Shown: positions 1-64,000 of the stretch, piece after piece | Layout of the letters: every line of letters starts with the position of its first letter | Position numbering within the stretch: the stretch's first letter is position 1 | Source of the DNA: Mycobacteroides saopaulense | GTDB taxonomy: Bacteria > Actinomycetota > Actinomycetes > Mycobacteriales > Mycobacteriaceae | Assembly: GCF_001456355.1 (NCBI RefSeq) | Contig: NZ_CP010271.1 | Location: 4,585,176 to 4,649,175 of the forward strand | Direction: 5' to 3' | Length of the DNA: 64,000 nt | Notes under the pieces: generated by a model | Told to the model about the DNA's origin: nothing | What the model saw: only the letters and a program-made list of their open reading frames with translations | Databases searched by the model: none | Translations under genes and position numbers: made by a program

Positions 1-261
1 ACGTTGCACAATTCTGTAGGTGCTTGTTGCGCTTCCGCAGGCCTCAGCTTGCACTAACGGTAGCTCAGCAGTACCGGCGATAGAGACGCATTCGTCCCGG
101 CCCAGTCCTTTGTTGGGTACCTCATTGGCGATCGATTGAAAGTCGCGCGTGACGTACACGGACGCTTTTCCGTGGTCCGAGGCTAGGAATCCGACGAATA
201 GCGCACACACCAAAGTGAGGGCACTACCCAGATAAATCGCCCACTTCGCGCTACCTGACAT
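1..261 (-). CDS. Small exported protein, LppU-like, 3' end off the window
   Basis: The frame is open from ATG at 261 to the left edge (87 codons seen). It starts MSGSAKWAIYLGS and has one hydrophobic segment at about residues 7-26, so it is membrane-anchored or secreted. The exported part has two cysteines in the contexts GRDECVSIAG and AEACGSATSTYRIV. This spacing, with an aromatic-rich strand after the second cysteine, recalls the LppU-type domain of actinobacterial lipoproteins, but there is no lipobox cysteine at the end of the hydrophobic segment. A GAAAGG ribosome site lies about 11 nt upstream. It follows the Gln/Pro-rich gene by 46 bp on the same strand, so it is probably the last seen member of a four-gene exported-protein operon. 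Family assignment is tentative. Confidence 0.6.
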   Translation of the reverse strand, partial: MSGSAKWAIYLGSALTLVCALFVGFLASDHGKASVYVTRDFQSIANEVPNKGLGRDECVSIAGTAELPLVQAEACGSATSTYRIVQR

Positions 262-307
262 TAGCTCTAGAACCTTTCGGAAGCCTGAATCTTGAACATC
301 AAACGCC

Positions 308-1042
308 TCACACCGCGATCGCTCCTGAACATGGCGCAGGATTCGGATTGGGGTTTATCTGTTGGGGTCTGGTCAGCGACGCTTGCTTGACTCTGCCCGA
401 CAGCTGTCTAGTCGTACTGTCCTCAGTTTTGGACTGGCCGGGCTGCTGGGTAGGTGCTGGCTGTGCACTGCTGGGAATTTGAGTCGGGTGCTGTGTTTGG
501 TTGGGAGCTTGACTCGGCTGCTGATTCTGCGGCTGCTGCTGCGAGCCTTGCTGAGGCGAGTTTTGTTGCGGTGCTTGATAGTCCGGATTGGCTTTACCGG
601 GCCCCTGAGTGTAGGGGGTGGCGGTTTGGTAGTCGGGGGGCTGAGTGCCGTGCTGGGGTTGTTGCACACCCTGTTGGGCCTGCTGGCCAGCCTGCTGGCC
701 GACTTGTTGCCCCGCTTGGGGGGCGCCGCTGTTATAGATGCTGATTCCGCTGTTCTGATCCAGTGGTGGCTGGTTGATACCGCCCTGGTAGTCGGGCATC
801 GAACTGGGCATGCCTGGGGGCTGGAATTGAGAGCCTCCGCCGTCGGGCATCCCACCGCCCGGGCCGCCTGTAGGACCTGTGGGATCCGCGGTGGCGCCCG
901 GTACCAGATTGATAGCTCCAATCCCAGTCGGCTCGTCGGTGATCTGCCAGCCCGCCAAGGCCACTGCGCTAACCGCAACAGCCGCCAAGCCGCGCCGGAC
1001 ACCCACGGGTACAGACATTTTGCGCGGCTTCATTGGCGTCAT
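308..1042 (-). CDS. Gln/Pro-rich secreted or anchored protein, 244 aa
   Basis: An N-terminal signal (basic MTPMKPRK, then a hydrophobic stretch at about residues 16-31) is followed by a disordered chain. A Gly/Pro part (DPTGPTGGPGGGMPDGGG) leads into a Gln/Pro/Ser part with three PDYQ motifs and repeats of the AGQQ/VGQQ kind. No catalytic domain is visible. The start ATG at 1042 overlaps the stop of the upstream gene by 4 nt (ATGA), so translation is probably coupled. Composition suggests a surface or periplasmic linker protein that may work with the MspA-like porin encoded upstream. The GC-rich opposite strand also carries long open frames here, but the signal peptide and the coupling favour this frame. 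Function is unknown. Confidence 0.65.
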   Translation of the reverse strand: MTPMKPRKMSVPVGVRRGLAAVAVSAVALAGWQITDEPTGIGAINLVPGATADPTGPTGGPGGGMPDGGGSQFQPPGMPSSMPDYQGGINQPPLDQNSGISIYNSGAPQAGQQVGQQAGQQAQQGVQQPQHGTQPPDYQTATPYTQGPGKANPDYQAPQQNSPQQGSQQQPQNQQPSQAPNQTQHPTQIPSSAQPAPTQQPGQSKTEDSTTRQLSGRVKQASLTRPQQINPNPNPAPCSGAIAV

Positions 1043-1545
1043 GACCGGTGCCTTCTTTCTCGCAAGCTCAGGTGCGGCAGTGGTGGGTTGTTATTCGACG
1101 AGAACCGCAATTGACCAACGTCGGGACCGAGCCCTAACGGGGTGTTGGTTTTCGCTTGCGCTCCCCCGATGTTCTGCACGCGGGGCATGTCGCCGGACTG
1201 AGCCACCGGATGCGGGATTGGCTTCGCCGGCGGCACACCCGGGCCATTGGGATCGGCACAGGCGGGACTGGCGGCCTGGCTCATGATCGCCGACGGAACA
1301 ACCAGCACAGTCACCGCCGGCGCGATCCGTATCCGACGAAGCTGGCTGAATCCAGCCGCGATATATGTGCTGAAGTCGGCATGGCCCGTACCGCGGCGGC
1401 AGGTCATGCTCCGCACCATATCCCCCAAGCTCCCCATGACCGACCGGGCCCATTTCCGAATCCCCGACAGATCGAGGAAACTCACATTATCAGAATTGAG
1501 CTGTTCAATGGCACCATAGATCAGTACAGCTAACTTGTCAACCAT
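1039..1545 (-). CDS. Exported protein of unknown function, up to 168 aa
   Basis: The longest frame starts at ATG 1545. Internal ATGs at 1437, 1419 and 1404 are alternatives, and the one at 1404 (MTCRRGTGHADF) would give a more normal leader: basic region, hydrophobic core IAPAVTVLVVPSAIM, and a plausible cleavage around ASPACA before DPNGPG. The mature part is short, Pro/Asn-rich and without a recognisable fold. It lies 83 bp after the MspA-like gene and overlaps the next gene by 4 nt, so all three probably form one transcript. I do not recognise the family. The exported, proline-rich character matches the neighbouring Gln/Pro-rich protein. Confidence 0.55.
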   Translation of the reverse strand: MVDKLAVLIYGAIEQLNSDNVSFLDLSGIRKWARSVMGSLGDMVRSMTCRRGTGHADFSTYIAAGFSQLRRIRIAPAVTVLVVPSAIMSQAASPACADPNGPGVPPAKPIPHPVAQSGDMPRVQNIGGAQAKTNTPLGLGPDVGQLRFSSNNNPPLPHLSLRERRHRS

Positions 1546-1628
1546 CAGTCGATCAACATTTCCGCAGCTCCAACAGACTCGCTGTGTGATCGATCAGCAC
1601 CGTTCCTGCAGGTTCCCGAGTCATTTGT

Positions 1629-2273
1629 CTATAGGTCCTTGGGTTCGCCGTAGATGGTCTGGGTGTCATTGCCGTTCTCGGTGCGGATCCGGAATGTCGC
1701 GAAGGACTGGATCTTCACCTGACCGCCACAGCCATCGGCCTCCACGTTCTGATTGCGCACCTGAGAAACCGCACGCATGTTCCGGAAATTGATGCGGTCC
1801 ATCGGCAACTGGGCCAAGCCACCCGGCTTGAGCAGCACGCGCATGTATCCACCGATGTGCTCCTGGGCGCCCAACGAGCCGCCTCCGGACACACCACCGA
1901 AGCCACCGCCGCCACCGCCACTCTGACTGCCTTGTCCGTAGCCACCGCCGTAGCCCTGGCCGAACACCTGCTGAGAGAGCGTCAAGCCGAGGTCGCCACC
2001 CAACTCCACACCCGAGGAAGAGTCAGTCCGGCAGCCCACGAAGTACCCCGTCTCCAACTGCGCATCCTGGATGACAGCCGACCCCGAACCCGTGATGGTC
2101 GCCTCTGCACGGTAGGACACTCGCGCCTGCCATGAGTGGCTCGCACCAGCGATGTTGTCGATGTGATCGATGACCTCATTGGTCAGCGTCAAACCGACCG
2201 TCCAACCATCGTCCGTCACGAACTGCTGGTACTGGTCCGGCATCCCCTGCGGATCCGCGGCAGCCACGCCCAC
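1629..2273 (-). CDS. MspA-family porin-like protein with interrupted leader
   Basis: The C-terminal part matches the MspA family: GWTVGLTLTNE, a GSGSAVIQD strand, GAQEHIGGYMRVLLKPG (compare GTVTGAAGGVLLRPF in MspA) and a terminal IYGEPKDL (compare TYGEPWNMN). MspA proteins are exported and form outer-membrane octameric pores. A Gly-rich insert at residues 105-133 takes the place where MspA has its constriction-loop region. The only usable start is GTG at 2273, which gives VGVAAADPQG and no full signal peptide. Upstream in frame the codons read RLLSAAC, the back half of a leader, cut off by TAA at 2295-2297. The gene is therefore either a pseudogene through one nonsense change or affected by sequence error. 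It heads the exported-protein cluster. Confidence 0.7.
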   Translation of the reverse strand: MGVAAADPQGMPDQYQQFVTDDGWTVGLTLTNEVIDHIDNIAGASHSWQARVSYRAEATITGSGSAVIQDAQLETGYFVGCRTDSSSGVELGGDLGLTLSQQVFGQGYGGGYGQGSQSGGGGGGFGGVSGGGSLGAQEHIGGYMRVLLKPGGLAQLPMDRINFRNMRAVSQVRNQNVEADGCGGQVKIQSFATFRIRTENGNDTQTIYGEPKDL

Positions 2274-2396
2274 ACAAGCCGCAGACAGAAGGCGTTAAGA
2301 AGTTTTGGTGAGCGTCCCTAGACAGCTCGCACTCCACTCGGAGGTCTTCGTCATGTCACCTCACCACGCCGTCACCAACGTCCGTGGTCAGTACAT

Positions 2397-3773
2397 CTAG
2401 CGCGCCATGTTGGTGAAGCGCGACAGGTGCAGCTGGTGCGCCACGGTGATGGTTGCCGTCGGGCCGTTACGGTGCTTGCCCAGGATCAGGTCGGCCTCAC
2501 CACCGCGCGGGTCGTCCCGCTCGAACGCATCGGGGCGGTGCAACAGGATCACCATGTCGGCGTCCTGTTCCAGCGAGCCAGATTCACGAAGATCCGAGAC
2601 CTGCGGCCGCTTGTCGGTGCGCTGCTCGGGACCACGGTTCAGCTGACTGATCGCGATGACCGGAACCTCGAGCTCCTTGGCCAATAGCTTGAGGTTTCGG
2701 GAGAACTCCGAGACTTCCTGCTGACGGGATTCGTGCTTCTTACCCGAGGTCATCAGCTGCAGGTAGTCCACGACCACCAGCTTGAGCCCGGCCTTTTGGT
2801 TGAGCCGTCGCGCCTTGGCGCGAATCTCCATCATCGTCAGGTTCGGCGAGTCGTCGATGTAGAGCGGCGCCTCACTGATCTCACTCATCCGCCGCGCTAG
2901 CCGGGTCCAGTCGTCATCGCTCATCCGGCCCGAGCGCATATCGCCCAGTTTGATCTTCGCCTCGGCCGAGAGCAGTCGCATGACGATCTCGGTCTTGCTC
3001 ATTTCCAGGGAGAAGATGACGCTGGGCAGCTGGTGCTTGATCGAGCAGGAGCGCATGAAATCCAGGCCGAGGGTGGATTTACCCACACCCGGTCGAGCCG
3101 CCACGATGATCATCTGGCCCGGGTGCAGGCCATTGGTGATCTCGTCCAGATCGGTGAACCCCGTCGGCACACCCTTGGAGATGCCGCCGGCCGACGCGAT
3201 CGCGTCGATCTCGTCCATCGTGGGCTGCAGCAGCTCTTCGAGCGGCACGTAGTCTTCCGACATCCGCCGGTCGGTGACGTCGTAGACCTCGGCCTGCGCC
3301 CGGTCCACCACCTCGGCCACATCGGCACCCTCGGCCCCTGCATACCCGTACTGCACCACGCGGGTCCCGGCCTCCACCAGGCGGCGCAGCAGCGCCTTCT
3401 CGGCGACGATCCCGGCGTAGTACCCGGCGTTGGCGGCCGTCGGCACCGTGGAGATCAGGGTGTGCAGATACGGCGCACCACCCACCCGGCGCAGCTGCCC
3501 GCGCCGGTCCAGCTCGGCCGCCACCGTCACCGCATCGGCGGGCTCTCCCCTGCCGTACAGATCCAGGATCGCCTCGTACACGCTCTGGTGGTTGGGGCGA
3601 TAGAAATCGTGGGGCCGCAGCTTCTCCAGAACATCGGCGATGGCGTCCTTGGACAGCAGCATCCCGCCCAGCACGGACTGTTCGGCAGCCACATCCTGAG
3701 GTGGTTGACGGCCGAATTCCTCCTCGGGAGGGGCAACTGGACCGGACTGGCCCAAATCGTCGACTATCGCCAC
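2397..3773 (-). CDS. dnaB: Replicative DNA helicase DnaB
   Basis: A 458-residue hexameric 5'-3' helicase of the replication fork. The N-terminal domain (about residues 20-125) contains PQDVAAEQSVLGGML. The RecA-like domain carries Walker A ARPGVGKST at 226-234, Walker B LKLVVVDYLQL near 330 and the arginine-finger region toward the C-terminus (LILGKHRNGPT). No intein interrupts it, unlike dnaB in M. tuberculosis (established knowledge). The start is GTG at 3773, giving the expected MAIVDDL N-terminus. It is alone on its transcript, separated from rplI by 450 bp that hold three DnaA-box-like sequences. Confidence 0.97.
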   Translation of the reverse strand: MAIVDDLGQSGPVAPPEEEFGRQPPQDVAAEQSVLGGMLLSKDAIADVLEKLRPHDFYRPNHQSVYEAILDLYGRGEPADAVTVAAELDRRGQLRRVGGAPYLHTLISTVPTAANAGYYAGIVAEKALLRRLVEAGTRVVQYGYAGAEGADVAEVVDRAQAEVYDVTDRRMSEDYVPLEELLQPTMDEIDAIASAGGISKGVPTGFTDLDEITNGLHPGQMIIVAARPGVGKSTLGLDFMRSCSIKHQLPSVIFSLEMSKTEIVMRLLSAEAKIKLGDMRSGRMSDDDWTRLARRMSEISEAPLYIDDSPNLTMMEIRAKARRLNQKAGLKLVVVDYLQLMTSGKKHESRQQEVSEFSRNLKLLAKELEVPVIAISQLNRGPEQRTDKRPQVSDLRESGSLEQDADMVILLHRPDAFERDDPRGGEADLILGKHRNGPTATITVAHQLHLSRFTNMAR

Positions 3774-3896
3774 GGCGCGCGGGTCCTCCTACTCGAATCC
3801 AGTCGAACACATGATCGCGGCGGGGTCCGACAAGTGCGGTGGCCCGGCGCGCCGCGGTAGACGTTAGATGTTGCTACGCACCCTGCCAAGTACCCC

Positions 3897-4037
3897 TGTG
3901 GATGAGCCTGGGCATGGGGTGTGGACTACTGTCCAACCCGGTGTTAGGGGGTTGGGGAAAACCTGGGGATAGCTACCTACATTCCTGCACTTTTCCCAGT
4001 TGGCAGCTGGTGAACTAATTGACAGGACTGTGGATGG
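3897..4037 (-). promoter_or_regulatory. Cluster of three DnaA-box-like sequences upstream of dnaB
   Basis: TGTGGATGA (3897-3905), TGTGGACTA (3920-3928) and TGTGGATGG (4029-4037) are all in the same orientation. Read on the minus strand they are TCATCCACA, TAGTCCACA and CCATCCACA, which match the TTATCCACA or TTGTCCACA consensus at 8, 8 and 7 of 9 positions. They lie 124-264 bp upstream of the dnaB start. DnaA binding is an inference. Confidence 0.4.
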
Positions 4038-4099
4038 GAATCCGTCCGGCGTGTCGCAGTAGGTTGCGTCTTCGGGCGTGTTCTGTTACCCGTATCAAC

Positions 4100-4118
4100 C
4101 CTCTAGGTTAACTAGAGG
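4100..4118. repeat. Inverted repeat CCTCTAGGTTAACTAGAGG
   Basis: Seven-base arms CCTCTAG and CTAGAGG flank GTTAA. It lies between the rplI terminator and the DnaA-box-like cluster and could be an operator or a small terminator. No T-run follows on either strand. Confidence 0.4.
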
Positions 4119-4170
4119 TAGCTTCGCTGGACTGGCACACGCGTACAGTACATTCGCCAGTAGATACGGC

Positions 4171-4200
4171 AACGGCGCCGCGGAAATCCGCGACGCCGTT
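4171..4200 (-). terminator. Hairpin terminator after rplI
   Basis: AACGGCG-CGCGGA and TCCGCG-CGCCGTT pair around an AAT loop with one C/A mismatch, starting 23 bp after the rplI stop. No U-tract follows, as is usual for mycobacterial hairpin terminators. Confidence 0.6.
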
Positions 4201-4223
4201 GACCCGGCAGTTTTTCGGATCGA

Positions 4224-4679
4224 TCAGCCTTCGGCGACTACATCCACAGTGACCTTGGTTGCCACCCCGGCGTGCAGATGCACGTCCAGCGCGTACGAAC
4301 CGATCTGCTTGATGTGAGCCTTCGGCAGGGTGACGGTCCGCTTGTCCAGGTTCGGGCCACCGGCGGCCTTGATGGCGCCCACCACGTCAGCGGCGGTCAC
4401 CGAACCGAACAGCTTGCCCTCGCCGGCGGTCTTCACCGTCAGCTTGACGGCACCCAGACCATCGATCGTCTGCTTGATCTCGTTGGCGTGCTCGACACCG
4501 CGGATCTCCTTGGCCTCGCGAGCACGACGGATGTCGGTCGCCTGGCGCTCGGCACCGCGGGTGGCGACAATCGCCAGTCCACGGGGCAGCAGGTAGTTGC
4601 GTCCGTAACCGTCCTTGACCTCGACGGTGTCACCGGCGGCGCCGAGGTGCTCGACCTCGGTCGTCAGAATCAGCTTCAT
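4224..4679 (-). CDS. rplI: 50S ribosomal protein bL9
   Basis: 151 residues, the normal length for bL9. The N-terminal rRNA-binding domain has [12 protein letters not shown], the signature [19 protein letters not shown] at about residues 16-34, a long connecting helix and a C-terminal domain ([12 protein letters not shown]...[18 protein letters not shown]). It binds 23S rRNA near the L1 stalk base and limits frame slippage. It is the last gene of rpsF-ssb-rpsR-rplI, 17 bp after rpsR, and is followed by a hairpin terminator. Confidence 0.98.
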
Positions 4680-4696
4680 CAGATGTCCCTCCGGCC

Positions 4697-4951
4697 TTAC
4701 CGCGTCGCCGAGCTGAACGGCAGCAGGGCAACCTCGCGGGCGTTCTTGACCGCGATCGCGATATCGCGCTGGTGCTGAACGCAGTTTCCGGTGACCCGGC
4801 GGGCACGAATCTTGCCGCGCTCACTGATGTACGTGCGCAGCAGGTTGGTGTCCTTGTAGTCGATATTCAGCGCCTTCTTGGTGCAGAACGCACACTTACG
4901 TGTCTTGACCGGCTTTTCCGGGGCAGGACGGCGCTTAGTCGTCTTCGCCAT
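4697..4951 (-). CDS. rpsR: 30S ribosomal protein bS18
   Basis: 84 residues. It carries the bS18 core [35 protein letters not shown]. The N-terminal CAFC pair together with the GNC cysteine marks the zinc-binding (C+) form. Mycobacteria usually also carry a zinc-free paralogue expressed under zinc limitation (established knowledge); that gene is not in this window. bS18 pairs with bS6, encoded at the head of the same operon. The start ATG at 4951 gives MAKTTKRRP. Confidence 0.97.
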
Positions 4952-4995
4952 GGTGAATCTCTTTCTTTCTAGCTAGATAAGTTGTATCGCCCAGA

Positions 4996-5496
4996 TCAGA
5001 AGGGCGGTTCGTCGTCGGCCGCGGTGGAACCGGAGGCCGGGGCACTGCCCCACGGATCGTCGGCAGGCTCGCTGGAGCGGGAAGCCCCGCCACCACCGCC
5101 GCCGCCGAAACCTCCACCGCCGCCGCCACCGCGCGAGGCCTTGTTGACCTTGGCGGTCGCGTACCGCAGAGACGGGCCGATCTCGTCGACCTCAACCTCG
5201 ACCACGGTGCGCTTCTCGCCCTCGCGGGTCTCGAAGGAGCGCTGCTTGAGCCGGCCGGTCACGATGACACGAGAACCACGAGTCAGGCTTTCGGCCACGT
5301 TTTCGGCGGCCTCACGCCAGATATTGCACCGAAGGAACAGCGCCTCTCCGTCTTTCCACTCCGAGCTCTGTCGGTCGAAGATGCGGGGAGTCGACGCCAC
5401 AGTGAAGTTGGCGACGGCTGCCCCGGACGGTGTGAATCGCAGTTCCGGATCGGCGGTCAAGTTTCCGACGACCGTGATGGTGGTGTCACCTGCCAC
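4996..5496 (-). CDS. ssb: Single-stranded DNA-binding protein
   Basis: 166 residues. The OB-fold occupies about residues 1-115 ([21 protein letters not shown] ... [40 protein letters not shown]). A glycine-rich flexible linker follows (residues about 124-140), then the acidic tail DDEPPF, through which SSB recruits replication and repair partners. It lies in the rpsF-rpsR operon, so SSB supply is tied to ribosomal protein expression. Length and tail are normal for mycobacteria. Confidence 0.97.
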
Positions 5497-5568
5497 GGTT
5501 CCTCCTCGTAGATGTCAGCGGCTTAGTTAACCGGCAGCCTACGGAAGTCGACTGACTCCCGTGGGACC

Positions 5569-5859
5569 TCAGCGGGCTCCGGTACGCAGGACCTTGGTCC
5601 GCAGCACGGACTCGTTCAGCCCGAGCTGGCGATCCAGCTCGGAGACGGTGGCCGGAGCAGCGACCACGTCGATCACCGCGTAGATGCCCTCGGCATGCTT
5701 GGCGATTTCGTAGGCAAGACGACGCTTGCCCCAAACCTCCACCTTCGAGACGGTTCCACCGTCACCGCGGATGACGTTCAAGAACGTATCCAGCGATGGA
5801 GCTACGGTGCGCTCGTCAAGAGTGGGGTCGAGAATGACCATGATTTCGTACTGACGCAT
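5569..5859 (-). CDS. rpsF: 30S ribosomal protein bS6
   Basis: 96 residues: [41 protein letters not shown] and a C-terminal [11 protein letters not shown], all typical of bS6, which forms a heterodimer with bS18 on the 30S platform. A strong AGGAGGTGATGAG ribosome site precedes ATG 5859. It is the first gene of the rpsF-ssb-rpsR-rplI operon. The preceding 112 bp hold a small hairpin that may be regulatory. Confidence 0.97.
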
Positions 5860-5892
5860 GAGAAACTCATCACCTCCTGTGGTCTAGTGCGG

Positions 5893-5909
5893 CCACGGCG
5901 TATCCGTGG
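5893..5909 (-). promoter_or_regulatory. Hairpin in the rpsF leader
   Basis: CCACGG and CCGTGG pair around a 5-base loop, about 35 nt upstream of rpsF. In many bacteria the rpsF leader folds into an RNA that binds the S6:S18 complex for autoregulation. Whether this hairpin is that element cannot be decided by eye. Confidence 0.3.
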
Positions 5910-5971
5910 CAGGAGAGTCGCCTGCGTCGGCAACCGGCCCAGGCTACCGCACAGCCCCCTGACCGGCGAAA

Positions 5972-7606
5972 TCAGACAGCCGCGCGCGAGATATGCGGTG
6001 CCGGCTTGCGCGGGCGCAGCCAGGCCGGCAGCCATGCCGGAGCGTCATCGGCGGCACCGTCGCAGGGACCACCCGCCGGGTCGTCGTCGTGGGCGCGCAC
6101 CAGGTCCTCGCTGGGGTGATAGATCTGCCGCAGTACCAGCAGGCACAACCCGACGACCGCGATATCGCGCACCAACACCGTGCCGGTGAACCACTGCTCG
6201 GGCAGCCCCTTGTTCTCCATGCCCAGCAGGTAGTACATCCGTGGCACCCACACCAGCGCGTCGACGGCCATCCACGCCAACAGGATCCGGCGATGCGGCA
6301 GCGCCACCACGGCAAGCGGTACCAGCCACAGGGAGAACTGCGGACTCCACACCTTGTTGGTCAGCAGGAACACCGCGACCACCAGGAAGGCAAGCTGCGC
6401 CACGCGCGGCCGCCGCGGTGCCGTCAGCGCCACGTATCCGATGCCCAGACAGCACAGCCCGAACAGCACCGCCGACACCGCGTTGAGGATGACCGGCGGC
6501 TCCCAGAATCCCAGCGGACCATCGAAGCCCTGCCACCCGGTGAAGGACTTGAAGACGTTGTAGAGCGAGTCCATGTCGTCGCCGCGGCGGGTGTTGAGCC
6601 GGAAGAACTCTGCCCATCCGCGCGGGAACAGCGTCGCCACCGGTGCGTTCACCACAACCCAGCTGGCCAGCGCGGCCGCGGCGGTCTTGGAAAACTCGTG
6701 CAACTTGCCGCTGCGCAGACTCACCAGCAACAGCGGCAGCAAAAGCAGCAGCGGGTAGAGCTTGGCGGCCACCCCCAACCCGATCAAGACACCCGCCAGC
6801 CACGGCCTTCTGCGCGCCCACGCCCACAACGCCGCCATACTGAAAGCCGTTGCGAGAGCATCGAAATTCGTGAAGATCTGGAATATCACGATCGGGGACG
6901 CGGCGATCATCACCACATCCCACGGTCGGGTGCGCGGGCTCAATCCCGCACTGGCCCAAATGGTTACCAGCCACGCCAGCGCCAGTCCGAAGGCCACGAT
7001 GTTGAAGAACATCACCACTTCGGCGACGATCGGCAATCCGAGTAGATCGCTGGCCTGCGTGTAGGTCTTGGCCAGCGCCATCGCGGTGTACTGGTACACG
7101 CCGGTGACCACCGGGTACTCCATGTACCGGACCGCCGGGGTGCCGTCGTACTGGATCTTCTGGTGGCCGCCCGAGTCGGTTTCCAGCCAGCTCGACTTGT
7201 ACGGGAAACGCCCCTGGTTCAACAGCTCCGCGCCGTAGAGCGGCACCGTATCCGAATAGCACAGCTGGTAGTAGGCGCGGTTGTTGTCCCAATTCGCCAC
7301 GCGCGCAGCGCCGTTGCCAGTCCCGCTCTGCTGCAGGCAGGGCGCCTTACTGGTCCACCCCAGGATCAGGAACCCCAGCGCGATGACGAACACCACCCGC
7401 AGCGGCGTCCAGAACGGCTGCCTGCCGACCAGTGCGTGCCGCCCCACGGGCCCCCCGATCACCTCGGAGAGCTCGGCGCCCATCGCGTCGGTGCGACTGG
7501 GGAAATCGCGGTCGTCGGCGCTGCGCAGATCGTCCGCGAGCTCGTCGGGAGACACCGTCGCACCGTGAAGGTCGCCGGCCACGCGGCTTCCAGACTCTGC
7601 CGGCAC
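5972..7606 (-). CDS. Polytopic membrane protein, GT87-type mannosyltransferase-like
   Basis: 544 residues with a soluble N-terminus of about 65 residues and then about 10 or more membrane spans. The loop after the first span holds DNNRAYYQLCYSDTVPLY, and there are conserved-looking stretches FPYKSSWLETD and MEYPVVTGVYQYTAMAL. This acidic first-loop layout matches polyprenyl-phosphate-sugar-dependent GT-C enzymes such as the GT87 family. It corresponds to Rv0051 of M. tuberculosis by gene order. The GTG start at 7606 lies 4 nt after the ponA1 stop, so it is probably co-expressed with the peptidoglycan synthase. The substrate is unknown; a role in envelope glycan assembly is inferred. Confidence 0.8.
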   Translation of the reverse strand: MPAESGSRVAGDLHGATVSPDELADDLRSADDRDFPSRTDAMGAELSEVIGGPVGRHALVGRQPFWTPLRVVFVIALGFLILGWTSKAPCLQQSGTGNGAARVANWDNNRAYYQLCYSDTVPLYGAELLNQGRFPYKSSWLETDSGGHQKIQYDGTPAVRYMEYPVVTGVYQYTAMALAKTYTQASDLLGLPIVAEVVMFFNIVAFGLALAWLVTIWASAGLSPRTRPWDVVMIAASPIVIFQIFTNFDALATAFSMAALWAWARRRPWLAGVLIGLGVAAKLYPLLLLLPLLLVSLRSGKLHEFSKTAAAALASWVVVNAPVATLFPRGWAEFFRLNTRRGDDMDSLYNVFKSFTGWQGFDGPLGFWEPPVILNAVSAVLFGLCCLGIGYVALTAPRRPRVAQLAFLVVAVFLLTNKVWSPQFSLWLVPLAVVALPHRRILLAWMAVDALVWVPRMYYLLGMENKGLPEQWFTGTVLVRDIAVVGLCLLVLRQIYHPSEDLVRAHDDDPAGGPCDGAADDAPAWLPAWLRPRKPAPHISRAAV

Positions 7607-7610
7607 CTGC

Positions 7611-10025
7611 CTACTGCCCCGGAGGTGGCGGTACGTCGCCTGCCGGTGGTGCTGCCGGCCCCACCGGAACCGTCGTCGGCGGTCCCACCGGAATGGTGAT
7701 ACCCGGCGCGATCTCGATGGTCGGCTGGATGACCGTCACCTCGCCGCCTCCCGTCGGCGCGGGCGCCGGCGGACCGTTCGGAACCGGCGGAGGCGGCACA
7801 TAGGTGGGTACGCCCGCGTATCCGCCGATCACGCCCGGCTTCGGGAAGGTCTCCTTGTTGGTGCCATCCAACGCACCGTCCATGGTCTTCTTCCAGATGT
7901 CCGACGGCAGCCCGGAACCGTAAATCGGTCCGCCCCAACTGTTCTTGATGGGCTTACCGTCGTCGGTACCCACCCACACCGCCGTCGAGAGCGACGGGGT
8001 GACGCCGACCATCCAGGCGTCCTTGTTGTCCTTGGTGTCACCCAGCTGTGCCGTACCAGTCTTGGCGGCCGACTCGCGCCCACCCGCCAGGGCGTGTCCG
8101 CGCGAGTAGGCGGCAATCGGCTTCATCGCCGAGATGGCGTTGTTCGCAACGTCATCGGAGATGCGCTTCTCCCCGGTGTTATCCGAGGACCCCGCGTCGA
8201 AAAGCACTTGGCCGTCGGCGTTCACGACCTTCTGAATGAAATGCGGCTTGCGATAGGTGCCCGATGCCGCCAGGGTTGCGTACGCCGAAGCCATGTCGAG
8301 CACTCGAGTCTGGTACTGGCCCAGCACCACACCGTTGTTCGGCGGACCGCCCTGACCGTCCTCGGACAAGGTGTGCGAGACACCCGGGAAGTTCTCGGCG
8401 ATACCGGCGTTGTGCGCGGCCGTGGCCACGTCCTCGGGTCCGTTCTTCAGCTTCAGCATGAGCCGGTAGAAGCTGGTGTTCAGCGAGCGCTTCAGCGCCT
8501 CGGCCACCGAACAGGTTCCGCACGAGGCGTCTTCGCTGTTCTTGATGGTGATGCCCTGATAGGTCAGCTCCGAGCTGTCCAGCTGATAGCCCAGGCCGAT
8601 GCCCTGCTGCAACGCCGCCACCAAGGCGAACACCTTGAAGGACGAGCCCGTCTGCAGACCCTGCTGCGCGTAATCCAGCCCCTGCGCGTTGGAGCCGCCG
8701 TAATAGGCCTTGACCGCGCCCGTGCGCGGGTCGATGGACACCACCGCCGTGCGCAGGTCCGGGTTCTCGCCCTGCAGGGTGCTGTTGACCGCGTTCTCGG
8801 CGGCCTGCTGCGCCTTGGTGTCGATCGTCGTCGTGATCTGCAGGCCCTCGGTGTTCAAGGTCTGCTCGTCGATATTGAACAGATCGGTGAGCTCGGCCAT
8901 CACCTGACGTTTGATGAGTCCGTTGGGACCCGTGGTCGCATTCTGCGCCGCGGCCTGCTCCGGCGGCACCGTCGCCGGGTACACCTGACCGGCGCGATCC
9001 TCGGCGGACAACGCGCCAATGGTGACCATGCCGTCCAGCACCCAGTTCCAGCGGTTGGTCGACTCGGGCAGATCCACCGCGGGATCCAGCCGCGACGGGC
9101 GCTGGATCAGCGCCGCCAGCAGCGCACCCTCGGACACCGTGAGCTGTTCGACCGGTTTGTCGAAGTAGGCCTTCGACGCCGCCGAGATGCCATAGGCACC
9201 GCGGCCGAAGTAGATGATGTTGAGGTAGGCCTCCAGCACCTGATCCTTGGACCAGGACTGCGACATCTTGGTGGAGATGACGATCTCCTTGGCCTTACGG
9301 GTCAGACCGCCGAAGCCGGCCCGCTGCGAGCCCACCATCGCGTTCTTCACGTACTGCTGGGTGATCGTCGATCCACCCTGGGTGTCGCCACCGAACATGT
9401 TGTTCTTGACCGCGCGCAGCAGGCCCGAGAACGAGAAGCCCGGGTTGCCGTAGAAGTCGCGGTCCTCGGCGGCCATCACGGCCGCGCGCACGTGCTGAGG
9501 CACCTGGTCGATCTTGATGTCGACCCGGTTTCCTTCCGGCGGAACGACCTTGGCCAGCTCGGTGGTGCCGTCGCTGGCCAGGATGGTCGACACCTGGCTG
9601 GTGCGGATGTCACCGGGCTTCGGGATGTCGACCACCGAGTACGCCAGCGCGAAGGTCGCCAACGGGATCACGATCGCCAACAGCACCAGGACGATCGCCA
9701 CCCGACGGAAGGTCTTCCAGCCGTTGCTCTTTCGCTTGCGACGACGCTGCGGCGGACGTGCGGAGCCACCCGGCCGGCCGTGCGGTCCCGACGGCGGATG
9801 CGGCGGCTCGTGTCCGATGCCCCCGTCCTCGTCACGTTCCAGCGCCGCGCGGGCCGCGGCCACGGCGTCCTCGTCACGCCGGTACAGCGGCAAATCCTCG
9901 ACGGGATCCAGGATCGATGTCGGACGATCGTCCATGCTGGGGTTGCGCGGTGAATCCGGGCCGCCGCCGGGAGCTATCGGATTCTGCTCGCCAACCACGC
10001 CGCCCTCACCTGTCTGCCTATTCAC
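7611..10025 (-). CDS. ponA1: Bifunctional class A penicillin-binding protein PonA1
   Basis: About 804 residues from GTG 10025. A cytoplasmic N-terminus is followed by one membrane span (VAIVLVLLAIVIPLATFALAY). The GT51 transglycosylase domain shows AAEDRDFYGNPGFSF, GGSTITQQYVKN and NIIYFGRGAYGI. The transpeptidase domain has the SxxK serine in TGSSFKVFAL, an SLNTS motif and AAKTGTAQ (KTG). A Pro-rich tail ends the protein. It polymerises and cross-links peptidoglycan at the growing pole. An in-frame start at 10097 would add 24 residues. I prefer 10025 because it overlaps the upstream stop by only 8 bp and avoids most of the overlap with the preceding gene. Confidence 0.95.
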   Translation of the reverse strand: MNRQTGEGGVVGEQNPIAPGGGPDSPRNPSMDDRPTSILDPVEDLPLYRRDEDAVAAARAALERDEDGGIGHEPPHPPSGPHGRPGGSARPPQRRRKRKSNGWKTFRRVAIVLVLLAIVIPLATFALAYSVVDIPKPGDIRTSQVSTILASDGTTELAKVVPPEGNRVDIKIDQVPQHVRAAVMAAEDRDFYGNPGFSFSGLLRAVKNNMFGGDTQGGSTITQQYVKNAMVGSQRAGFGGLTRKAKEIVISTKMSQSWSKDQVLEAYLNIIYFGRGAYGISAASKAYFDKPVEQLTVSEGALLAALIQRPSRLDPAVDLPESTNRWNWVLDGMVTIGALSAEDRAGQVYPATVPPEQAAAQNATTGPNGLIKRQVMAELTDLFNIDEQTLNTEGLQITTTIDTKAQQAAENAVNSTLQGENPDLRTAVVSIDPRTGAVKAYYGGSNAQGLDYAQQGLQTGSSFKVFALVAALQQGIGLGYQLDSSELTYQGITIKNSEDASCGTCSVAEALKRSLNTSFYRLMLKLKNGPEDVATAAHNAGIAENFPGVSHTLSEDGQGGPPNNGVVLGQYQTRVLDMASAYATLAASGTYRKPHFIQKVVNADGQVLFDAGSSDNTGEKRISDDVANNAISAMKPIAAYSRGHALAGGRESAAKTGTAQLGDTKDNKDAWMVGVTPSLSTAVWVGTDDGKPIKNSWGGPIYGSGLPSDIWKKTMDGALDGTNKETFPKPGVIGGYAGVPTYVPPPPVPNGPPAPAPTGGGEVTVIQPTIEIAPGITIPVGPPTTVPVGPAAPPAGDVPPPPGQ

Positions 10026-10440
10026 TGGCCGTCCGGGCACGAGTTGTTCGCTGGCGTGGGGTGGTCCCCTTCGGCGCCGGCAGGGCGCCCATGACATACG
10101 ACTTCACCAAATGATTCCAACTGCAGGTCCGGCATACCTCGACAACATGTACGGCGAACTCCGAGTACCTGGTCGCAAGCATCACGAGTTCCTCGGCCGT
10201 ACGAGCCGATCCCGAGACTGCGCCCAGATGTTCGCCGAAAACCCACGACACCAGTGTCAGTTGCTCCTTGCGGCAGATGGGGCACACCACCGTGCTTGGC
10301 TTGCCATGAAATTTAGCCGCACGAAGCAAGTAAGGGTTCGCATCGCAGACTTCGGCTACGCCGGTACGCCCGGAATAGACCTCTGCCAGCAGGGATCGCC
10401 GCTTGAGCGCGTAATCCACCACCTGTCTCTGCAATCGCAC
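10018..10440 (-). CDS. DUF5318-like zinc-ribbon protein (Rv0049 homologue)
   Basis: 140 residues from GTG 10440 (VRLQRQVVDYALKRRSLLAEV). Two cysteine pairs, CPIC at about residues 53-56 and CRTC at about 103-106, suggest a zinc-binding ribbon. RxGxxEVCDANPYLLRAAKFHG is typical of a conserved actinobacterial family that sits directly upstream of ponA1. The longer frame to 10995 runs antisense through the next gene and is not supported. Its biochemical role is unknown; the fixed neighbourhood suggests a link to the PBP. The ribosome site is weak. Confidence 0.85.
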   Translation of the reverse strand: MRLQRQVVDYALKRRSLLAEVYSGRTGVAEVCDANPYLLRAAKFHGKPSTVVCPICRKEQLTLVSWVFGEHLGAVSGSARTAEELVMLATRYSEFAVHVVEVCRTCSWNHLVKSYVMGALPAPKGTTPRQRTTRARTASE

Positions 10441-10570
10441 GGTAACCAGAGTACGTCCGATTAGGCACTGGCAGAGCTCGGGCCGCGCAGACAGCCTGTC
10501 CTTTGCGAACCCGAACTCTGTCCGCGTTGCACTCGTTACGATTGACCCACTGTCATCAGGAGGGGGCAAC

Positions 10571-11026
10571 GTGACATCTCGCCATCTATTGCCGGTGCTT
10601 GCCGGCTTTGCGGTCATCGGCGTCATCGCATCGGGATGCGGCAAGTCCGCCGACGCTCCCGCCCCGCAGACGGCCGCCGCGTCGACGACCTCCGCGACAC
10701 GATCCGTCCCCGTCGCCAGTCCCGCGGCCACCGCCTCGGCGCCGGCCGGTGTGAAGGGAACCGGCAAGGTCGTCGGGACGGCGATTCTGAAGGTGCTCGG
10801 CAGCGGGAGCGCGACCGTCACCTGGAAAGAAAACGGCGGACCCGCCCACGTCGAACGGGACGTGTCGCTGCCATGGGAACACACCATCGACGTCGTCGAA
10901 GAGGCCAACTCCGAAGTCAAGGCCAACGGCGCCGGTGCCACCGGCTGCACGATCACGATGGGCGACATGCTGGTGTCCTTCAAGAACGAGCCCAACCCGG
11001 CCTGCGAGTTCGCGTACTGGGGCTAG
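10571..11026 (+). CDS. MmpS-like lipoprotein
   Basis: 151 residues from GTG 10571, with AGGAGGGGG just upstream. The signal peptide ends in the lipobox IASGC, so the cysteine near residue 23 should be acylated. An Ala/Ser/Thr-rich linker follows. The C-terminal domain GSATVTWKENGGPAHVERDVSLPWEHTIDV resembles the beta-sandwich of MmpS proteins, and two further cysteines (TGCTIT and NPACEF) could pair. It is divergent from the ponA1 operon and a TACGAT -10 candidate lies at 10537-10542. There is no MmpL partner nearby. Confidence 0.75.
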   Translation: MTSRHLLPVLAGFAVIGVIASGCGKSADAPAPQTAAASTTSATRSVPVASPAATASAPAGVKGTGKVVGTAILKVLGSGSATVTWKENGGPAHVERDVSLPWEHTIDVVEEANSEVKANGAGATGCTITMGDMLVSFKNEPNPACEFAYWG

Positions 11027-11048
11027 ACACGATCCGGCGGGGCCGCTC

Positions 11049-11064
11049 TACGATTCCCCGCATG
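11049..11064 (+). promoter_or_regulatory. Leaderless-type -10 element, first DUF1707 gene
   Basis: TACGAT at 11049-11054 is followed by 7 nt and then the ATG, so transcription would begin at the start codon. Confidence 0.55.
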
Positions 11065-11847
11065 GCGACCCGTGCCAAGGACTCTGACCGAGACGTCACC
11101 TGCCAGGCACTCGATGCCGCCTTCGGCGAGGGCCAGATTTCCTCCGAGGAACACCGTCAGCGCATCGCCGTAGCCACCCGCGCACAGACCCTCGGCGAGC
11201 TCAACGGAGTGGTCTCCGATCTGCAGATCGCCCCCCTTACGGCCGAGATCCCCACGCCCCAGCCCCGCCGGCGGCTCTGGCCGGTCATCCTCGTCACCGC
11301 CGTCGTCGCGGGCATCGCCGGAGCGGGAGCCGGGATCTATGCGACACGGTCGGCGCCGCCCGACCCCGGCGCTGCCGCCGACGGCGTCGCACCGGTGGTG
11401 ATCGCCCCGACGAAGCTGTTCTCCCTCCCGGGACTCTCGGGTCTGCTGGACCAGATGCGCACCAAGTTCGGCGACACCGTCGGCATCGAGCTGACGGTCC
11501 GCGCAAACAACGCCTCGCTGGTCCGCATCGAGCCGTCGGACCCGAACCTGCCCATCACGTACCCGTACCAGGGCGGGTTCCGCGATGGCGGAGCGATGCC
11601 GGGCACCTGGCGGAACGTGCACATCGGAGACCTGAGCCGGTTCGATCCCGCCAAGATCGTCGGCGTTCTGCGTGGAGCCCCCGAAACGCTGAACGTGCCA
11701 ACCGCCGGGGACGCCGGCACCGTCATGGTGATCAAGCCCAGCGACCAAGGCGTCGACATCACCATCACCGTCTCGGAGAAGGATCGCACCGGACGGATGG
11801 TCGTCGCGGGTAACGGCGAGCCCCAAGAGGTTGCGCCCGCATCCTGA
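11062..11847 (+). CDS. DUF1707 membrane protein, copy 1
   Basis: 261 residues from ATG 11062. The N-terminal DUF1707 domain (residues about 1-55) reads RAKDSDRDVTCQALDAAFGEGQISSEEHRQRIAVA. One membrane helix follows (WPVILVTAVVAGIAGAGAGIY), then an extracytoplasmic domain of about 165 residues (GLSGLLDQMRTKFGDTVGIELTV...VGVLRGAPETLNV). A 403-codon frame extends upstream, but it is a shadow of the lipoprotein gene. This copy and the next share domain order and promoter sequence, so they arose by tandem duplication. It corresponds in position to Rv0048c. Function is unknown. Confidence 0.85.
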   Translation: MATRAKDSDRDVTCQALDAAFGEGQISSEEHRQRIAVATRAQTLGELNGVVSDLQIAPLTAEIPTPQPRRRLWPVILVTAVVAGIAGAGAGIYATRSAPPDPGAAADGVAPVVIAPTKLFSLPGLSGLLDQMRTKFGDTVGIELTVRANNASLVRIEPSDPNLPITYPYQGGFRDGGAMPGTWRNVHIGDLSRFDPAKIVGVLRGAPETLNVPTAGDAGTVMVIKPSDQGVDITITVSEKDRTGRMVVAGNGEPQEVAPAS

Positions 11848-11868
11848 CCACCAAGATCCGCGCCGCTC

Positions 11869-11884
11869 TACGATTCCTCGCATG
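11869..11884 (+). promoter_or_regulatory. Leaderless-type -10 element, second DUF1707 gene
   Basis: TACGAT at 11869-11874, 7 nt, then ATG. The surrounding CGCTCTACGATTCC is identical to that in front of copy 1, so the promoter was duplicated with the gene. Confidence 0.55.
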
Positions 11885-12727
11885 GCGACAGGTACCCGAG
11901 CCAAGGACAGCGACCGCAACGACATCTGCAAGCTCCTCGACGACGCATTGACCGACGGACAGCTGTCCATGGAAGAGCACCGCGAACGTGTCGCGGCGGC
12001 CACCACCGCGGCCACGCTGAATCAGCTCAGCTCGCTGGTGTCCGACCTGCAGAACGCGAAGGCAGCAGCCAAGATGCCCGTTCTGCAGCGGTCGGAGCAG
12101 CAATGGTGGCGCCGCTGGTACGTGCCCGCAGCCGTGGTCACCGCGCTGGTTCTGATCGGGGTCCTCATCGGGTGGGGTGCGTACGGAAACACCAGCTCGC
12201 CCTTGGACTTCACCGCCGACCCAGGTGCCAAACCCGACGGGGTGGCACCCATCGTGCTGACGCCTCCGCGTCAGCTGATGTCGCTGGGGGGTCTGAACGG
12301 GCTCTTTGAACAGATGCGTCAGAAGTTCGGGGACACCACGGGATACGAACTGAACATCTACGGGGACTACGCAATACTCACCCGGCCCGATCCTCGCGAA
12401 CCGCGCCGGGCGCTGCGCTACGACTACCGCGGCGGTTGGGGTGCCCCCGACGAGACGTCCGGCGCTCACACCGATCGCGTGGTAGATCTGGCCAAGTTCG
12501 ACGTCAAGACCATCGTCGGGCTCATGCGCGGCGCCCCCGAAACCCTCGGCATCAAGGCCACCGAGGTCAAGAACACCTACCTGTTCATCAAGCCCAACGA
12601 GGACAAGACCGCCCCACCGGACACCGTGCAGCTCGACATCTCGATCAGCAGTGAGTTCCAGAACGGATCGATCTACGTCAACCCCGACGGCAGCCTCATT
12701 CGGACCAGCTATCCGACCGAACGCTGA
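11882..12727 (+). CDS. DUF1707 membrane protein, copy 2
   Basis: 281 residues from ATG 11882. The same architecture as copy 1: DUF1707 (RAKDSDRNDICKLLDDALTDGQLSMEEHRERVAAA), one membrane helix (YVPAAVVTALVLIGVLIGWGAY) and an external domain with GGLNGLFEQMRQKFGDTTGYELNI and IVGLMRGAPETLGIK, both clearly alignable with copy 1. It has its own copy of the leaderless promoter. The external domain has diverged more than the cytoplasmic one, which suggests that ligand or partner specificity differs between the copies. Function is unknown. Confidence 0.85.
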   Translation: MATGTRAKDSDRNDICKLLDDALTDGQLSMEEHRERVAAATTAATLNQLSSLVSDLQNAKAAAKMPVLQRSEQQWWRRWYVPAAVVTALVLIGVLIGWGAYGNTSSPLDFTADPGAKPDGVAPIVLTPPRQLMSLGGLNGLFEQMRQKFGDTTGYELNIYGDYAILTRPDPREPRRALRYDYRGGWGAPDETSGAHTDRVVDLAKFDVKTIVGLMRGAPETLGIKATEVKNTYLFIKPNEDKTAPPDTVQLDISISSEFQNGSIYVNPDGSLIRTSYPTER

Positions 12728-12829
12728 ATCCTCCCCCGTGTGGCGCCCGCATATATCGCGGCGATACTATGTTCCGATCGGTGCACGAGAGATGCTCCGT
12801 CGTCATATGAGGTATTGGGAGGTGACTTC

Positions 12830-13375
12830 ATGCTGGAACTGGCCATCCTCGGCTTGCTGCTTGAGTCACCCATGCACGGCTACGAACTGCGTAAGCGCCT
12901 CACCGGATTGCTCGGCGCGTTCCGCGCGTTTTCGTACGGCTCGCTGTATCCGGCTCTGCGCCGCATGCAGGCCGACGGGCTCATCGAAGAGGACGCCGCA
13001 CCCGCGGGCACCACGGTGCTGCGGCGCGGCAAGCGTGTCTACCAACTCACCGCCCCCGGCCGTGCCCGGTTCAGCGAGCTGGTGGCCGATACCGGCCCAC
13101 AGAACTACACCGACGACGGCTTCGGCGTGCACCTGGCGTTCTTCAACCGCACCCCGGCCGAGGCCCGGATGCGGATCCTCGAAGGCCGCCGCCGTCAGGT
13201 AGAGGAACGCCGGGAGGGCCTGCGCGAGGCCATCACCCGGGCAAGCAGCTCGTTCGACCGGTACACCAAGCAGCTGCACCAGCTTGGACTGGAATCCAGT
13301 GAACGAGAAGTGAAGTGGCTCAACGACTTGATCGCCGCCGAGCGCACGGCGCAGGCACGAGTCGAGGAGCGTTAG
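12830..13375 (+). CDS. PadR-family transcriptional regulator
   Basis: 181 residues. The start at ATG 12830 follows a GGGAGGT ribosome site and gives the classic PadR opening [24 protein letters not shown]. The winged helix covers residues about 1-90 ([21 protein letters not shown]), and a helical dimerisation tail follows (residues about 115-180). It matches Rv0047c in position. It ends 41 bp before ino1, so the two are likely cotranscribed, and control of inositol synthesis is a reasonable guess. The longer frame from 12740 has no ribosome site. Confidence 0.9.
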
Positions 13376-13416
13376 ACGTGATACAACGCACGACCATCGG
13401 TAAAGGAGAACCGTCC

Positions 13417-14508
13417 ATGTCCAACACATCATCTGAGGTGCGGGTTGCCATCGTCGGCGTCGGCAACTGCGCATCCTCACTGGTCCAGGGCGTGCAGTAC
13501 TACCAGGATGCGGACGAGAACTCCAATGTTCCGGGTCTAATGCACGTCAAGTTCGGCCCGTACCACGTGCGCGACGTGAAGTTCGTCGCCGCCTTCGACG
13601 TGGACGCCAAGAAGGTCGGCTTCGATCTGTCCGAGGCGATCTCGGCATCGGAGAACAACACCATCAAGATCGCCGACGTCCCCCCGACCGACATCATCGT
13701 GCAGCGTGGACCGACCCTGGACGGCATCGGCAAGTACTACGCCGACACCATCGAGGTCTCCGACGCCGACCCCGTCGACGTCGTGAAGGTCCTGAAGGAC
13801 AACAACGTCGACGTGCTGGTCTCCTACCTGCCGGTGGGCTCGGAAGAGGCCGACAAGTTCTACGCCCAGTGCGCCATCGACGCCAAGGTCGCGTTCGTCA
13901 ACGCGCTGCCCGTGTTCATCGCCTCGGATCCGGTGTGGGCCAAGAAGTTCGAAGATGCCGGTGTGCCCATCGTGGGTGACGACATCAAGAGCCAGGTGGG
14001 CGCCACCATCACCCACCGCGTGATGGCCAAGCTGTTCGAGGACCGCGGTGTCACCCTGGACCGCACCTATCAGCTCAACGTCGGCGGAAACATGGACTTC
14101 AAGAACATGCTCGAACGTGAGCGCCTGGAGTCCAAGAAGGTCTCCAAGACCCAGGCCGTGACCAGCAACTTGAACGGCTCGCTGGCCGACAAGGTGTACG
14201 ACAAGAACGTGCACATCGGCCCGTCCGACTACGTCGCATGGCTCGATGACCGCAAGTGGGCGTACGTGCGCCTGGAGGGCCGCGCCTTCGGTGACGTGCC
14301 GCTGAACCTCGAGTACAAGCTCGAGGTCTGGGACTCCCCCAACTCGGCCGGCATCATCATCGACGCGGTGCGTGCCGCGAAGATCGCGCTGGACCGCGGT
14401 CTCGGTGGCCCGATCCTGCCGGCCTCGGCCTACCTGATGAAGAGCCCGCCCAAGCAGCTCGCCGACGATGTCGCGCGCGCTGAGCTGGAGCAGTTCATCG
14501 AGGGCTAG
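13417..14508 (+). CDS. ino1: Inositol-1-phosphate synthase
   Basis: 363 residues from ATG 13417 with AAAGGAGA upstream. It converts glucose 6-phosphate to inositol 1-phosphate using NAD, the first step to phosphatidylinositol, PIMs, LAM and mycothiol. The Rossmann motif [16 protein letters not shown] is at the N-terminus. The catalytic core shows [14 protein letters not shown] and [12 protein letters not shown], with a lysine-rich [17 protein letters not shown] segment. Length and sequence are typical of the mycobacterial enzyme. It ends upstream of a long inverted repeat that probably terminates transcription. Confidence 0.97.
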
Positions 14509-14526
14509 TCACCAAAGCCTTACTCG

Positions 14527-14586
14527 CCGAGGGCATACCAGGTGCAGACGTTTCACCCGATTCTTCTGCGTACGGTATGCCCTCGG
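14527..14586. terminator. Long-loop inverted repeat between ino1 and the LLM gene
   Basis: Perfect 13-base arms CCGAGGGCATACC (14527-14539) and GGTATGCCCTCGG (14574-14586) flank 34 bases. It lies between two convergent genes, so it probably acts as a bidirectional terminator. The loop is unusually long. Confidence 0.6.
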
Positions 14587-14588
14587 TG

Positions 14589-15419
14589 CTATTTGAGGCG
14601 TTCAGCGATCTGAGCCAGAGCATCCAACGCGGTGGGCACGTCCCGCTCGGCCAACGGATCCAGGTGGAAAAGCACCCGATCCACGCCCGCCTCAAGATAA
14701 TCCGCGGCCAACCGCTCGTCGGCCGGCACCTCGGTGACGGTGATCCCCAGGTCGGCGCGACCCTGCTGCGCGAACCACGCGCGGACGCTCCGCACATCGG
14801 CGGCGGTGGTGCCCGGTGCCAGCGGCAACCAGCCGTCGGCCAGGCGGACCGTCCGCGACAGCGCCGCCTTGCTGGCCCCGCCGACATAGATCGGCACCGG
14901 CGAGCCGGGGCGCGGACGCGACTCAATCGGCCCGAAATCGACATGTTGGCCATGGAATTCGGTCACCTGGTGGGTCCAGATGGTCCGCAACGCCGTCAAC
15001 TGTTCATCGAGCTTCGCACCCCGCGTGGTCGGCTCGGCACCGTGGTTGCGCACCTCGCCCATGTTCCACCCGACGCCGACCCCGAGCACCAGCCGATCAT
15101 CCGAGAGCGTGGCCAGGGTGGCGACGGCCTTGGCCGTGTGCAGCACATCGCGCTGCGGCAACAGCGCCACTCCCGACCCGACGACGAGCGTGCGCGTCGC
15201 GGCCAGCGCGTAGGCGAGCACCACCGGCAGATCGCGGACCAGCGGCAGCCGCGCACGAAAAGCCGGCGGGATCTCTTCCTGTGCCGGGGTATCGGCCGGA
15301 AAGTACGAGTGATCGTCGAAGAGCAGCCAGTCGAACCCGCGCTCCTCGACGGCGCGCGCCAGCACATCCGGGGTCACGTATCCGTCGGCAGATGTGGTGG
15401 AAATCCCGAATCCGGTCAC
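14589..15419 (-). CDS. LLM-class F420-dependent oxidoreductase
   Basis: 276 residues from GTG 15419. It has the luciferase-like TIM barrel signatures FDWLLFDDHSYFPA, LPVVLAYALAATRTLVVGSGV, RLVLGVGVGWNMGEV and VPIYVGGASKAALSRTVRLADGWLPL. These are typical of the mycobacterial F420-dependent subgroup (TIGR03619-like). The substrate cannot be told from sequence. The frame extends upstream to 15677, but that part is antisense to the permease start and lacks family similarity. It stands alone, convergent with ino1. Confidence 0.85.
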   Translation of the reverse strand: MTGFGISTTSADGYVTPDVLARAVEERGFDWLLFDDHSYFPADTPAQEEIPPAFRARLPLVRDLPVVLAYALAATRTLVVGSGVALLPQRDVLHTAKAVATLATLSDDRLVLGVGVGWNMGEVRNHGAEPTTRGAKLDEQLTALRTIWTHQVTEFHGQHVDFGPIESRPRPGSPVPIYVGGASKAALSRTVRLADGWLPLAPGTTAADVRSVRAWFAQQGRADLGITVTEVPADERLAADYLEAGVDRVLFHLDPLAERDVPTALDALAQIAERLK

Positions 15420-15522
15420 GAACGTTGCAAACCCCCTGCACGCCCCCGAAATTCCGGGCAACGCGCTGCACGATCTGTCTACGGGGTGCAACATCGACCT
15501 ACCCGGCTGAAAGAGACACCAC

Positions 15523-16908
15523 ATGCCCTCCACGGATGCACCCAGCGAAGGCGGCCTGCAGCACTCGCTGCAGAAACGCCACCTGACGATGATCGCCATA
15601 GGCGGCGTGATCGGTGCCGGCCTGTTCGTCGGATCTGGTGCGACCATCCAAGCCGCCGGGCCCGCCGCATTTCTCACCTACGCCGTCACCGGCGTGCTCA
15701 TCGTGATGGTGATGCGGATGCTCGGCGAGATGGCTGTCGCCAATCCGTCCACGGGTTCCTTCGCCGACTACAGCCGGCGCGCACTCGGCGACTGGGCGGG
15801 ATTCTCGGTTGGTTGGCTGTACTGGTACTTCTGGGTGATAGTCGTCGGGTTCGAGGCGGTCGCCGGCGGCAAGCTCATTCAGGATTGGCTGCCGCGTGCG
15901 CCGCTGTGGTTGGTGGCCCTACTCCTCATGCTCGCGATGACGGCCACCAATCTTTTCTCGGTGCGCTCCTACGGCGAATTCGAATACTGGTTCGCCAGCG
16001 TGAAAGTCGCTGCGATCGTGGCATTCCTGATCGCGGGCACCTGTTACGTCTTCGGCCTGTGGCCAAACAAAGACATGGACTTCTCCAATCTCACCAAGAC
16101 CGGCTTCATGCCGCACGGCCCCGGCGCGATCTTCTCGGCCATCGTCATCGTGATCTTCTCCATGGTGGGCGCCGAGATCGCCACCATCGCCGCCGCCGAA
16201 TCGAAGGACCCCGCCAAGGCCATCAGCCAGGCCACCAACTCGGTGATCTATCGCGTGGCGATCTTCTTCGTCGGATCGATCTTCTTGATCGCGGTCATCG
16301 TGCCCTGGGACAGCCCCGAGCTGGGAACCTCGCCCTATGTCACCGCATTCAAGACGATGGGGGTGCCTGCGGCCGACCACATCATGCGGTTCGTGGTGTT
16401 GACGGCCGTGCTGTCCTGTCTGAACTCGGCGATGTACACCGCGTCCCGCATGCTTTTCGTCCTCGCCGGGCGCGGCGAGGCGCCCCGCAGTTGGCTCAAG
16501 GTGAACACCCGCGGCGTCCCGGTGCAGGCGATCCTCGCATCCTCGTTCATCGGTTTCGTCTGTGTCATCCTGGCGTACTTCTTCGAGCACACCGTCTTCC
16601 TGTTCCTGCTCAACTCCTCGGGCGCAGTAATCCTGTTCGTGTACTTGATGATTACCATTTCGCAGTTCATCCTTCGCCGCCGTACTCCGGACGAGAAACT
16701 GATCGTGAAGATGTGGGGCTACCCCTATCTGACGATCCTCACCGCGATCGGGATCGTCGCCATCCTGGTGGCTATGGGATTCCAGGACGGCACCCGCACC
16801 CAACTCTGGGCAAGTCTGCTGTCCTGGGGCGTGATCCTGGTTCTCTTCGGGGTGCTGCGGCTGACCAAGCGGGGTCAACCGCAGCCCGAGGAACCCGCTA
16901 CCCGGTGA
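15523..16908 (+). CDS. Amino-acid permease, GabP/AAT type
   Basis: 461 residues with about 12 membrane spans. It begins with the APC-family signature LQKRHLTMIAIGGVIGAGLF and AAGPAAFLTYAVTGVLIVMVMRMLGEMA. The loop FSMVGAEIATIAAAESKDPAKAI and the LNSAMYTASRMLFVLAGRGEAP motif are those of the AAT subfamily that includes GABA and aromatic amino-acid permeases. Transport is probably proton-coupled uptake. The exact substrate is uncertain, so no symbol is given. The 3' end overlaps the convergent phosphotransferase gene by 11 bp. Confidence 0.88.
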   Translation: MPSTDAPSEGGLQHSLQKRHLTMIAIGGVIGAGLFVGSGATIQAAGPAAFLTYAVTGVLIVMVMRMLGEMAVANPSTGSFADYSRRALGDWAGFSVGWLYWYFWVIVVGFEAVAGGKLIQDWLPRAPLWLVALLLMLAMTATNLFSVRSYGEFEYWFASVKVAAIVAFLIAGTCYVFGLWPNKDMDFSNLTKTGFMPHGPGAIFSAIVIVIFSMVGAEIATIAAAESKDPAKAISQATNSVIYRVAIFFVGSIFLIAVIVPWDSPELGTSPYVTAFKTMGVPAADHIMRFVVLTAVLSCLNSAMYTASRMLFVLAGRGEAPRSWLKVNTRGVPVQAILASSFIGFVCVILAYFFEHTVFLFLLNSSGAVILFVYLMITISQFILRRRTPDEKLIVKMWGYPYLTILTAIGIVAILVAMGFQDGTRTQLWASLLSWGVILVLFGVLRLTKRGQPQPEEPATR

Positions 16909-17980
16909 TCTCGGCGGCGCGCGTGAACAGCTGCAGGGTCAACCCGTGCAGGTAATCTCCCACCGCCACAGGTGCTTTCCCTGCAAAGGCCCGGGCATGG
17001 GTGCCTTCCAGGATGATGCCAAGCTTGAAGCAGGCCAGCACCGTGTACCAGTCCATCGCACTCAGGTCCCGGTCCGTGCGCTCGGCGTAGTGCGCGACGA
17101 GCTCATCCGGCGTGGGTAGATTCCCGGCCTGAACCAACGCTCCGCCCAGCGAGGCATCGTCGGTCTCCGAGGGCCAGGTGGCAAGCAGCCAACCCAGGTC
17201 AAGCAGCGGGTCGCCGATGGTCGACATCTCCCAGTCCACGATGGCGGCGAGCTGCGGGCCGTCGTTGCGGAACATCATGTTGGCCAAGTGGAAGTCGCCG
17301 TGCATGATGCCCGGCTTCCACCGCGACGGCCGGTGCTGCTCAAGCCAATCCGCCACCGATTGCAGACCCGGAATGTCGGGACCGGGATACCCCTCGTGCT
17401 TGGCGTACGAGTCGAGCTCCTTGAGCCAGCGCGGTACCTGCCGCTCCAGGAAGCCGTCGGGATTGCCATAGCCGTCGAGGCCCAGCGTCTGATAATCGAG
17501 TGCGCCGAGGGCGGCGATACCGCTGACGGCCTCCAGGCCCATCTGATGCCGGATCTCTGCGTTGCCTGCGTGCAGCTCGGGCAGACTGACCGAGGCATTG
17601 AACCCGTCGACGGGTTCCATCAGGTAGAAGACAGCACCACCCAGCACCGTCTCGTCGGTACAGGCCGCGATGAGCTCCGGCGCTGGAACTCCTTGCCCGC
17701 GTAGGGCTCCCAGCAGACGCGCCTCCCGGCGGATCACATTGTTACTGGCCTCGCGCAGGTGCTTGGGGGGACGCCGGAGCACGTACTCGCGTCCACCCCG
17801 ACGGAACCGCACCATGATGTTCTGGGTCCCGCCGGTGATCGCCGCAACATCGGTGACCTCACCGCCGGGGAGCCCCTGCTCATCCATCCAACGCGAAACG
17901 ACATCGAAATCAACGCTTTTCGGGTCGACATGCTGCGGTGCCGCCAGCTGAGTTCGATGTTCTTCGCGCGAGTCGCTCAT
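16898..17980 (-). CDS. Phosphotransferase-family protein (ACAD10/11 kinase-like)
   Basis: 360 residues from ATG 17980, which overlaps the stop of the acyl-CoA dehydrogenase gene by 1 nt (TGATG). It is an aminoglycoside-phosphotransferase fold: ITGGTQNIMVRF, YVLRRPPKHLREASN (ATP-binding lysine region), the catalytic loop IMHGDFHLANMMF and the metal site IVDWEMSTIGDPLLDLGWLL. Such proteins pair with acyl-CoA dehydrogenases and are thought to phosphorylate hydroxyacyl-CoAs, as in ACAD10/11 (established for the animal enzymes). Here it is translationally coupled to a dehydrogenase, which supports that role. Confidence 0.88.
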   Translation of the reverse strand: MSDSREEHRTQLAAPQHVDPKSVDFDVVSRWMDEQGLPGGEVTDVAAITGGTQNIMVRFRRGGREYVLRRPPKHLREASNNVIRREARLLGALRGQGVPAPELIAACTDETVLGGAVFYLMEPVDGFNASVSLPELHAGNAEIRHQMGLEAVSGIAALGALDYQTLGLDGYGNPDGFLERQVPRWLKELDSYAKHEGYPGPDIPGLQSVADWLEQHRPSRWKPGIMHGDFHLANMMFRNDGPQLAAIVDWEMSTIGDPLLDLGWLLATWPSETDDASLGGALVQAGNLPTPDELVAHYAERTDRDLSAMDWYTVLACFKLGIILEGTHARAFAGKAPVAVGDYLHGLTLQLFTRAAEITG

Positions 17981-19269
17981 CACAGGTTGCCCACCCGGTG
18001 CTCGAGCCGGGCCGCCACATGAGCCCTGGCCTTCTCCGTCAGCGCCGGGATATGGCTCGGCGGGAAGAGCCCCTCGTACGGGGTGTAGTCCTTGAGGACC
18101 TCCTTGGCGATGGTGATCTTGTGTACCTCGGTCGGTCCGTCGACCAGACCCATCACCTCCGAGTACAGGAACATCTTGGCCAGCGGCATCTCCTCGGACA
18201 CCCCCAGCGAGCCGTGCAGGTGCAGCGCACGCTGAGCCACATCGTGCATGACCTTCGGCATGGCGGCCTTGATGGCCGCGATGTCCTTGCGCACCTTGAG
18301 GTAATCCTGGTGCTTGTCGATCAACCACGCGGTGCGCAGCACCAACAGACGGAAGGACTCCATCTCGATCCAGCTGTCGGCGATGCGCTCCTGTGTCATC
18401 TGTAGTTTGGCGATGGTGCCTCCGCGCGCCTCACGGCTGATGACACGCTCACACATCATGTCGAAGGCCTTGCGCACCTGAGCCACCGTGCGCATGGCGT
18501 GGTGTACGCGGCCGCCACCGAGCCGGGTCTGCGCGATCGCGAACGCCGCCCCCTCGGCGCCCAGCATGTTCTCCGCGGGGATGCGCGCATTGGTGAATCG
18601 GGTGTAGGCCTCGTCCTCGCTGAACCCGTGCACGGTGATGTTCCTGACGATCTCGACACCCGGGGCGTTCGGGTCGACGATGAACATCGACATCCCCTGA
18701 TAGGGGCTCACGTCGGGATTGGTGACGGCCATGACGATCCAGAATGCGGCGTGCCGTGCTTCGGAGTTGAACCACTTCTCGCCGTTGAGGATCCACTCGT
18801 CGCCGTCGCGTACTGCGGTGGTCTTGAACAGCGTGGGATCCGATCCGCCCTGCGGCTCGGTCATCACGTAGCACGAGCCGATGTCGCCGTCCATCAACGG
18901 CTGCAGATACTTGGCCTTCTGTGCCTCGGTGCCGAAGTGCGCGAGAATCTCCGCGTTACCGGTGTCGGGCGCCTGGCATCCGAAGATCGACGGGCCCCAG
19001 ACCGACCGTCCCAAGATCTCGTTGAGCAGCGCGAGCTTGAGTTGCCCGTACCCCGGGCCGCCAAGTTCCGGTCCCAGGTGGCAGGCCCACAGGCCCCGGC
19101 GCTTGACCTCTTCCTTGAGCGGACGCACGTACTCCATGGCTTCGGTGTCCGACTTGTCGTACGGGTTGAGGAATACGTAGTCGAGGGGCTCGACCTCGGT
19201 GCGGACGAACTCCTCGGCCCAGTCCAGCAGCTCCTGGTACTCGGGGTCGGTTTCGAAATCCCATGCCAT
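17980..19269 (-). CDS. Acyl-CoA dehydrogenase
   Basis: 429 residues from ATG 19269, one base after the TetR stop. It has the ACAD signatures CYVMTEPQGGSDPTLFKT, DEWILNGEKWFNSEARHA, RLGGGRVHHAMRTVAQ and the C-terminal LHGSLGVSEEMPLAKMFLYSE. It belongs to the long ACAD10/11-type subgroup (GPELGGPGYGQ, HFGTEAQKAKYLQPL). It oxidises an acyl-CoA to the enoyl-CoA with FAD. With the kinase-like partner downstream and the SDR upstream it probably processes a hydroxylated or branched acyl substrate. Confidence 0.92.
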   Translation of the reverse strand: MAWDFETDPEYQELLDWAEEFVRTEVEPLDYVFLNPYDKSDTEAMEYVRPLKEEVKRRGLWACHLGPELGGPGYGQLKLALLNEILGRSVWGPSIFGCQAPDTGNAEILAHFGTEAQKAKYLQPLMDGDIGSCYVMTEPQGGSDPTLFKTTAVRDGDEWILNGEKWFNSEARHAAFWIVMAVTNPDVSPYQGMSMFIVDPNAPGVEIVRNITVHGFSEDEAYTRFTNARIPAENMLGAEGAAFAIAQTRLGGGRVHHAMRTVAQVRKAFDMMCERVISREARGGTIAKLQMTQERIADSWIEMESFRLLVLRTAWLIDKHQDYLKVRKDIAAIKAAMPKVMHDVAQRALHLHGSLGVSEEMPLAKMFLYSEVMGLVDGPTEVHKITIAKEVLKDYTPYEGLFPPSHIPALTEKARAHVAARLEHRVGNL

Positions 19270-19270
19270 A

Positions 19271-19924
19271 TCAGTCACTTCCTGTCGGTTGGGGTTCAAT
19301 CGGACTGTTAACCTGGACACCGTCCAAAACCATGTCGGCAATGCGCTTGGCGATCTGTGCCGGGCTCTTGCCCTCGGCGCGGTACCAAACCGCCACCATG
19401 TTGAGCATGCCGAGGATTGCGTTGGTCACCACGTGATCGGCCGTGCGGAACACCCCGGCGTCGTGGCCCTCGTCGAGAACACGCTGCCAGCAGCGCTGCA
19501 ACTCATCGCGCAATCCCTGCAGTTCCGCGGCACGCTCTCCGGTCAATGCGGAGCCGTCACGGACCTGGATGGCGACCTGCTTGCGGTGTTTGACGATGAG
19601 GATGACATAGGAGCCGATCAGGGTGCGCAGCCGCTTGGCCGGCGGAGTGTTCATTCCGGCGATATGTACTGCCTCGGTGAGCATCTCGTCGATGTAGCTG
19701 CGCAGGATCTCCCAGAGCAGTTCCTCTTTTGACCCGATGTGGTAGTACAACGCTCCGCCGCGCACACCGGCCGCCGTTCCTATCTCGGCCACCCCTGTAG
19801 CATGAAATCCTTTGTCTGCAAAGAGCTCTGTGGCAACATCCATGATCCGCCGACGCGTCGCCGCGGCATCCCCATCGGATGCCGGTGGGCGTCCTCGGCG
19901 CGGTTTCGCGCTGGCCTCGGTCAC
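19271..19924 (-). CDS. TetR-family regulator of the SDR/ACAD/kinase operon
   Basis: 217 residues. The N-terminal helix-turn-helix reads RRRIMDVATELFADKGFHATGVAEIGTAAGVRGGALYYHIGSKEELLWEIL. The C-terminal ligand domain is all-helical (HRKQVAIQVRDGSALTGERAAELQGLRDELQRCW). It is the second gene of a four-gene operon and overlaps the SDR gene by 4 nt (ATGA). The palindrome 17 bp before the SDR start is the likely operator, so the protein probably represses its own operon until an acyl-CoA-type ligand is present (inference). Confidence 0.92.
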   Translation of the reverse strand: MTEASAKPRRGRPPASDGDAAATRRRIMDVATELFADKGFHATGVAEIGTAAGVRGGALYYHIGSKEELLWEILRSYIDEMLTEAVHIAGMNTPPAKRLRTLIGSYVILIVKHRKQVAIQVRDGSALTGERAAELQGLRDELQRCWQRVLDEGHDAGVFRTADHVVTNAILGMLNMVAVWYRAEGKSPAQIAKRIADMVLDGVQVNSPIEPQPTGSD

Positions 19925-20658
19925 GCGATACCACCGTCGAGACGGATCGTGGTTCCCGTGCAGTAGGCCGACGCTTCGCTCGCGAGATACAGTGCCGCGC
20001 CGACGATGTCCTCTGGTTCACCGATGCGCCGCAGCGGAATGCTGGGCAGCAGCGCCTCGGCGAAGCCCTCCGGCCATGCCGCGGCGATGTCTGTGTTGAA
20101 CAGCCCGCACTGAATCGTGTTGGCACGCACGGACGGACCGAACGTGTGGGCCAGGCCAAGTGTCAGATTGCTGAGCCCCGCCTTCGCCGCGGCGTAGGGA
20201 ATGGCCGTCGCATCGGGGCGCACCGCCTCGATGGAACTGATGTTGATGATCGAACCGCCCTCCCCCGCAGCCATCTTGGTGGCGATCAAGGCGGACAAGC
20301 GGAACGGACCCTTCAGGTTGACCCCGATGACCTTGTCGAACAACGCTTCCGATACCTGGTCGACACTGGGGTACAACGGGGACAACCCGGCGTTGTTCAC
20401 CAACACATCGACGCGGCCGAACTCGCGGTACACGGTCTCGACCAGCTCATCGCACTGCTCCCAGGAGCTGACGTTGCACGCGACCGGAAGCGCACGACGG
20501 CCGTGCTCCGCCTCCACCTTGGCGGCCAGCTCATTGCAGGAATCGATCTTGCGACTGGCGATCACCACGTCGGCACCATGGGCGGCGAATGCCTGCACCA
20601 TCGCCCGTCCCAGACCGCGACTTCCACCGGTGACGACGACGACCTTGTCCTGCAGCAT
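19921..20658 (-). CDS. Short-chain dehydrogenase/reductase
   Basis: 245 residues. Cofactor motif TGGSRGLGRA near residue 10, NNAGLS at about 90, the catalytic Ser region INISSIE, and Tyr/Lys in IPYAAAKAGL. The C-terminal GEPEDIVGAALYLASEASAYCTGTTIRLDGGIA is a classical SDR ending. The ASRK motif after beta-2 fits NADP or NAD use and does not settle it. First gene of the operon, with AGGAGG ahead of ATG 20658. Likely oxidises a hydroxyacyl or alcohol intermediate handled by the downstream dehydrogenase and kinase. Confidence 0.92.
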   Translation of the reverse strand: MLQDKVVVVTGGSRGLGRAMVQAFAAHGADVVIASRKIDSCNELAAKVEAEHGRRALPVACNVSSWEQCDELVETVYREFGRVDVLVNNAGLSPLYPSVDQVSEALFDKVIGVNLKGPFRLSALIATKMAAGEGGSIINISSIEAVRPDATAIPYAAAKAGLSNLTLGLAHTFGPSVRANTIQCGLFNTDIAAAWPEGFAEALLPSIPLRRIGEPEDIVGAALYLASEASAYCTGTTIRLDGGIA

Positions 20659-20674
20659 GCACGGCCTCCTGGAT

Positions 20675-20696
20675 TAATGTGGCGATCGCTACATTA
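20675..20696. promoter_or_regulatory. TetR operator, 22-bp palindrome
   Basis: TAATGT (20675-20680) and ACATTA (20691-20696) flank GGCGATCGCT; all positions pair except the G/T pair next to the arms. It lies 17 bp upstream of the SDR start and before the ribosome site, where a repressor would block the promoter. Confidence 0.65.
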
Positions 20697-20736
20697 AAGA
20701 TCCGATGCCGCCGGCGCAAGAGGCGGCGGTCGCCGA

Positions 20737-21417
20737 CTAACGGGAGAGCTTGTCCAGCAACAGCGTGAACATCGCCTCGCTCTTGTCGTCCTTGGGATCG
20801 AGACGGCAGAACATCACCGAGGCCACGTAATTCGCGCGCTGGCGGGCCACCAGCCGGCACGACCACGGCGAGCCGTCCGTACTGCGAGTCCAGTTCACCT
20901 CGTCCTGACCGCTGTGCACAATGCTCAGCGTCCAGCGCTCTTCGATGCTGCCCACCGAGGTCACCCCGTGCACTCCGTCGCATCTGGACATTCGTTGGGC
21001 GAACTGTTCGAACTGTTGACTTGCCGAGCTGGCGGTCTCGAAGACGATGAGCGCCGTGCCCACCGTGTGCCGTCGTACCCTTCCGACGGTCTGGGCGTAT
21101 GCCTGGATACGGGCCGCGCCGAAGCTCAGGTACTGCTGCCGTGTGGCCAACGAATACCCGTACGCACAATCTGACACCGTGTTGGCCGTCGACAACACCG
21201 TCTCGAGCGCCGGGATGGTCTTGACGTCCGTAAGGTCCGCTACCGCCCGCACGTCCGATGCCGACAACAGCCGGTCTTCCAGATCGGCCTGTCGAGGCGG
21301 CAGTACCGGGTACAGCTTATCCACTGCGGACGGGGCGGCCGCGTCACCCGCGATCGCGTGGGTACAGGAAGTCAGCAGTGCCGCCGTGCTCAGCACGATG
21401 ATTGGTACCCAGCGCAT
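20737..21417 (-). CDS. PknH-type sensor-domain lipoprotein (LppH-like)
   Basis: 226 residues from ATG 21417 (MRWVPIIVLSTAALLTSC). The lipobox LTSC places the mature protein on the outer face of the membrane. The rest is one PknH-like extracellular sensor domain: LLSASDVRAVADL, four paired-looking cysteines (VSDCAYGYS, MSRCDGV, WSCRL, MFCRL) and RQRANYVASVMFCRLDP. In mycobacteria this domain also occurs as stand-alone lipoproteins. The ATG overlaps the stop of a truncated paralogue just upstream (TAATG), so the pair once formed a tandem. The ligand is unknown. Confidence 0.85.
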   Translation of the reverse strand: MRWVPIIVLSTAALLTSCTHAIAGDAAAPSAVDKLYPVLPPRQADLEDRLLSASDVRAVADLTDVKTIPALETVLSTANTVSDCAYGYSLATRQQYLSFGAARIQAYAQTVGRVRRHTVGTALIVFETASSASQQFEQFAQRMSRCDGVHGVTSVGSIEERWTLSIVHSGQDEVNWTRSTDGSPWSCRLVARQRANYVASVMFCRLDPKDDKSEAMFTLLLDKLSR

Positions 21418-21575
21418 TATCGCGACTCCGAGAGCTTCTGCCTCAGTCGATCCAGCACATCGCCCGCCTTGTTGTCTGAACCGTGGGTGCAGAACATCGA
21501 CGATGCCACAAAGTTGGCCCGCTGACGCGCAGCCATGTAACAGGTCCAGCTCGAGTTGATGACACTGCGGCCACA
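21418..21575 (-). pseudogene. 3' remnant of a PknH-type sensor lipoprotein
   Basis: Just upstream of the intact gene one frame reads SSWTCYMAARQRANFVASSMFC and ends DVLDRLRQKLSESR, then a stop at 21417-21419. It aligns with PWSCRLVARQRANYVASVMFC and LLLDKLSR of the intact protein. Only about 50 codons remain; signal peptide and most of the domain are gone. The bkdC 3' end lies directly upstream, so a deletion probably joined bkdC to this remnant. Confidence 0.7.
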
Positions 21576-21594
21576 CGCCGCCGCATCGACTCCT

Positions 21595-22911
21595 CTAAAC
21601 CACCAGGGCCATCCGCGGGTCGGTGAGCATCGCACCCAGATCCGCGAGGAATTTCGACCCCTGCTCGCCGTCCACCAGCCGGTGATCGAACGACAGCGCC
21701 AGCGTCGTGACGTCGCGAACCGCGAGCTCGCCGTCCACCACCCACGGGCGCTTGGCGACCGAACCCAGCGCCAAGATCGCGGCCTCACCCGGATTGATGA
21801 TCGGAGTACCGGCGTCGACGCCGAACACCCCGATGTTGGTCAGGGTGAACGTCCCACCGCTCATGTCGGCAGGGGCGGTCTTGCCCTCCCGCGCTGTTGT
21901 CGCCAACTGCGCGAGGGCACCCGCCAGCTCCCGCAACGACATCGTGTTGGCGCTCTTGATGTTCGGCACCACCAGCCCACGCGCGGTGGCGGCTGCCACA
22001 CCGAGGTGTACGTAGTGCTTCACGACGATCTCGCCGGCCTGCTCGTCCCAGGCGGAGTTGAGCGAGGGATGCGACCGCAGCGTCAACAGCACCATCCGTG
22101 CCACCAGGGTGGTCGGCGTGAGTTTGAGGTCGGGATACCTCACCTTCAACTCCGCCAACAGCTCCATCGTCGCGGTCATGTCCACGGTCAGGAATTCGGT
22201 GACATGCGGTGCCGTGAAGGCACTGCGCACCATCGCGGCGGCCGTGTGCTTGCGAACGCCCGCGATCGGAATGCGGGTCTCGGCGCCGGCGGGAGCCGCC
22301 GCACCGGCGATATCCGATGCCGCGGCGGGGGTGTGGGGTTCGGGCTGCGGCGCCCTCGCGGTGAGGCTGCGCGTGTAGGCCTCCACGTCTTGCCGGGTGA
22401 TGCTGCCGCCGATCCCCGTGCCACTGATCAGTTCGAGAGTCACGCCGAGCTCGGCGGCCAGCTTACGGACCGACGGTTTCGCCGGGACCCTCTCCGGCGA
22501 CGGTTGTGTCACCGCAGCCGGTTGAACAGTCTCGGGTTCAGGGGCTTCCGTCTGTTCCACGAGCGCGAGTGCCGCCGCACCGGATGCCGTGCGTCGCCGA
22601 CGACGGGTGGCGCCGCTGGATTCCGACGGCCCGTAGCCGACAAGGTTGGCGGGCCCGTCCGGTTCGGCGCCGGCCACCTCGATGGAGATCAGCGGTGCCC
22701 CCACCGCCAGCGTCGAGTTCTCGGCCGCCTCCAATGCCACCACCGTGCCCTCGTACGGGGACGGCAGCTCGACCATCGCCTTGGCGGTCTCGACGTCGGC
22801 GAGCACTTGGTTCAGCTTCACCTCGTCGCCGACCTTCACCTTCCAGGCGATCAGGTCCGCCTCGGTGAGGCCCTCTCCGAGATCGGGGAGCAAAAACTGT
22901 TTGACTGCCAT
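21595..22911 (-). CDS. bkdC: Dihydrolipoamide acyltransferase E2, branched-chain type
   Basis: 438 residues. The lipoyl domain at the N-terminus holds the lipoyl lysine K44 in DVETAKAMVE. A linker with an RRRRR run follows, then the peripheral-subunit-binding domain (residues about 145-180, VRKLAAELGVTLELISGTGIGG) and the catalytic domain ending in DHRLVDGEQG (H410, D414). It transfers the branched acyl group to CoA. It is the third gene of bkdA-bkdB-bkdC, 16 bp after bkdB. In M. tuberculosis the equivalent (Rv2495c) uses the shared Lpd as E3; no E3 is seen here. Confidence 0.93.
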   Translation of the reverse strand: MAVKQFLLPDLGEGLTEADLIAWKVKVGDEVKLNQVLADVETAKAMVELPSPYEGTVVALEAAENSTLAVGAPLISIEVAGAEPDGPANLVGYGPSESSGATRRRRRTASGAAALALVEQTEAPEPETVQPAAVTQPSPERVPAKPSVRKLAAELGVTLELISGTGIGGSITRQDVEAYTRSLTARAPQPEPHTPAAASDIAGAAAPAGAETRIPIAGVRKHTAAAMVRSAFTAPHVTEFLTVDMTATMELLAELKVRYPDLKLTPTTLVARMVLLTLRSHPSLNSAWDEQAGEIVVKHYVHLGVAAATARGLVVPNIKSANTMSLRELAGALAQLATTAREGKTAPADMSGGTFTLTNIGVFGVDAGTPIINPGEAAILALGSVAKRPWVVDGELAVRDVTTLALSFDHRLVDGEQGSKFLADLGAMLTDPRMALVV

Positions 22912-22927
22912 GGATTTCGCACCCCTC

Positions 22928-23905
22928 CTAGGCGGCGATGGCGCGGTCGACGGCGTCCATCACCCGCTCCGCATCGGGCAGGTAGTGATGCTCCACCTTG
23001 TTGGCCGGATACGGAAGGGCGAAGCCGCCGACCCGCAGCACCGGCGCCTCCAGGTGATAGAAGCACCGCTCGGTGATGCGCGCCGCGATCTCGGCACCCA
23101 GCCCCATGAACACCGACGCCTCGTGAACCACCACCAGCCGCCCGGTCTTACGCACCGACGCCTCCAGGGTGTCGAAGTCGACCGGCGAGAGCGAACGCAG
23201 ATCCACCACCTCGATCGACATACCCTCCGCGGCAGCCATCTCCGCGGCGGTGGAGGCTACCGCGACCATCGGACCGTATGCGGCGACGGTGACCGCCGTG
23301 CCCGGCCGGACGATACGCGCGGACGACAGGGGCAGCGGGTCCACCGTTTCGGTATCGACCTCGCCCTTCTCCCAGTATCGGCGCTTGGGTTCGAAGAAGA
23401 CCACCGGATCGTCGCAGGCGACGGACTGGCGGATCATGTCGTACGCATCCTGCGGTGAACTGCAGGACACCACTCGCAGACCGGCGGTGTGCGCGAAATA
23501 CGCCTCCGGTGACTCCGAATGGTGTTCCACCGCACCGATTCCGCCACCGAACGGGATGCGGATGGTCAACGGCATGCCCACCGCACCCTTGGTGCGATAG
23601 TGCAACTTGGCCACCTGGCTGACGATCTGGTCGAAGGCCGGGTAGACAAATCCGTCGAACTGGATCTCGCACACCGGCCGGTATCCGCGCATGGCCAAAC
23701 CGACAGCGGTGCCGATGATTCCGGATTCGGCCAGCGGGGTGTCGATGACGCGGTGGTCGCCGAAATCCTTCTGCAGCCCATCGGTGACCCGGAAGACGCC
23801 GCCGAGCTTGCCGACATCCTCTCCCATGACGATCACCTTGTCGTCATCTTCCAGGGCCGCACGCAATCCCGCGTTCAGGGCACCGGACATGGTCATTCTG
23901 GTCAT
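22928..23905 (-). CDS. bkdB: 2-oxoisovalerate dehydrogenase E1 beta subunit
   Basis: 325 residues. Signatures of E1 beta: DDDKVIVMGEDVGKLGGVFRVTDGLQKDFG, DTPLAESGIIGTAVGLAMRGYRPV, and the loop RIPFGGGIGAVEHHSES with the active-site histidine region. It pairs with BkdA to decarboxylate branched-chain 2-oxo acids, products of Val, Leu and Ile transamination. The start overlaps the bkdA stop by 4 nt (ATGA), consistent with stoichiometric heterotetramer assembly. Length is normal. Confidence 0.94.
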   Translation of the reverse strand: MTRMTMSGALNAGLRAALEDDDKVIVMGEDVGKLGGVFRVTDGLQKDFGDHRVIDTPLAESGIIGTAVGLAMRGYRPVCEIQFDGFVYPAFDQIVSQVAKLHYRTKGAVGMPLTIRIPFGGGIGAVEHHSESPEAYFAHTAGLRVVSCSSPQDAYDMIRQSVACDDPVVFFEPKRRYWEKGEVDTETVDPLPLSSARIVRPGTAVTVAAYGPMVAVASTAAEMAAAEGMSIEVVDLRSLSPVDFDTLEASVRKTGRLVVVHEASVFMGLGAEIAARITERCFYHLEAPVLRVGGFALPYPANKVEHHYLPDAERVMDAVDRAIAA

Positions 23906-24981
23906 GATGCGATCCCTTCATCCTCAAAGCCCGCCAGGTACTCCATGTAGTCGCGCCGTTCCGCCGCGACAAGCGAATGCGGTTCCGCGTAAACGTGATT
24001 GAACATGTCTGCCGCAGTCGGTTCGATGGTGCCGAGGCATCCGGCGCGCAGTTCCGCGGCTACCTCGTCTGCCCTGGCCGCGATGCGCTGCTTCTCCGAA
24101 TCCGGTAAGGCTCCCCGCGCCTGCAGGTACTTCTCGACCCGTGCTAGCGGATCCTTGGCCCGCCACTCGTCCAACTCGGCGGCGTTGCGGTACTTGGTCG
24201 GGTCGTCGGAGGTGGTGTGCGGTCCCATCCGGTAGGTGACGGCTTCGATGAGGGTCGGTCCGCTGCCCTCACGGGCACGTCGCAATGCCGCGCGGGTAGC
24301 GGCCATCACCGCCAGCACGTCATTGCCGTCGACCTGGATACCCGGGACACCGAATCCGCTCCCGCGCGCGGCCAAGGGCAGATGACTCTGCACCCTGACC
24401 GGCTCGCTGATGGCCCACTGGTTGTTCTGGCAGAAGAAGACCACGGGCGCACCGAAGCTCGACGCGAAGGCGAAGGCCTCGGAGACGTCGCCCTGGCTGG
24501 TCGCTCCATCGCCGAAGTACGCGATGACGGCGGTGTCCGATCCGTCGAACTTGACTCCCATGGCGTAACCCGTGGCGTGCAGTGACTGTGCACCGACGAT
24601 GATCGCGGGTGCGGTGATGTTGTGGTCGCGCGGATTCCACCCTGATTGTGTTGAACCACGCCAGAACTGGAGCATCGCGGTGGGCTCGATGCCGCGACAG
24701 TAGGCGACGCCGTGCTCGCGGAAACTGGTGAAGGCAAAATCGTCGTGCTTGAGCGCGCGCGCAGAACCGACCTGCGCGGCCTCCTGCCCCAGCAGCGGCG
24801 CCCAGAGCGCGAGTTCACCCTGACGCTGTAGGGCCGTGGCCTCGTTGTCGATGCGGCGGACCACCACCATGTCCTCGTACAACGCCCGCAGCTGGCCGTC
24901 GTCGACGTCGGCGACCAGCGGCGAGTACGCCGGATTCTCGACCCGATTGCCGTCCGGATCGAGGAGCTGGATGGTTTCCAT
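23902..24981 (-). CDS. bkdA: 2-oxoisovalerate dehydrogenase E1 alpha subunit
   Basis: 359 residues from ATG 24981, chosen because a GCGAGG ribosome site precedes it and METIQLLDPDG aligns with known starts; in-frame starts at 25008 and 25044 are alternatives. Thiamine-diphosphate motif GDGATSQGDVSEAFAFASSFGAPVVFF..NNQWAIS and the E1 alpha signature VDGNDVLAVMAATRAALRRAREGSGPTLIEAVTYRMGPHTTSDD. First gene of the bkdABC operon, divergent from an Lrp-type gene. Feeds isobutyryl-, isovaleryl- and 2-methylbutyryl-CoA to metabolism. Confidence 0.93.
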   Translation of the reverse strand: METIQLLDPDGNRVENPAYSPLVADVDDGQLRALYEDMVVVRRIDNEATALQRQGELALWAPLLGQEAAQVGSARALKHDDFAFTSFREHGVAYCRGIEPTAMLQFWRGSTQSGWNPRDHNITAPAIIVGAQSLHATGYAMGVKFDGSDTAVIAYFGDGATSQGDVSEAFAFASSFGAPVVFFCQNNQWAISEPVRVQSHLPLAARGSGFGVPGIQVDGNDVLAVMAATRAALRRAREGSGPTLIEAVTYRMGPHTTSDDPTKYRNAAELDEWRAKDPLARVEKYLQARGALPDSEKQRIAARADEVAAELRAGCLGTIEPTAADMFNHVYAEPHSLVAAERRDYMEYLAGFEDEGIAS

Positions 24982-25131
24982 GCCTACCTCGCTAACGAAG
25001 TGATGCATCGCCTGTACGTGACCGTCACCTGTTCGGTGTGTCATGACTCACAGTGCATCAGATAGTCATACTGCGCAACCGATGCGTGTCGGATTGAGCA
25101 TTCTGCCTGAATTTTGACGTTCAATATGTGC

Positions 25132-25147
25132 GATACTGCGCGCTATG
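25132..25147 (+). promoter_or_regulatory. Leaderless-type -10 element of the Lrp gene
   Basis: GATACT (25132-25137), 7 nt, then ATG 25145. It lies in the 163-bp divergent region shared with bkdA. Confidence 0.45.
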
Positions 25148-25618
25148 ACCACTCTGGATGCCACCGATGCGAAGTTGTTACTGGCGCTCACGCAAACTCC
25201 CCGCGCATCCGGCGTCGAGCTGGCGCAGCGACTGAACCTGTCGCGCAACACCGTGCAGGCGCGGCTCACCCGCTGGGATCAGCACGAGGCGCTGGCCGGA
25301 ATTGACCACCAGATCGTGCCGCGGGCAATGGGCTATCCGATGACGGCCTACGTCACCGCGCGCATCGACCAGCACCAGTTGGCAGCCATCGGGGTGGCCC
25401 TGGCCGACGTACCGGAGGTGGTGCAGGTGCACGGCCTGGCCGGCGCCGACGATCTGATGATCAAGGTGGTGGCCGTCGACAGCGATGACCTGTACCGGAT
25501 CGCCGGAAACATTCTCGACATCCCCGGCATCACCAGGACGTCGATCGCCATCGCCATGCACGAGTTGGTGGCGTTCCGGATGACGCCGCTGCTGCGCCGG
25601 CTCGCCGGGCAAGAGTGA
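25145..25618 (+). CDS. Lrp/AsnC-family regulator of the bkd operon
   Basis: 157 residues. Helix-turn-helix LDATDAKLLLALTQTPRASGVELAQRLNLSRNTVQARLTRW, then a RAM ligand domain (TAYVTARIDQHQLAAIGVALADVPEVVQVHGLAGADDLMIKVVAVDSDDLYRI). It is transcribed away from bkdABC across 163 bp, the usual layout for BkdR-type control by branched-chain amino acids (inference). The leaderless-type promoter suggests direct start-codon initiation. It matches the single-domain Lrp length. Confidence 0.92.
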   Translation: MTTLDATDAKLLLALTQTPRASGVELAQRLNLSRNTVQARLTRWDQHEALAGIDHQIVPRAMGYPMTAYVTARIDQHQLAAIGVALADVPEVVQVHGLAGADDLMIKVVAVDSDDLYRIAGNILDIPGITRTSIAIAMHELVAFRMTPLLRRLAGQE

Positions 25619-25621
25619 GGA

Positions 25622-26962
25622 CTAACCCAACCAGTCCAGAACCGCTGCGGCCGTCCAGGATTGCTGCATGCTCCCCAGGGGCTCACCGGTGAACGGCTCG
25701 TAGTACTCGGCGAAGGAGCCGTCACCGGCCTGCCGTAATCCCTCCTGCCGCAACAGGAATGCGCGCTCGCTCCATCCCCGTCGCTCGAATGCCCAACAGA
25801 ACAGCCAGGTGAGCACCGGCCAGACCGGTCCCCGCCAGTATTCGCGCGGACGGAAGTCCCTGGAAACCGGCGATGTCGAGGGCACCAGCGCGTACCGCAG
25901 ATCCGGGTGCCCGCAGAACCGCGGCCCCTCCAGCAGTCTCAGCAGCGCCAGCTCCTGCGGACGCGGCAGCCCACCGGAGAGCAGCGGCGCGAATATGGCC
26001 ACTGTGTCCGTCGCAACCCACTTACCCGTCTTGACGTCGAAATCCCTTGCTGCACCGGTGCGTTCCTCGGTGGTGTCGATGACACCGCAGCGAAAGCGCG
26101 CCGCCCAGTCGTGCAGTTCACGCACATCGGCACGCGGGCGTGCATGCTCCTCACCAATGGTCGCCAGCACCTCGCAGGCCACCGAGAAGATCGCCGACAC
26201 GAAGACGTCCTCCATGACGAAGCTCATCACGTCCGGCAACCGGGCGTCGTCGTACCCGACCGACTTCATCTCTTCGAGCAACCACAGGTACACGTCGTAC
26301 TCGGCGTCCTTGGGACGCTGCGACGGATCGGTGACGATCGCGGTGTCTTCGCGTACGTAGGGCGGAAGCTCTCCCGGAACCACGTTGGCGTACGCCGCGT
26401 CCCAGCGCGGAGAGTTGTCCATTCCCGATTCCCACCCGTGGTACAGGGTGATTCGGCCGTGCTGGTTCTGATCGCGTGTCTCGGCGAGCCAGCGGTGCCA
26501 GCGCATCAGATCCGCCCAACGCCGATCCAGGAACGCCTCGGCTATCCCCCGCGCGCTGCGGCCCCGCCTGCGGGCGTGATCGAGAATGCGTTGCACCGCT
26601 ATGGCATGCACCGGCGGCTGGGTGATGCCCGAGGTCTGATACCCCGAGGGCGCGTTCGCCGCCAGCTCGGAGGTCTGCCAGCGGGCGGGTCCGGGAAAGT
26701 AGCCGTCGACCCCGTTGGCGAAGACGATGTGCGGGATCATCCCGTTGGCCCATTGCGCCGAGAGCAGGGTGTCCAGCTCGGTGACGGCGCGTTCGACGCT
26801 CAGCGGCGCCAGCCCCACCGCCACAAAAGCCGCGTCCCAGCTCCACATATGTGGGTACAGCTTGGGCGCCGCGCTGGTCATCGTCCCGCGGTCATTCCCC
26901 CTGAGCAGGTATGCCGCACGCGCGGCCAGCTGCGTGGGAGTGAACATCGGGTGCGATGGCAT
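25622..26962 (-). CDS. ggh: Glucosylglycerate hydrolase (GH63)
   Basis: 446 residues, the same length as the Mycolicibacterium hassiacum enzyme. Conserved stretches include RAAYLLRGND, LYPHMWSWDAAFVA, LLSAQWANGMIPHIVFANGVDGYFPGP, LYHGWESGMDNSPRWD and SFAEYYEPFTGEPLGSMQQSW. The residues that I recall as catalytic in that enzyme fall at the same numbers: D43, D182 (GMDNSP) and E419 (SFAEYY). It hydrolyses glucosylglycerate, a compatible solute that accumulates under nitrogen starvation, to glucose and glycerate. It is limited to fast-growing mycobacteria and is absent from M. tuberculosis (established knowledge). It stands alone, convergent with the Lrp gene 3 bp away. Confidence 0.93.
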   Translation of the reverse strand: MPSHPMFTPTQLAARAAYLLRGNDRGTMTSAAPKLYPHMWSWDAAFVAVGLAPLSVERAVTELDTLLSAQWANGMIPHIVFANGVDGYFPGPARWQTSELAANAPSGYQTSGITQPPVHAIAVQRILDHARRRGRSARGIAEAFLDRRWADLMRWHRWLAETRDQNQHGRITLYHGWESGMDNSPRWDAAYANVVPGELPPYVREDTAIVTDPSQRPKDAEYDVYLWLLEEMKSVGYDDARLPDVMSFVMEDVFVSAIFSVACEVLATIGEEHARPRADVRELHDWAARFRCGVIDTTEERTGAARDFDVKTGKWVATDTVAIFAPLLSGGLPRPQELALLRLLEGPRFCGHPDLRYALVPSTSPVSRDFRPREYWRGPVWPVLTWLFCWAFERRGWSERAFLLRQEGLRQAGDGSFAEYYEPFTGEPLGSMQQSWTAAAVLDWLG

Positions 26963-27013
26963 CCGTCCATTGTGCGGCGTGCCTATCGGAAAGTCGCGCT
27001 AACGCCGACCGCG

Positions 27014-27029
27014 TAACGTGGCGCGCATG
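27014..27029 (+). promoter_or_regulatory. Leaderless-type -10 element before the SDR gene
   Basis: TAACGT (27014-27019), 7 nt, then ATG 27027; this spacing favours ATG 27027 over GTG 27018 as the start. Confidence 0.5.
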
Positions 27030-27688
27030 CCCCTGGCTCTCATCACCGGCGCAAGCGGCGGCCTCGGCACCGCGATCGCGCGTGCACTCGCTCCCACCCA
27101 CGCGCTCTTGCTGGGCGGCCGCGCCTCGACGCGGCTGCAGCAGCTGGCCGCTGATCTGGGCGCCACCGCCTGGCCGGTAGACCTCGGCGACACGGACGCG
27201 ACACTGGCGGCCTGCGCAGATATCGGTGAACTCGATGTACTGGTGCACAACGCCGGGGTGTCCTACCCCGCCACGATCGCCGACTCGAACCTGTCCGACT
27301 GGCGGAAGACCTTGGACGTCAACGTCTTAGCGCCGGTGGCACTGACCAAGGCCCTTCTTCCGGCGCTGCGCGCTGCACAGGGCGACGTGGTGTTCATCAA
27401 CTCCGGTGCCGGGATCAACGCGCACCCCGGAATCGGCTCCTACTCGGCCAGCAAGTTCGCGCTGCGCGGATTCGCCGACGTGTTGCGCGCCGAGGAGCCA
27501 CGGCTGCGCGTCACCTCGGTGCACCCCGGCAGAATCAGCACCCCGATGCAGCAAGAACTCACCGAACATGAAGGGCGCGAATACAACCCGGCCGAGTACA
27601 TGCGCCCCGAGTCCGTCGCGCAACTGGTCGCCGATGCCGTGAATCTGCCGCGGGACGCGCGCGTACACCAGATCGTGGTGCGGCAGAA

Positions 27689-27692
<4 letters not shown>
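27027..27692 (+). CDS. Short-chain dehydrogenase
   Basis: 221 residues from ATG 27027. Cofactor motif [32 protein letters not shown], catalytic Ser and Tyr in [26 protein letters not shown], then [11 protein letters not shown]. It is a small atypical SDR resembling mycobacterial YdfG-like proteins; the substrate is unknown. Its stop codon overlaps the convergent leuS stop (CTAG), so the two transcripts must overlap or terminate within each other's 3' ends. Confidence 0.9.
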
Positions 27693-30535
<2,843 letters not shown>

Positions 30536-30780
30536 CGTTCAAGGGTAAAGGTGGCTGGTCAGCGAACAGAAATCGCCGGTTTGGCGACGAGAGTTAATCA
30601 CTCTGGTCACAATCCGGCCACTTCCGGGGGTGTCCGGGGTGGTTTCTCAGCTGCGCTTATTAACTTCGGGACCGCCACATCCGAGAGCCGCCCGCCGACA
30701 TCGCCGTCGGTGCGTCCGCGCTCACGGGTGTCGTCCACAACTCATATGACGCATTGGACAGAGCCGGAAGGACAGAGAAG

Positions 30781-31782
30781 GTGACGACCATACGGTATTC
30801 AGTCAGATTCGCGGCGGCAACGGCTTCCGTCGCGGCACTGCTCGCCGGAACTGCCGCCATCGCGGTGGCGGACCCGCAGCCGGTACCCGTGCCCCCGGCA
30901 CCGGTGGCCACCCCGAACGCTGCCACCTCGGCGCCTCTCCCCCCGGCGACGGCACCCGCCGCTCCCGCCACCCCGAATGCCGCGGCCGCACCCGCCGCCG
31001 CGCCCGCCACGTCGACGAATCCTCTGCAGCCGTCGACGCCGATCACCGGAGTGGCACCCGCCACCGACGGCACCTTGGCAGAGTTCTTCGCCTCCAAGAA
31101 CGTCAAGGTGGAACCGCTGACCAAGAACAGCCACGGCGCGCCGCGCGTCAGCATCCCGATACCCAACAACTGGGCCAACGTCCCGGATCCCAACGTTCCC
31201 AACGCGTACCAAGTGATCGTCAGCAAGGCCAACGGCACCGGGCTGTACCAGTCCAACGCGCAGGTCACGATGAGCAAGCTGGTCGGTGAGTTCGACACCA
31301 ACGAGGCCGTCTCGCACGGTCCCGTCGAGGTCAAGGCGCTGCAGGGCTGGCAGCCGACCGATGCCTCGCTCGTCATGTATCAGGGTTTCCCGTCCTCGAT
31401 CGTGGAGGGCACCTTCCGGCAGGACGGCGAGACCCTCAACACCTCTCGCCGTGCCGTGATCATCACGCAGGGCAAGGACCGTTTCCTGGTCCAGCTCGCC
31501 GTGACGACCACCGTCGGCAACGCCATCGCCGAGGCGCCCGCCACGGACCTGATCGTCAACGGACTGCGCTTCGGAGATGGCGCTCCGGTCACCGCGCCGG
31601 TCGCCGACCCCAACGCGCTCGCCGATCCGGACGCCCTGCCCGCCGCGCCCGTCACGCCTGCTCCCGGCGTTCCCGCGCCTGCGGACCCCAACGCGCCGGC
31701 TTCGCCGGCACCGGCCGTCCCGGGCCTGCCGCCCTTGCCCACGCTGCCTGCGCTGGTGCCACCGGCGCCGCCCGCGGCATAA
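30781..31782 (+). CDS. mtc28: Proline-rich 28-kDa antigen homologue (Mtc28-like, LpqN/LpqT domain)
   Basis: 333 residues from GTG 30781, preceded by GGAAGGACAGAGAAG. The signal peptide (SVRFAAATASVAALLAGTAAIAVA) ends near residue 30. A Pro/Ala-rich segment of about 60 residues leads to the conserved domain (LAEFFASKNVKVEPLTKNS ... VPIPNNWANVPDPNVPNAYQVIV-like strand, VMYQGFPSSIVEGTFRQDG, TQGKDRFLVQLAVTT), the LpqN/LpqT-type fold. A second Pro/Ala tail ends it. It is the neighbour of leuS in M. tuberculosis too (Rv0040c), where it is a secreted antigen. Molecular function is not established. A TTG at 30754 is a weaker start. Confidence 0.88.
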   Translation: MTTIRYSVRFAAATASVAALLAGTAAIAVADPQPVPVPPAPVATPNAATSAPLPPATAPAAPATPNAAAAPAAAPATSTNPLQPSTPITGVAPATDGTLAEFFASKNVKVEPLTKNSHGAPRVSIPIPNNWANVPDPNVPNAYQVIVSKANGTGLYQSNAQVTMSKLVGEFDTNEAVSHGPVEVKALQGWQPTDASLVMYQGFPSSIVEGTFRQDGETLNTSRRAVIITQGKDRFLVQLAVTTTVGNAIAEAPATDLIVNGLRFGDGAPVTAPVADPNALADPDALPAAPVTPAPGVPAPADPNAPASPAPAVPGLPPLPTLPALVPPAPPAA

Positions 31783-31800
31783 CCAGCCGCAGACCCCGCT

Positions 31801-31815
31801 TAAACTGAGTGGGTG
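31801..31815 (+). promoter_or_regulatory. Leaderless-type -10 element
   Basis: TAAACT (31801-31806), 6 nt, then GTG 31813; it sits only 19 bp after the mtc28 stop. Confidence 0.45.
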
Positions 31816-32175
31816 TTGATCGCCGCCGTCGTGACCGTCGCCCTCGCCGGGCTGCTGGCCGCGTTGGCGGCGGCGGCATTCCTACGGGCTCCGCACGGTA
31901 GCCCCCAACGGATGCTCGCACCCGCCCAGTCCGCGGCCGCGATCATCCTGGCGGCAGGCGCCCTGGCTGCGCTATTCGGCTCCACCGCAATCGGTTTGGT
32001 GGGGCTGGTGGTCTGCGGCATCGCCGCCGTGGTGACGGTGGGCGCGGCGGCGTGGCAGGTCGCGCAGTACACCACCGCCGCGCAACAGATGTCGTCCGCG
32101 GGCGGCTGCGGCAGTTCCTGCGGGGGATGTCCCAGCGCCGGCCGCGGTGGCTCGTCCGTGTGCGCGCGGCCCTGA
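31813..32175 (+). CDS. Small membrane protein with Cys/Gly-rich tail (Rv0039c-like)
   Basis: 120 residues from GTG 31813. Three hydrophobic segments (about residues 1-24, 36-58 and 62-82) are followed by a short tail with GGCGSSCGGCPSAGRGG, a C-x3-C-x2-C cluster that could bind metal or form disulphides. By gene order it matches Rv0039c. Function is unknown. The stop overlaps a hairpin that probably ends the transcript. Confidence 0.75.
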   Translation: MLIAAVVTVALAGLLAALAAAAFLRAPHGSPQRMLAPAQSAAAIILAAGALAALFGSTAIGLVGLVVCGIAAVVTVGAAAWQVAQYTTAAQQMSSAGGCGSSCGGCPSAGRGGSSVCARP

Positions 32176-32198
32176 CGTGTCCAATCTTTAGACACGTC
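32174..32198 (+). terminator. Hairpin after the small membrane protein gene
   Basis: Perfect 8-base arms GACGTGTC (32174-32181) and GACACGTC (32191-32198) with a 9-base loop, starting at the stop codon. Terminator is likely; operator use for the DUF445 gene is possible. Confidence 0.5.
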
Positions 32199-32333
32199 GG
32201 TTGCTACCTCATCCGAATGTGAGCGTATTCGCCCACGTCGGCCCCTTTTTTGGTGTGATGTTTCCGGGCACTCGTAGACGGGTGGGATGAGCCTCTTGCG
32301 GGAAGACCGTCGGCGGTGGTCAGAAAGGGAGCC

Positions 32334-33710
32334 GTGAAAGACACCAAGCAGATGGTGAAGTTCATCCTCGTTGGTGTTCTCGCTGTCGCTTCCGGCATCG
32401 CCGCATACATCTATCGCGATGACCAACTGGTCGTGGATCTGCTCACCATCCCCTTGTTCACCGGCATCATCGGGTACATCACCAACTGGACCGGCGTGCT
32501 GATGCTGTTCGCACCCTTGCGTTTCTACGGCTGGCGTATACCCGGACTACGCACGCTGTATGCGTTCCTACCCCGGCGTGTGCAGGTGATCCCGGCCATC
32601 ACCTCGGACGGACGCTTCGGGTGGCAGGGCATCGTGCCCTCGCGCGCCGAGAAGATGGCCAGCATCGCCGTCGACAAGAGCCTCGCCAAACTCGGCAGCA
32701 TCTCGGATTTCTACGAGCAGCTCGAGCCGGACCTCATCGCCAATCACCTTGCTCTGATTGCCAAGTCAGAGATCCGCAGCGTCATCACCAAGATCATGGA
32801 GCGCGAGGACCCGCAGCTGTGGCACAACCTGCCGCCGGCCCTGCGGGAGATGATGTTCAAGCGCATCGAAAACCAGCTGCCACAGATCGTCAAGAACATG
32901 ACCGATCAGATCGGCGAGAACATCGAGCAACTCGTCGATGCCAAGCTGATGATCATCCGGTATCTCACCGCACATCCCAAGCTGCTCAACGACATATTCC
33001 GCACCATGGGGCACAAAGAGCTGCAGTTCATGCAGAACTTCGGGTTCTACTTCGGCTATCCGATGGGCTTCGTCCTCGTGGCGATCCTGCACTCCCTTCC
33101 TCATCACTGGTGGACGCCGTGGATCGTGCTGCCGCTGGGCGGCGTGATCATCGGGTACATCGTCAACTATCTCGGCATCACCATGATTTTCGAACCGGTC
33201 CACCCCAACAAATGGGTGCCGTGGCGTCAGGGCCTTTTCATCAAACGCAAGTCGGAAATCTCAGAGGAGTACGCGCGCACCATCTCCGAGAACGTCATCA
33301 CGCTGGAGAACATCGGTAACGAGATGCTCAACGGGCCGCGGTCGGACCGCACCCGCCAGATGCTCGCCGATGGCATCCGGCCCGCACTGGAGCAAGCACT
33401 CGGCCCCGCGCGCCGCGCGATTCGCGTAGCGGTCGGACGGCGCCAATACGACCAGATCACCGAATCGGTAACCATCGAGGCAACCGGCTTTGCGCCCCTT
33501 GCGTTTTCCGATCCGGAGTTCAACAAGCAACGTCAGGGCAAGATCGGCGCCTTCGTCTCGACCCAGATGCACAAGCTCTCGCTGGATGACTTCAACGAAT
33601 TGCTGCGCTCGGCCGTCAAACAGGACGAATGGTTGCTGTTCGTACACGGCGCCGTCCTGGGCGCGGCCGGCGGCCTGGCCCACCTACTCATCTTCCCGCC
33701 AGCGGGCTGA
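32334..33710 (+). CDS. DUF445 membrane protein
   Basis: 458 residues from GTG 32334, with AAAGGGAG just before it. A first span (MVKFILVGVLAVASGIAAYIY) is followed by the DUF445 hallmark FTGIIGYITNWTGVLMLFAPL and the WQGIVPSRAEKMA motif. A long helical, probably coiled region fills residues about 110-220 and two more spans flank WWTPWIVLPLGGVIIGYIVNYLGITMIFEPV. A C-terminal span LLFVHGAVLGAAGGLAHLLIF closes it. Family members occur in many bacteria without a known activity. It lies 36 bp before an Abi-alpha-like gene on the same strand. It is not between leuS and yqgE in M. tuberculosis as far as I recall. Confidence 0.85.
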   Translation: MKDTKQMVKFILVGVLAVASGIAAYIYRDDQLVVDLLTIPLFTGIIGYITNWTGVLMLFAPLRFYGWRIPGLRTLYAFLPRRVQVIPAITSDGRFGWQGIVPSRAEKMASIAVDKSLAKLGSISDFYEQLEPDLIANHLALIAKSEIRSVITKIMEREDPQLWHNLPPALREMMFKRIENQLPQIVKNMTDQIGENIEQLVDAKLMIIRYLTAHPKLLNDIFRTMGHKELQFMQNFGFYFGYPMGFVLVAILHSLPHHWWTPWIVLPLGGVIIGYIVNYLGITMIFEPVHPNKWVPWRQGLFIKRKSEISEEYARTISENVITLENIGNEMLNGPRSDRTRQMLADGIRPALEQALGPARRAIRVAVGRRQYDQITESVTIEATGFAPLAFSDPEFNKQRQGKIGAFVSTQMHKLSLDDFNELLRSAVKQDEWLLFVHGAVLGAAGGLAHLLIFPPAG

Positions 33711-33746
33711 CACATGCCCGTAATCGACCTGACAAGATGATGCCCG

Positions 33747-34583
33747 ATGACCGATAACACGCCCGTCCCCGCGCACAACAATCGTGAGCTCCGGCCCGAT
33801 CGCGTGGTCCAAGGGGTCGCCATGCTGGCCGCGAAAACCTGGTGGCGCGGCGTGAAGTGGTCGGCCGATATCGCCACCACGACGGGCACCAAGATCATCG
33901 ACGACATCCGGGCGGGGCGCTCTGCCACCGACATCGCCCTCTCGGCGACCGAGCACGTCCTGGGCGCCGTGCGCGACGCGCTGCAGCTGCCCAGTGAGTC
34001 TTCCGGCGGAATCACCCTCGCCAAGCCGCAAAGGCCGGCCCCGTCCCGGGTGACCATCGACATCACCGAGTCGGCCACCCCCGACTGCGATGAATTGCGC
34101 CGCCGCGGAGCCGAATTGCTGCGGCGTTCGGCCGATGTCACCGACGTCGAGGACACCCATCCCGCCTATGCCCGGATCATCAACCAGCTGGCGCCCGACG
34201 AGGCCCGCATCCTGCGGTTCCTGGCCGCGCACGGAGCGCAACCGGTGGTGGACGTGCGCACCAGCCGCCCGTTCGACGTGGGCTCGGAGATGATCGCCGA
34301 GGGTTTGTCCATGGTCGCGGAACGATCCGGATGCCGCTACATCGACCGCAACAACGCCTACACCAACAACCTGGTGCGTCTCGGTTTGGTCCGTGCGTCA
34401 CCGGAATCTGTTGCGGCCGAGCGCTATCAGGTGCTAGAGGTACAGCCCGACGTTGTCGCGGCATGCCGGCGCGCAGGCCGCGCGCACAAGACCGTTCGCC
34501 GCAGCATCCACCTGACCCCATTCGGTGAGGACTTCTGCCGTGCCGTCATCCCCACCGATCCGTCGGTGGGCGACGATCTATAG
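33747..34583 (+). CDS. Abi-alpha (DUF4393)-like protein
   Basis: 278 residues. The N-terminal half is a linker with an amphipathic TWWRGVKWSADIATTTGTKIIDDI region. The C-terminal part carries the DUF4393 signature HPAYARIINQLAPDEARILRFLAAHGAQPVVDVRT, then NNLVRLGLVRASPE and a closing LTPFGEDFCRAVIP. The family was named for a phage-abortive-infection component of lactococci, but most members are not shown to act in defence. It sits directly downstream of a DUF445 membrane protein and is probably cotranscribed. It could instead be a housekeeping membrane-associated regulator. Confidence 0.75.
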   Translation: MTDNTPVPAHNNRELRPDRVVQGVAMLAAKTWWRGVKWSADIATTTGTKIIDDIRAGRSATDIALSATEHVLGAVRDALQLPSESSGGITLAKPQRPAPSRVTIDITESATPDCDELRRRGAELLRRSADVTDVEDTHPAYARIINQLAPDEARILRFLAAHGAQPVVDVRTSRPFDVGSEMIAEGLSMVAERSGCRYIDRNNAYTNNLVRLGLVRASPESVAAERYQVLEVQPDVVAACRRAGRAHKTVRRSIHLTPFGEDFCRAVIPTDPSVGDDL

Positions 34584-34585
34584 AT

Positions 34586-35212
34586 CTAGTTGCGGCTGAC
34601 GTCGATGGGGTGCGTCGCCAACAAGGACAACGGCAACGGCTGACGCCGCAGCACCTTGGCCCACAGGTCATCGTGTGCGTCGGTCAGCACATCGGAAGGC
34701 AGCGCCGACAACACGATCCAGTCGTCGCGCTCCACCTCGCCCTCCAGCTGACCGATGGTCCACCCCGAGTAGCCGGCGAAAACCCGCACGCCCTCCACCA
34801 GCGGCGCGATGTCCTCGGGTTCGGCATCCAGATCGACCATCGCCATACGGCCCGCAACATGGCGCAGACCCTTCACGCCTTCGATGCTGGCCCCGGCCCG
34901 CAACGTGGCCAGACACAGCGCCGCGTCCCGCTTGACCGGGCCGCCGATGAACATCGTCTTCGGCTTGCCTACCAGCTTGGCCCACTGCGGCAACACGTTG
35001 TAGACCGCGGTCTCGCTGGGCCGGTTCAGCACCACACCCAACGTGCCACCGTCGTTGTGCTCGACGATGAAGATCACGCTGCGCCGAAACGTCGGTTCGA
35101 AGAGGTTGGTGTTGGCGACCAACAGGGTGCCCGCCCGCAAACGGTGTGCGGGCGGCGCCATATAACCCTCGCCATATGCCTCGCCCTCTTCGGGCTCGTC
35201 CCCGTGCGCCAC
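34586..35212 (-). CDS. YqgE/AlgH-family protein
   Basis: 208 residues from GTG 35212. Core motifs: RAGTLLVANTNLFEPTFRRSVIFIVEHNDGGTLGVVLNRPSE, PKTMFIGGPVKRDAALCLA, VRVFAGYSGWTIGQLEGEVERDDWIVL and the C-terminal RRQPLPLSLLATHPIDVSRN. It matches Rv0038 in position. The family is widespread and conserved; no biochemical activity is firmly established. It is convergent with the Abi-alpha-like gene (2 bp apart) and divergent from the MFS gene. Confidence 0.93.
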   Translation of the reverse strand: MAHGDEPEEGEAYGEGYMAPPAHRLRAGTLLVANTNLFEPTFRRSVIFIVEHNDGGTLGVVLNRPSETAVYNVLPQWAKLVGKPKTMFIGGPVKRDAALCLATLRAGASIEGVKGLRHVAGRMAMVDLDAEPEDIAPLVEGVRVFAGYSGWTIGQLEGEVERDDWIVLSALPSDVLTDAHDDLWAKVLRRQPLPLSLLATHPIDVSRN

Positions 35213-35340
35213 CTCATCATCATGACACCGTTTGCCGTTTCATGACTTGTGCTCGGCCAACCGCTACACATTTGTAGTGTGGGCGTTAAACGCTCCGTTG
35301 AACCCGTAGCCCGATCTCGACACACGAAAGCGACTCACAC

Positions 35341-36687
35341 ATGACCGCGCGCCACTCGCCGCTGAGCCTGTGGCGCGCCATCCACGATCTGCCCGACTTC
35401 GGGCGGTTGGTGTGGGTACGGCTACTGACGCAGTTCAGCGACGGCCTCTTTCAGGCCGGACTGGCCGGTGCGCTGCTGTTCAACCCCGAGCGTGAGGCCG
35501 AACCCTGGGCCATCGCCGGCGCGTTCGCGGTGCTGTTCCTGCCCTACTCGGCAATCGGCCCCTTCGCGGGCGCGCTGCTGGACCGCTGGGACCGCCGTGC
35601 CGTCCTGATCTGCGCCAACCTGATCCGGGTATTGCTGGTGGCCCTGGTCGGGATCGAACTGGCCTTCAGCGCCGACGACGTGGTGCTGCTACTCGGCGCG
35701 CTGATCGTCAACGGCGTCACCCGATTCGTGACCTCGGGCTTGTCGGCGGCCCTCCCCCATGTGGTGCCGCGCGATCAGGTGGCCACCATGAACTCGGTGG
35801 CCACCGCCGTCGGCGCCACCGCCACCTTCGTGGGCGCCAACTTCATGCTGATGCTCCGCGCTGTCTTCGGTGCCGGGGACTTGGGTTCTGCCACAGTCAT
35901 TTTCCTGGTGATCGTGCCGACAACGGCAGCCGCGTGGGTTGCCTCCGGATTTCCCGGGGACCGACTGGGCCCTGACGACACCGTGCGGGCCATACACGGC
36001 TCGGCCTTCTACGCCGTCGCCACCGGATGGCTGCACGGTGCGCGCACCATCGTCAACACGCCGTCGGTGTTCGACGCGCTCATCGGATTGGCCGCCCACC
36101 GCATGGTGTTCGGCCTCAACACCTTGCTGGTGCTGGTCCTGGTCCGCAACAACGAGTCGATCTTCGCCGGAATAGGTGCCGCGGCATTGTTCCTGGCGTG
36201 CACCGGCATCGGTTCGTTCCTGGGAACGGTGTCCACCCCGGCACTACTGCGGCGGTTCGGCCGCGGACGCACCCTCGGCATGGCGCTCGGAGGTGCGGTC
36301 GTCCTGCAGCTGCTCGCCTCGGGCCTATTCATCCCGATTCTGCTGACCGCGGCGTTCGGCCTCGGCATGGCCGGGCAGGTGATCAAGCTGTGCGCCGATG
36401 TCGGCATGCAAACAGACGTCGACGACGCCCTGCGCGGACACGTCTTCGCCGTGCAGGACTCGCTGTTCTGGGTCACGTTCACCGGTGCGATGAGTGTGGG
36501 TGCCGCCTTCATCACGCATGCGCACTGGCTGGCCTTCTCCGGCGCGGTGATCTACTTGATCGGGTTGATCGTGCACATGACCCGGACCCTCTGGCCCAAC
36601 CCGCCCAACACTGGATCCCTGCCCACCCAGCCCGACTCTGGATCCCAGCCCGACCCGGAAGGACAAGCCCGTGACCTCGACCGCTGA
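35341..36687 (+). CDS. Major facilitator superfamily transporter
   Basis: 448 residues with about 12 spans. Between spans 2 and 3 the sequence is [20 protein letters not shown], the MFS motif-A variant. [19 protein letters not shown] and [26 protein letters not shown] are typical of MFS_3 drug-exporter-like proteins. A Pro-rich tail ends it. Position matches Rv0037c. The 3' end overlaps the next gene by 17 bp, so a three-gene operon with the isomerase-like and PapA-like genes is likely. The substrate is unknown; export of the PapA product is conceivable. Confidence 0.88.
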
Positions 36688-37450
36688 CGCAGTCATCGAC
36701 GACCTCCGCGCCGAAAGCGATGAACTGGACGCCCTGGTGGCTTCGCTACCCGAGCAGGGCTGGGCCCGGGATACGCCCGCGGCGGGCTGGACTGTCGCTC
36801 ACCAGATAGCGCATCTGCACTGGACCGATGCGCAGTCCCTGCTGGCAGTCACCGACCCCGGGGGCTTCGCCGAAGAGCTGCCCAAGGCCATGGCCGATCC
36901 ACTCGGGTTCGTGGACAAGGCGGCCGAAGAAACCGCCCAAATCCCGCCGGCCGACCTACTCATCCGATGGCGCAGCACCCGCAACCAGCTACACGCGGCG
37001 CTGCGCGCCGTGCCGGACGGTGTCAAGATTCCCTGGTACGGCCCACCCATGAGCGCGGCGTCCATGGGCACCGCACGTTTGATGGAAACCTGGGCGCACG
37101 GTCTCGACGTCGCCGATACGCTCGGCGTGCCGCTCGCTCCTACCGCACGCATCAAATCGATTGCCCACCTTGGTGTTCGAACCCGGGACTTTGCCTTCTC
37201 GGTGCATTCGCTGCCGGCTCCCACCGAACCGTTCCGAGTCGAGCTGACCGGCCCCGACGGCGATACCTGGACCTGGGGTCCCGAAGAGGCCGCCCAGCGT
37301 GTCACCGGATCGGCCCTGGACTTCTGCTACCTGGTGACCCAACGCCGACCCCGCGCCGAACTCGATCTGCGGGCCAGCGGTGAGGACGCCGAGAGATGGC
37401 TCTCGATCGCCCAGGCCTTCGCAGGCCCGCCCGGCGCCGGCCGGGGGTGA
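36671..37450 (+). CDS. Mycothiol-dependent maleylpyruvate isomerase-like protein
   Basis: 259 residues from GTG 36671. The N-terminal DinB/MDMPI domain has [47 protein letters not shown] with the expected metal-binding histidine region and [13 protein letters not shown] (HxxD). The C-terminal domain carries [39 protein letters not shown]. It corresponds to Rv0036c, a TIGR03084-type protein. Related enzymes use mycothiol as cofactor, but the substrate here is unknown. It overlaps both neighbours and is translationally coupled. Confidence 0.88.
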
Positions 37451-38646
37451 ATGCTTCGGCATTCAGCCGCGCGCTCTATCCCTCGGAGGCGATGTTCGCG
37501 GGTAACCGAAGCACTGTGGCGTACTCGGCGTTCGGCACCGGCACTCTCAAAATTGATGCTCTGACAACAGCTTTCCGCGCGCTGTTGGCGAGCTACCCGG
37601 TGCTGTGTGCGCAGGTCGTGCCTGCCGAGCACGGGTACGTGCTGCACCACGCTGCGCGCCCGCCCGCACTACAGATAGGTACATCCACCGCTCTACCCCG
37701 GACAGGGTTCACCATCGCCGACCCCGACGCGGTCTGTGCCATCGACGTGGCACAGGCCGGCAACGACTTTCGGTTAACGCTGCTGATCCACCACAGCGTC
37801 GCCGACGCGGTCGCCGGGCTGCGCTATCTGGAAGTGTTGTGTGCGTTCTATACCCGCGTGGTCGAGACGGGATCGGTCGGGACCGTCCGCTCGCATCCAC
37901 TCGCCCTCTCGCTGGAACAGTTCCTTGCCGACCGCGGATACGTCATACCCGAGGCCGGCGCACCCCCGGCGCCGCGCGCAGAGACGGCGGCCGACACGAC
38001 GGTCGTGGTTCGGCACGGGCGCACCCGGCTCGGGCGCGAGCAGACCACGAAGTTGGTCGACACGGCCCGCGCGGCGTCCCTCACCGTGCACGGACTCGCG
38101 TGTGCCGCGATTCTGCTGGCCGCTCATGCGCTTTCACGGTCGCAAGGCCCGGTCACTTTCGGCCTGACATCATCGGTGAACCTACGCACGCGAACAGTCG
38201 CACCCATCACCGCGACGCAAGGCACGGTGATCCAAGGAGCCGACACCGCCATTCTGGCTGTAGGACCCGATGATGACCCGCTGCGCCTGGCCTGTGCCGT
38301 ACTGGAATCTCTGGGCAGTGGCCTCATGGGTCAGACTGTGCACCAAGCATTTCTGCGCCAACCGCGGCTACAGCAACAGCCCACCGAGAACCCACTGATG
38401 GTCACGAACTGGGGTCGGATACCTGTGCTGCGTTTGCCCCACAGAGCGCGCATACACGACTTCCGCGCCACCGTCCGCGGTCGGCACATCGGGTTGCGCG
38501 CCACGACACTTCCACCGAGCTTCTTCATCACCACCTGTGACGGACGACTCAGCATCGATCATCCCGCCTGGGTTGCCGACGAGTCCGATCCCACCGTCGC
38601 GTGGTCGGCGGCCCTAAGACGGGCCTTCGACCACGTTCTCCGTTGA
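37447..38646 (+). CDS. PapA-like acyltransferase (condensation-domain fold)
   Basis: 399 residues from GTG 37447, which overlaps the upstream stop (GTGA). The catalytic motif HHSVADA with H115, H116 and D120 fits HHxxxD of PapA enzymes and NRPS condensation domains. Other matches are the N-terminal [17 protein letters not shown] and [17 protein letters not shown]. PapA5-type enzymes esterify lipid alcohols with acyl groups from a synthase. No polyketide synthase is nearby. Coupling with an MFS gene and an MDMPI-like gene suggests a small acylation/export unit. Its 3' end overlaps the convergent Ca-loop gene by 33 bp. Confidence 0.85.
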
Positions 38647-39162
38647 CGGCCGCGGCGGTGCGAGCGGGCGAGACGTGTCGGCGATCCCGTCTGCGTTGGC
38701 ATCGGTGACTTCCACGTCCCAACGCCCGTCGCCGGTGGTATCGGCATACACGGAGACCCCGGAATCGGTGGTGCGGAAGGCCCTTTCGGCATCGCCGTCG
38801 TTGTCGATATCGAGCAGCTGATCGGGCTTTCCGTCCCCGTCGATATCGGCTGTGCCACCGGGATGTTCGACCCCGTCTAGCCCGAACCAGCTGATCGATC
38901 CGCTTCGTTCCACGTGAAACGCCCACGTGCCCAAGCCATCATCGGTGAAGTATGTCTCGGGCCTGCCATCGTTGTCCACGTCGAGCACGCTGTGGTCCGC
39001 AGATCCGTCCCCGTCGGAGTCCCACATCACGTCGTCGAACAATCCGTCGCCGTCGAAATCCAGCCGCACCGCATCGAGCACACCGTCGCCGTCCAGGTCC
39101 GCATTGGGCGGTGCATCCCACGCGGTGACGATGCCGTCACCCGCACCGAAGCAGTAGTCCAT
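38614..39162 (-). CDS. Ca-binding-loop repeat protein (DxDxDG repeats)
   Basis: 182 residues from ATG 39162 (MDYCFGAGDGIVTAWD). It holds about eight D-x-[DN]-x-D-G-type loops (for example DLDGDGVLD, DFDGDGLFD, DSDGDGSAD, DVDNDGRPE, DIDGDGKPD, DIDNDGDAE) spaced by 9-30 residues, the pattern of EF-hand-like or thrombospondin-type-3 calcium loops. There is no signal peptide, so secretion would need another route. Much longer frames on both strands overlap it, but the regular acidic repeat and the sharp start argue for this one. Function is unknown; calcium binding is an inference. Confidence 0.75.
   Translation of the reverse strand: MDYCFGAGDGIVTAWDAPPNADLDGDGVLDAVRLDFDGDGLFDDVMWDSDGDGSADHSVLDVDNDGRPETYFTDDGLGTWAFHVERSGSISWFGLDGVEHPGGTADIDGDGKPDQLLDIDNDGDAERAFRTTDSGVSVYADTTGDGRWDVEVTDANADGIADTSRPLAPPRPSTENVVEGPS
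38906..38921. promoter_or_regulatory. parS-like site
   Basis: CGTTCCACGTGAAACG matches the parS core GTTTCACGTGAAAC at 13 of 14 positions. It lies about 22 kb from the parS pair near parA and inside the Ca-loop gene. Confidence 0.45.
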
Positions 39163-39211
39163 ACCCGATACGAGGCCCCGGCGGCGTCGGCCGTTCCGCC
39201 GTTCTGTGGCA

Positions 39212-39220
39212 TGTGGATAA
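39212..39220. promoter_or_regulatory. Consensus DnaA box
   Basis: TGTGGATAA is an exact complement of TTATCCACA and forms the palindrome GTGGATAACCAC. It lies in the 147-bp divergent region between the Ca-loop gene and the TauE/SafE gene. Confidence 0.5.
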
Positions 39221-39295
39221 CCACGCGGACAGAACGTGCGCTGATATCGGTTCACATACGTAGGAGGGGATCCGCGGCGATTCGGTTCCGCTCCG

Positions 39296-39312
39296 TAGTC
39301 TCTGACCCCGTG
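39296..39312 (+). promoter_or_regulatory. Leaderless-type -10 element of the TauE/SafE gene
   Basis: TAGTCT (39296-39301), 8 nt, then GTG 39310. Confidence 0.4.
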
Positions 39313-40077
39313 GATGCCCCTACCCTCACGTTGCTCCTGGCCGCCGCGTCCGCCGCCGGCTGGGTCGACGCGGTGGTCGGTGGCGGGGGGTTGATCCTCA
39401 TCCCGGTGCTCCTGCTCGTCTTCCCGGGGATGGCTCCGGCGACCGCGCTGGGGACCAACAAGCTGGCGGCGCTGTCGGGCACCGCATCCGCCGCCATCAG
39501 GCTTCTCCCGAAAACCCCGCTGAACTGGCGCGCACTGCTGGGAGCCTTTGTCACTGCGGCAGCCTTCGCCAGTGCGGGTGCCTACACCGCCTCGCGGCTG
39601 CCGGTGTCCGTGTTCAAACCCGTGGTTCTGATTCTGCTCGTGACCGTGGGGGTGTTCGTCGCCACCCGACCGCAGTTCGGGACCGCGACAGCCGGGACCA
39701 TGCGCACCAGGACCGCCACCCTGACGGCGCTGGCGATCGCCGCCGTCCTGATCGCGTTCTACGACGGCATCATGGGCCCGGGTACCGGGACTTTCATGAT
39801 CATCGCCCTGACCGCCGCGGCGGGGATGACCTTCCTGGAAAGCTCGGCCACCGCCAAGGTGCTCAACTCCGGAACCAACGTCGGGGCGCTCATCGTCTTC
39901 GCCTCGCAGGGTCACGTGTTGTGGCTGCTCGGACTGGCACTGGGCGTCGCGAACATCATCGGCGCCCAGATCGGCGCGCATATGGCGCTGGGTCGCGGCG
40001 CCGGGTTTGTCCGCGTGGTGCTGCTGGTGGTCGTCGTGGTGATGGTGGGCAAGCTCGGCTACGACATGCTCGGCTGA
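39310..40077 (+). CDS. TauE/SafE-family permease
   Basis: 255 residues from GTG 39310 with about seven to eight spans. Family signatures: LLAAASAAGWVDAVVGGGGLILIPVLL, ATALGTNKLAALSGTASA, FYDGIMGPGTGTFMIIAL, ATAKVLNSGTNVGALIVFA and NIIGAQIGAHMAL. Such proteins are thought to export sulfite, sulfonates or related organosulfur anions. The long upstream frame from 38914 is antisense to the Ca-loop gene and is rejected. It is convergent with pcnA, 6 bp apart. Confidence 0.9.
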   Translation: MDAPTLTLLLAAASAAGWVDAVVGGGGLILIPVLLLVFPGMAPATALGTNKLAALSGTASAAIRLLPKTPLNWRALLGAFVTAAAFASAGAYTASRLPVSVFKPVVLILLVTVGVFVATRPQFGTATAGTMRTRTATLTALAIAAVLIAFYDGIMGPGTGTFMIIALTAAAGMTFLESSATAKVLNSGTNVGALIVFASQGHVLWLLGLALGVANIIGAQIGAHMALGRGAGFVRVVLLVVVVVMVGKLGYDMLG

Positions 40078-40083
40078 GCCCGA

Positions 40084-41520
40084 TCAGGAACGCTCCGCCC
40101 ACCATTGCCGCAGTGCCTCGACCGCCGCGTCGTGATCGAGCGGGCCCCGCTCCAGCCGGAGCTCCTTCAGGAACCGCCACGCCTCCCCCACGATCGGGCC
40201 GGCCGGGACTCCCAGCAGCTCCATGATCGCGTTGCCGTCGAGATCGGGCCGTACCCGCGCCAGATCCTCCTTGGCCGCGAGCTCGGCAATGCGTTCCTCG
40301 AGCCCATCGTAATTGGCCTGCAACCGCGCCGCGCGCCGCTTGTTGCGGGTCGTGCAGTCCGCACGCACCAGCTTGTGCAGTCGCGGCAACAGCGGACCGG
40401 CGTCGGTGACGTAGCGGCGCACGGCGGAATCGGTCCAGGTGCCATCGCCATATCCGTGGAATCGCAGATGCAGGTACACCAGCTGCGACACGTCGTCGAC
40501 CATCTGCTTGGAGTACTTCAGTGCCCGCATCCGCTTGCGCACCATCTTGGCGCCGACCACCTCGTGGTGGTGAAAGCTCACCCCGCCGCCGTCCTCGTGC
40601 CGGCGAGTGGCCGGCTTGCCGATGTCGTGCAGCAGCGCCGCCCAACGCAGCACCAGATCGGGACCCTCGTCTTCGAGATCCACCGCCTGCTCCAACACGG
40701 TCAGCGAGTGACGGTAGACGTCCTTGTGCTGATGGTGCTCATCGATGGTCAGCCGCATCTCACCGACCTCCGGCAGCACCACCGCGCCCAGGCCGCTGTC
40801 CACCAGCAGGTCGATCCCGGCGACCGGATGTGCGCCCACGATCAGCTTGTCCAGCTCGGCCTGCACCCGCTCGGCGGTGATCCGCCCCAGCTGCCCCGCC
40901 ATCGCATGCAACGCCTCCAGCACGCGCGGTGCCACCGTGAAGCCGAGTTGCGAGACGAAGCGCGCGGCCCGCAGCATGCGCAGCGGGTCGTCACCGAACG
41001 AGATCTCCGGGGCCGACGGGGTATCCAGCACCCCGGTGCGCAGGGCCTCCAGCCCATTCAACGGGTCGCAGAACTCCCCGGGTCCTTCCGGTCCGATCTT
41101 GACTGCCATCGCGTTCACCGTGAAGTCCCGGCGCACCAGATCGCCCTCGAGGCTGTCGCCGAACACCACCTCGGGGTTGCGTGACTGCTGGTCATAGCTG
41201 TCACTGCGGAAGGTGGTGATCTCCACCCGCTGCCCCTTGCGCGCCACCCCGATGGTGCCGAAGGCGATGCCGGTGTCCCAGATGGCCTCGGCCCATCCCG
41301 TGACCAACTCCTGCACCTGCGCCGGGCGGGCATCGGTGGTGAAATCCAGATCGGTGCCCAACTTGCCCAGGGCGGCATCACGAACGCTGCCCCCCACCAA
41401 ATACAGGGTGAAGCCCGCGGAATCGAAGAGCGCACCCAGCTCCGAGAGCATCTTCTTGTGCCGGTTCAGGGTCACCGCGGCGGTGGCCAACAGCTCGGCG
41501 GTCGGTATCGATTCGGGCAC
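40084..41520 (-). CDS. pcnA: CCA-adding tRNA nucleotidyltransferase
   Basis: 478 residues from GTG 41520 ([12 protein letters not shown]); TTG 41550 would add ten residues. The nucleotidyltransferase head shows [26 protein letters not shown] and [29 protein letters not shown] follows. A C-terminal HD domain has [29 protein letters not shown]. It adds or repairs the tRNA 3' CCA end. The class II enzyme carries an HD phosphohydrolase as in other mycobacteria (Rv3907c). It is divergent from mutT4 across 63 bp. Confidence 0.95.
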
Positions 41521-41570
41521 GTCGGGACAGCCTACCGGCGCGTATCGCAAGAGCTCTCAGTAGCGGGAAC

Positions 41571-41586
41571 TACTATCACATGGGTG
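41571..41586 (+). promoter_or_regulatory. Leaderless-type -10 element of mutT4
   Basis: TACTAT (41571-41576), 7 nt, then GTG 41584; decides the start. Confidence 0.5.
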
Positions 41587-42423
41587 TCTGACTCCTCCGG
41601 CGGTTCCCGCACGGGTGGGTCGTCGGACGAGCCCGCCGATGAGCCGCTTGCGCGAAGAGACTCCAGCGGTGGCTCAGCGCGCGGCAGAGGCTCGCGCCGC
41701 GGTCGGCGCAACCGAACGCAGGGTCGCGCACAGGGCCGGGCGCAAAGCGCCGGCACTCCGACGGCCTCCCCCGCCGCCGGCGGTCCCCACCCGACAAACG
41801 CAGCTAACGGCGCTACCGGCAAAGGACGCGGACGCACAAAGGGCCGAGCCGCCGCAGCGTCCTTGCGGACGGTGCGTGAAACCTCGGCCGGTGGCCTGGT
41901 CATCGCAGGAATCGACGGCCCCAAGGACGGTCAGGTGGCCGCCCTCATCGGGCGTACCGATCGGCGCGGCCGCATGCTGTGGTCACTGCCCAAGGGCCAC
42001 ATCGAACAGGGCGAGACCGCCGAGCAGACCGCGATCCGCGAAGTGGCCGAGGAAACCGGTATCCGGGGCAGTGTTCTCGCCGCACTCGGCAGCATCGACT
42101 ACTGGTTCGTCACCGAGGGCCGGCGCGTACACAAGACCGTGCACCACTACCTGATGCGCTCTCTGGGCGGCGAGCTCTCCGACGACGACGTCGAGGTCAC
42201 CGAGGTCGCCTGGGTACCGCTCGGCGAGCTGCCCACCCGCCTGGCATACGCCGACGAACGCCGCCTTGCCGAGGTGGCCGGCGATCTGATCGACAAGCTG
42301 CACTCCGGCGGACCCGAATCGCTGCCGCCGTTGCCCCCCTCCGCGCCACGACGACGCCCCCAAACGCACTCCAGCACGCATAGGACTCCGGGCCGTCGAA
42401 CCGGGCGTGGTCCACAGCAATGA
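41584..42423 (+). CDS. mutT4: Nudix hydrolase MutT4
   Basis: 279 residues from GTG 41584. An Arg/Gly/Ser-rich N-terminus of about 95 residues precedes the Nudix domain, with [23 protein letters not shown] matching the Nudix box GX5EX7REUXEEXGU. The C-terminal tail is again Arg/Pro-rich. Housekeeping pyrophosphohydrolase of nucleotide derivatives; M. tuberculosis MutT4 is linked to mutation avoidance. It overlaps the next gene by 4 nt and heads an operon toward murJ. The basic disordered N-terminus suggests nucleic-acid or polyphosphate binding (inference). Confidence 0.9.
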
Positions 42424-44711
42424 CCCGACTCACGCATCGCAGCGCGACGCGTGTGGCGGCAGTCCTTGCCGTCCTCGCGCTTGTCCTGCTGGGCGCGCCC
42501 TGGTCGACACCGCAGGCCCACGCGTACCGCGACGGTCAGTTCCTCAAGGTCCTCATCGACGAGGTGAGCCCCCAAACCGTCACCACTGTCGACTCGACGG
42601 TGACCGTGCGGGGCACCGTGGCCAATGTCGGTGATCGCCCGGTCACCGACGTGGTGGTCCGGCTGGAACGGGCCGACGCGGTTACCGCCAGCGCCGACCT
42701 GCGCGCCAATCTGCACGGCCGCCACGATCAGTACCGGCCCGTCGGCGAGTTCGTCACCGTCGCAGGCACCCTGGAACAGGGACAGCAGCGCCCCTTCACG
42801 CTCGCCTTCCCGCTGCGCGGAGGTACCGGGCCGAACTGGAACATCGAGACACCCGGGGTCTATCCGGCCCTGGTGAACGTCAACGGCACCCCCGACTACG
42901 GCGCCGCCGCCCGGCTCGACGACGCCCGCTTCCTGCTCCCGGTTCTCGGGGTGCCCCCACCCACCGGTGCCGCCTCCGAGCCCGAGATCGCTCCCGACAC
43001 CTCTCGCCCGGTGGGTCTGACGCTGCTGTGGCCCCTGGCCGATCGTCCGCGGCTGGCCCCCGGCCAGCCCGGTGGACCGACACCCGTACGCCTGCTCGAC
43101 GACCAACTGGAACGCTCCCTTTCCCCCGGAGGCCGGCTGGACGCCCTGCTGGGCGCCCTGGAATTCGCGACCGACGCCGCCGTCGACCCGAAGGGGGACC
43201 TGGGCCGGACGGTCTGCGTAGCGGTCGACCCCGATCTGCTCGTGACGGTCAACGAGATGACCCTGGGCTACCAGGTCCTCGACGACTCCGCCGACCCCGC
43301 CGGTCCGGTTCATCCCGGCACCGGGCAGGGACTCGCCCTGGCGTGGCTCGATCGGCTGCGCGCCATGGCACGGCACATGTGCGTTACGCCGCTGCCCTAC
43401 GCACAGGCCGATCTCGACGCGGTCGCGCAGATGGCCGACGACGGTCTTTCTCACCAAGCCACCACCGGCGCCGCCGATGTGCTCGACCAGATTTTGGGAA
43501 CCAACAGCCTGCGCGGGGCCACTCTGCTGGGCGATGGCCACCTCTCGAACGCCGGGATCGACCTCCTCACCGCACAGGGGCCAACGGTCGCGGTGTCCCC
43601 CTTGCCGTCAGGTCAGGAGACTCTGCCCGATTTCAACCCACGTCGTGTGTCCGACACCGTGGTCGCGGCACCATTCGATCCGTCGGTGGGCGCCGCGCTG
43701 AGCGCCATCGGCCGCACACCCGCCACCCCCGACTACGTGCCCTCATCGCTTCGCTTTGCACTACAACATGATTCACGTGTGGCGCGGATGCAGGACGCCC
43801 TCGGGGCGATGGCCTGGCAAGCGCTGAACCCGGCACAGACTCCCCGCCAGACGATTCTGCTGCCGGAGACAACCTGGGATCTGTCCGATGGCGAGGCGCG
43901 CTCGATCCTGTCCGCCACCTCCACCCTGTTGCATGCCGGACTCGCGATACCGCGACCGCTGCCGACCGTCATCGGTGAGGCCCGGGCCGGCGCCCAGGCC
44001 AATCCCGTCGACGCCACGTACGGCGTGGACCCCGCCGGGGCCGTGGACGACTGGGTCTCACAGGGACTGGGCGATGAAATCCGTCGGCTCTGGGGTCTCA
44101 CGGCGGCACTGACCGTGGATGCCCGCACCGGACTCACCGGTGCGCAGTACACCAATCCGCTGCGCCAGGATGCGCTACGCGCGGTGAGCCAAAGCGTTCC
44201 GCAGGATGCACGCGACGACTCCGCGCGGGAACGGCTTGCCGCCATTCGCCGCACGGTCGGCGATCTGTTCAACGCCGTCACCGTCGTCAATCCGGGCGGC
44301 TCCTACACACTGGCCACCGAGCACAGCCCGCTACCGCTGGTGCTGCGCAACGAGCTTCCGGTGCCGATCCGGGTAACCCTGCGCGTCGAGACACCCGCTG
44401 GCATGAGCGCGACGGATGTTGGCGTACAAGAGATTCCACCCGGATTCCTGCCGGTGAAGGTGCCCGTGGAGGTCAACGTGTCTCAGCGCATGGCGGTGGA
44501 CGTCACGCTGCACACGCCCGACGGTCTGCCGCTGGGCGACCCGGTGCGCCTTTCGGTGCACTCCAACGCGTACGGCAAGCCCCTGTTCTTCATCACCATC
44601 AGCGCCGCTACCGTTCTCTTCGCGCTGACGGGTCGGCGCCTGTGGCACCGGTTCCGCGGCCAACCCGATCGCGCGGATCTAGACCGCGAGGACGAAGCAT
44701 GGCAGCCGTGA
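42420..44711 (+). CDS. DUF6049 secreted/membrane protein (Rv3909 homologue)
   Basis: 763 residues. Signal peptide at residues about 10-36 ([21 protein letters not shown]). A beta-rich extracellular part (NARF-like [32 protein letters not shown]) precedes a large domain and a second beta-sandwich ([26 protein letters not shown]). The C-terminal span is [22 protein letters not shown] with a short cytoplasmic tail. It is always found upstream of murJ in mycobacteria, so an envelope role with the lipid II flippase is likely. It overlaps murJ by 13 bp. Confidence 0.85.
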
Positions 44712-47700
44712 GAGAGCCGCTGGATCCGTTACCCGATCCCGAATCCGACGACACGATCGAGGAACTGTCCGACGCGGCCGTCATCGGGCATTCCGGTTCG
44801 ATGGCGGTGGCCACCCTGGTCAGCCGGATCACCGGCTTCATCAAACTGCTGCTGATCACCGCGGCACTCGGCGCCGCCTCCGCGAGCGCGTTCTCGACCG
44901 CCAACCAACTGCCCAACATCATCGCCGCGTTGGTCCTGGAGGCCACCTTCACCGCCATCTTCATCCCGGTGCTCACCCGCGCAGAACGCGAAGATGCCGA
45001 CGGCGGTGAGGCATTCATCCGCAAGCTGTTGACGATCGTCACGACCCTGCTATTGCTCACCACGGTGCTGTCGGTGCTGTCCGCACCCCTGCTGGCCGCA
45101 CTGATGCTCGGCGGTGACCCGAAGGTCAGCACGTCGCTGACGACCGCGCTGGCGTATTTGCTTCTCCCACAGATCTTCTTCTACGGGCTGTCTTCGGTGT
45201 TCATGGCAACCCTCAACACCCGCAATGTGTTCGGTCCGCCCGCCTGGGCACCGGTGTGGAACAACATCGTCGCGATCGTCACCCTGATCCTGTACTGGCT
45301 GATGCCCGGGGAGCTGACCCTCAACCCCACGCGGATGAGCGATCCCAAGCTCCTCGTGTTGGGTATCGGCACCACGCTCGGCGTCGTGACCCAGGCCCTG
45401 GTGCTGGTTCCCGCGATCCGCCGTCAGCACATCCCGATGCGCCCGTTGTGGGGCATCGACGACCGGCTCAAACAGTTCGGCGGGATGGCCGCCGCCATGT
45501 TCGCGTATGTGGCCATCAGCCAATTCGGGTATGTCATCGCGAACCGTATCGCCGCCGGCGCCGCCGATTCCGGCCCGATCATCTACAACCAGACGTGGCT
45601 GATCTTGCAGCTGCCGTACGGCGTGGTCGGCGTGACCATCCTGACCGCCATCATGCCGCGGCTGAGCCGCAACGCCGCCGCAGAGGACACCCGGGCGGTG
45701 CTCGGCGATATGTCTCTGGGAACCCGCCTGACGATGACTGTCCTGATCCCGGTGGTGGCGGTGATGACCGTCGGCGGGCCCGCGATGGGTCCGGCCCTCT
45801 TCGCCTACGGGAATTTCGGCCTCGCGTCCGCTCATTACCTGGGGCTCTCGATCTCGCTGTCCTCATTCACGCTCATCCCCTATGCCCTTGTGCTGCTGCA
45901 ACTTCGGGTGTTCTATGCCCGCCAGGAGGCCTGGACCCCCACCTGGATCGTCATCGCGATCACCGCGGTGAAGATCATCGGCTCGGTCATCGCGCCTCAC
46001 CTCACCGACGACCCCAACCTGGTCGCCGGCTATCTCGGCACCGCCAACGGCCTCGGCTGGGTCGCGGGCGCCGTCTGCGGGTACCTGCTGTTGCGTAGGA
46101 GCCTGGGGCGCGCGTGCGGACCACTCGTCGGTCCGGAGGTGGCCCGCACGGTTCTGGTCACGCTCGCCGCCTCGGCGACCGCGGCCGCCGTCGGTCTCGG
46201 CATCGACCGCGGTCTCGGCCTGGACCTACTCACCGTTCGCGGCGGCGGGCCGGGCTCGATTCTGCGCCTGGCCATTCTCGGCATCGTCATGCTCGGCGTG
46301 ACCTTCGCGCTCACTGTCGCGGTCAAGCTGCCCGAGGCGCTGAGCGTCGTTTCCATGCTGCAGCGTCGTCTGGGCGGTCGACTCGGAGTCGGCGTCCAAG
46401 ATCACGCTTCGGTCATGGGCAACTCCGCCGCGCCTTCCCTGCCGTACCCTGATTCGGGTGATCGAGTCGTCGGCAGCAGTGCGGCCGACTCGACAACCGC
46501 AAACAAACCAGCGCACGGGGGCGGTGCTGATACGAGAAAGGGCAGGGCTGTGACCGACACCCCGGGGTCATCGACTCGGCCTGTTTCCACCCAGTCCCCG
46601 TCCACGGGCCCTGTTCCCACCTCGGTGATGCCCGGTGCCCGCATCGCCGACGGCCGCTATCGCCTGCTGACTTCGCACGGTGGCCCGGACGGGTTGCAGT
46701 TCTGGCAGGCCACCGATATCGAACTGAACCGGCCGGTGGCCCTGACGATCATCGACGGCACCGTGTTCAGCTCCGATCAGGTGCAGGACATCCTGTCGAA
46801 TACCCTGCGGCTCAGCAAGATTGAATCTCCGGGCCTGGCGCGGGTGTTGGATGCGGTACGCGAGGGAAGCGGCGGCATCGTCGTTGCACAGTGGGTTCGT
46901 GGCGGTTCGCTGCGCGAGGTCGCAGACACCGAGCCGTCTGCCGTCGGCGCCAGTCGAGCCGTCCGATCCCTTGCCGAGGCCGCCGACGCGGCATTCGAGG
47001 CCGGATCGGCACTGAGCATCGACCACCCGGACCGCGTGCGTATCAGCATCGACGGGGACGCGGTACTCGCGTTCCCGGCCACGCTGTCCTCGGCCAGCGC
47101 CGATGAGGACGTTCACGGCCTCGGTGCCGCCCTGTACGCACTGACCACGCGCCGTTGGCCGCTGGCAGAAACGGGTCAACCGAGCGGGTTGGCTGCCGCC
47201 AATCGTGCTCCGGACGGCCGGCCTGTCGAGGCCCGCGTCATCGTGCCGACGGTGCCCACCGAGATCTCCGATGTCGCCTCGCGCGCGCTGAGCGATGACC
47301 CCGGTTCGGCGGCCGAACTGCTCGACGGTCTGGAATCGGCCATCGCGAGCGTCGATCACACCACCATGCTCGAGCCTGCCGCAGCGGCACCTACGCAGGC
47401 GCTGGGTATCGGCCGCCGCCAGGGTTTCGGGGAGCCGTCGGAGTCCACCGAGGACGATGACGAGGATTACGAGGACCTCGACGACGAGGATCCCGAGGAG
47501 GCGGCCCGTCACCGCAAGATCTTCCTGATCGGGCTCGGCGTGGTCGGTGTCCTGGTCATCTCGCTATGCGTCGCGCTGGGCGTCTGGGTGACGCGGATCT
47601 TCGGGGACGTGGGCCCCCTGGACAAGATCAACATCGGCATCGGGCTACCCACCCAGTCCTCGGACGGCGGCGCCGTCACACCCGGTAGCCCCGCCAAGAT

Positions 47701-48139
47701 CGTGCAAGCGACGGTGTTTCCCCCGGGCCCTGACGCCGATCAACCGGGCAAGGCGGGTCTGGCGATCGACGGCAACTCCTCCACGTCATGGACCACCGAC
47801 ACCTACACCGACGCCGACCCCTTCCCCGTGCTCTTCAAGCCCGGCGTCGGTCTGCTGCTCGATCTACAGTCGGCGAGCGCCCTGAGCAGCGTCACGATCG
47901 AATCGCACAGTGTCGGAACGCAGGTGCAGATTCGTTCCGCCGACTCCTCCACGCCGGCCTCCTTCAACGACACCAAGGAGATCTCGGCTACCACCACTCT
48001 GAAGTCCGGCAAAACCACGATTCCCATCACCAGCAGCTCTCAGGTCTCTCATGTGCTGGTGTGGATCAACAAGCTGGGCTCCACCAACGGCGATCACCAC
48101 GCGGAGATCGGCGAAATCACCGTGTCGACTGCTTCCTAG
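44699..48139 (+). CDS. murJ: Lipid II flippase MurJ fused to a pseudokinase
   Basis: 1146 residues from ATG 44699. The MurJ/MviN part (residues about 35-560) has 14 spans (TLVSRITGFIKLLLITAALGAASASAFSTANQLPN...). A cytoplasmic pseudokinase follows at about 640-900; it starts at GARIADGRYRLLTSHGGPDGLQFWQATDIELNRPV and lacks an HRD catalytic loop. An acidic linker (EDDDEDYEDLDDEDPEE), a span (about 940-965) and an extracellular beta domain complete it. Same layout as Rv3910, whose pseudokinase is phosphorylated by PknB and binds FhaA. It moves lipid II across the membrane for peptidoglycan synthesis. Confidence 0.93.
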   Translation: MAAVREPLDPLPDPESDDTIEELSDAAVIGHSGSMAVATLVSRITGFIKLLLITAALGAASASAFSTANQLPNIIAALVLEATFTAIFIPVLTRAEREDADGGEAFIRKLLTIVTTLLLLTTVLSVLSAPLLAALMLGGDPKVSTSLTTALAYLLLPQIFFYGLSSVFMATLNTRNVFGPPAWAPVWNNIVAIVTLILYWLMPGELTLNPTRMSDPKLLVLGIGTTLGVVTQALVLVPAIRRQHIPMRPLWGIDDRLKQFGGMAAAMFAYVAISQFGYVIANRIAAGAADSGPIIYNQTWLILQLPYGVVGVTILTAIMPRLSRNAAAEDTRAVLGDMSLGTRLTMTVLIPVVAVMTVGGPAMGPALFAYGNFGLASAHYLGLSISLSSFTLIPYALVLLQLRVFYARQEAWTPTWIVIAITAVKIIGSVIAPHLTDDPNLVAGYLGTANGLGWVAGAVCGYLLLRRSLGRACGPLVGPEVARTVLVTLAASATAAAVGLGIDRGLGLDLLTVRGGGPGSILRLAILGIVMLGVTFALTVAVKLPEALSVVSMLQRRLGGRLGVGVQDHASVMGNSAAPSLPYPDSGDRVVGSSAADSTTANKPAHGGGADTRKGRAVTDTPGSSTRPVSTQSPSTGPVPTSVMPGARIADGRYRLLTSHGGPDGLQFWQATDIELNRPVALTIIDGTVFSSDQVQDILSNTLRLSKIESPGLARVLDAVREGSGGIVVAQWVRGGSLREVADTEPSAVGASRAVRSLAEAADAAFEAGSALSIDHPDRVRISIDGDAVLAFPATLSSASADEDVHGLGAALYALTTRRWPLAETGQPSGLAAANRAPDGRPVEARVIVPTVPTEISDVASRALSDDPGSAAELLDGLESAIASVDHTTMLEPAAAAPTQALGIGRRQGFGEPSESTEDDDEDYEDLDDEDPEEAARHRKIFLIGLGVVGVLVISLCVALGVWVTRIFGDVGPLDKINIGIGLPTQSSDGGAVTPGSPAKIVQATVFPPGPDADQPGKAGLAIDGNSSTSWTTDTYTDADPFPVLFKPGVGLLLDLQSASALSSVTIESHSVGTQVQIRSADSSTPASFNDTKEISATTTLKSGKTTIPITSSSQVSHVLVWINKLGSTNGDHHAEIGEITVSTAS

Positions 48140-48383
48140 CTGGGCGATCGTCTGACAGTCGAGTAGTTATCGAACGCCTTTCGGTATTCGATCCGCGAAT
48201 CCCGGTCTATATTTTTCGTGGTAGTTGAAACCCGATGGCAACCTGCAATTAGGTCGTTGAACTGCGGTTCATGTTGTTCAGTTACGAGAATCACTGTTAC
48301 AGATAATTGAAAGTTGTATAACAGTTTGCTGTGGGCCGATCGTGTGGTCGACGGCGCCCCCTATTTTTGATTACTGTGCGCGT
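48140..48383 (+). other. AT-richer intergenic region upstream of sigM
   Basis: No gene is seen. The 244 bp are distinctly AT-richer than their surroundings (TATATTTTTCG, ATAACAG, CTATTTTTGATTACTG), which marks the sigM promoter region. TACTGT at 48372-48377 is a -10 candidate with a 6-nt spacer to GTG 48384. SigM autoregulatory sites could lie here. Confidence 0.4.
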
Positions 48384-48974
48384 GTGGGCATGGTTCAGGG
48401 GGTTCTCACCACTCCTCAACACTCGGACGCCGAGCTGTTGGCTGCCCACGTCGCCGGCGATCCCTCGGCCTTCGAACAGCTGTTCCGCCGTCACCATCGC
48501 AGGCTCTACCGACTCGCCCGCGCCACCAGCCGCACCCCCGAGGATGCCGCCGATGCGCTGCAGGAGGCGATGCTGTCGGCGCACCGCGGAGCTGCCAACT
48601 TCCGCAATGACGCCGCGGTCACCAGCTGGCTGTACCGCATCGTCGTGAACGCCTGCCTGGATCGGCTACGCCGCAACAAAGCACACAGCCCGATCGAGCT
48701 CGAAGAGGACCTGTACACCGTTGAGGACCCCTCGACCAACGTCGACACCTCAATCGTCATCCAGAAGGCCCTGCTGCGGCTGCCCGCAGAACAGCGTGCG
48801 GCGGTCATCGCAGTCGATATGCAGGGATATTCGGTCGCCGATGCCGCTGAGCTGCTCGGTGTACCCGAAGGCACGGTGAAAAGTCGTTGTGCGCGTGCTC
48901 GCGCACGTCTGGCCGTCGCCCTGCACTATCTCGACAAGGCCGGCTCCGTCGAACCGGAAACCATCGACTACTAG
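48384..48974 (+). CDS. sigM: ECF sigma factor SigM
   Basis: 196 residues from GTG 48384; ATG 48390 is an equal alternative. Region 2 (SDAELLAAHVAGDPSAFEQLFRRHHRRLYRLARATSRTPEDAADALQEAMLSAHRGAANFRNDAAVTSWLYRIVVNACLDRLRR) and region 4 (ALLRLPAEQRAAVIAVDMQGYSVADAAELLGVPEGTVKSRCARARARLA) are complete. SigM directs a stress or stationary-phase regulon in mycobacteria. It is followed by its membrane-bound anti-sigma factor. The murJ-sigM-anti-sigma-trxB-trxA order is conserved from M. tuberculosis. Confidence 0.95.
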   Translation: MGMVQGVLTTPQHSDAELLAAHVAGDPSAFEQLFRRHHRRLYRLARATSRTPEDAADALQEAMLSAHRGAANFRNDAAVTSWLYRIVVNACLDRLRRNKAHSPIELEEDLYTVEDPSTNVDTSIVIQKALLRLPAEQRAAVIAVDMQGYSVADAAELLGVPEGTVKSRCARARARLAVALHYLDKAGSVEPETIDY

Positions 48975-49059
48975 CCGTGTGCCACCGTGTCACGATCCGC
49001 CTACAAATTGGGCAACGATCGTGGCGGTCGGTAGCTGGATATGGGAACAATGAACACAA

Positions 49060-49959
49060 ATGGTCAGCAACCAGCCGGGTGGCTCCGATGGCGAAGGTAA
49101 CCTCGACAAGGTGAACCTCGCCGAGGTACCGCTGTCACTAGAGGTCTTGGCCGACCTGCACGCCGGCGTCTACGACGCCGGTGATGCCGACGTACTTCGG
49201 CAACGGGCAGAGCACGATCCAGATGCACGCCAGGCGCTGGCCGCCCTCGGCCGTGTGCGCACCGACCTGGTGGCGTGGATGGAAAGTCCCGCACCCGATG
49301 TACCGGAGTCCGTCGTCGCCGACATCGTTGCCGCATTACGCACCGAGTCCGCCAAGTCCACGTTGCCCGCGGTAGCTGCGAATGCCCCTCGCCCCGCTGA
49401 CGCCGGCCTCAACCTGGTCACCGGGCCCGTTCCACTGGATCATCGCCGGCATCCGGCGGCAAAGCGTCGCTGGCTCGCCTACTCCGGCGCGGGCTTGGCC
49501 GCCGCCGCCTGCGTCGCCGTTGCCGTCACCCTGGTCGCACAGAACAATCACCGCGCCTCCCAGACCACCACCGCTGTGGCCGGACCCTCGTTGTCTCAGC
49601 AGATCGCACCCAAGACGGCCGCTCCGGTGGCACCAGAACTGCCCGCACAAAGCGCTTTGGGGCAGTCTCCCTTCCCGATATCCGGGAGTGAGATCACCGC
49701 ACTGGTCGGTCGCACACCCGCGTTCGGGGACCTACAGGATGCCGCGCGCCGCGCGTCCTGCCTCACCGGACTTGGCTTCTCGGCCTCCACCCCCGTACTG
49801 GGTGCACAGACTCTCGATGTCGACGGTCCCGCCGTGCTGATGGTCCTGCCTGCCGAACGCCCCGGCGAGCTACTGGCCGTGGCCGTGCGCCCGGGATGCA
49901 GCCAGTCCGACCCCCAGCGTGTGGCGCAGACCCGAATCGGCGCCGCACCCGGCCGGTAG
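49060..49959 (+). CDS. Membrane anti-sigma factor for SigM (Rv3912-like)
   Basis: 299 residues from ATG 49060. The N-terminal cytoplasmic part ([48 protein letters not shown]) looks like the sigma-binding segment. One span at residues about 136-160 ([23 protein letters not shown]) separates it from a Pro-rich exported domain containing SCLTGLGFS and RPGCSQSD. The zinc HxxxCxxC motif of ZAS anti-sigma factors is not present, so this is a zinc-free type. Position after sigM supports the role. Release of SigM would need regulated proteolysis (inference). Confidence 0.82.
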
Positions 49960-50075
49960 GGCCTACTACCTCGCACCGCCCGCCCCGGTGCGGAACATCC
50001 CGCTCTAGGCTGTTGTTTCATCACTCGCACGGCCCTGTTGGATCAGGGAATCAGATCGGATCAGAAGGGAACCGC

Positions 50076-51044
50076 ATGTCCGCGACCACTCCAGAATCGG
50101 ATGTCCACGAGCTCATCATCATCGGCTCCGGACCCGCTGGGTACACCGCGGCGGTCTACGCGGCCCGCGCTCAGCTGAAACCGATCGTGTTCGAGGGCAC
50201 CCAGTTCGGCGGCGCCTTGATGACCACCACTGAGGTCGAGAACTACCCCGGCTTCCGCGAGGGCATCATGGGACCGGACCTCATGGAGCAGATGCGCGAA
50301 CAGGCCATTCGCTTCGGCGCCGATCTGCGGACCGAGGACGTCGATGAGGTGTCCCTGCAGGGCCCTGTGAAGTCCGTGACCGTCGGTGACGAGGTTTACC
50401 ACGCACGGGCCGTCATCCTGGCCATGGGCGCCGCACCGCGGTACCTCGGTGTTCCCGGCGAGGACACCCTGCTCGGCCGGGGAGTGAGTTCCTGTGCCAC
50501 CTGCGACGGCTTCTTCTTCAAGGACCAAGACATCGCCGTCATCGGCGGCGGAGACTCCGCCATGGAAGAAGCGACATTCCTCACACGCTTTGCCCGCAGT
50601 GTGACGCTCATCCACCGCCGCGAAGAATTCCGCGCCTCCAAGATCATGCTGGAGCGCGCCTATGCAGACCCCAAGATCAAGGTCCTGACCAACACCAAGA
50701 TCGTCGGGGTCGAGGGCACCGACTCGGTGACCGGACTGAAGCTGGAGGACACCGCGACCGGCGAGTCCTCCCAACTCCCGGTCACCGGGATGTTCGTCGC
50801 CGTCGGCCATGACCCCCGTAGCGAACTTGTGCGCGATGTCGTCGACGTCGACCCCGACGGGTACGTACTGGTTCGCGACCGCAGCACCTACACCTCGTTG
50901 GAGGGTGTCTTCGCCGCAGGCGACCTCGTGGACCGCACCTACCGCCAAGCCGTCACTGCCGCCGGAAGTGGTTGTGCCGCAGCCATTGACGCCGAGCGAT
51001 GGCTTGCGGAAACGGCCCATTCCCAGACTCTCGTCGAGGCCTAG
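50076..51044 (+). CDS. trxB: Thioredoxin reductase
   Basis: 322 residues from ATG 50076. FAD motif [20 protein letters not shown], redox-active [12 protein letters not shown] with C140 and C143, NADPH motif [15 protein letters not shown] and HRREEFRAS, and the C-terminal FAD motif [24 protein letters not shown]. Low-molecular-weight flavoenzyme that passes electrons from NADPH to thioredoxin. Thirty bases separate it from trxA, so the two are cotranscribed. Length is normal. Confidence 0.97.
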
Positions 51045-51073
51045 CCTCACCCTCACTGATCAAAAGGAGAACC

Positions 51074-51403
51074 ATGAGCGACCACGCGACCGTTACCGTC
51101 ACCGACGACTCGTTCCAGGACGACGTCGTCTCCAGCAACAAGCCGGTGCTGGTGGATTTCTGGGCGACCTGGTGTGGACCCTGCAAGATGGTGGCCCCCG
51201 TACTCGAGGAAATCGCCAAGGATCACGGCGACGCCCTGACCATCGCCAAGCTCGACGTGGACGCCAACCCGGAGACCGCGCGCGCGTTTCAGGTGACCTC
51301 GATCCCCACCATGATCCTGTTCCAGAATGGTGAGGCAACCAAGCGCATCGTCGGTGCCAAGAGCAAGTCGGCGTTGCTGCGTGAACTGGACGGAGTGGTC
51401 TAA
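51074..51403 (+). CDS. trxA: Thioredoxin
   Basis: 109 residues from ATG 51074 with AAAAGGAGAA in front. Active site [16 protein letters not shown] (C34, C37), cis-Pro region [14 protein letters not shown], and a normal C-terminus. It is the housekeeping disulphide reductase fed by trxB and supports ribonucleotide reductase and peroxiredoxins. A bulged hairpin follows the stop. Confidence 0.97.
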
Positions 51404-51405
51404 CC

Positions 51406-51428
51406 GGCCCAACACCGGTCGGTTGGCC
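51406..51428 (+). terminator. Hairpin after trxA
   Basis: GGCC-C-AAC and GTTGGCC pair with one bulged C around an 8-base loop, starting 3 bp after the trxA stop. No T-tract. Confidence 0.45.
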
Positions 51429-51538
51429 ATGCCGGGAGTTTCGCCCATCGCCTAGGCATCTGAGACAATATTGCCGTCCCGACGACGGGCAGCCGCTGTC
51501 CGATGGGTGGCAGTGCGGTTTCTTGCGAAAGGCGGAGT

Positions 51539-52726
51539 ATGACGACAGGCGCGTCGAACATTCGCCACGGCGATCGAGGCCCAGCCGTCACCGAGGTGCG
51601 CGAGGTACTGGCCGCACTCGGCTTCCTCGAGGACCCCGATGAGGTCTTGGCGACCGGTCGGCATGTGCTGGTGGATCACTTCGACGCGACGCTCGACGAC
51701 GCCGTACGGGCGTTCCAACAGCGCCGTGGCCTGCTCGTCGACGGCATTGTGGGGCCCGCCACCTATCGCACCCTCAAAGAGGCCTCCTACCGGCTCGGGG
51801 CGCGCACGCTTTACCACCAGTTCTCCGCACCGATGTACGGCGACGATGTGGCCACCCTGCAGAAGCGTCTCCAAGATCTGGGGTTCTACACCGGTCTGGT
51901 CGACGGCAACTTCGGGCTGCAGACCTACAACTCGCTCATGTCGTACCAGCGGGAGTACGGGCTGACCGCCGATGGCATTTGCGGACCGGAAACGCTGCGC
52001 TCCTTCCAGTTGCTGGGCCGTCATGTCACCGGCGGATCCGCGCACGCGATCCGTGAGACCGAACACGTCCGCAACGCCGGCCCGCAGCTGTCGGGCAAGC
52101 GGATCGTGATCGACCCCGGTCTGGGGGGCTCCGACCGCGGTGTCATCGTGCCGGGCCGGGAGGGCCCCACCAGCGAATCAGACATCTTGTGGGACTTGGC
52201 AAGTCGACTCGAAGGACGGATGACCGCCATCGGGATGGACACCTACATCTCGCGCGCCATCCAGAACAACCCCACCGATATCGAGCGCGCCACCTACGCC
52301 AACAACGTCGGTGCCGATCTGATGATCAGTCTGCGCTTCGACTCGCAGCCCACTGTGGCGGCCAGTGGGGTCGCGTCCTACCACTTCGGCAACCTGCACG
52401 GCTCGGTATCCACCATCGGACACATGCTGGCCGACTTCATTCAGCGAGAAGTGACGGCGCGCACCGGGTTACGTGACTGCCGAGCTCACGGCCGCACCTG
52501 GGACCTGCTGCGTTTGACCCGGATGCCCACCGTGCAGGTCGACATCGGCTACATCACCTCGCCGAACGATGTCTCCGTGCTCAGCGCCGCCCATTACCGC
52601 GATGTGGTGGCCGAATCGATTCTGGCCGCGGTCAAGCGTGTGTACCTGCTCGGCAAGAACGATCGGCCCACGGGCACATTCACTTTCGACGAGCTGCTGG
52701 CGCACGAATTGTCCGCCGGAAGCTAG
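51539..52726 (+). CDS. cwlM: CwlM, degenerate amidase-fold regulator of peptidoglycan synthesis
   Basis: 395 residues from ATG 51539. Two peptidoglycan-binding PG_binding_1 repeats (VTEVREVLAALGFLED..., VATLQKRLQDLGFYTGLVDGNFG) precede an amidase_3-like domain. Zinc ligands usual for amidases are altered: IDPGLGG where H is normal, ISLRFD where SIHAN is normal, and VDIGYI where VETGF is normal; SESDILWDL keeps the glutamate. So it is probably not a hydrolase but the cytoplasmic PknB-phosphorylated activator of MurA, as for M. tuberculosis CwlM. It meets the ferredoxin gene convergently with a 4-bp overlap. Confidence 0.93.
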   Translation: MTTGASNIRHGDRGPAVTEVREVLAALGFLEDPDEVLATGRHVLVDHFDATLDDAVRAFQQRRGLLVDGIVGPATYRTLKEASYRLGARTLYHQFSAPMYGDDVATLQKRLQDLGFYTGLVDGNFGLQTYNSLMSYQREYGLTADGICGPETLRSFQLLGRHVTGGSAHAIRETEHVRNAGPQLSGKRIVIDPGLGGSDRGVIVPGREGPTSESDILWDLASRLEGRMTAIGMDTYISRAIQNNPTDIERATYANNVGADLMISLRFDSQPTVAASGVASYHFGNLHGSVSTIGHMLADFIQREVTARTGLRDCRAHGRTWDLLRLTRMPTVQVDIGYITSPNDVSVLSAAHYRDVVAESILAAVKRVYLLGKNDRPTGTFTFDELLAHELSAGS

Positions 52727-52944
52727 CTCAGGCGCCGGACCTCGATAGCTGCGGCCGGACAGACGTGTGCCGCCTCGGCCGCTCCCCGCGCCTGCTCCGG
52801 CGATAGCCTCTCCGTCTGCAGTGACACGGCGGTGCCGTCGGCATCCTCTCCGAACAGATCCGGATGTTGCGTCACGCAATACCTGGATCCCATACACAGG
52901 TCCTGATCGACAACCACGGTCACACCGCTGTCCGGAGCGTTCAC
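52723..52944 (-). CDS. 3Fe-4S ferredoxin for the adjacent P450
   Basis: 73 residues from ATG 52944 (MNAPDSGVTVVVD). Cluster ligands C17, C23 and C62 form the C-x5-C...CP pattern (CMGSRYC, HVCPAA) of mycobacterial P450-associated ferredoxins, which hold a [3Fe-4S] cluster. The second motif residue is serine where many have histidine. It is the distal gene after the P450 with 1 bp between the two, so it is almost certainly its electron donor. Electrons would come from NAD(P)H via a ferredoxin reductase, which is not encoded in the cassette. Confidence 0.9.
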   Translation of the reverse strand: MNAPDSGVTVVVDQDLCMGSRYCVTQHPDLFGEDADGTAVSLQTERLSPEQARGAAEAAHVCPAAAIEVRRLS

Positions 52945-52945
52945 G

Positions 52946-54553
52946 TCACGCCGTCGTCAGCACGACAGGCAGGCCGCCGTCGAGGGTCACCGAGAAATTG
53001 AAGTGATGCTTAGGTTCCCAGCCCTCGGGTAATGCCAAGCGGTACCGCTGGAAGATGATCGCCAGTAAGAACTGCGCGTTCATGTATGCCATGCCCGTGC
53101 CCAGGCAGTGGTGCCTGCCCGATCCAAATGGCATGAAGGCCAACCGTGGACGGTCTTTGGCCGCTGCCTCATCCATAAAGCGGTTCGGATCATACAAATC
53201 GGGGGCCGTCCACCACCGCGGATCGCGATGGATGGAGTACAGCGAGGGTCCCACGATGGTGTACTGCGGGATGAAGTATCCGCCTATCACGTCATCTTCC
53301 ATGGCGAACCGGGGATTGAGCGGATGCCCCTGTAGCCTTTGCCCCTCGTCGAAACATGCCTTGGCCCAAGCCAATTTGGGCAAGTCGTCCGGCGTCGGCA
53401 CCGCACCGTTCAAAGAGTCCACCTCGGCGCACAGGCGCCCGAGATGTTCGGGGTGTGCAAGCAGCAGGGCGAGCGTCCATGAAAGCGATGCCACCACCGT
53501 CTCGTAGCCGCCCGCCATGAGGATCATCAACTCCATGCTGAGATCTCGCTCCGACAGCGGGCTTCCGTCGTCGTAGGTGGCCTCCAACAGCAGACTCAAC
53601 AAGTCGGGCGTCTCGATCGGATTATTCCGGCGGTCCTTGATCAGCCGCCGGGTCAACCGCCACAGCCTCCACATGGACCGTGGCGCGGACTCCCGTCCGG
53701 GTAGGGGGAAAAGATTCGGCAGTGGGCTCATCAACGTCACCGATGCCATCATGGACATGAAAGTCCTTAGATCGACGTCTGTTTCGTGGATCTCCCGCTC
53801 GGTGATGGAAGACGAGAACATCGCGCGGAGAAAGGCGGGCAGGGTCACCTGTGCGATGGCATGCTGCAGGTCTACCCGCCGACCGCTGCCGGCCCAGCGC
53901 TCCCATCCGTCGACTCGCCGCACAAACTCGTCCGCGATGACCTCCGCCACCCGTGCCAGGTGCCGCCGGCCGAACATCGGCATCAGCATCCGGCGCCGCT
54001 GCCGGAACTTGTCCCCCTCCAGCATCGGAATTGCCGCGCCAATCAAGCCCATCGCCGCCTGGCCCGGCCCGATCATGCTGTATCGGCCCACCGGATCGTC
54101 CATAACCTGGCTGGCATAGTCCGGGTGATTCACCACCACGATGCTGCCGCCGAGCGGGAAAGGCACCCGATACACATCGCCGAATTCCCTGGCACAGCGC
54201 CGAAAGAACTCGAACGGTTCACGACGCATTTCCGGCACGCTGCCCAGGATGGGGTGACCGACGGGCCCGGGCGGGCTGAGCGCCGGACTCCCCACACCCC
54301 TGGCCATGCTGGACACCATCGGAATCCCTCCGCGGGTAATCCACCACGGGTCCTGCCGCACAGATTCGAATCTTCTTTGAGTCCTGGCTATTTCGTTGAC
54401 CTCACGTACCGTCGGATTCATCGGCAGCGGCCCCCACCTCCCCGCCAGCTCGCGAGGCAGCCCCTCAGCTGCGGGACCTCGGGTTTGAGTCGGCGTCGGG
54501 GCGCCGATCGGGCACACTCCGGCCGTGACCTCGGACAACGGTGCTTGCGTCAT
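52946..54553 (-). CDS. Cytochrome P450 monooxygenase
   Basis: 535 residues from ATG 54553, preceded by an AAAGGAGGG ribosome site; a GTG at 54586 overlapping the upstream stop would add 11 residues. Heme-binding FGSGRHHCLGTGMA, I-helix AGGYETVVAS, K-helix FDEGQRLQG (ExxR) and DPNRF are all intact. A long N-terminal extension of about 85 residues precedes the globular domain (PPGPVGHPILGSVPEM), which is unusual for soluble bacterial P450s. The substrate is unknown; the neighbouring AveC-like membrane protein suggests a lipid or polyketide. Confidence 0.93.
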   Translation of the reverse strand: MTQAPLSEVTAGVCPIGAPTPTQTRGPAAEGLPRELAGRWGPLPMNPTVREVNEIARTQRRFESVRQDPWWITRGGIPMVSSMARGVGSPALSPPGPVGHPILGSVPEMRREPFEFFRRCAREFGDVYRVPFPLGGSIVVVNHPDYASQVMDDPVGRYSMIGPGQAAMGLIGAAIPMLEGDKFRQRRRMLMPMFGRRHLARVAEVIADEFVRRVDGWERWAGSGRRVDLQHAIAQVTLPAFLRAMFSSSITEREIHETDVDLRTFMSMMASVTLMSPLPNLFPLPGRESAPRSMWRLWRLTRRLIKDRRNNPIETPDLLSLLLEATYDDGSPLSERDLSMELMILMAGGYETVVASLSWTLALLLAHPEHLGRLCAEVDSLNGAVPTPDDLPKLAWAKACFDEGQRLQGHPLNPRFAMEDDVIGGYFIPQYTIVGPSLYSIHRDPRWWTAPDLYDPNRFMDEAAAKDRPRLAFMPFGSGRHHCLGTGMAYMNAQFLLAIIFQRYRLALPEGWEPKHHFNFSVTLDGGLPVVLTTA

Positions 54554-54582
54554 GTTGATGCCCTCCTTTCCCGCGAGCCCGG

Positions 54583-55431
54583 TCACGCGGCGGGAACAGG
54601 CTGTCGGGCGGCCGCGGTGCGAACCGGACCCAGCACCTTGGCCCCCACCTCATCGCGATACCGCTGGCACGTAGGCGAATACGCGACAATCACCACGGCA
54701 AGCAAGTTGAGGCCCGTGGAGAGGGCCGCCAGCCCCCACGACGGCAACGGTGCCAACCCCAGGTGAATCGCGAAATAGTTCGGCAGCGTGCAGACGATGG
54801 TGTACGCGAGATATGCTCCAGGCGCAACGAACGGGATTATGGCCCAACGGTATCCGCGCATATGCGGCCGGATCACCACAAGTACCCAGGCGATCATGAC
54901 CAGAAATCCGCCATTTTGCACGAGGCTGGGCAGAGGCACCCCGAAGACGAGCGCGTTGTTGCTGTAATACCTCATGAGACCGAAGTGACTGTTGACCATC
55001 TCGCCGATGCACTCCGCGATACCGAACACCAATGCAAAGGCAATGAGCGTCCAAGCCGCCCAACCCTTTTTGATCATTTCATACACGACCAGCGCTGTCG
55101 GCGCGGTACCAACCCACACCAGAGGGACGAAGATCGGCAGCGGCCGGTCGGCAATCGTGACGTAGGGCAAGGCGTTGGTCATGTAGGTGGTCGCACCGAT
55201 GACATCGAGCCAGGGCTCGACGAAATACGGCAGGATCGTCACCCCGCTGAACAGGATCAGCCAGTACATCAGCGCGTCTTCATGCTTGCGCACCGTCATC
55301 CATCCCACCCAGATGAGTGAAATCGCAAGACACACAACAAGTACCGCGACCACTATCCAGGCCCACCAAGGTTCGCCGTAGATGACCGGTGGCGGTCCCC
55401 ACTGCGCCCCTGCGCCCAACCGTGTCATCAC
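54583..55431 (-). CDS. Seven-span membrane protein, AveC-like
   Basis: 282 residues with about seven hydrophobic spans. Characteristic stretches are MYWLILFSGVTILPYFVEPWLDVIGATTYMTNALPYV, AECIGEMVNSHFGLMRYYSNNALVFGVPLPSLVQNGGFLVMIA and PGAYLAYTIVCTLPNYFA. This layout resembles the AveC/MeiC-type spirocyclase-like proteins common beside P450 genes in mycobacteria; I cannot confirm it by search. It overlaps the longer P450 start by 4 nt, so the two are coupled. A role in cyclising or positioning a hydrophobic P450 substrate is only a guess. Confidence 0.6.
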   Translation of the reverse strand: MMTRLGAGAQWGPPPVIYGEPWWAWIVVAVLVVCLAISLIWVGWMTVRKHEDALMYWLILFSGVTILPYFVEPWLDVIGATTYMTNALPYVTIADRPLPIFVPLVWVGTAPTALVVYEMIKKGWAAWTLIAFALVFGIAECIGEMVNSHFGLMRYYSNNALVFGVPLPSLVQNGGFLVMIAWVLVVIRPHMRGYRWAIIPFVAPGAYLAYTIVCTLPNYFAIHLGLAPLPSWGLAALSTGLNLLAVVIVAYSPTCQRYRDEVGAKVLGPVRTAAARQPVPAA

Positions 55432-55558
55432 CCGTGTCCTTTCGTCATCGCCATGCAGCTCATTCGGACACTAATGTCTGGTTTGAGAATAAGTCAATCA
55501 TTTCAAGACAAATGATTCCGCCGAACGACGGGTGTCGTGGCGGATCCGTGCCGTCGAC

Positions 55559-55574
55559 TATCCTCAGCCGCATG
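55559..55574 (+). promoter_or_regulatory. Leaderless-type -10 element of the TetR gene
   Basis: TATCCT (55559-55564), 7 nt, then ATG 55572. The 140-bp divergent region also holds TGTCTGGTTTGA and TTTCAAGACA halves at about 55475-55509 that could be the TetR operator. Confidence 0.45.
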
Positions 55575-56213
55575 GAGGATCCCTCGGGACCACCGATCCG
55601 AATGGCGGATCGGCAGCGCGCTCGGCGCAGTGAGCTCGTCAAGGAAGAGGTCGTCGAGGCCGCGCTCGCCGAGTTCTCCGAGCGCGGCTATCACCAGACC
55701 TCGATCGCGCACATTGCCGAACGGCTCGGCACGGGCCACTCGATGTTCTACCGATACTTCACGAACAAGCGCGACATCCTGGAACACGTGGTCCAGCACG
55801 CCACGCAACGAACCATCGAAACGCTCAGCCACACGTTGCCGGGCCGCATCACGTCACTGGACGAATTCCACGATTTCGCGGTGAATCTCGGCCTCGCCTA
55901 CATCGAGCTGGTAGTCGCTGACCCGCGGCTTTCCCGTCTGCTGCTGCAGCAGGGAGCTGCGGTCGATGCGGAGATGACCGCACAGTTCTGTGGCGTATTC
56001 GACGCCGGCGCTTCGGTTCTCGCGGGTCTATTGCGCGACGGGATCGAATCCGGTTACGTCCGTGCCGATATCGATGTCGAGGCCGTGGCGGATTCGGTGG
56101 CCGGCATTCCACTGGGCATCCTCGCCCGCTACGGACACGAGCCCGATCAGGACATCCTGGCCTCGAGGGTGCGGGCCACCGCCGCTCTCGTATGCCGGGG
56201 AATCGCTCCCTGA
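55572..56213 (+). CDS. TetR-family regulator of the P450 cassette
   Basis: 213 residues from ATG 55572; the frame upstream to 55389 lies in the promoter region. Helix-turn-helix EVVEAALAEFSERGYHQTSIAHIAERLGTGHSMFYRYFTNKRDILEHV, then a helical ligand domain. It is divergent from the AveC-like/P450/ferredoxin genes and overlaps the metallo-hydrolase gene by 22 bp, so it probably controls both arms. The inducer is unknown. Confidence 0.9.
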   Translation: MEDPSGPPIRMADRQRARRSELVKEEVVEAALAEFSERGYHQTSIAHIAERLGTGHSMFYRYFTNKRDILEHVVQHATQRTIETLSHTLPGRITSLDEFHDFAVNLGLAYIELVVADPRLSRLLLQQGAAVDAEMTAQFCGVFDAGASVLAGLLRDGIESGYVRADIDVEAVADSVAGIPLGILARYGHEPDQDILASRVRATAALVCRGIAP

Positions 56214-57148
56214 CGGGAATACCCGCCCTCAACTCCGCGTTTTCCGCCGCTGTGAAGACTTTCACCGTCGGCGATGCGACCATTACTCAGCTCACCGAAC
56301 GGGATGTGTGGCCCATCGCGCCACGTCACTGGTATCCAGACCTCACCGACCAACAGCTCGCATTCGTTCGCGAGACATACGCACCCGCCGCCGTCTCCGC
56401 AGACGGTGCGGAGCTGATCTTCGCGATCCACAACTACGTCATCGAACTCGGCGGCACGGTGATCGTGGTCGACACCTGCTCGGGCAATCACAAGAACAGG
56501 CCGCTCTTTCCCGACCTGCACATGCTCGATACCGATTACCTCGCACATCTCCATCAGGCTGGACACGCTCCCGGCGACGTCGACATCGTCATCAACACCC
56601 ACCTGCATCTGGACCACTGCGGGTGGAACACCCAGCTGACGCGCGGACAGTGGCAACCCACCTTTGCCAACGCTACCTATCTCTTCCATGCCACGGAGCT
56701 CGAATACATTCAGGCCCAATGGGAATCGGCGCCCGCAGAACAATGGGCGGACAACGGCGGTTGGGTCTACCAGGACAGCATCCTGCCGGTCCTGGAACAC
56801 GCCTCGCACGACGTCGTCGAGTCCGGGCAGCTGCTTCACGGCAATGGCTCCACCCAGGTCAGCGTCCTGGGCGCCGCGGGCCACACTCCCGGACACCTCG
56901 CCATCGAAGTGCGCTCTCCGGATGCCGGGGTGATCATCGCCGGTGACACATTGCACCACCCCATGCAGGCGCAATTCCCCGAACTACCGTTCTACGCCGA
57001 CGCCGACGCATCGACAGCCGCCGTGACGCGACAATCACTGCTCGGGCGCTGCGCCGATGAAGGGCTCAAACTTCTCGCTGCCCATTTCCCACCACACCTG
57101 CCGCTCGGTGTCCGTCGCGACGGCGCTGGGTTTCGGTGGGTGGACTAG
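56192..57148 (+). CDS. Metallo-beta-lactamase-fold hydrolase
   Basis: 318 residues from ATG 56192. Zinc motif NTHLHLDHCGW with H137, H139, D141 and H142, plus the later AAGHTPGHLAIEV and IIAGDTLHHPM. The N-terminal portion resembles quorum-quenching-lactonase-like and related MBL-fold hydrolases, though substrate cannot be told. Overlap with the TetR gene indicates coupled expression. It may open or hydrolyse an ester or lactone made or modified by the P450 arm (inference). It is convergent with the acetyltransferase gene. Confidence 0.88.
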   Translation: MPGNRSLTGIPALNSAFSAAVKTFTVGDATITQLTERDVWPIAPRHWYPDLTDQQLAFVRETYAPAAVSADGAELIFAIHNYVIELGGTVIVVDTCSGNHKNRPLFPDLHMLDTDYLAHLHQAGHAPGDVDIVINTHLHLDHCGWNTQLTRGQWQPTFANATYLFHATELEYIQAQWESAPAEQWADNGGWVYQDSILPVLEHASHDVVESGQLLHGNGSTQVSVLGAAGHTPGHLAIEVRSPDAGVIIAGDTLHHPMQAQFPELPFYADADASTAAVTRQSLLGRCADEGLKLLAAHFPPHLPLGVRRDGAGFRWVD

Positions 57149-57861
57149 AACGCGGCGCCGACCACAGGTCCCGCCCCAGCCGGTTGCGGAATCTGCACCG
57201 ATTCCAGCAGGCGTTCCAACGCGGCCTCAACCTCAGCCTTCCAGCCGAGTCCGCTGTCGAGCTCCAATCGCAGCCGGGGAAAATGCTGGTGCGGAGCCAC
57301 CACCGTGAAGCCCACATCCTTCAAGAAGTCCACGTCGATCATGCACTGCTCGATCGTGCACTCTCCCAACACATCTGCCGCCTCCGAATGCCTCGCGAGC
57401 GATCCCTCGCACATCTCCAACGCCTCGCTGGTGCGGCCGAACGCCTCCAGTGCGCGTACACCGCGGCGTATCAGTTCTGCAACCACGCTGGCGATGATGC
57501 TGTGCGGCAGGCCATCTGACTCATGCCCCGGCTCGACGCCGAGCGATGTCAACAAAATCGCGTCGGCGCTCACCGGCCCCGTCGGGAGGAGTCGAGCACG
57601 CGGCACCACCCCGGGCGGGGCATACAACGCATATCCCGCAGTGGTCGGTCGAGACTGTGGGCCGGTGACCGCGACCTGACCGCATGATCCCCACTCCAGC
57701 ATGACCATCGACAGCCACGCTTCCTTCTCGAACTCGGGGTCCGACAGGTGCTGCTGATCTCCGACGGTAGCGGGGTCCACCTCCCAGAAGACACACCGCC
57801 GGGCGTGCTTGGGCAGCTGCTCGAAGCCATCGAGCCGCAAAGGAACGATCCGAGCCGACAC
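57145..57861 (-). CDS. GNAT-like protein next to parB (Rv3916c homologue)
   Basis: 238 residues from GTG 57861 (VSARIVPLRLDGFEQLPKHARRCVFWEVDP), the start expected from the M. tuberculosis protein; GGAGG lies 12 nt upstream. Conserved stretches are EFEKEAWLSMVMLEWGSCGQVA, RARLLPTGPVSADAILLTSLGVEPGH and IDVDFLKDVGFTVVAPHQHFPRLRLELDSGLGWKAEVEAALERLL. It resembles N-acetyltransferases. The two-codon stop overlap with the metallo-hydrolase gene is 4 bp. Its role, and any link to parAB, are unknown. Confidence 0.88.
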   Translation of the reverse strand: MSARIVPLRLDGFEQLPKHARRCVFWEVDPATVGDQQHLSDPEFEKEAWLSMVMLEWGSCGQVAVTGPQSRPTTAGYALYAPPGVVPRARLLPTGPVSADAILLTSLGVEPGHESDGLPHSIIASVVAELIRRGVRALEAFGRTSEALEMCEGSLARHSEAADVLGECTIEQCMIDVDFLKDVGFTVVAPHQHFPRLRLELDSGLGWKAEVEAALERLLESVQIPQPAGAGPVVGAAF

Positions 57862-58086
57862 TGGTTTTGTACGCCTCCACGTCCGGTCAACATGGTGCGC
57901 GGCACGCCTCATGCGTCCGGCAACCCCTCCAGGATATGCGAAATTTCTGGATTGGCACCCGACAGCGCTGCCGTGATCCTCTGAAACCACCACCACAGCC
58001 CACACCCCACCCGCAACTGCCCGGCGGAGTCGAAATCCGTTAGTTACCAACTACTTTCATGAACGAGCCGGATTCTCCCGGGTTTC

Positions 58087-58101
58087 ACGTCACAGTGACG
58101 T
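58087..58101 (-). terminator. Small hairpin after parB
   Basis: ACGTCAC and GTGACGT flank one base, 14 bp past the parB stop. It may be a terminator; TTTCACGT at its left is also half of a parS site. Confidence 0.35.
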
Positions 58102-58115
58102 TTCTCCCCCGTGGG

Positions 58116-59108
58116 TCAGGACGTTGCTTCGCCAGACATCAGATCGACAATTCGCTGCAAATCGTCGACCGAACCGAACTCCACGACAATTTTGCCCTTA
58201 CGCTTACCCAGGCTCACGGTGACGCGGGTATCGAAGGTTCCCGACAACCGCTCGGCGACATCCTGCAGACCCGGCATCTGGATCGGCTTGCGGCGCGGCG
58301 CCGGTTTCGGAGCATCACTACGGTTGGCAAGTGTCACCGCCTCCTCGGCGGCCCGCACCGACATTCCCTCCGCCACGATCCGGGCGGCCAACTCTTCCTG
58401 CGCCTCGGCGCCACCCTCCAGAGCGAGCAATGCACGGGCATGTCCGGCCGACAGCACGCCCGCCGCGACCCGCCGCTGCACCGCGATCGGGAGCCGCAGC
58501 AGTCGGATCATGTTCGAGATCACCGGTCGCGACCTACCGATGCGCGCGGCGAGTTCCTCGTGAGTCACCTCGAACTCCTCGAGAAGCTGCTGATACGCAG
58601 CTGCCTCTTCCAAGGGATTCAGCTGCGCCCGATGGATGTTCTCGAGCAGAGCATCGCGAAGCAGATTGTCATCCGCCGTCTCCCGCACAATCGCCGGGAT
58701 GGTGTCCAGGCCGGCCTCTTGGGTTGCCCTCCAACGCCGCTCCCCCATGACGAGTTGATAGGAGGTGCCGTCGCCGTCTTCGGCAGTGCGTACCACGATC
58801 GGTTGCATCACGCCGAACTCACGAATGGAGTGAACCAACTCGGCGAGGGCCTCCTCGTCGAACACCTGGCGTGGCTGCTTGGGGTTGGGCTTGATGGCGG
58901 CTACCGGGATCTCGCGGTACACCGCACCGATGTCGTCCGTCGACTCCGCCGGAGCCACGGGACCGCCACCGATGACCACATCGGCGGCTGCGTCGCCGAG
59001 CCGCGGGCCTGCCGGCGTGGCCGATCCATCCACCGGTGCCGTCGGAATGAGAGATGCCAGGCCCCGGCCGAGGCCGCCCTTACGCCGTGATGATGGCGAC
59101 TGACTCAT
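58116..59108 (-). CDS. parB: Chromosome partition protein ParB
   Basis: 330 residues. N-terminal [13 protein letters not shown] (ParA-stimulating), then the CTPase/nuclease-like boxes [24 protein letters not shown] and [24 protein letters not shown]. The helix-turn-helix for parS recognition is [28 protein letters not shown]. The C-terminal dimer domain has [37 protein letters not shown]. It loads at parS and spreads to build the partition complex. It lies 64 bp after parA. Confidence 0.97.
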
Positions 59109-59172
59109 CGGTTACTTCTCCCTTTTCGCATCGGCTCCGCACAAGTGATCATCTTTCCGTAGCGGCTCCCGC

Positions 59173-60117
59173 TCATTGCGGATCACTCGCCGACGGGCTA
59201 GGCCGTTGCGCCAGTTCGCGTGCGGCGTCCAGGTAGCTCAAGGCGCCACGTGAACCCGGGTCGTATTCGAGAACACTGGTCCCGTATCCGGGTGCTTCGG
59301 AGACCTTGACGCTACGCGGGATAACCGAGCCCAACACCTTCGGACCGAAGTGGCTACGCACTTCATCGGCGACCTGATCCGCGAGCTTCGTCCTACCGTC
59401 GTACATGGTCAGCAGAATCGTCGACACATGCAGCGCGGGATTCAAATGAGCCTGGACCAGTTCGATGTTGCGCAGCAGCTGACCCACACCCTCCAGCGCG
59501 TAGTACTCGCACTGGATCGGGATCAGCACCTCGTTGGCCGCTACGAGCGCGTTGACTGTCAACAGGCCAAGCGACGGCGGGCAGTCGATGAAGACGAAGT
59601 CGAAGGCGTCTGCAGCTAGTCCGGCGATCGCCGTACGGAGCCGTCCCTCACGGGCCACCATCGAGACCAGTTCGATCTCGGCGCCCGCAAGATCGATCGT
59701 CGCGGGGACGCAGAAGAGATGCTCGCTCTGCGGGCTGGACTGAATCGCGTCCTGGATGGGGATCTCCCCGAGAAGGACCTCGTACGAAGACGGGGTACCG
59801 GCCCGGTGGTCGGCGCCCAACGCGGTGCTTGCATTGCCCTGTGGATCCAGATCGATCACCAAAACATTTAGGCCCTGTAGCGCCATGGCCGCGGCGAGGT
59901 TGACCGCCGTGGTGGTCTTCCCGACACCGCCCTTCTGGTTGGCGATCGTCAGCATCCGTCGATGCGCCGGCTTCGGCAGTCGGACAGATCCCTGCTTCAG
60001 CTGAGTCGCGCGCTGTGCGGCGGCGCCGATAGGAGTCTCTGATTCCACGAACTCCGTGGGCGATCGGTGGCCGTCACTCGCTGCGCCGGTTTCACGTGAA
60101 ACATCGTCGCTACTCAC
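59173..60117 (-). CDS. parA: Chromosome partition ATPase ParA
   Basis: 314 residues from GTG 60117, preceded by AAGGAG; the frame upstream is the rsmG tail. Deviant Walker A NQKGGVGKTTTAVNLAAAMA, FIDCPPSLGLLTVNAL and QCEYYALEGVGQLLRNI mark a ParA/Soj ATPase that binds DNA and pulls ParB-parS complexes apart. The coding region contains a parS site at 60088-60103. rsmG ends 22 bp upstream of the start. Confidence 0.96.
   Translation of the reverse strand: MSSDDVSRETGAASDGHRSPTEFVESETPIGAAAQRATQLKQGSVRLPKPAHRRMLTIANQKGGVGKTTTAVNLAAAMALQGLNVLVIDLDPQGNASTALGADHRAGTPSSYEVLLGEIPIQDAIQSSPQSEHLFCVPATIDLAGAEIELVSMVAREGRLRTAIAGLAADAFDFVFIDCPPSLGLLTVNALVAANEVLIPIQCEYYALEGVGQLLRNIELVQAHLNPALHVSTILLTMYDGRTKLADQVADEVRSHFGPKVLGSVIPRSVKVSEAPGYGTSVLEYDPGSRGALSYLDAARELAQRPSPSASDPQ
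60088..60103. promoter_or_regulatory. parS site inside parA
   Basis: GGTTTCACGTGAAACA matches TGTTTCACGTGAAACA at 15 of 16 positions and encodes DVSRET of ParA. Confidence 0.85.
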
Positions 60118-60139
60118 TGTCGTCTCCTTGATCGGATGC

Positions 60140-60877
<738 letters not shown>

Positions 60878-60900
60878 TTACATGGATGAGATTTGTGCTG

Positions 60901-61446
60901 TCAGTCGTGCAGGACGACCACGCGGCGCGACGGCTCCACGCCCTCGCTCTCGCTGTGCACACCGTCGATGGCTGCGACGGCGTCGTGCACGATCTTGCGC
61001 TCGAACGGGGTCATCGGCGCGAGTTCCTCACGCTCTCCCGACTCCAGCACCTGCTTGGCGATCTTGGTGCCCAACGCCGCGAGCTCATCGCGACGGCGCC
61101 CTCGCCAGTTGGCGATGTCCAGCATCAGGCGGCTGCGCTCACCGGATTTCTGCTGAACCGCCAGCCGGGTCAACTCCTGCAACGCATCGAGCACCTCGCC
61201 CTTGCGGCCGACGAGCTTCGACAGATCGCTACCGCCATCGATGCTGACGATCGCGCGGTCTCCCTCGACATCCAGATCGATATCGCCGTCGAAGTCCAGG
61301 AGGTCTAGGAGCTCCTCCAAGTAGTCGCCGGCGATCTCTCCCTCGGCAACCAGACGCTCCTCGAGGTCGGCCGTGCGCGGCTGGGCCTCCGGTGCGGCAT
61401 CGGCCTCTGCCGTGGTCTCTTCGGCTTGAGTATCCAGATCGGTCAT
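60901..61446 (-). CDS. jag: Jag/KhpB-type RNA-binding protein
   Basis: 181 residues from ATG 61446. An acidic N-terminal tail of about 30 residues precedes a KH-II domain (VSIDGGSDLSKLVGRKGEVLDALQELTRLAVQQ) and an R3H domain (LAPMTPFERKIVHDAVAAIDGVHSESEGVEPSRRVVV). It binds RNA and sits next to yidC in most bacteria; in Gram-positives the related KhpB affects cell division and elongation. No Jag N-terminal domain is present. It lies 47 bp before rsmG and 42 bp after yidC. Confidence 0.93.
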   Translation of the reverse strand: MTDLDTQAEETTAEADAAPEAQPRTADLEERLVAEGEIAGDYLEELLDLLDFDGDIDLDVEGDRAIVSIDGGSDLSKLVGRKGEVLDALQELTRLAVQQKSGERSRLMLDIANWRGRRRDELAALGTKIAKQVLESGEREELAPMTPFERKIVHDAVAAIDGVHSESEGVEPSRRVVVLHD

Positions 61447-61488
61447 CGTTCTTCTCCCTCTGTCACGCCCGTACAGAATCGCGGGCGG

Positions 61489-62577
61489 TTAGCGCTTGCG
61501 ACGGCGATCGGGCCGCGCACCCGGCTTTGGGGTACGGCTCGTCGCGCCTGATCCATTTGTAGAGTTCGGGGAAGCCTGTCCCCCGGTGTTCTCGTCAGTA
61601 CCGCCGGACTCGGACAGTTCGGTGCTGCTGTCTGTGTCCTCTGATTGTTTGGCCGCCGGGTTTTTTCCACCCCGCGTGGGCTTGGCCCCCGGCTTCGGGG
61701 CGTTCGCCGCCCGCCGCTCCAGATCGGCTTGCTTCTTCTCTTCTTCTTCTTTGGCGATTCGATTGAAGACGTAGTGCTGCTGCCCGAACGTCCAGATGTT
61801 GTTGGAGACCCAGTAGAGGATGATCGCGATCGGCAGGAACGGCCCGCCGACGACCACACCGAGCGGGAACACGTACAGCGCCAGCCGGTTCATGATCTGG
61901 GTCTGCGGGTTGGCTTGAGCCTCCGGGCTCTGCCGCGCGATCGAGGCTCGGCTGTTGAAGTAGGTCGCGATGCCCGCGATGACCATCAAGGGAATGGAGA
62001 CGCCGGCGACCGCCCACCTATTGAATTCCGTGAACGCGTCCAGACCCGTCGTCTGAATCATGGTCGCGCCCAGGGGTGCACCGAACAGGTTGGCGTCCAG
62101 GAAATTGGCCACGTCGTGAGCGCTGAAGACGTAGTTGCCCGTGGCGCGGTTGGCCTCCACCGACATATGGACCTGGCCGAAGCCACCGGTGGTCCGGTTA
62201 AACGAACGCAGTACGTGGAACAGGCCAAGGAACACCGGGATCTGAGCCAACATCGGCAGACACCCCAGGATCGGGTTGAAGCCGTGCTCGCGCTGCAGCT
62301 TCTGCATCTCCAACGCCATGCGCTGACGGTCGTTCTTATACTTCTTCTGCAGGGCCTTGATCTGTGGCTGCAATTCCTGCATCTGCCGGGTGGTCCGGAT
62401 CTGTCGCACGAACGGCTTGTACAGAATCGCGCGCAGCGTGAACACCAGGAACATCACCGACAGCGCCCACGCGAAAAAGTTCGTGGGCCCCAACAGGTAC
62501 GCGAATAGCTTGTACCAAACCCACATGATCGCCGAGACCGGGTAGTAGATGAACCCGAGACTGAACCAATCAAACAT
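61489..62577 (-). CDS. yidC: Membrane protein insertase YidC
   Basis: 362 residues from ATG 62577. No large periplasmic domain, as in Gram-positives and actinobacteria. Core spans include [22 protein letters not shown], the hydrophilic-groove region [64 protein letters not shown] and [16 protein letters not shown]. The C-terminus is a long, basic, disordered tail. It inserts membrane proteins alone or with Sec. It overlaps yidD by 8 bp. Confidence 0.97.
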
Positions 62578-62854
62578 CCGCTGTGCTCCTCTGCACGCAT
62601 GCGTGCGCTACGTCCCCGTGCTTCGTACGGCGTTCGGGAATCGGATCCCACCCACCGTGATGCCACGGTCCACATTTCAATAGGCGAATCGTGGCCAACC
62701 ACCCGCCGCGGATCAGTCCGTGCACGCTCAACGCCTCAACCGCGTACTGACTGCAGGTCGGCATGAAACGGCAACTGGGCAGCCGCATCGGCGAGATCCA
62801 CGTCTGATACAGACGAATCAGGAAAATCGCGGCGCGCGCAGGACGGCTCCTCAT
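62570..62854 (-). CDS. yidD: Membrane protein insertion efficiency factor YidD
   Basis: 94 residues from ATG 62854. The core is [59 protein letters not shown], typical of YidD with its conserved cysteines. A partner in YidC-dependent insertion. It overlaps rnpA by 4 nt (ATGA) and yidC by 8 bp. Confidence 0.95.
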
Positions 62855-63234
62855 CGCTGCCGCTCGGGTGCTGGTTCCTGCCGTCGTGCCGATCGCTCGA
62901 TTCCCTCGCGCAATTGCTGCCGCAGGCTTGCCGACAAGGCAGTGCCACTACTGGGCAGCGCCCGAATGACCATGCGGTCTACCGGCTCAAGTCTGGGAAG
63001 TAGCTCTGCGGCGGCATGGCGGAGCCGACGCGATACCCGGTGGCGTACTACCGCCCCGCCGACCGACTTTCCGACGATAAGACCAACCTTCGGGCCCTCG
63101 ACCTGCTCACAAGCAGTGCTCAAGCAGCCACGTTGCAGGTGAATCACCAAGTCCGCGTGGGTAGTTCGCACTCCACGCTTGACGGTCTGTCGGAATTCGG
63201 ATGATTTGGTCATCCGGTGTCGAGTCGGTAACAC
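62851..63234 (-). CDS. rnpA: Ribonuclease P protein component
   Basis: 127 residues from GTG 63234. [23 protein letters not shown] at the N-terminus and the RNA-binding [27 protein letters not shown] motif are typical; mycobacterial RnpA has RHR in place of the usual RNR. With the RNase P RNA it trims tRNA 5' ends. It follows rpmH by 22 bp and shares its transcript. Length is normal. Confidence 0.95.
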
Positions 63235-63256
63235 CGACTACTACCCGCGCCCGAAA

Positions 63257-63400
63257 CTAGGCGGTCAGTTCCCGGCGACCCTTGCGACGCCGGCCGGCAA
63301 TGATCGCGCGACCAGCGCGTGTACGCATGCGCAACCGAAAACCGTGGGTGCGCGCGCGACGCCGATTGTTTGGCTGGAAGGTCCGCTTGCCCTTTGCCAC
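63257..63400 (-). CDS. rpmH: 50S ribosomal protein bL34
   Basis: 47 residues, too short for a 60-codon filter. GTG 63400 follows GAAGGAG. The protein starts with [19 protein letters not shown], continues [19 protein letters not shown] and ends KGRRELTA, the highly basic bL34 sequence with the usual mycobacterial extension. It lies at the base of 23S rRNA domain III. It is the conserved neighbour of dnaA and marks the left side of the origin. Confidence 0.97.
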
Positions 63401-63902
63401 CGCTACTACTCCTTCATGTCAGTCACGTTCTCAGCCGCCATCGCCCACGACGTGTGTTCACGGCGCATGCGATGTGCTGAGACGCAGCAGTCCTTGGTAC
63501 TTCTCACTCGCCACCGGCGCGGTACCTACGGAATCTTGGGTTTCATCCCTGATGACGTGCGGGTCGCGGCCGTGCCGCCAACGTTCGGGCGACTGTTTGA
63601 GGGTACTGACCTGCTCGGCGCCGGTCAAACTGATCACAGACGTCACACGCGTATCCCCTCTGCACAACAGTCCGTCACCTTCGGCGAAAGTTGTCACCGA
63701 TGTGTCCGGATCGGTTGGCGGGCCGCTACAAAAACTGTTAGCTTCTGCGAATGCCGTTTCCACCGGGCGCATGCATCGGAACCACCCACACTGGCCGATG
63801 CCGATCGCGGTCGGACACCGACTAGCCGGTCCCCCGGAACAGGTGATCCGACGCGGTCTCCTGGTATACGCACACTGACCACCATGGGGGTGGTCTGCTT
63901 TG

Positions 63903-63934
63903 TTGTCCACAGGTGTGGATAACCGTGTGGAAAC
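63903..63934. promoter_or_regulatory. DnaA-box cluster before dnaA
   Basis: TTGTCCACA (63903-63911) and, in opposite orientation, TGTGGATAA (63914-63922, exact complement of TTATCCACA) and TGTGGAAAC (63926-63934). Three boxes in 32 bp just upstream of where dnaA should begin. Confidence 0.8.
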
Positions 63935-63959
63935 CCACGACCGATCGTTGAAAAGGGGC

Positions 63960-63965
63960 TAGTGT
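63960..63965 (+). promoter_or_regulatory. Possible -10 element of the dnaA promoter
   Basis: TAGTGT fits TANNNT and lies 26 bp after the DnaA boxes. Transcription would begin near 63972, so the GTG at 63970 is probably not the dnaA start. Confidence 0.3.
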
Positions 63966-64000
63966 CGACGTGACCCCTCCAGCAAGAGAGATGCTCGCCG

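Follow-up and report, generated by a model that had tools for sequence, protein, structure and literature searches.

AveC is a membrane protein that works with oxidative enzymes. In avermectin biosynthesis a dual role in spiroketalisation and dehydration is ascribed to it, and the 2026 mutagenesis paper states that its own models still await experimental validation (PMC13303154); a 'spirocyclase AveC family protein' has also been named in other mycobacteria (PMC5819568). A second described arrangement is the actinobacterial gene pair of a P450 and a small [3Fe-4S] ferredoxin with the pattern C-x5-C...CP. The cassette reported here shares this adjacency and this motif, but differs in having an additional seven-helix partner, a TetR regulator and a long P450 N-terminus. 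The membrane partner, like AveC, accompanies an oxidative enzyme; AveC, however, belongs to a polyketide pathway, and the five genes of the cassette include no polyketide gene.

The window, by which we mean the whole 64-kb stretch of DNA that was analysed, lies at the end of a single contig of 4.649 Mb. Its closest named relatives at the locus are M. franklinii, Mycobacteroides sp. LB1, CBMA 271 and two Mycobacterium sp. records, and by these relatives the sequence places the locus in the abscessus-chelonae clade. Five open reading frames lie between cwlM and the Rv3916c homologue in two divergent arms, with genes for a ferredoxin, a P450 and a seven-helix membrane protein in the minus arm and genes for a TetR and a metallo-hydrolase in the plus arm (Table 1). 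The reading frames and their Pfam domains confirm the five-gene, two-arm layout of the original prediction. The labels cwlM, Rv3916c, parA, parB and trx at the locus are presumed assignments, in part those of the original prediction.

Table 1. Features of the cassette and of its flanks, in window coordinates.
Feature	Position	Strand	Basis or remark
cwlM (presumed)	51503-52726		flank of the cassette
[3Fe-4S]-type ferredoxin, 73 aa	52723-52944	-	Fer4_15
Cytochrome P450	52946-54553 from ATG (535 aa); to 54586 from GTG (546 aa)	-	PF00067
Seven-helix membrane protein, unnamed family	54583-55431	-	alignment, AF2 model, hhalign
Likely P450-arm promoter, TTGACT - 18 nt - TAGTGT	55468-55497	-	well-conserved alignment columns
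Candidate TetR operator, CGGAATCATTTGTCTTGAAATGATTGAC	55493-55520	-	overlaps the -35 of the membrane-protein/P450 operon
Likely tetR -10, TATCCT	55559-55564	+	sequence; form conserved in the alignment
TetR-family regulator, 213 aa	55572-56213	+	TetR_N
Metallo-beta-lactamase-fold hydrolase, optional part	56192-57148	+	PF00753, HLHLDH
Rv3916c homologue (presumed)	57145-58050		other flank, followed by parB/parA (presumed)

The boundaries of the cassette are supported by comparative genomics. The Rv3916c homologue is present in all 60 genomes of a sample of the genus, and the best 30 of these, the window's own among them, provide 29 other loci, all outside the clade. In every one of the 29, cwlM lies 46–554 bp from the Rv3916c homologue and none of the cassette genes has a match, so that the flanking genes are adjacent and the cassette is absent from this site in all of these mycobacterial loci. 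Orthologous cassettes do occupy the same site in the named Mycobacteroides records and in further genomes, and the cassette is a small regulated gene set of rapidly growing mycobacteria.

Not all five genes are fixed members. The Rv3916c homologue was found at E <= 1e-120 in 10 of 396 genomes (85–100% identical), and eight of these ten close relatives have the membrane protein. The hydrolase is at the site in six of the eight core-bearing genomes and missing in two (G333 and G170), while in G243, where a hydrolase is matched over 308 residues, the ferredoxin, P450, membrane protein and TetR all lack a match. G321, the closest genome by its Rv3916c homologue (96%), retains mere fragments of the ferredoxin and hydrolase, which read as a deletion scar. 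The patterns in G243 and G321 indicate that the core has been lost at least once and is dispensable, and the distribution as a whole shows that core and hydrolase are separable in both directions. In M. hubeiense the TetR, membrane protein, P450 and ferredoxin genes stand together at another genomic place; the gene behind the TetR encodes an MpaB-type oxygenase (PF09995), and the hydrolase is without a match. Judged from these gene contents, the core of the cassette is TetR, membrane protein, P450 and ferredoxin, and the hydrolase is gained or lost independently; the metallo-hydrolase of the original prediction is thus present in the window but is no fixed part, being missing in two of eight genomes and alone once.

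The P450 is a clear family member (PF00067, E 1.6e-69, 235 bits against a cut-off of 22.8), and its motifs, read from the sequence and compared, are intact: the FxxGxxxCxG heme cysteine, ExxR, and AGxxT (AGGYET) in the I-helix. A GTG start at 54586 would overlap the stop codon of the membrane-protein gene, but the ATG at 54553 is the likelier start because the strong ribosome site AGGAGG is just upstream of it. The N-terminal extension for which 85 residues had been proposed is real, but its length before the Pfam core is 93 residues from the ATG or 104 from the GTG; it closes with a DPWWITR-type motif. In the seven other Mycobacteroides loci, 32–39 of 57–59 aligned positions are identical in extension residues 12–70, as compared with 364–405 of 442 in the core, showing that the extension is kept yet faster-evolving. 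The best curated NCBIfam model is that of albaflavenone monooxygenase (E 3.8e-51), but the cassette P450 scores 174 bits where the cut-off is 700 and is not a member, so that the substrate is not transferable. The ferredoxin belongs to Fer4_15 (E 8.8e-14, 52.4 against 22.4 bits) with the three-cysteine pattern CMGSRYC...CP and serine at the fourth ligand position; C-x5-C with serine or alanine at that position is seen in nearly all of the P450-linked relatives listed.

The plus-arm products are likewise assigned by family. The hydrolase matches PF00753 Lactamase_B (E 9.7e-21, 75 against 22.7 bits) with an HxHxDH motif, and its best PDB relatives, organophosphate hydrolases of the MPH/OPHC2 type (4le6, E 1.6e-19) and a reconstructed lactonase ancestor (5hif, E 3.7e-14), have this motif in common with it. 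As an AHL lactonase it falls short of every equivalog cut-off listed (AidB 66.2 of 360 bits, AttM 43.2 of 390, AiiA 34.8 of 375). The TetR is a member of its family by TetR_N (E 3.4e-15, 56 against 24 bits) and is 78–95% identical in the seven other Mycobacteroides loci and 68% in M. hubeiense; as a ScbR-type butyrolactone receptor it misses the NF041196 cut-off with 58.5 of 150 bits.

Most divergent TetR genes of mycobacteria stand no more than 200 bp from the adjacent gene (PMC4482099), and the divergent promoter region here spans about 140 bp. Within it is a 28-bp block, the candidate operator, in which 24 of 28 bases are invariant in eight Mycobacteroides loci and which is also visible in M. 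hubeiense. Its 17 specified bases occur at a single site in the genome at up to three mismatches, and a control pattern had no match in the whole genome. TetR probably binds at this block, and with a single genomic site the regulator looks purely local. A palindromic reading of the block was discarded, since 93 of 200 shuffles were as good. A generic sigma-70 scan of the region returned no promoter; the likely P450-arm promoter is a reading of conserved alignment columns. The tetR ATG at 55572 follows its likely -10 by 7 nt, suggesting a leaderless transcript.

The membrane protein is the least familiar component. It has no significant Pfam or NCBIfam family, and its AF2 model has a pLDDT of 91.3. 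In an alignment of 56 sequences, the relatives spanning 15–93% identity to the window protein, residues E72, D76, E144, Y155, Y156, P166, N173 and G193 are invariant. Residues 52–194 of the model give a partial fold match to MvINS/Insig (PDB 4xu4), the former being a 23.6-kDa protomer that assembles as a trimer (PMC7815742), but there is no match in sequence: PF07281 (INSIG) was not matched in 24 members up to E 10, is absent among the matches listed (25 of 32 families) for the 56 members, and in 61 genomes no locus exceeded its cut-off.

The name 'AveC-like' in the original prediction needs to be narrowed. PF17198 (AveC_like) gives no Pfam match to the window protein at E <= 1, no match in 24 family members or in six further superfamily members up to E 10, none at the cassette in its own genome, and is absent among the matches listed (25 of 32 families) for the 56 members. 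With Pfam and NCBIfam both null and the profile of the protein's own family, A1, reaching a probability of 0.2% against AveC_like in hhalign, direct kinship was rejected. The paralogue families A2 and A3 reach 61.3% and 87.9%, and combined profiles 72.5 and 87.0%, as compared with at most 2.2% for the controls (reversed profiles, MurJ, YidC and YrbE); PF17198 members stood in for AveC's own sequence throughout this comparison. At the level of profiles, the term would hold at most for a possible remote kinship, linked through intermediate families, and the invariant residues of the AveC_like set (P, Y, G, Q) differ from those of the window family. Among the best 120 of 262 matches to a distant homologue no record is named AveC; most are unnamed or 'hypothetical', and the two named 'DUF5135' and the one named 'Carotenoid biosynthesis' have no AveC_like match.

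The association with P450s is close. A scan of 396 genomes gave 46 membrane-protein rows in 36 genomes, of which 19 are strong (E < 1e-19); 17 of these have a P450 within 600 bp and the other two have one at 2.1 and 3.0 kb. None of the 20 weaker homologues examined of 27 has a close P450 (in flanks mostly of about 1–1.5 kb), and two of them have a P450-like ORF 5–6 kb away. P450 and membrane-protein distances correlate over 22 loci (r 0.88) and, with the seven close Mycobacteroides copies omitted so that one is kept, over 15 loci (r 0.79), with 0 of 2000 permutations as high. Two genomes combine a 57%-identical P450 with a membrane partner of only 22–25% identity, showing that the partners are exchangeable.

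Other neighbours vary. Genes of yrbE/mce type lie in the flank of 5 of the 22 P450-linked loci (L010–L013 and L054), searched over 7.5–21 kb per locus and 64 kb for the window, where no mce or yrbE gene was found. The count becomes 5 of 12 when orthologous sets are merged, the close Mycobacteroides copies among them, and 4 of 11 with the two similar Nocardia loci, L010 and L011, taken as one. Such genes also lie beside the second P450 of this type in the window's own genome (L111, 50% identical), and a yrbE-like match alone beside its third (L112, 37%). Counted without a background rate, the Mce neighbourhood is a lead, and absences over flanks of this length are soft. SnoaL-like genes adjoin the P450s in L009 and L012, and the gene adjoining the P450 in L111 matches DUF4440, with a SnoaL_2 score below cut-off. 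More distant superfamily members lie near FAD oxidoreductases (by Pfam) and AveC_like genes, as well as near genes that, by eye, look like those of CoA ligases, acyl-CoA dehydrogenases and Rieske-type proteins, in islands that are catabolic-looking.

A P450 together with a membrane partner bearing invariant acidic and tyrosine residues suggests a two-step change of an oily molecule, and we tentatively favour, at a little under an even chance, a locally TetR-regulated module that oxidises and then rearranges one lipophilic molecule. TetR would repress both arms until a ligand, either substrate or product, arrives; the ferredoxin would pass electrons to the P450, which may oxygenate a membrane-soluble lipid, for example a steroid, a terpenoid or a polyketide-like chain. 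The membrane protein would then serve as an acid-base catalyst within the bilayer for cyclisation, dehydration or isomerisation of the same molecule, acting in the fashion of AveC while standing outside the Pfam AveC_like family, and the hydrolase, where present, may open the product or substrate in its lactone or ester form. The pathway could run in the direction of either biosynthesis or breakdown. Of the unknown small-molecule pathway originally proposed, the action of a P450/membrane-protein pair on a lipophilic molecule is a sensible guess. Spiroketal tailoring is unsupported: the five genes provide neither a polyketide synthase nor any other scaffold gene, and some relatives lie beside Mce lipid-import operons or SnoaL-like genes, more distant ones in catabolic-looking islands.

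The same lack of scaffold genes would suit an inducible catabolic or detoxifying cassette, in which TetR responds to a lipid or xenobiotic from outside and the P450 begins to oxidise it, ring opening or rearrangement falls to the membrane protein and hydrolase, and the product passes to general degradation. The mce operons and SnoaL-like genes near some relatives and the FAD oxidoreductase, CoA ligase, acyl-CoA dehydrogenase and Rieske-type genes near distant ones point the same way, as does absence from 2 of 10 close relatives, which suits a niche function. We nonetheless consider this somewhat unlikely, given that none of the five genes encodes a CoA enzyme, a ring-degrading enzyme or a transporter, and that the search of the window found none of mce/yrbE type. 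That the membrane protein is instead a non-enzymatic lipid-binding partner, be it a substrate holder, a P450 anchor or an Insig-like sensor of a sterol-type lipid, is improbable. A lactone-signal cassette, with a P450-made lactone hormone, a ScbR-like TetR sensor and a lactonase that destroys the signal, would account for the best NCBIfam matches of the regulator (ScbR, E 9.5e-16) and hydrolase (AidB lactonase, E 2.6e-18), but both scores are far below the curated cut-offs and the hydrolase is no fixed part of the cassette, making this reading very improbable.

The oxidise-then-rearrange module may be one case of something broader, although we regard the extension as rather doubtful: an unnamed superfamily of intramembrane acid-base enzymes (EPxxD...E...YY...N), with AveC as a distant branch and possibly an Insig-like lipid-binding fold, that actinobacteria would deploy as the second half of oxidase/rearrangease modules, with a P450 and [3Fe-4S] ferredoxin or near FAD oxidoreductases, and partly beside Mce importers.

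The M. abscessus homologue of cwlM, MAB_4942, is listed as essential (PMC8262987), and its tag also appears in PMC3987819; the cassette there would be MAB_4943 to MAB_4947, for which no relevant paper was found among the main texts of open-access papers. P450-ferredoxin pairs are common; what is uncommon is to find, repeatedly, a membrane partner that lacks a Pfam entry and bears invariant acidic residues. The cassette is a clean single-site TetR system, suited to finding the inducing ligand. If the P450 and membrane protein do act one after the other, the residues behind AveC catalysis could be tested by analogy, and a second step could be predicted for a set of unassigned mycobacterial and Nocardia P450s.

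The core of the cassette (TetR, membrane protein, P450 and ferredoxin genes) is absent from two close relatives, G321 and G243. In G321, only ferredoxin and hydrolase fragments of the cassette are present, which read as a deletion scar, and in G243 a hydrolase match alone is found, with cwlM on one side and the Rv3916c homologue on the other. The M. hubeiense locus has an MpaB/rubber-oxygenase-type gene (PF09995, E = 2.4e-58) behind TetR, the position occupied by the hydrolase in the window.

Coordinates of the features discussed.
Feature	Source	Position
Ferredoxin and hydrolase fragments	G321, L181	6006-6476
Hydrolase match	G243, L182	9910-10833
PF09995 gene	M. hubeiense, L009	8281-9243
Second P450 locus	own genome, L111	774000-790000
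Membrane-protein island (L132, L133, L135, L136)	G018, contig C4	~30-175 kb
First ORF	window	44642-48139
Second ORF	window	48342-48974
Third ORF	window	49060-49959

The window's own genome codes for a second P450, with 50% identity to the cassette P450 and a DPFWPTR motif ahead of the core resembling the motif there in the cassette enzyme; its neighbours are a SnoaL/DUF4440-like gene and yrbE/mce genes. Contig C4 of mycobacterium G018 carries an island, with ten PF17198 AveC_like rows above the cut-off and seven A3-type membrane-protein rows (A3 being a paralogue family of the cassette membrane protein) across the contig, surrounded by FAD oxidoreductases, CoA enzymes and numerous TetR genes. 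The three window ORFs are successive; we take the first to be MurJ-like and the second sigma-factor-like, with the third a likely partner ORF.
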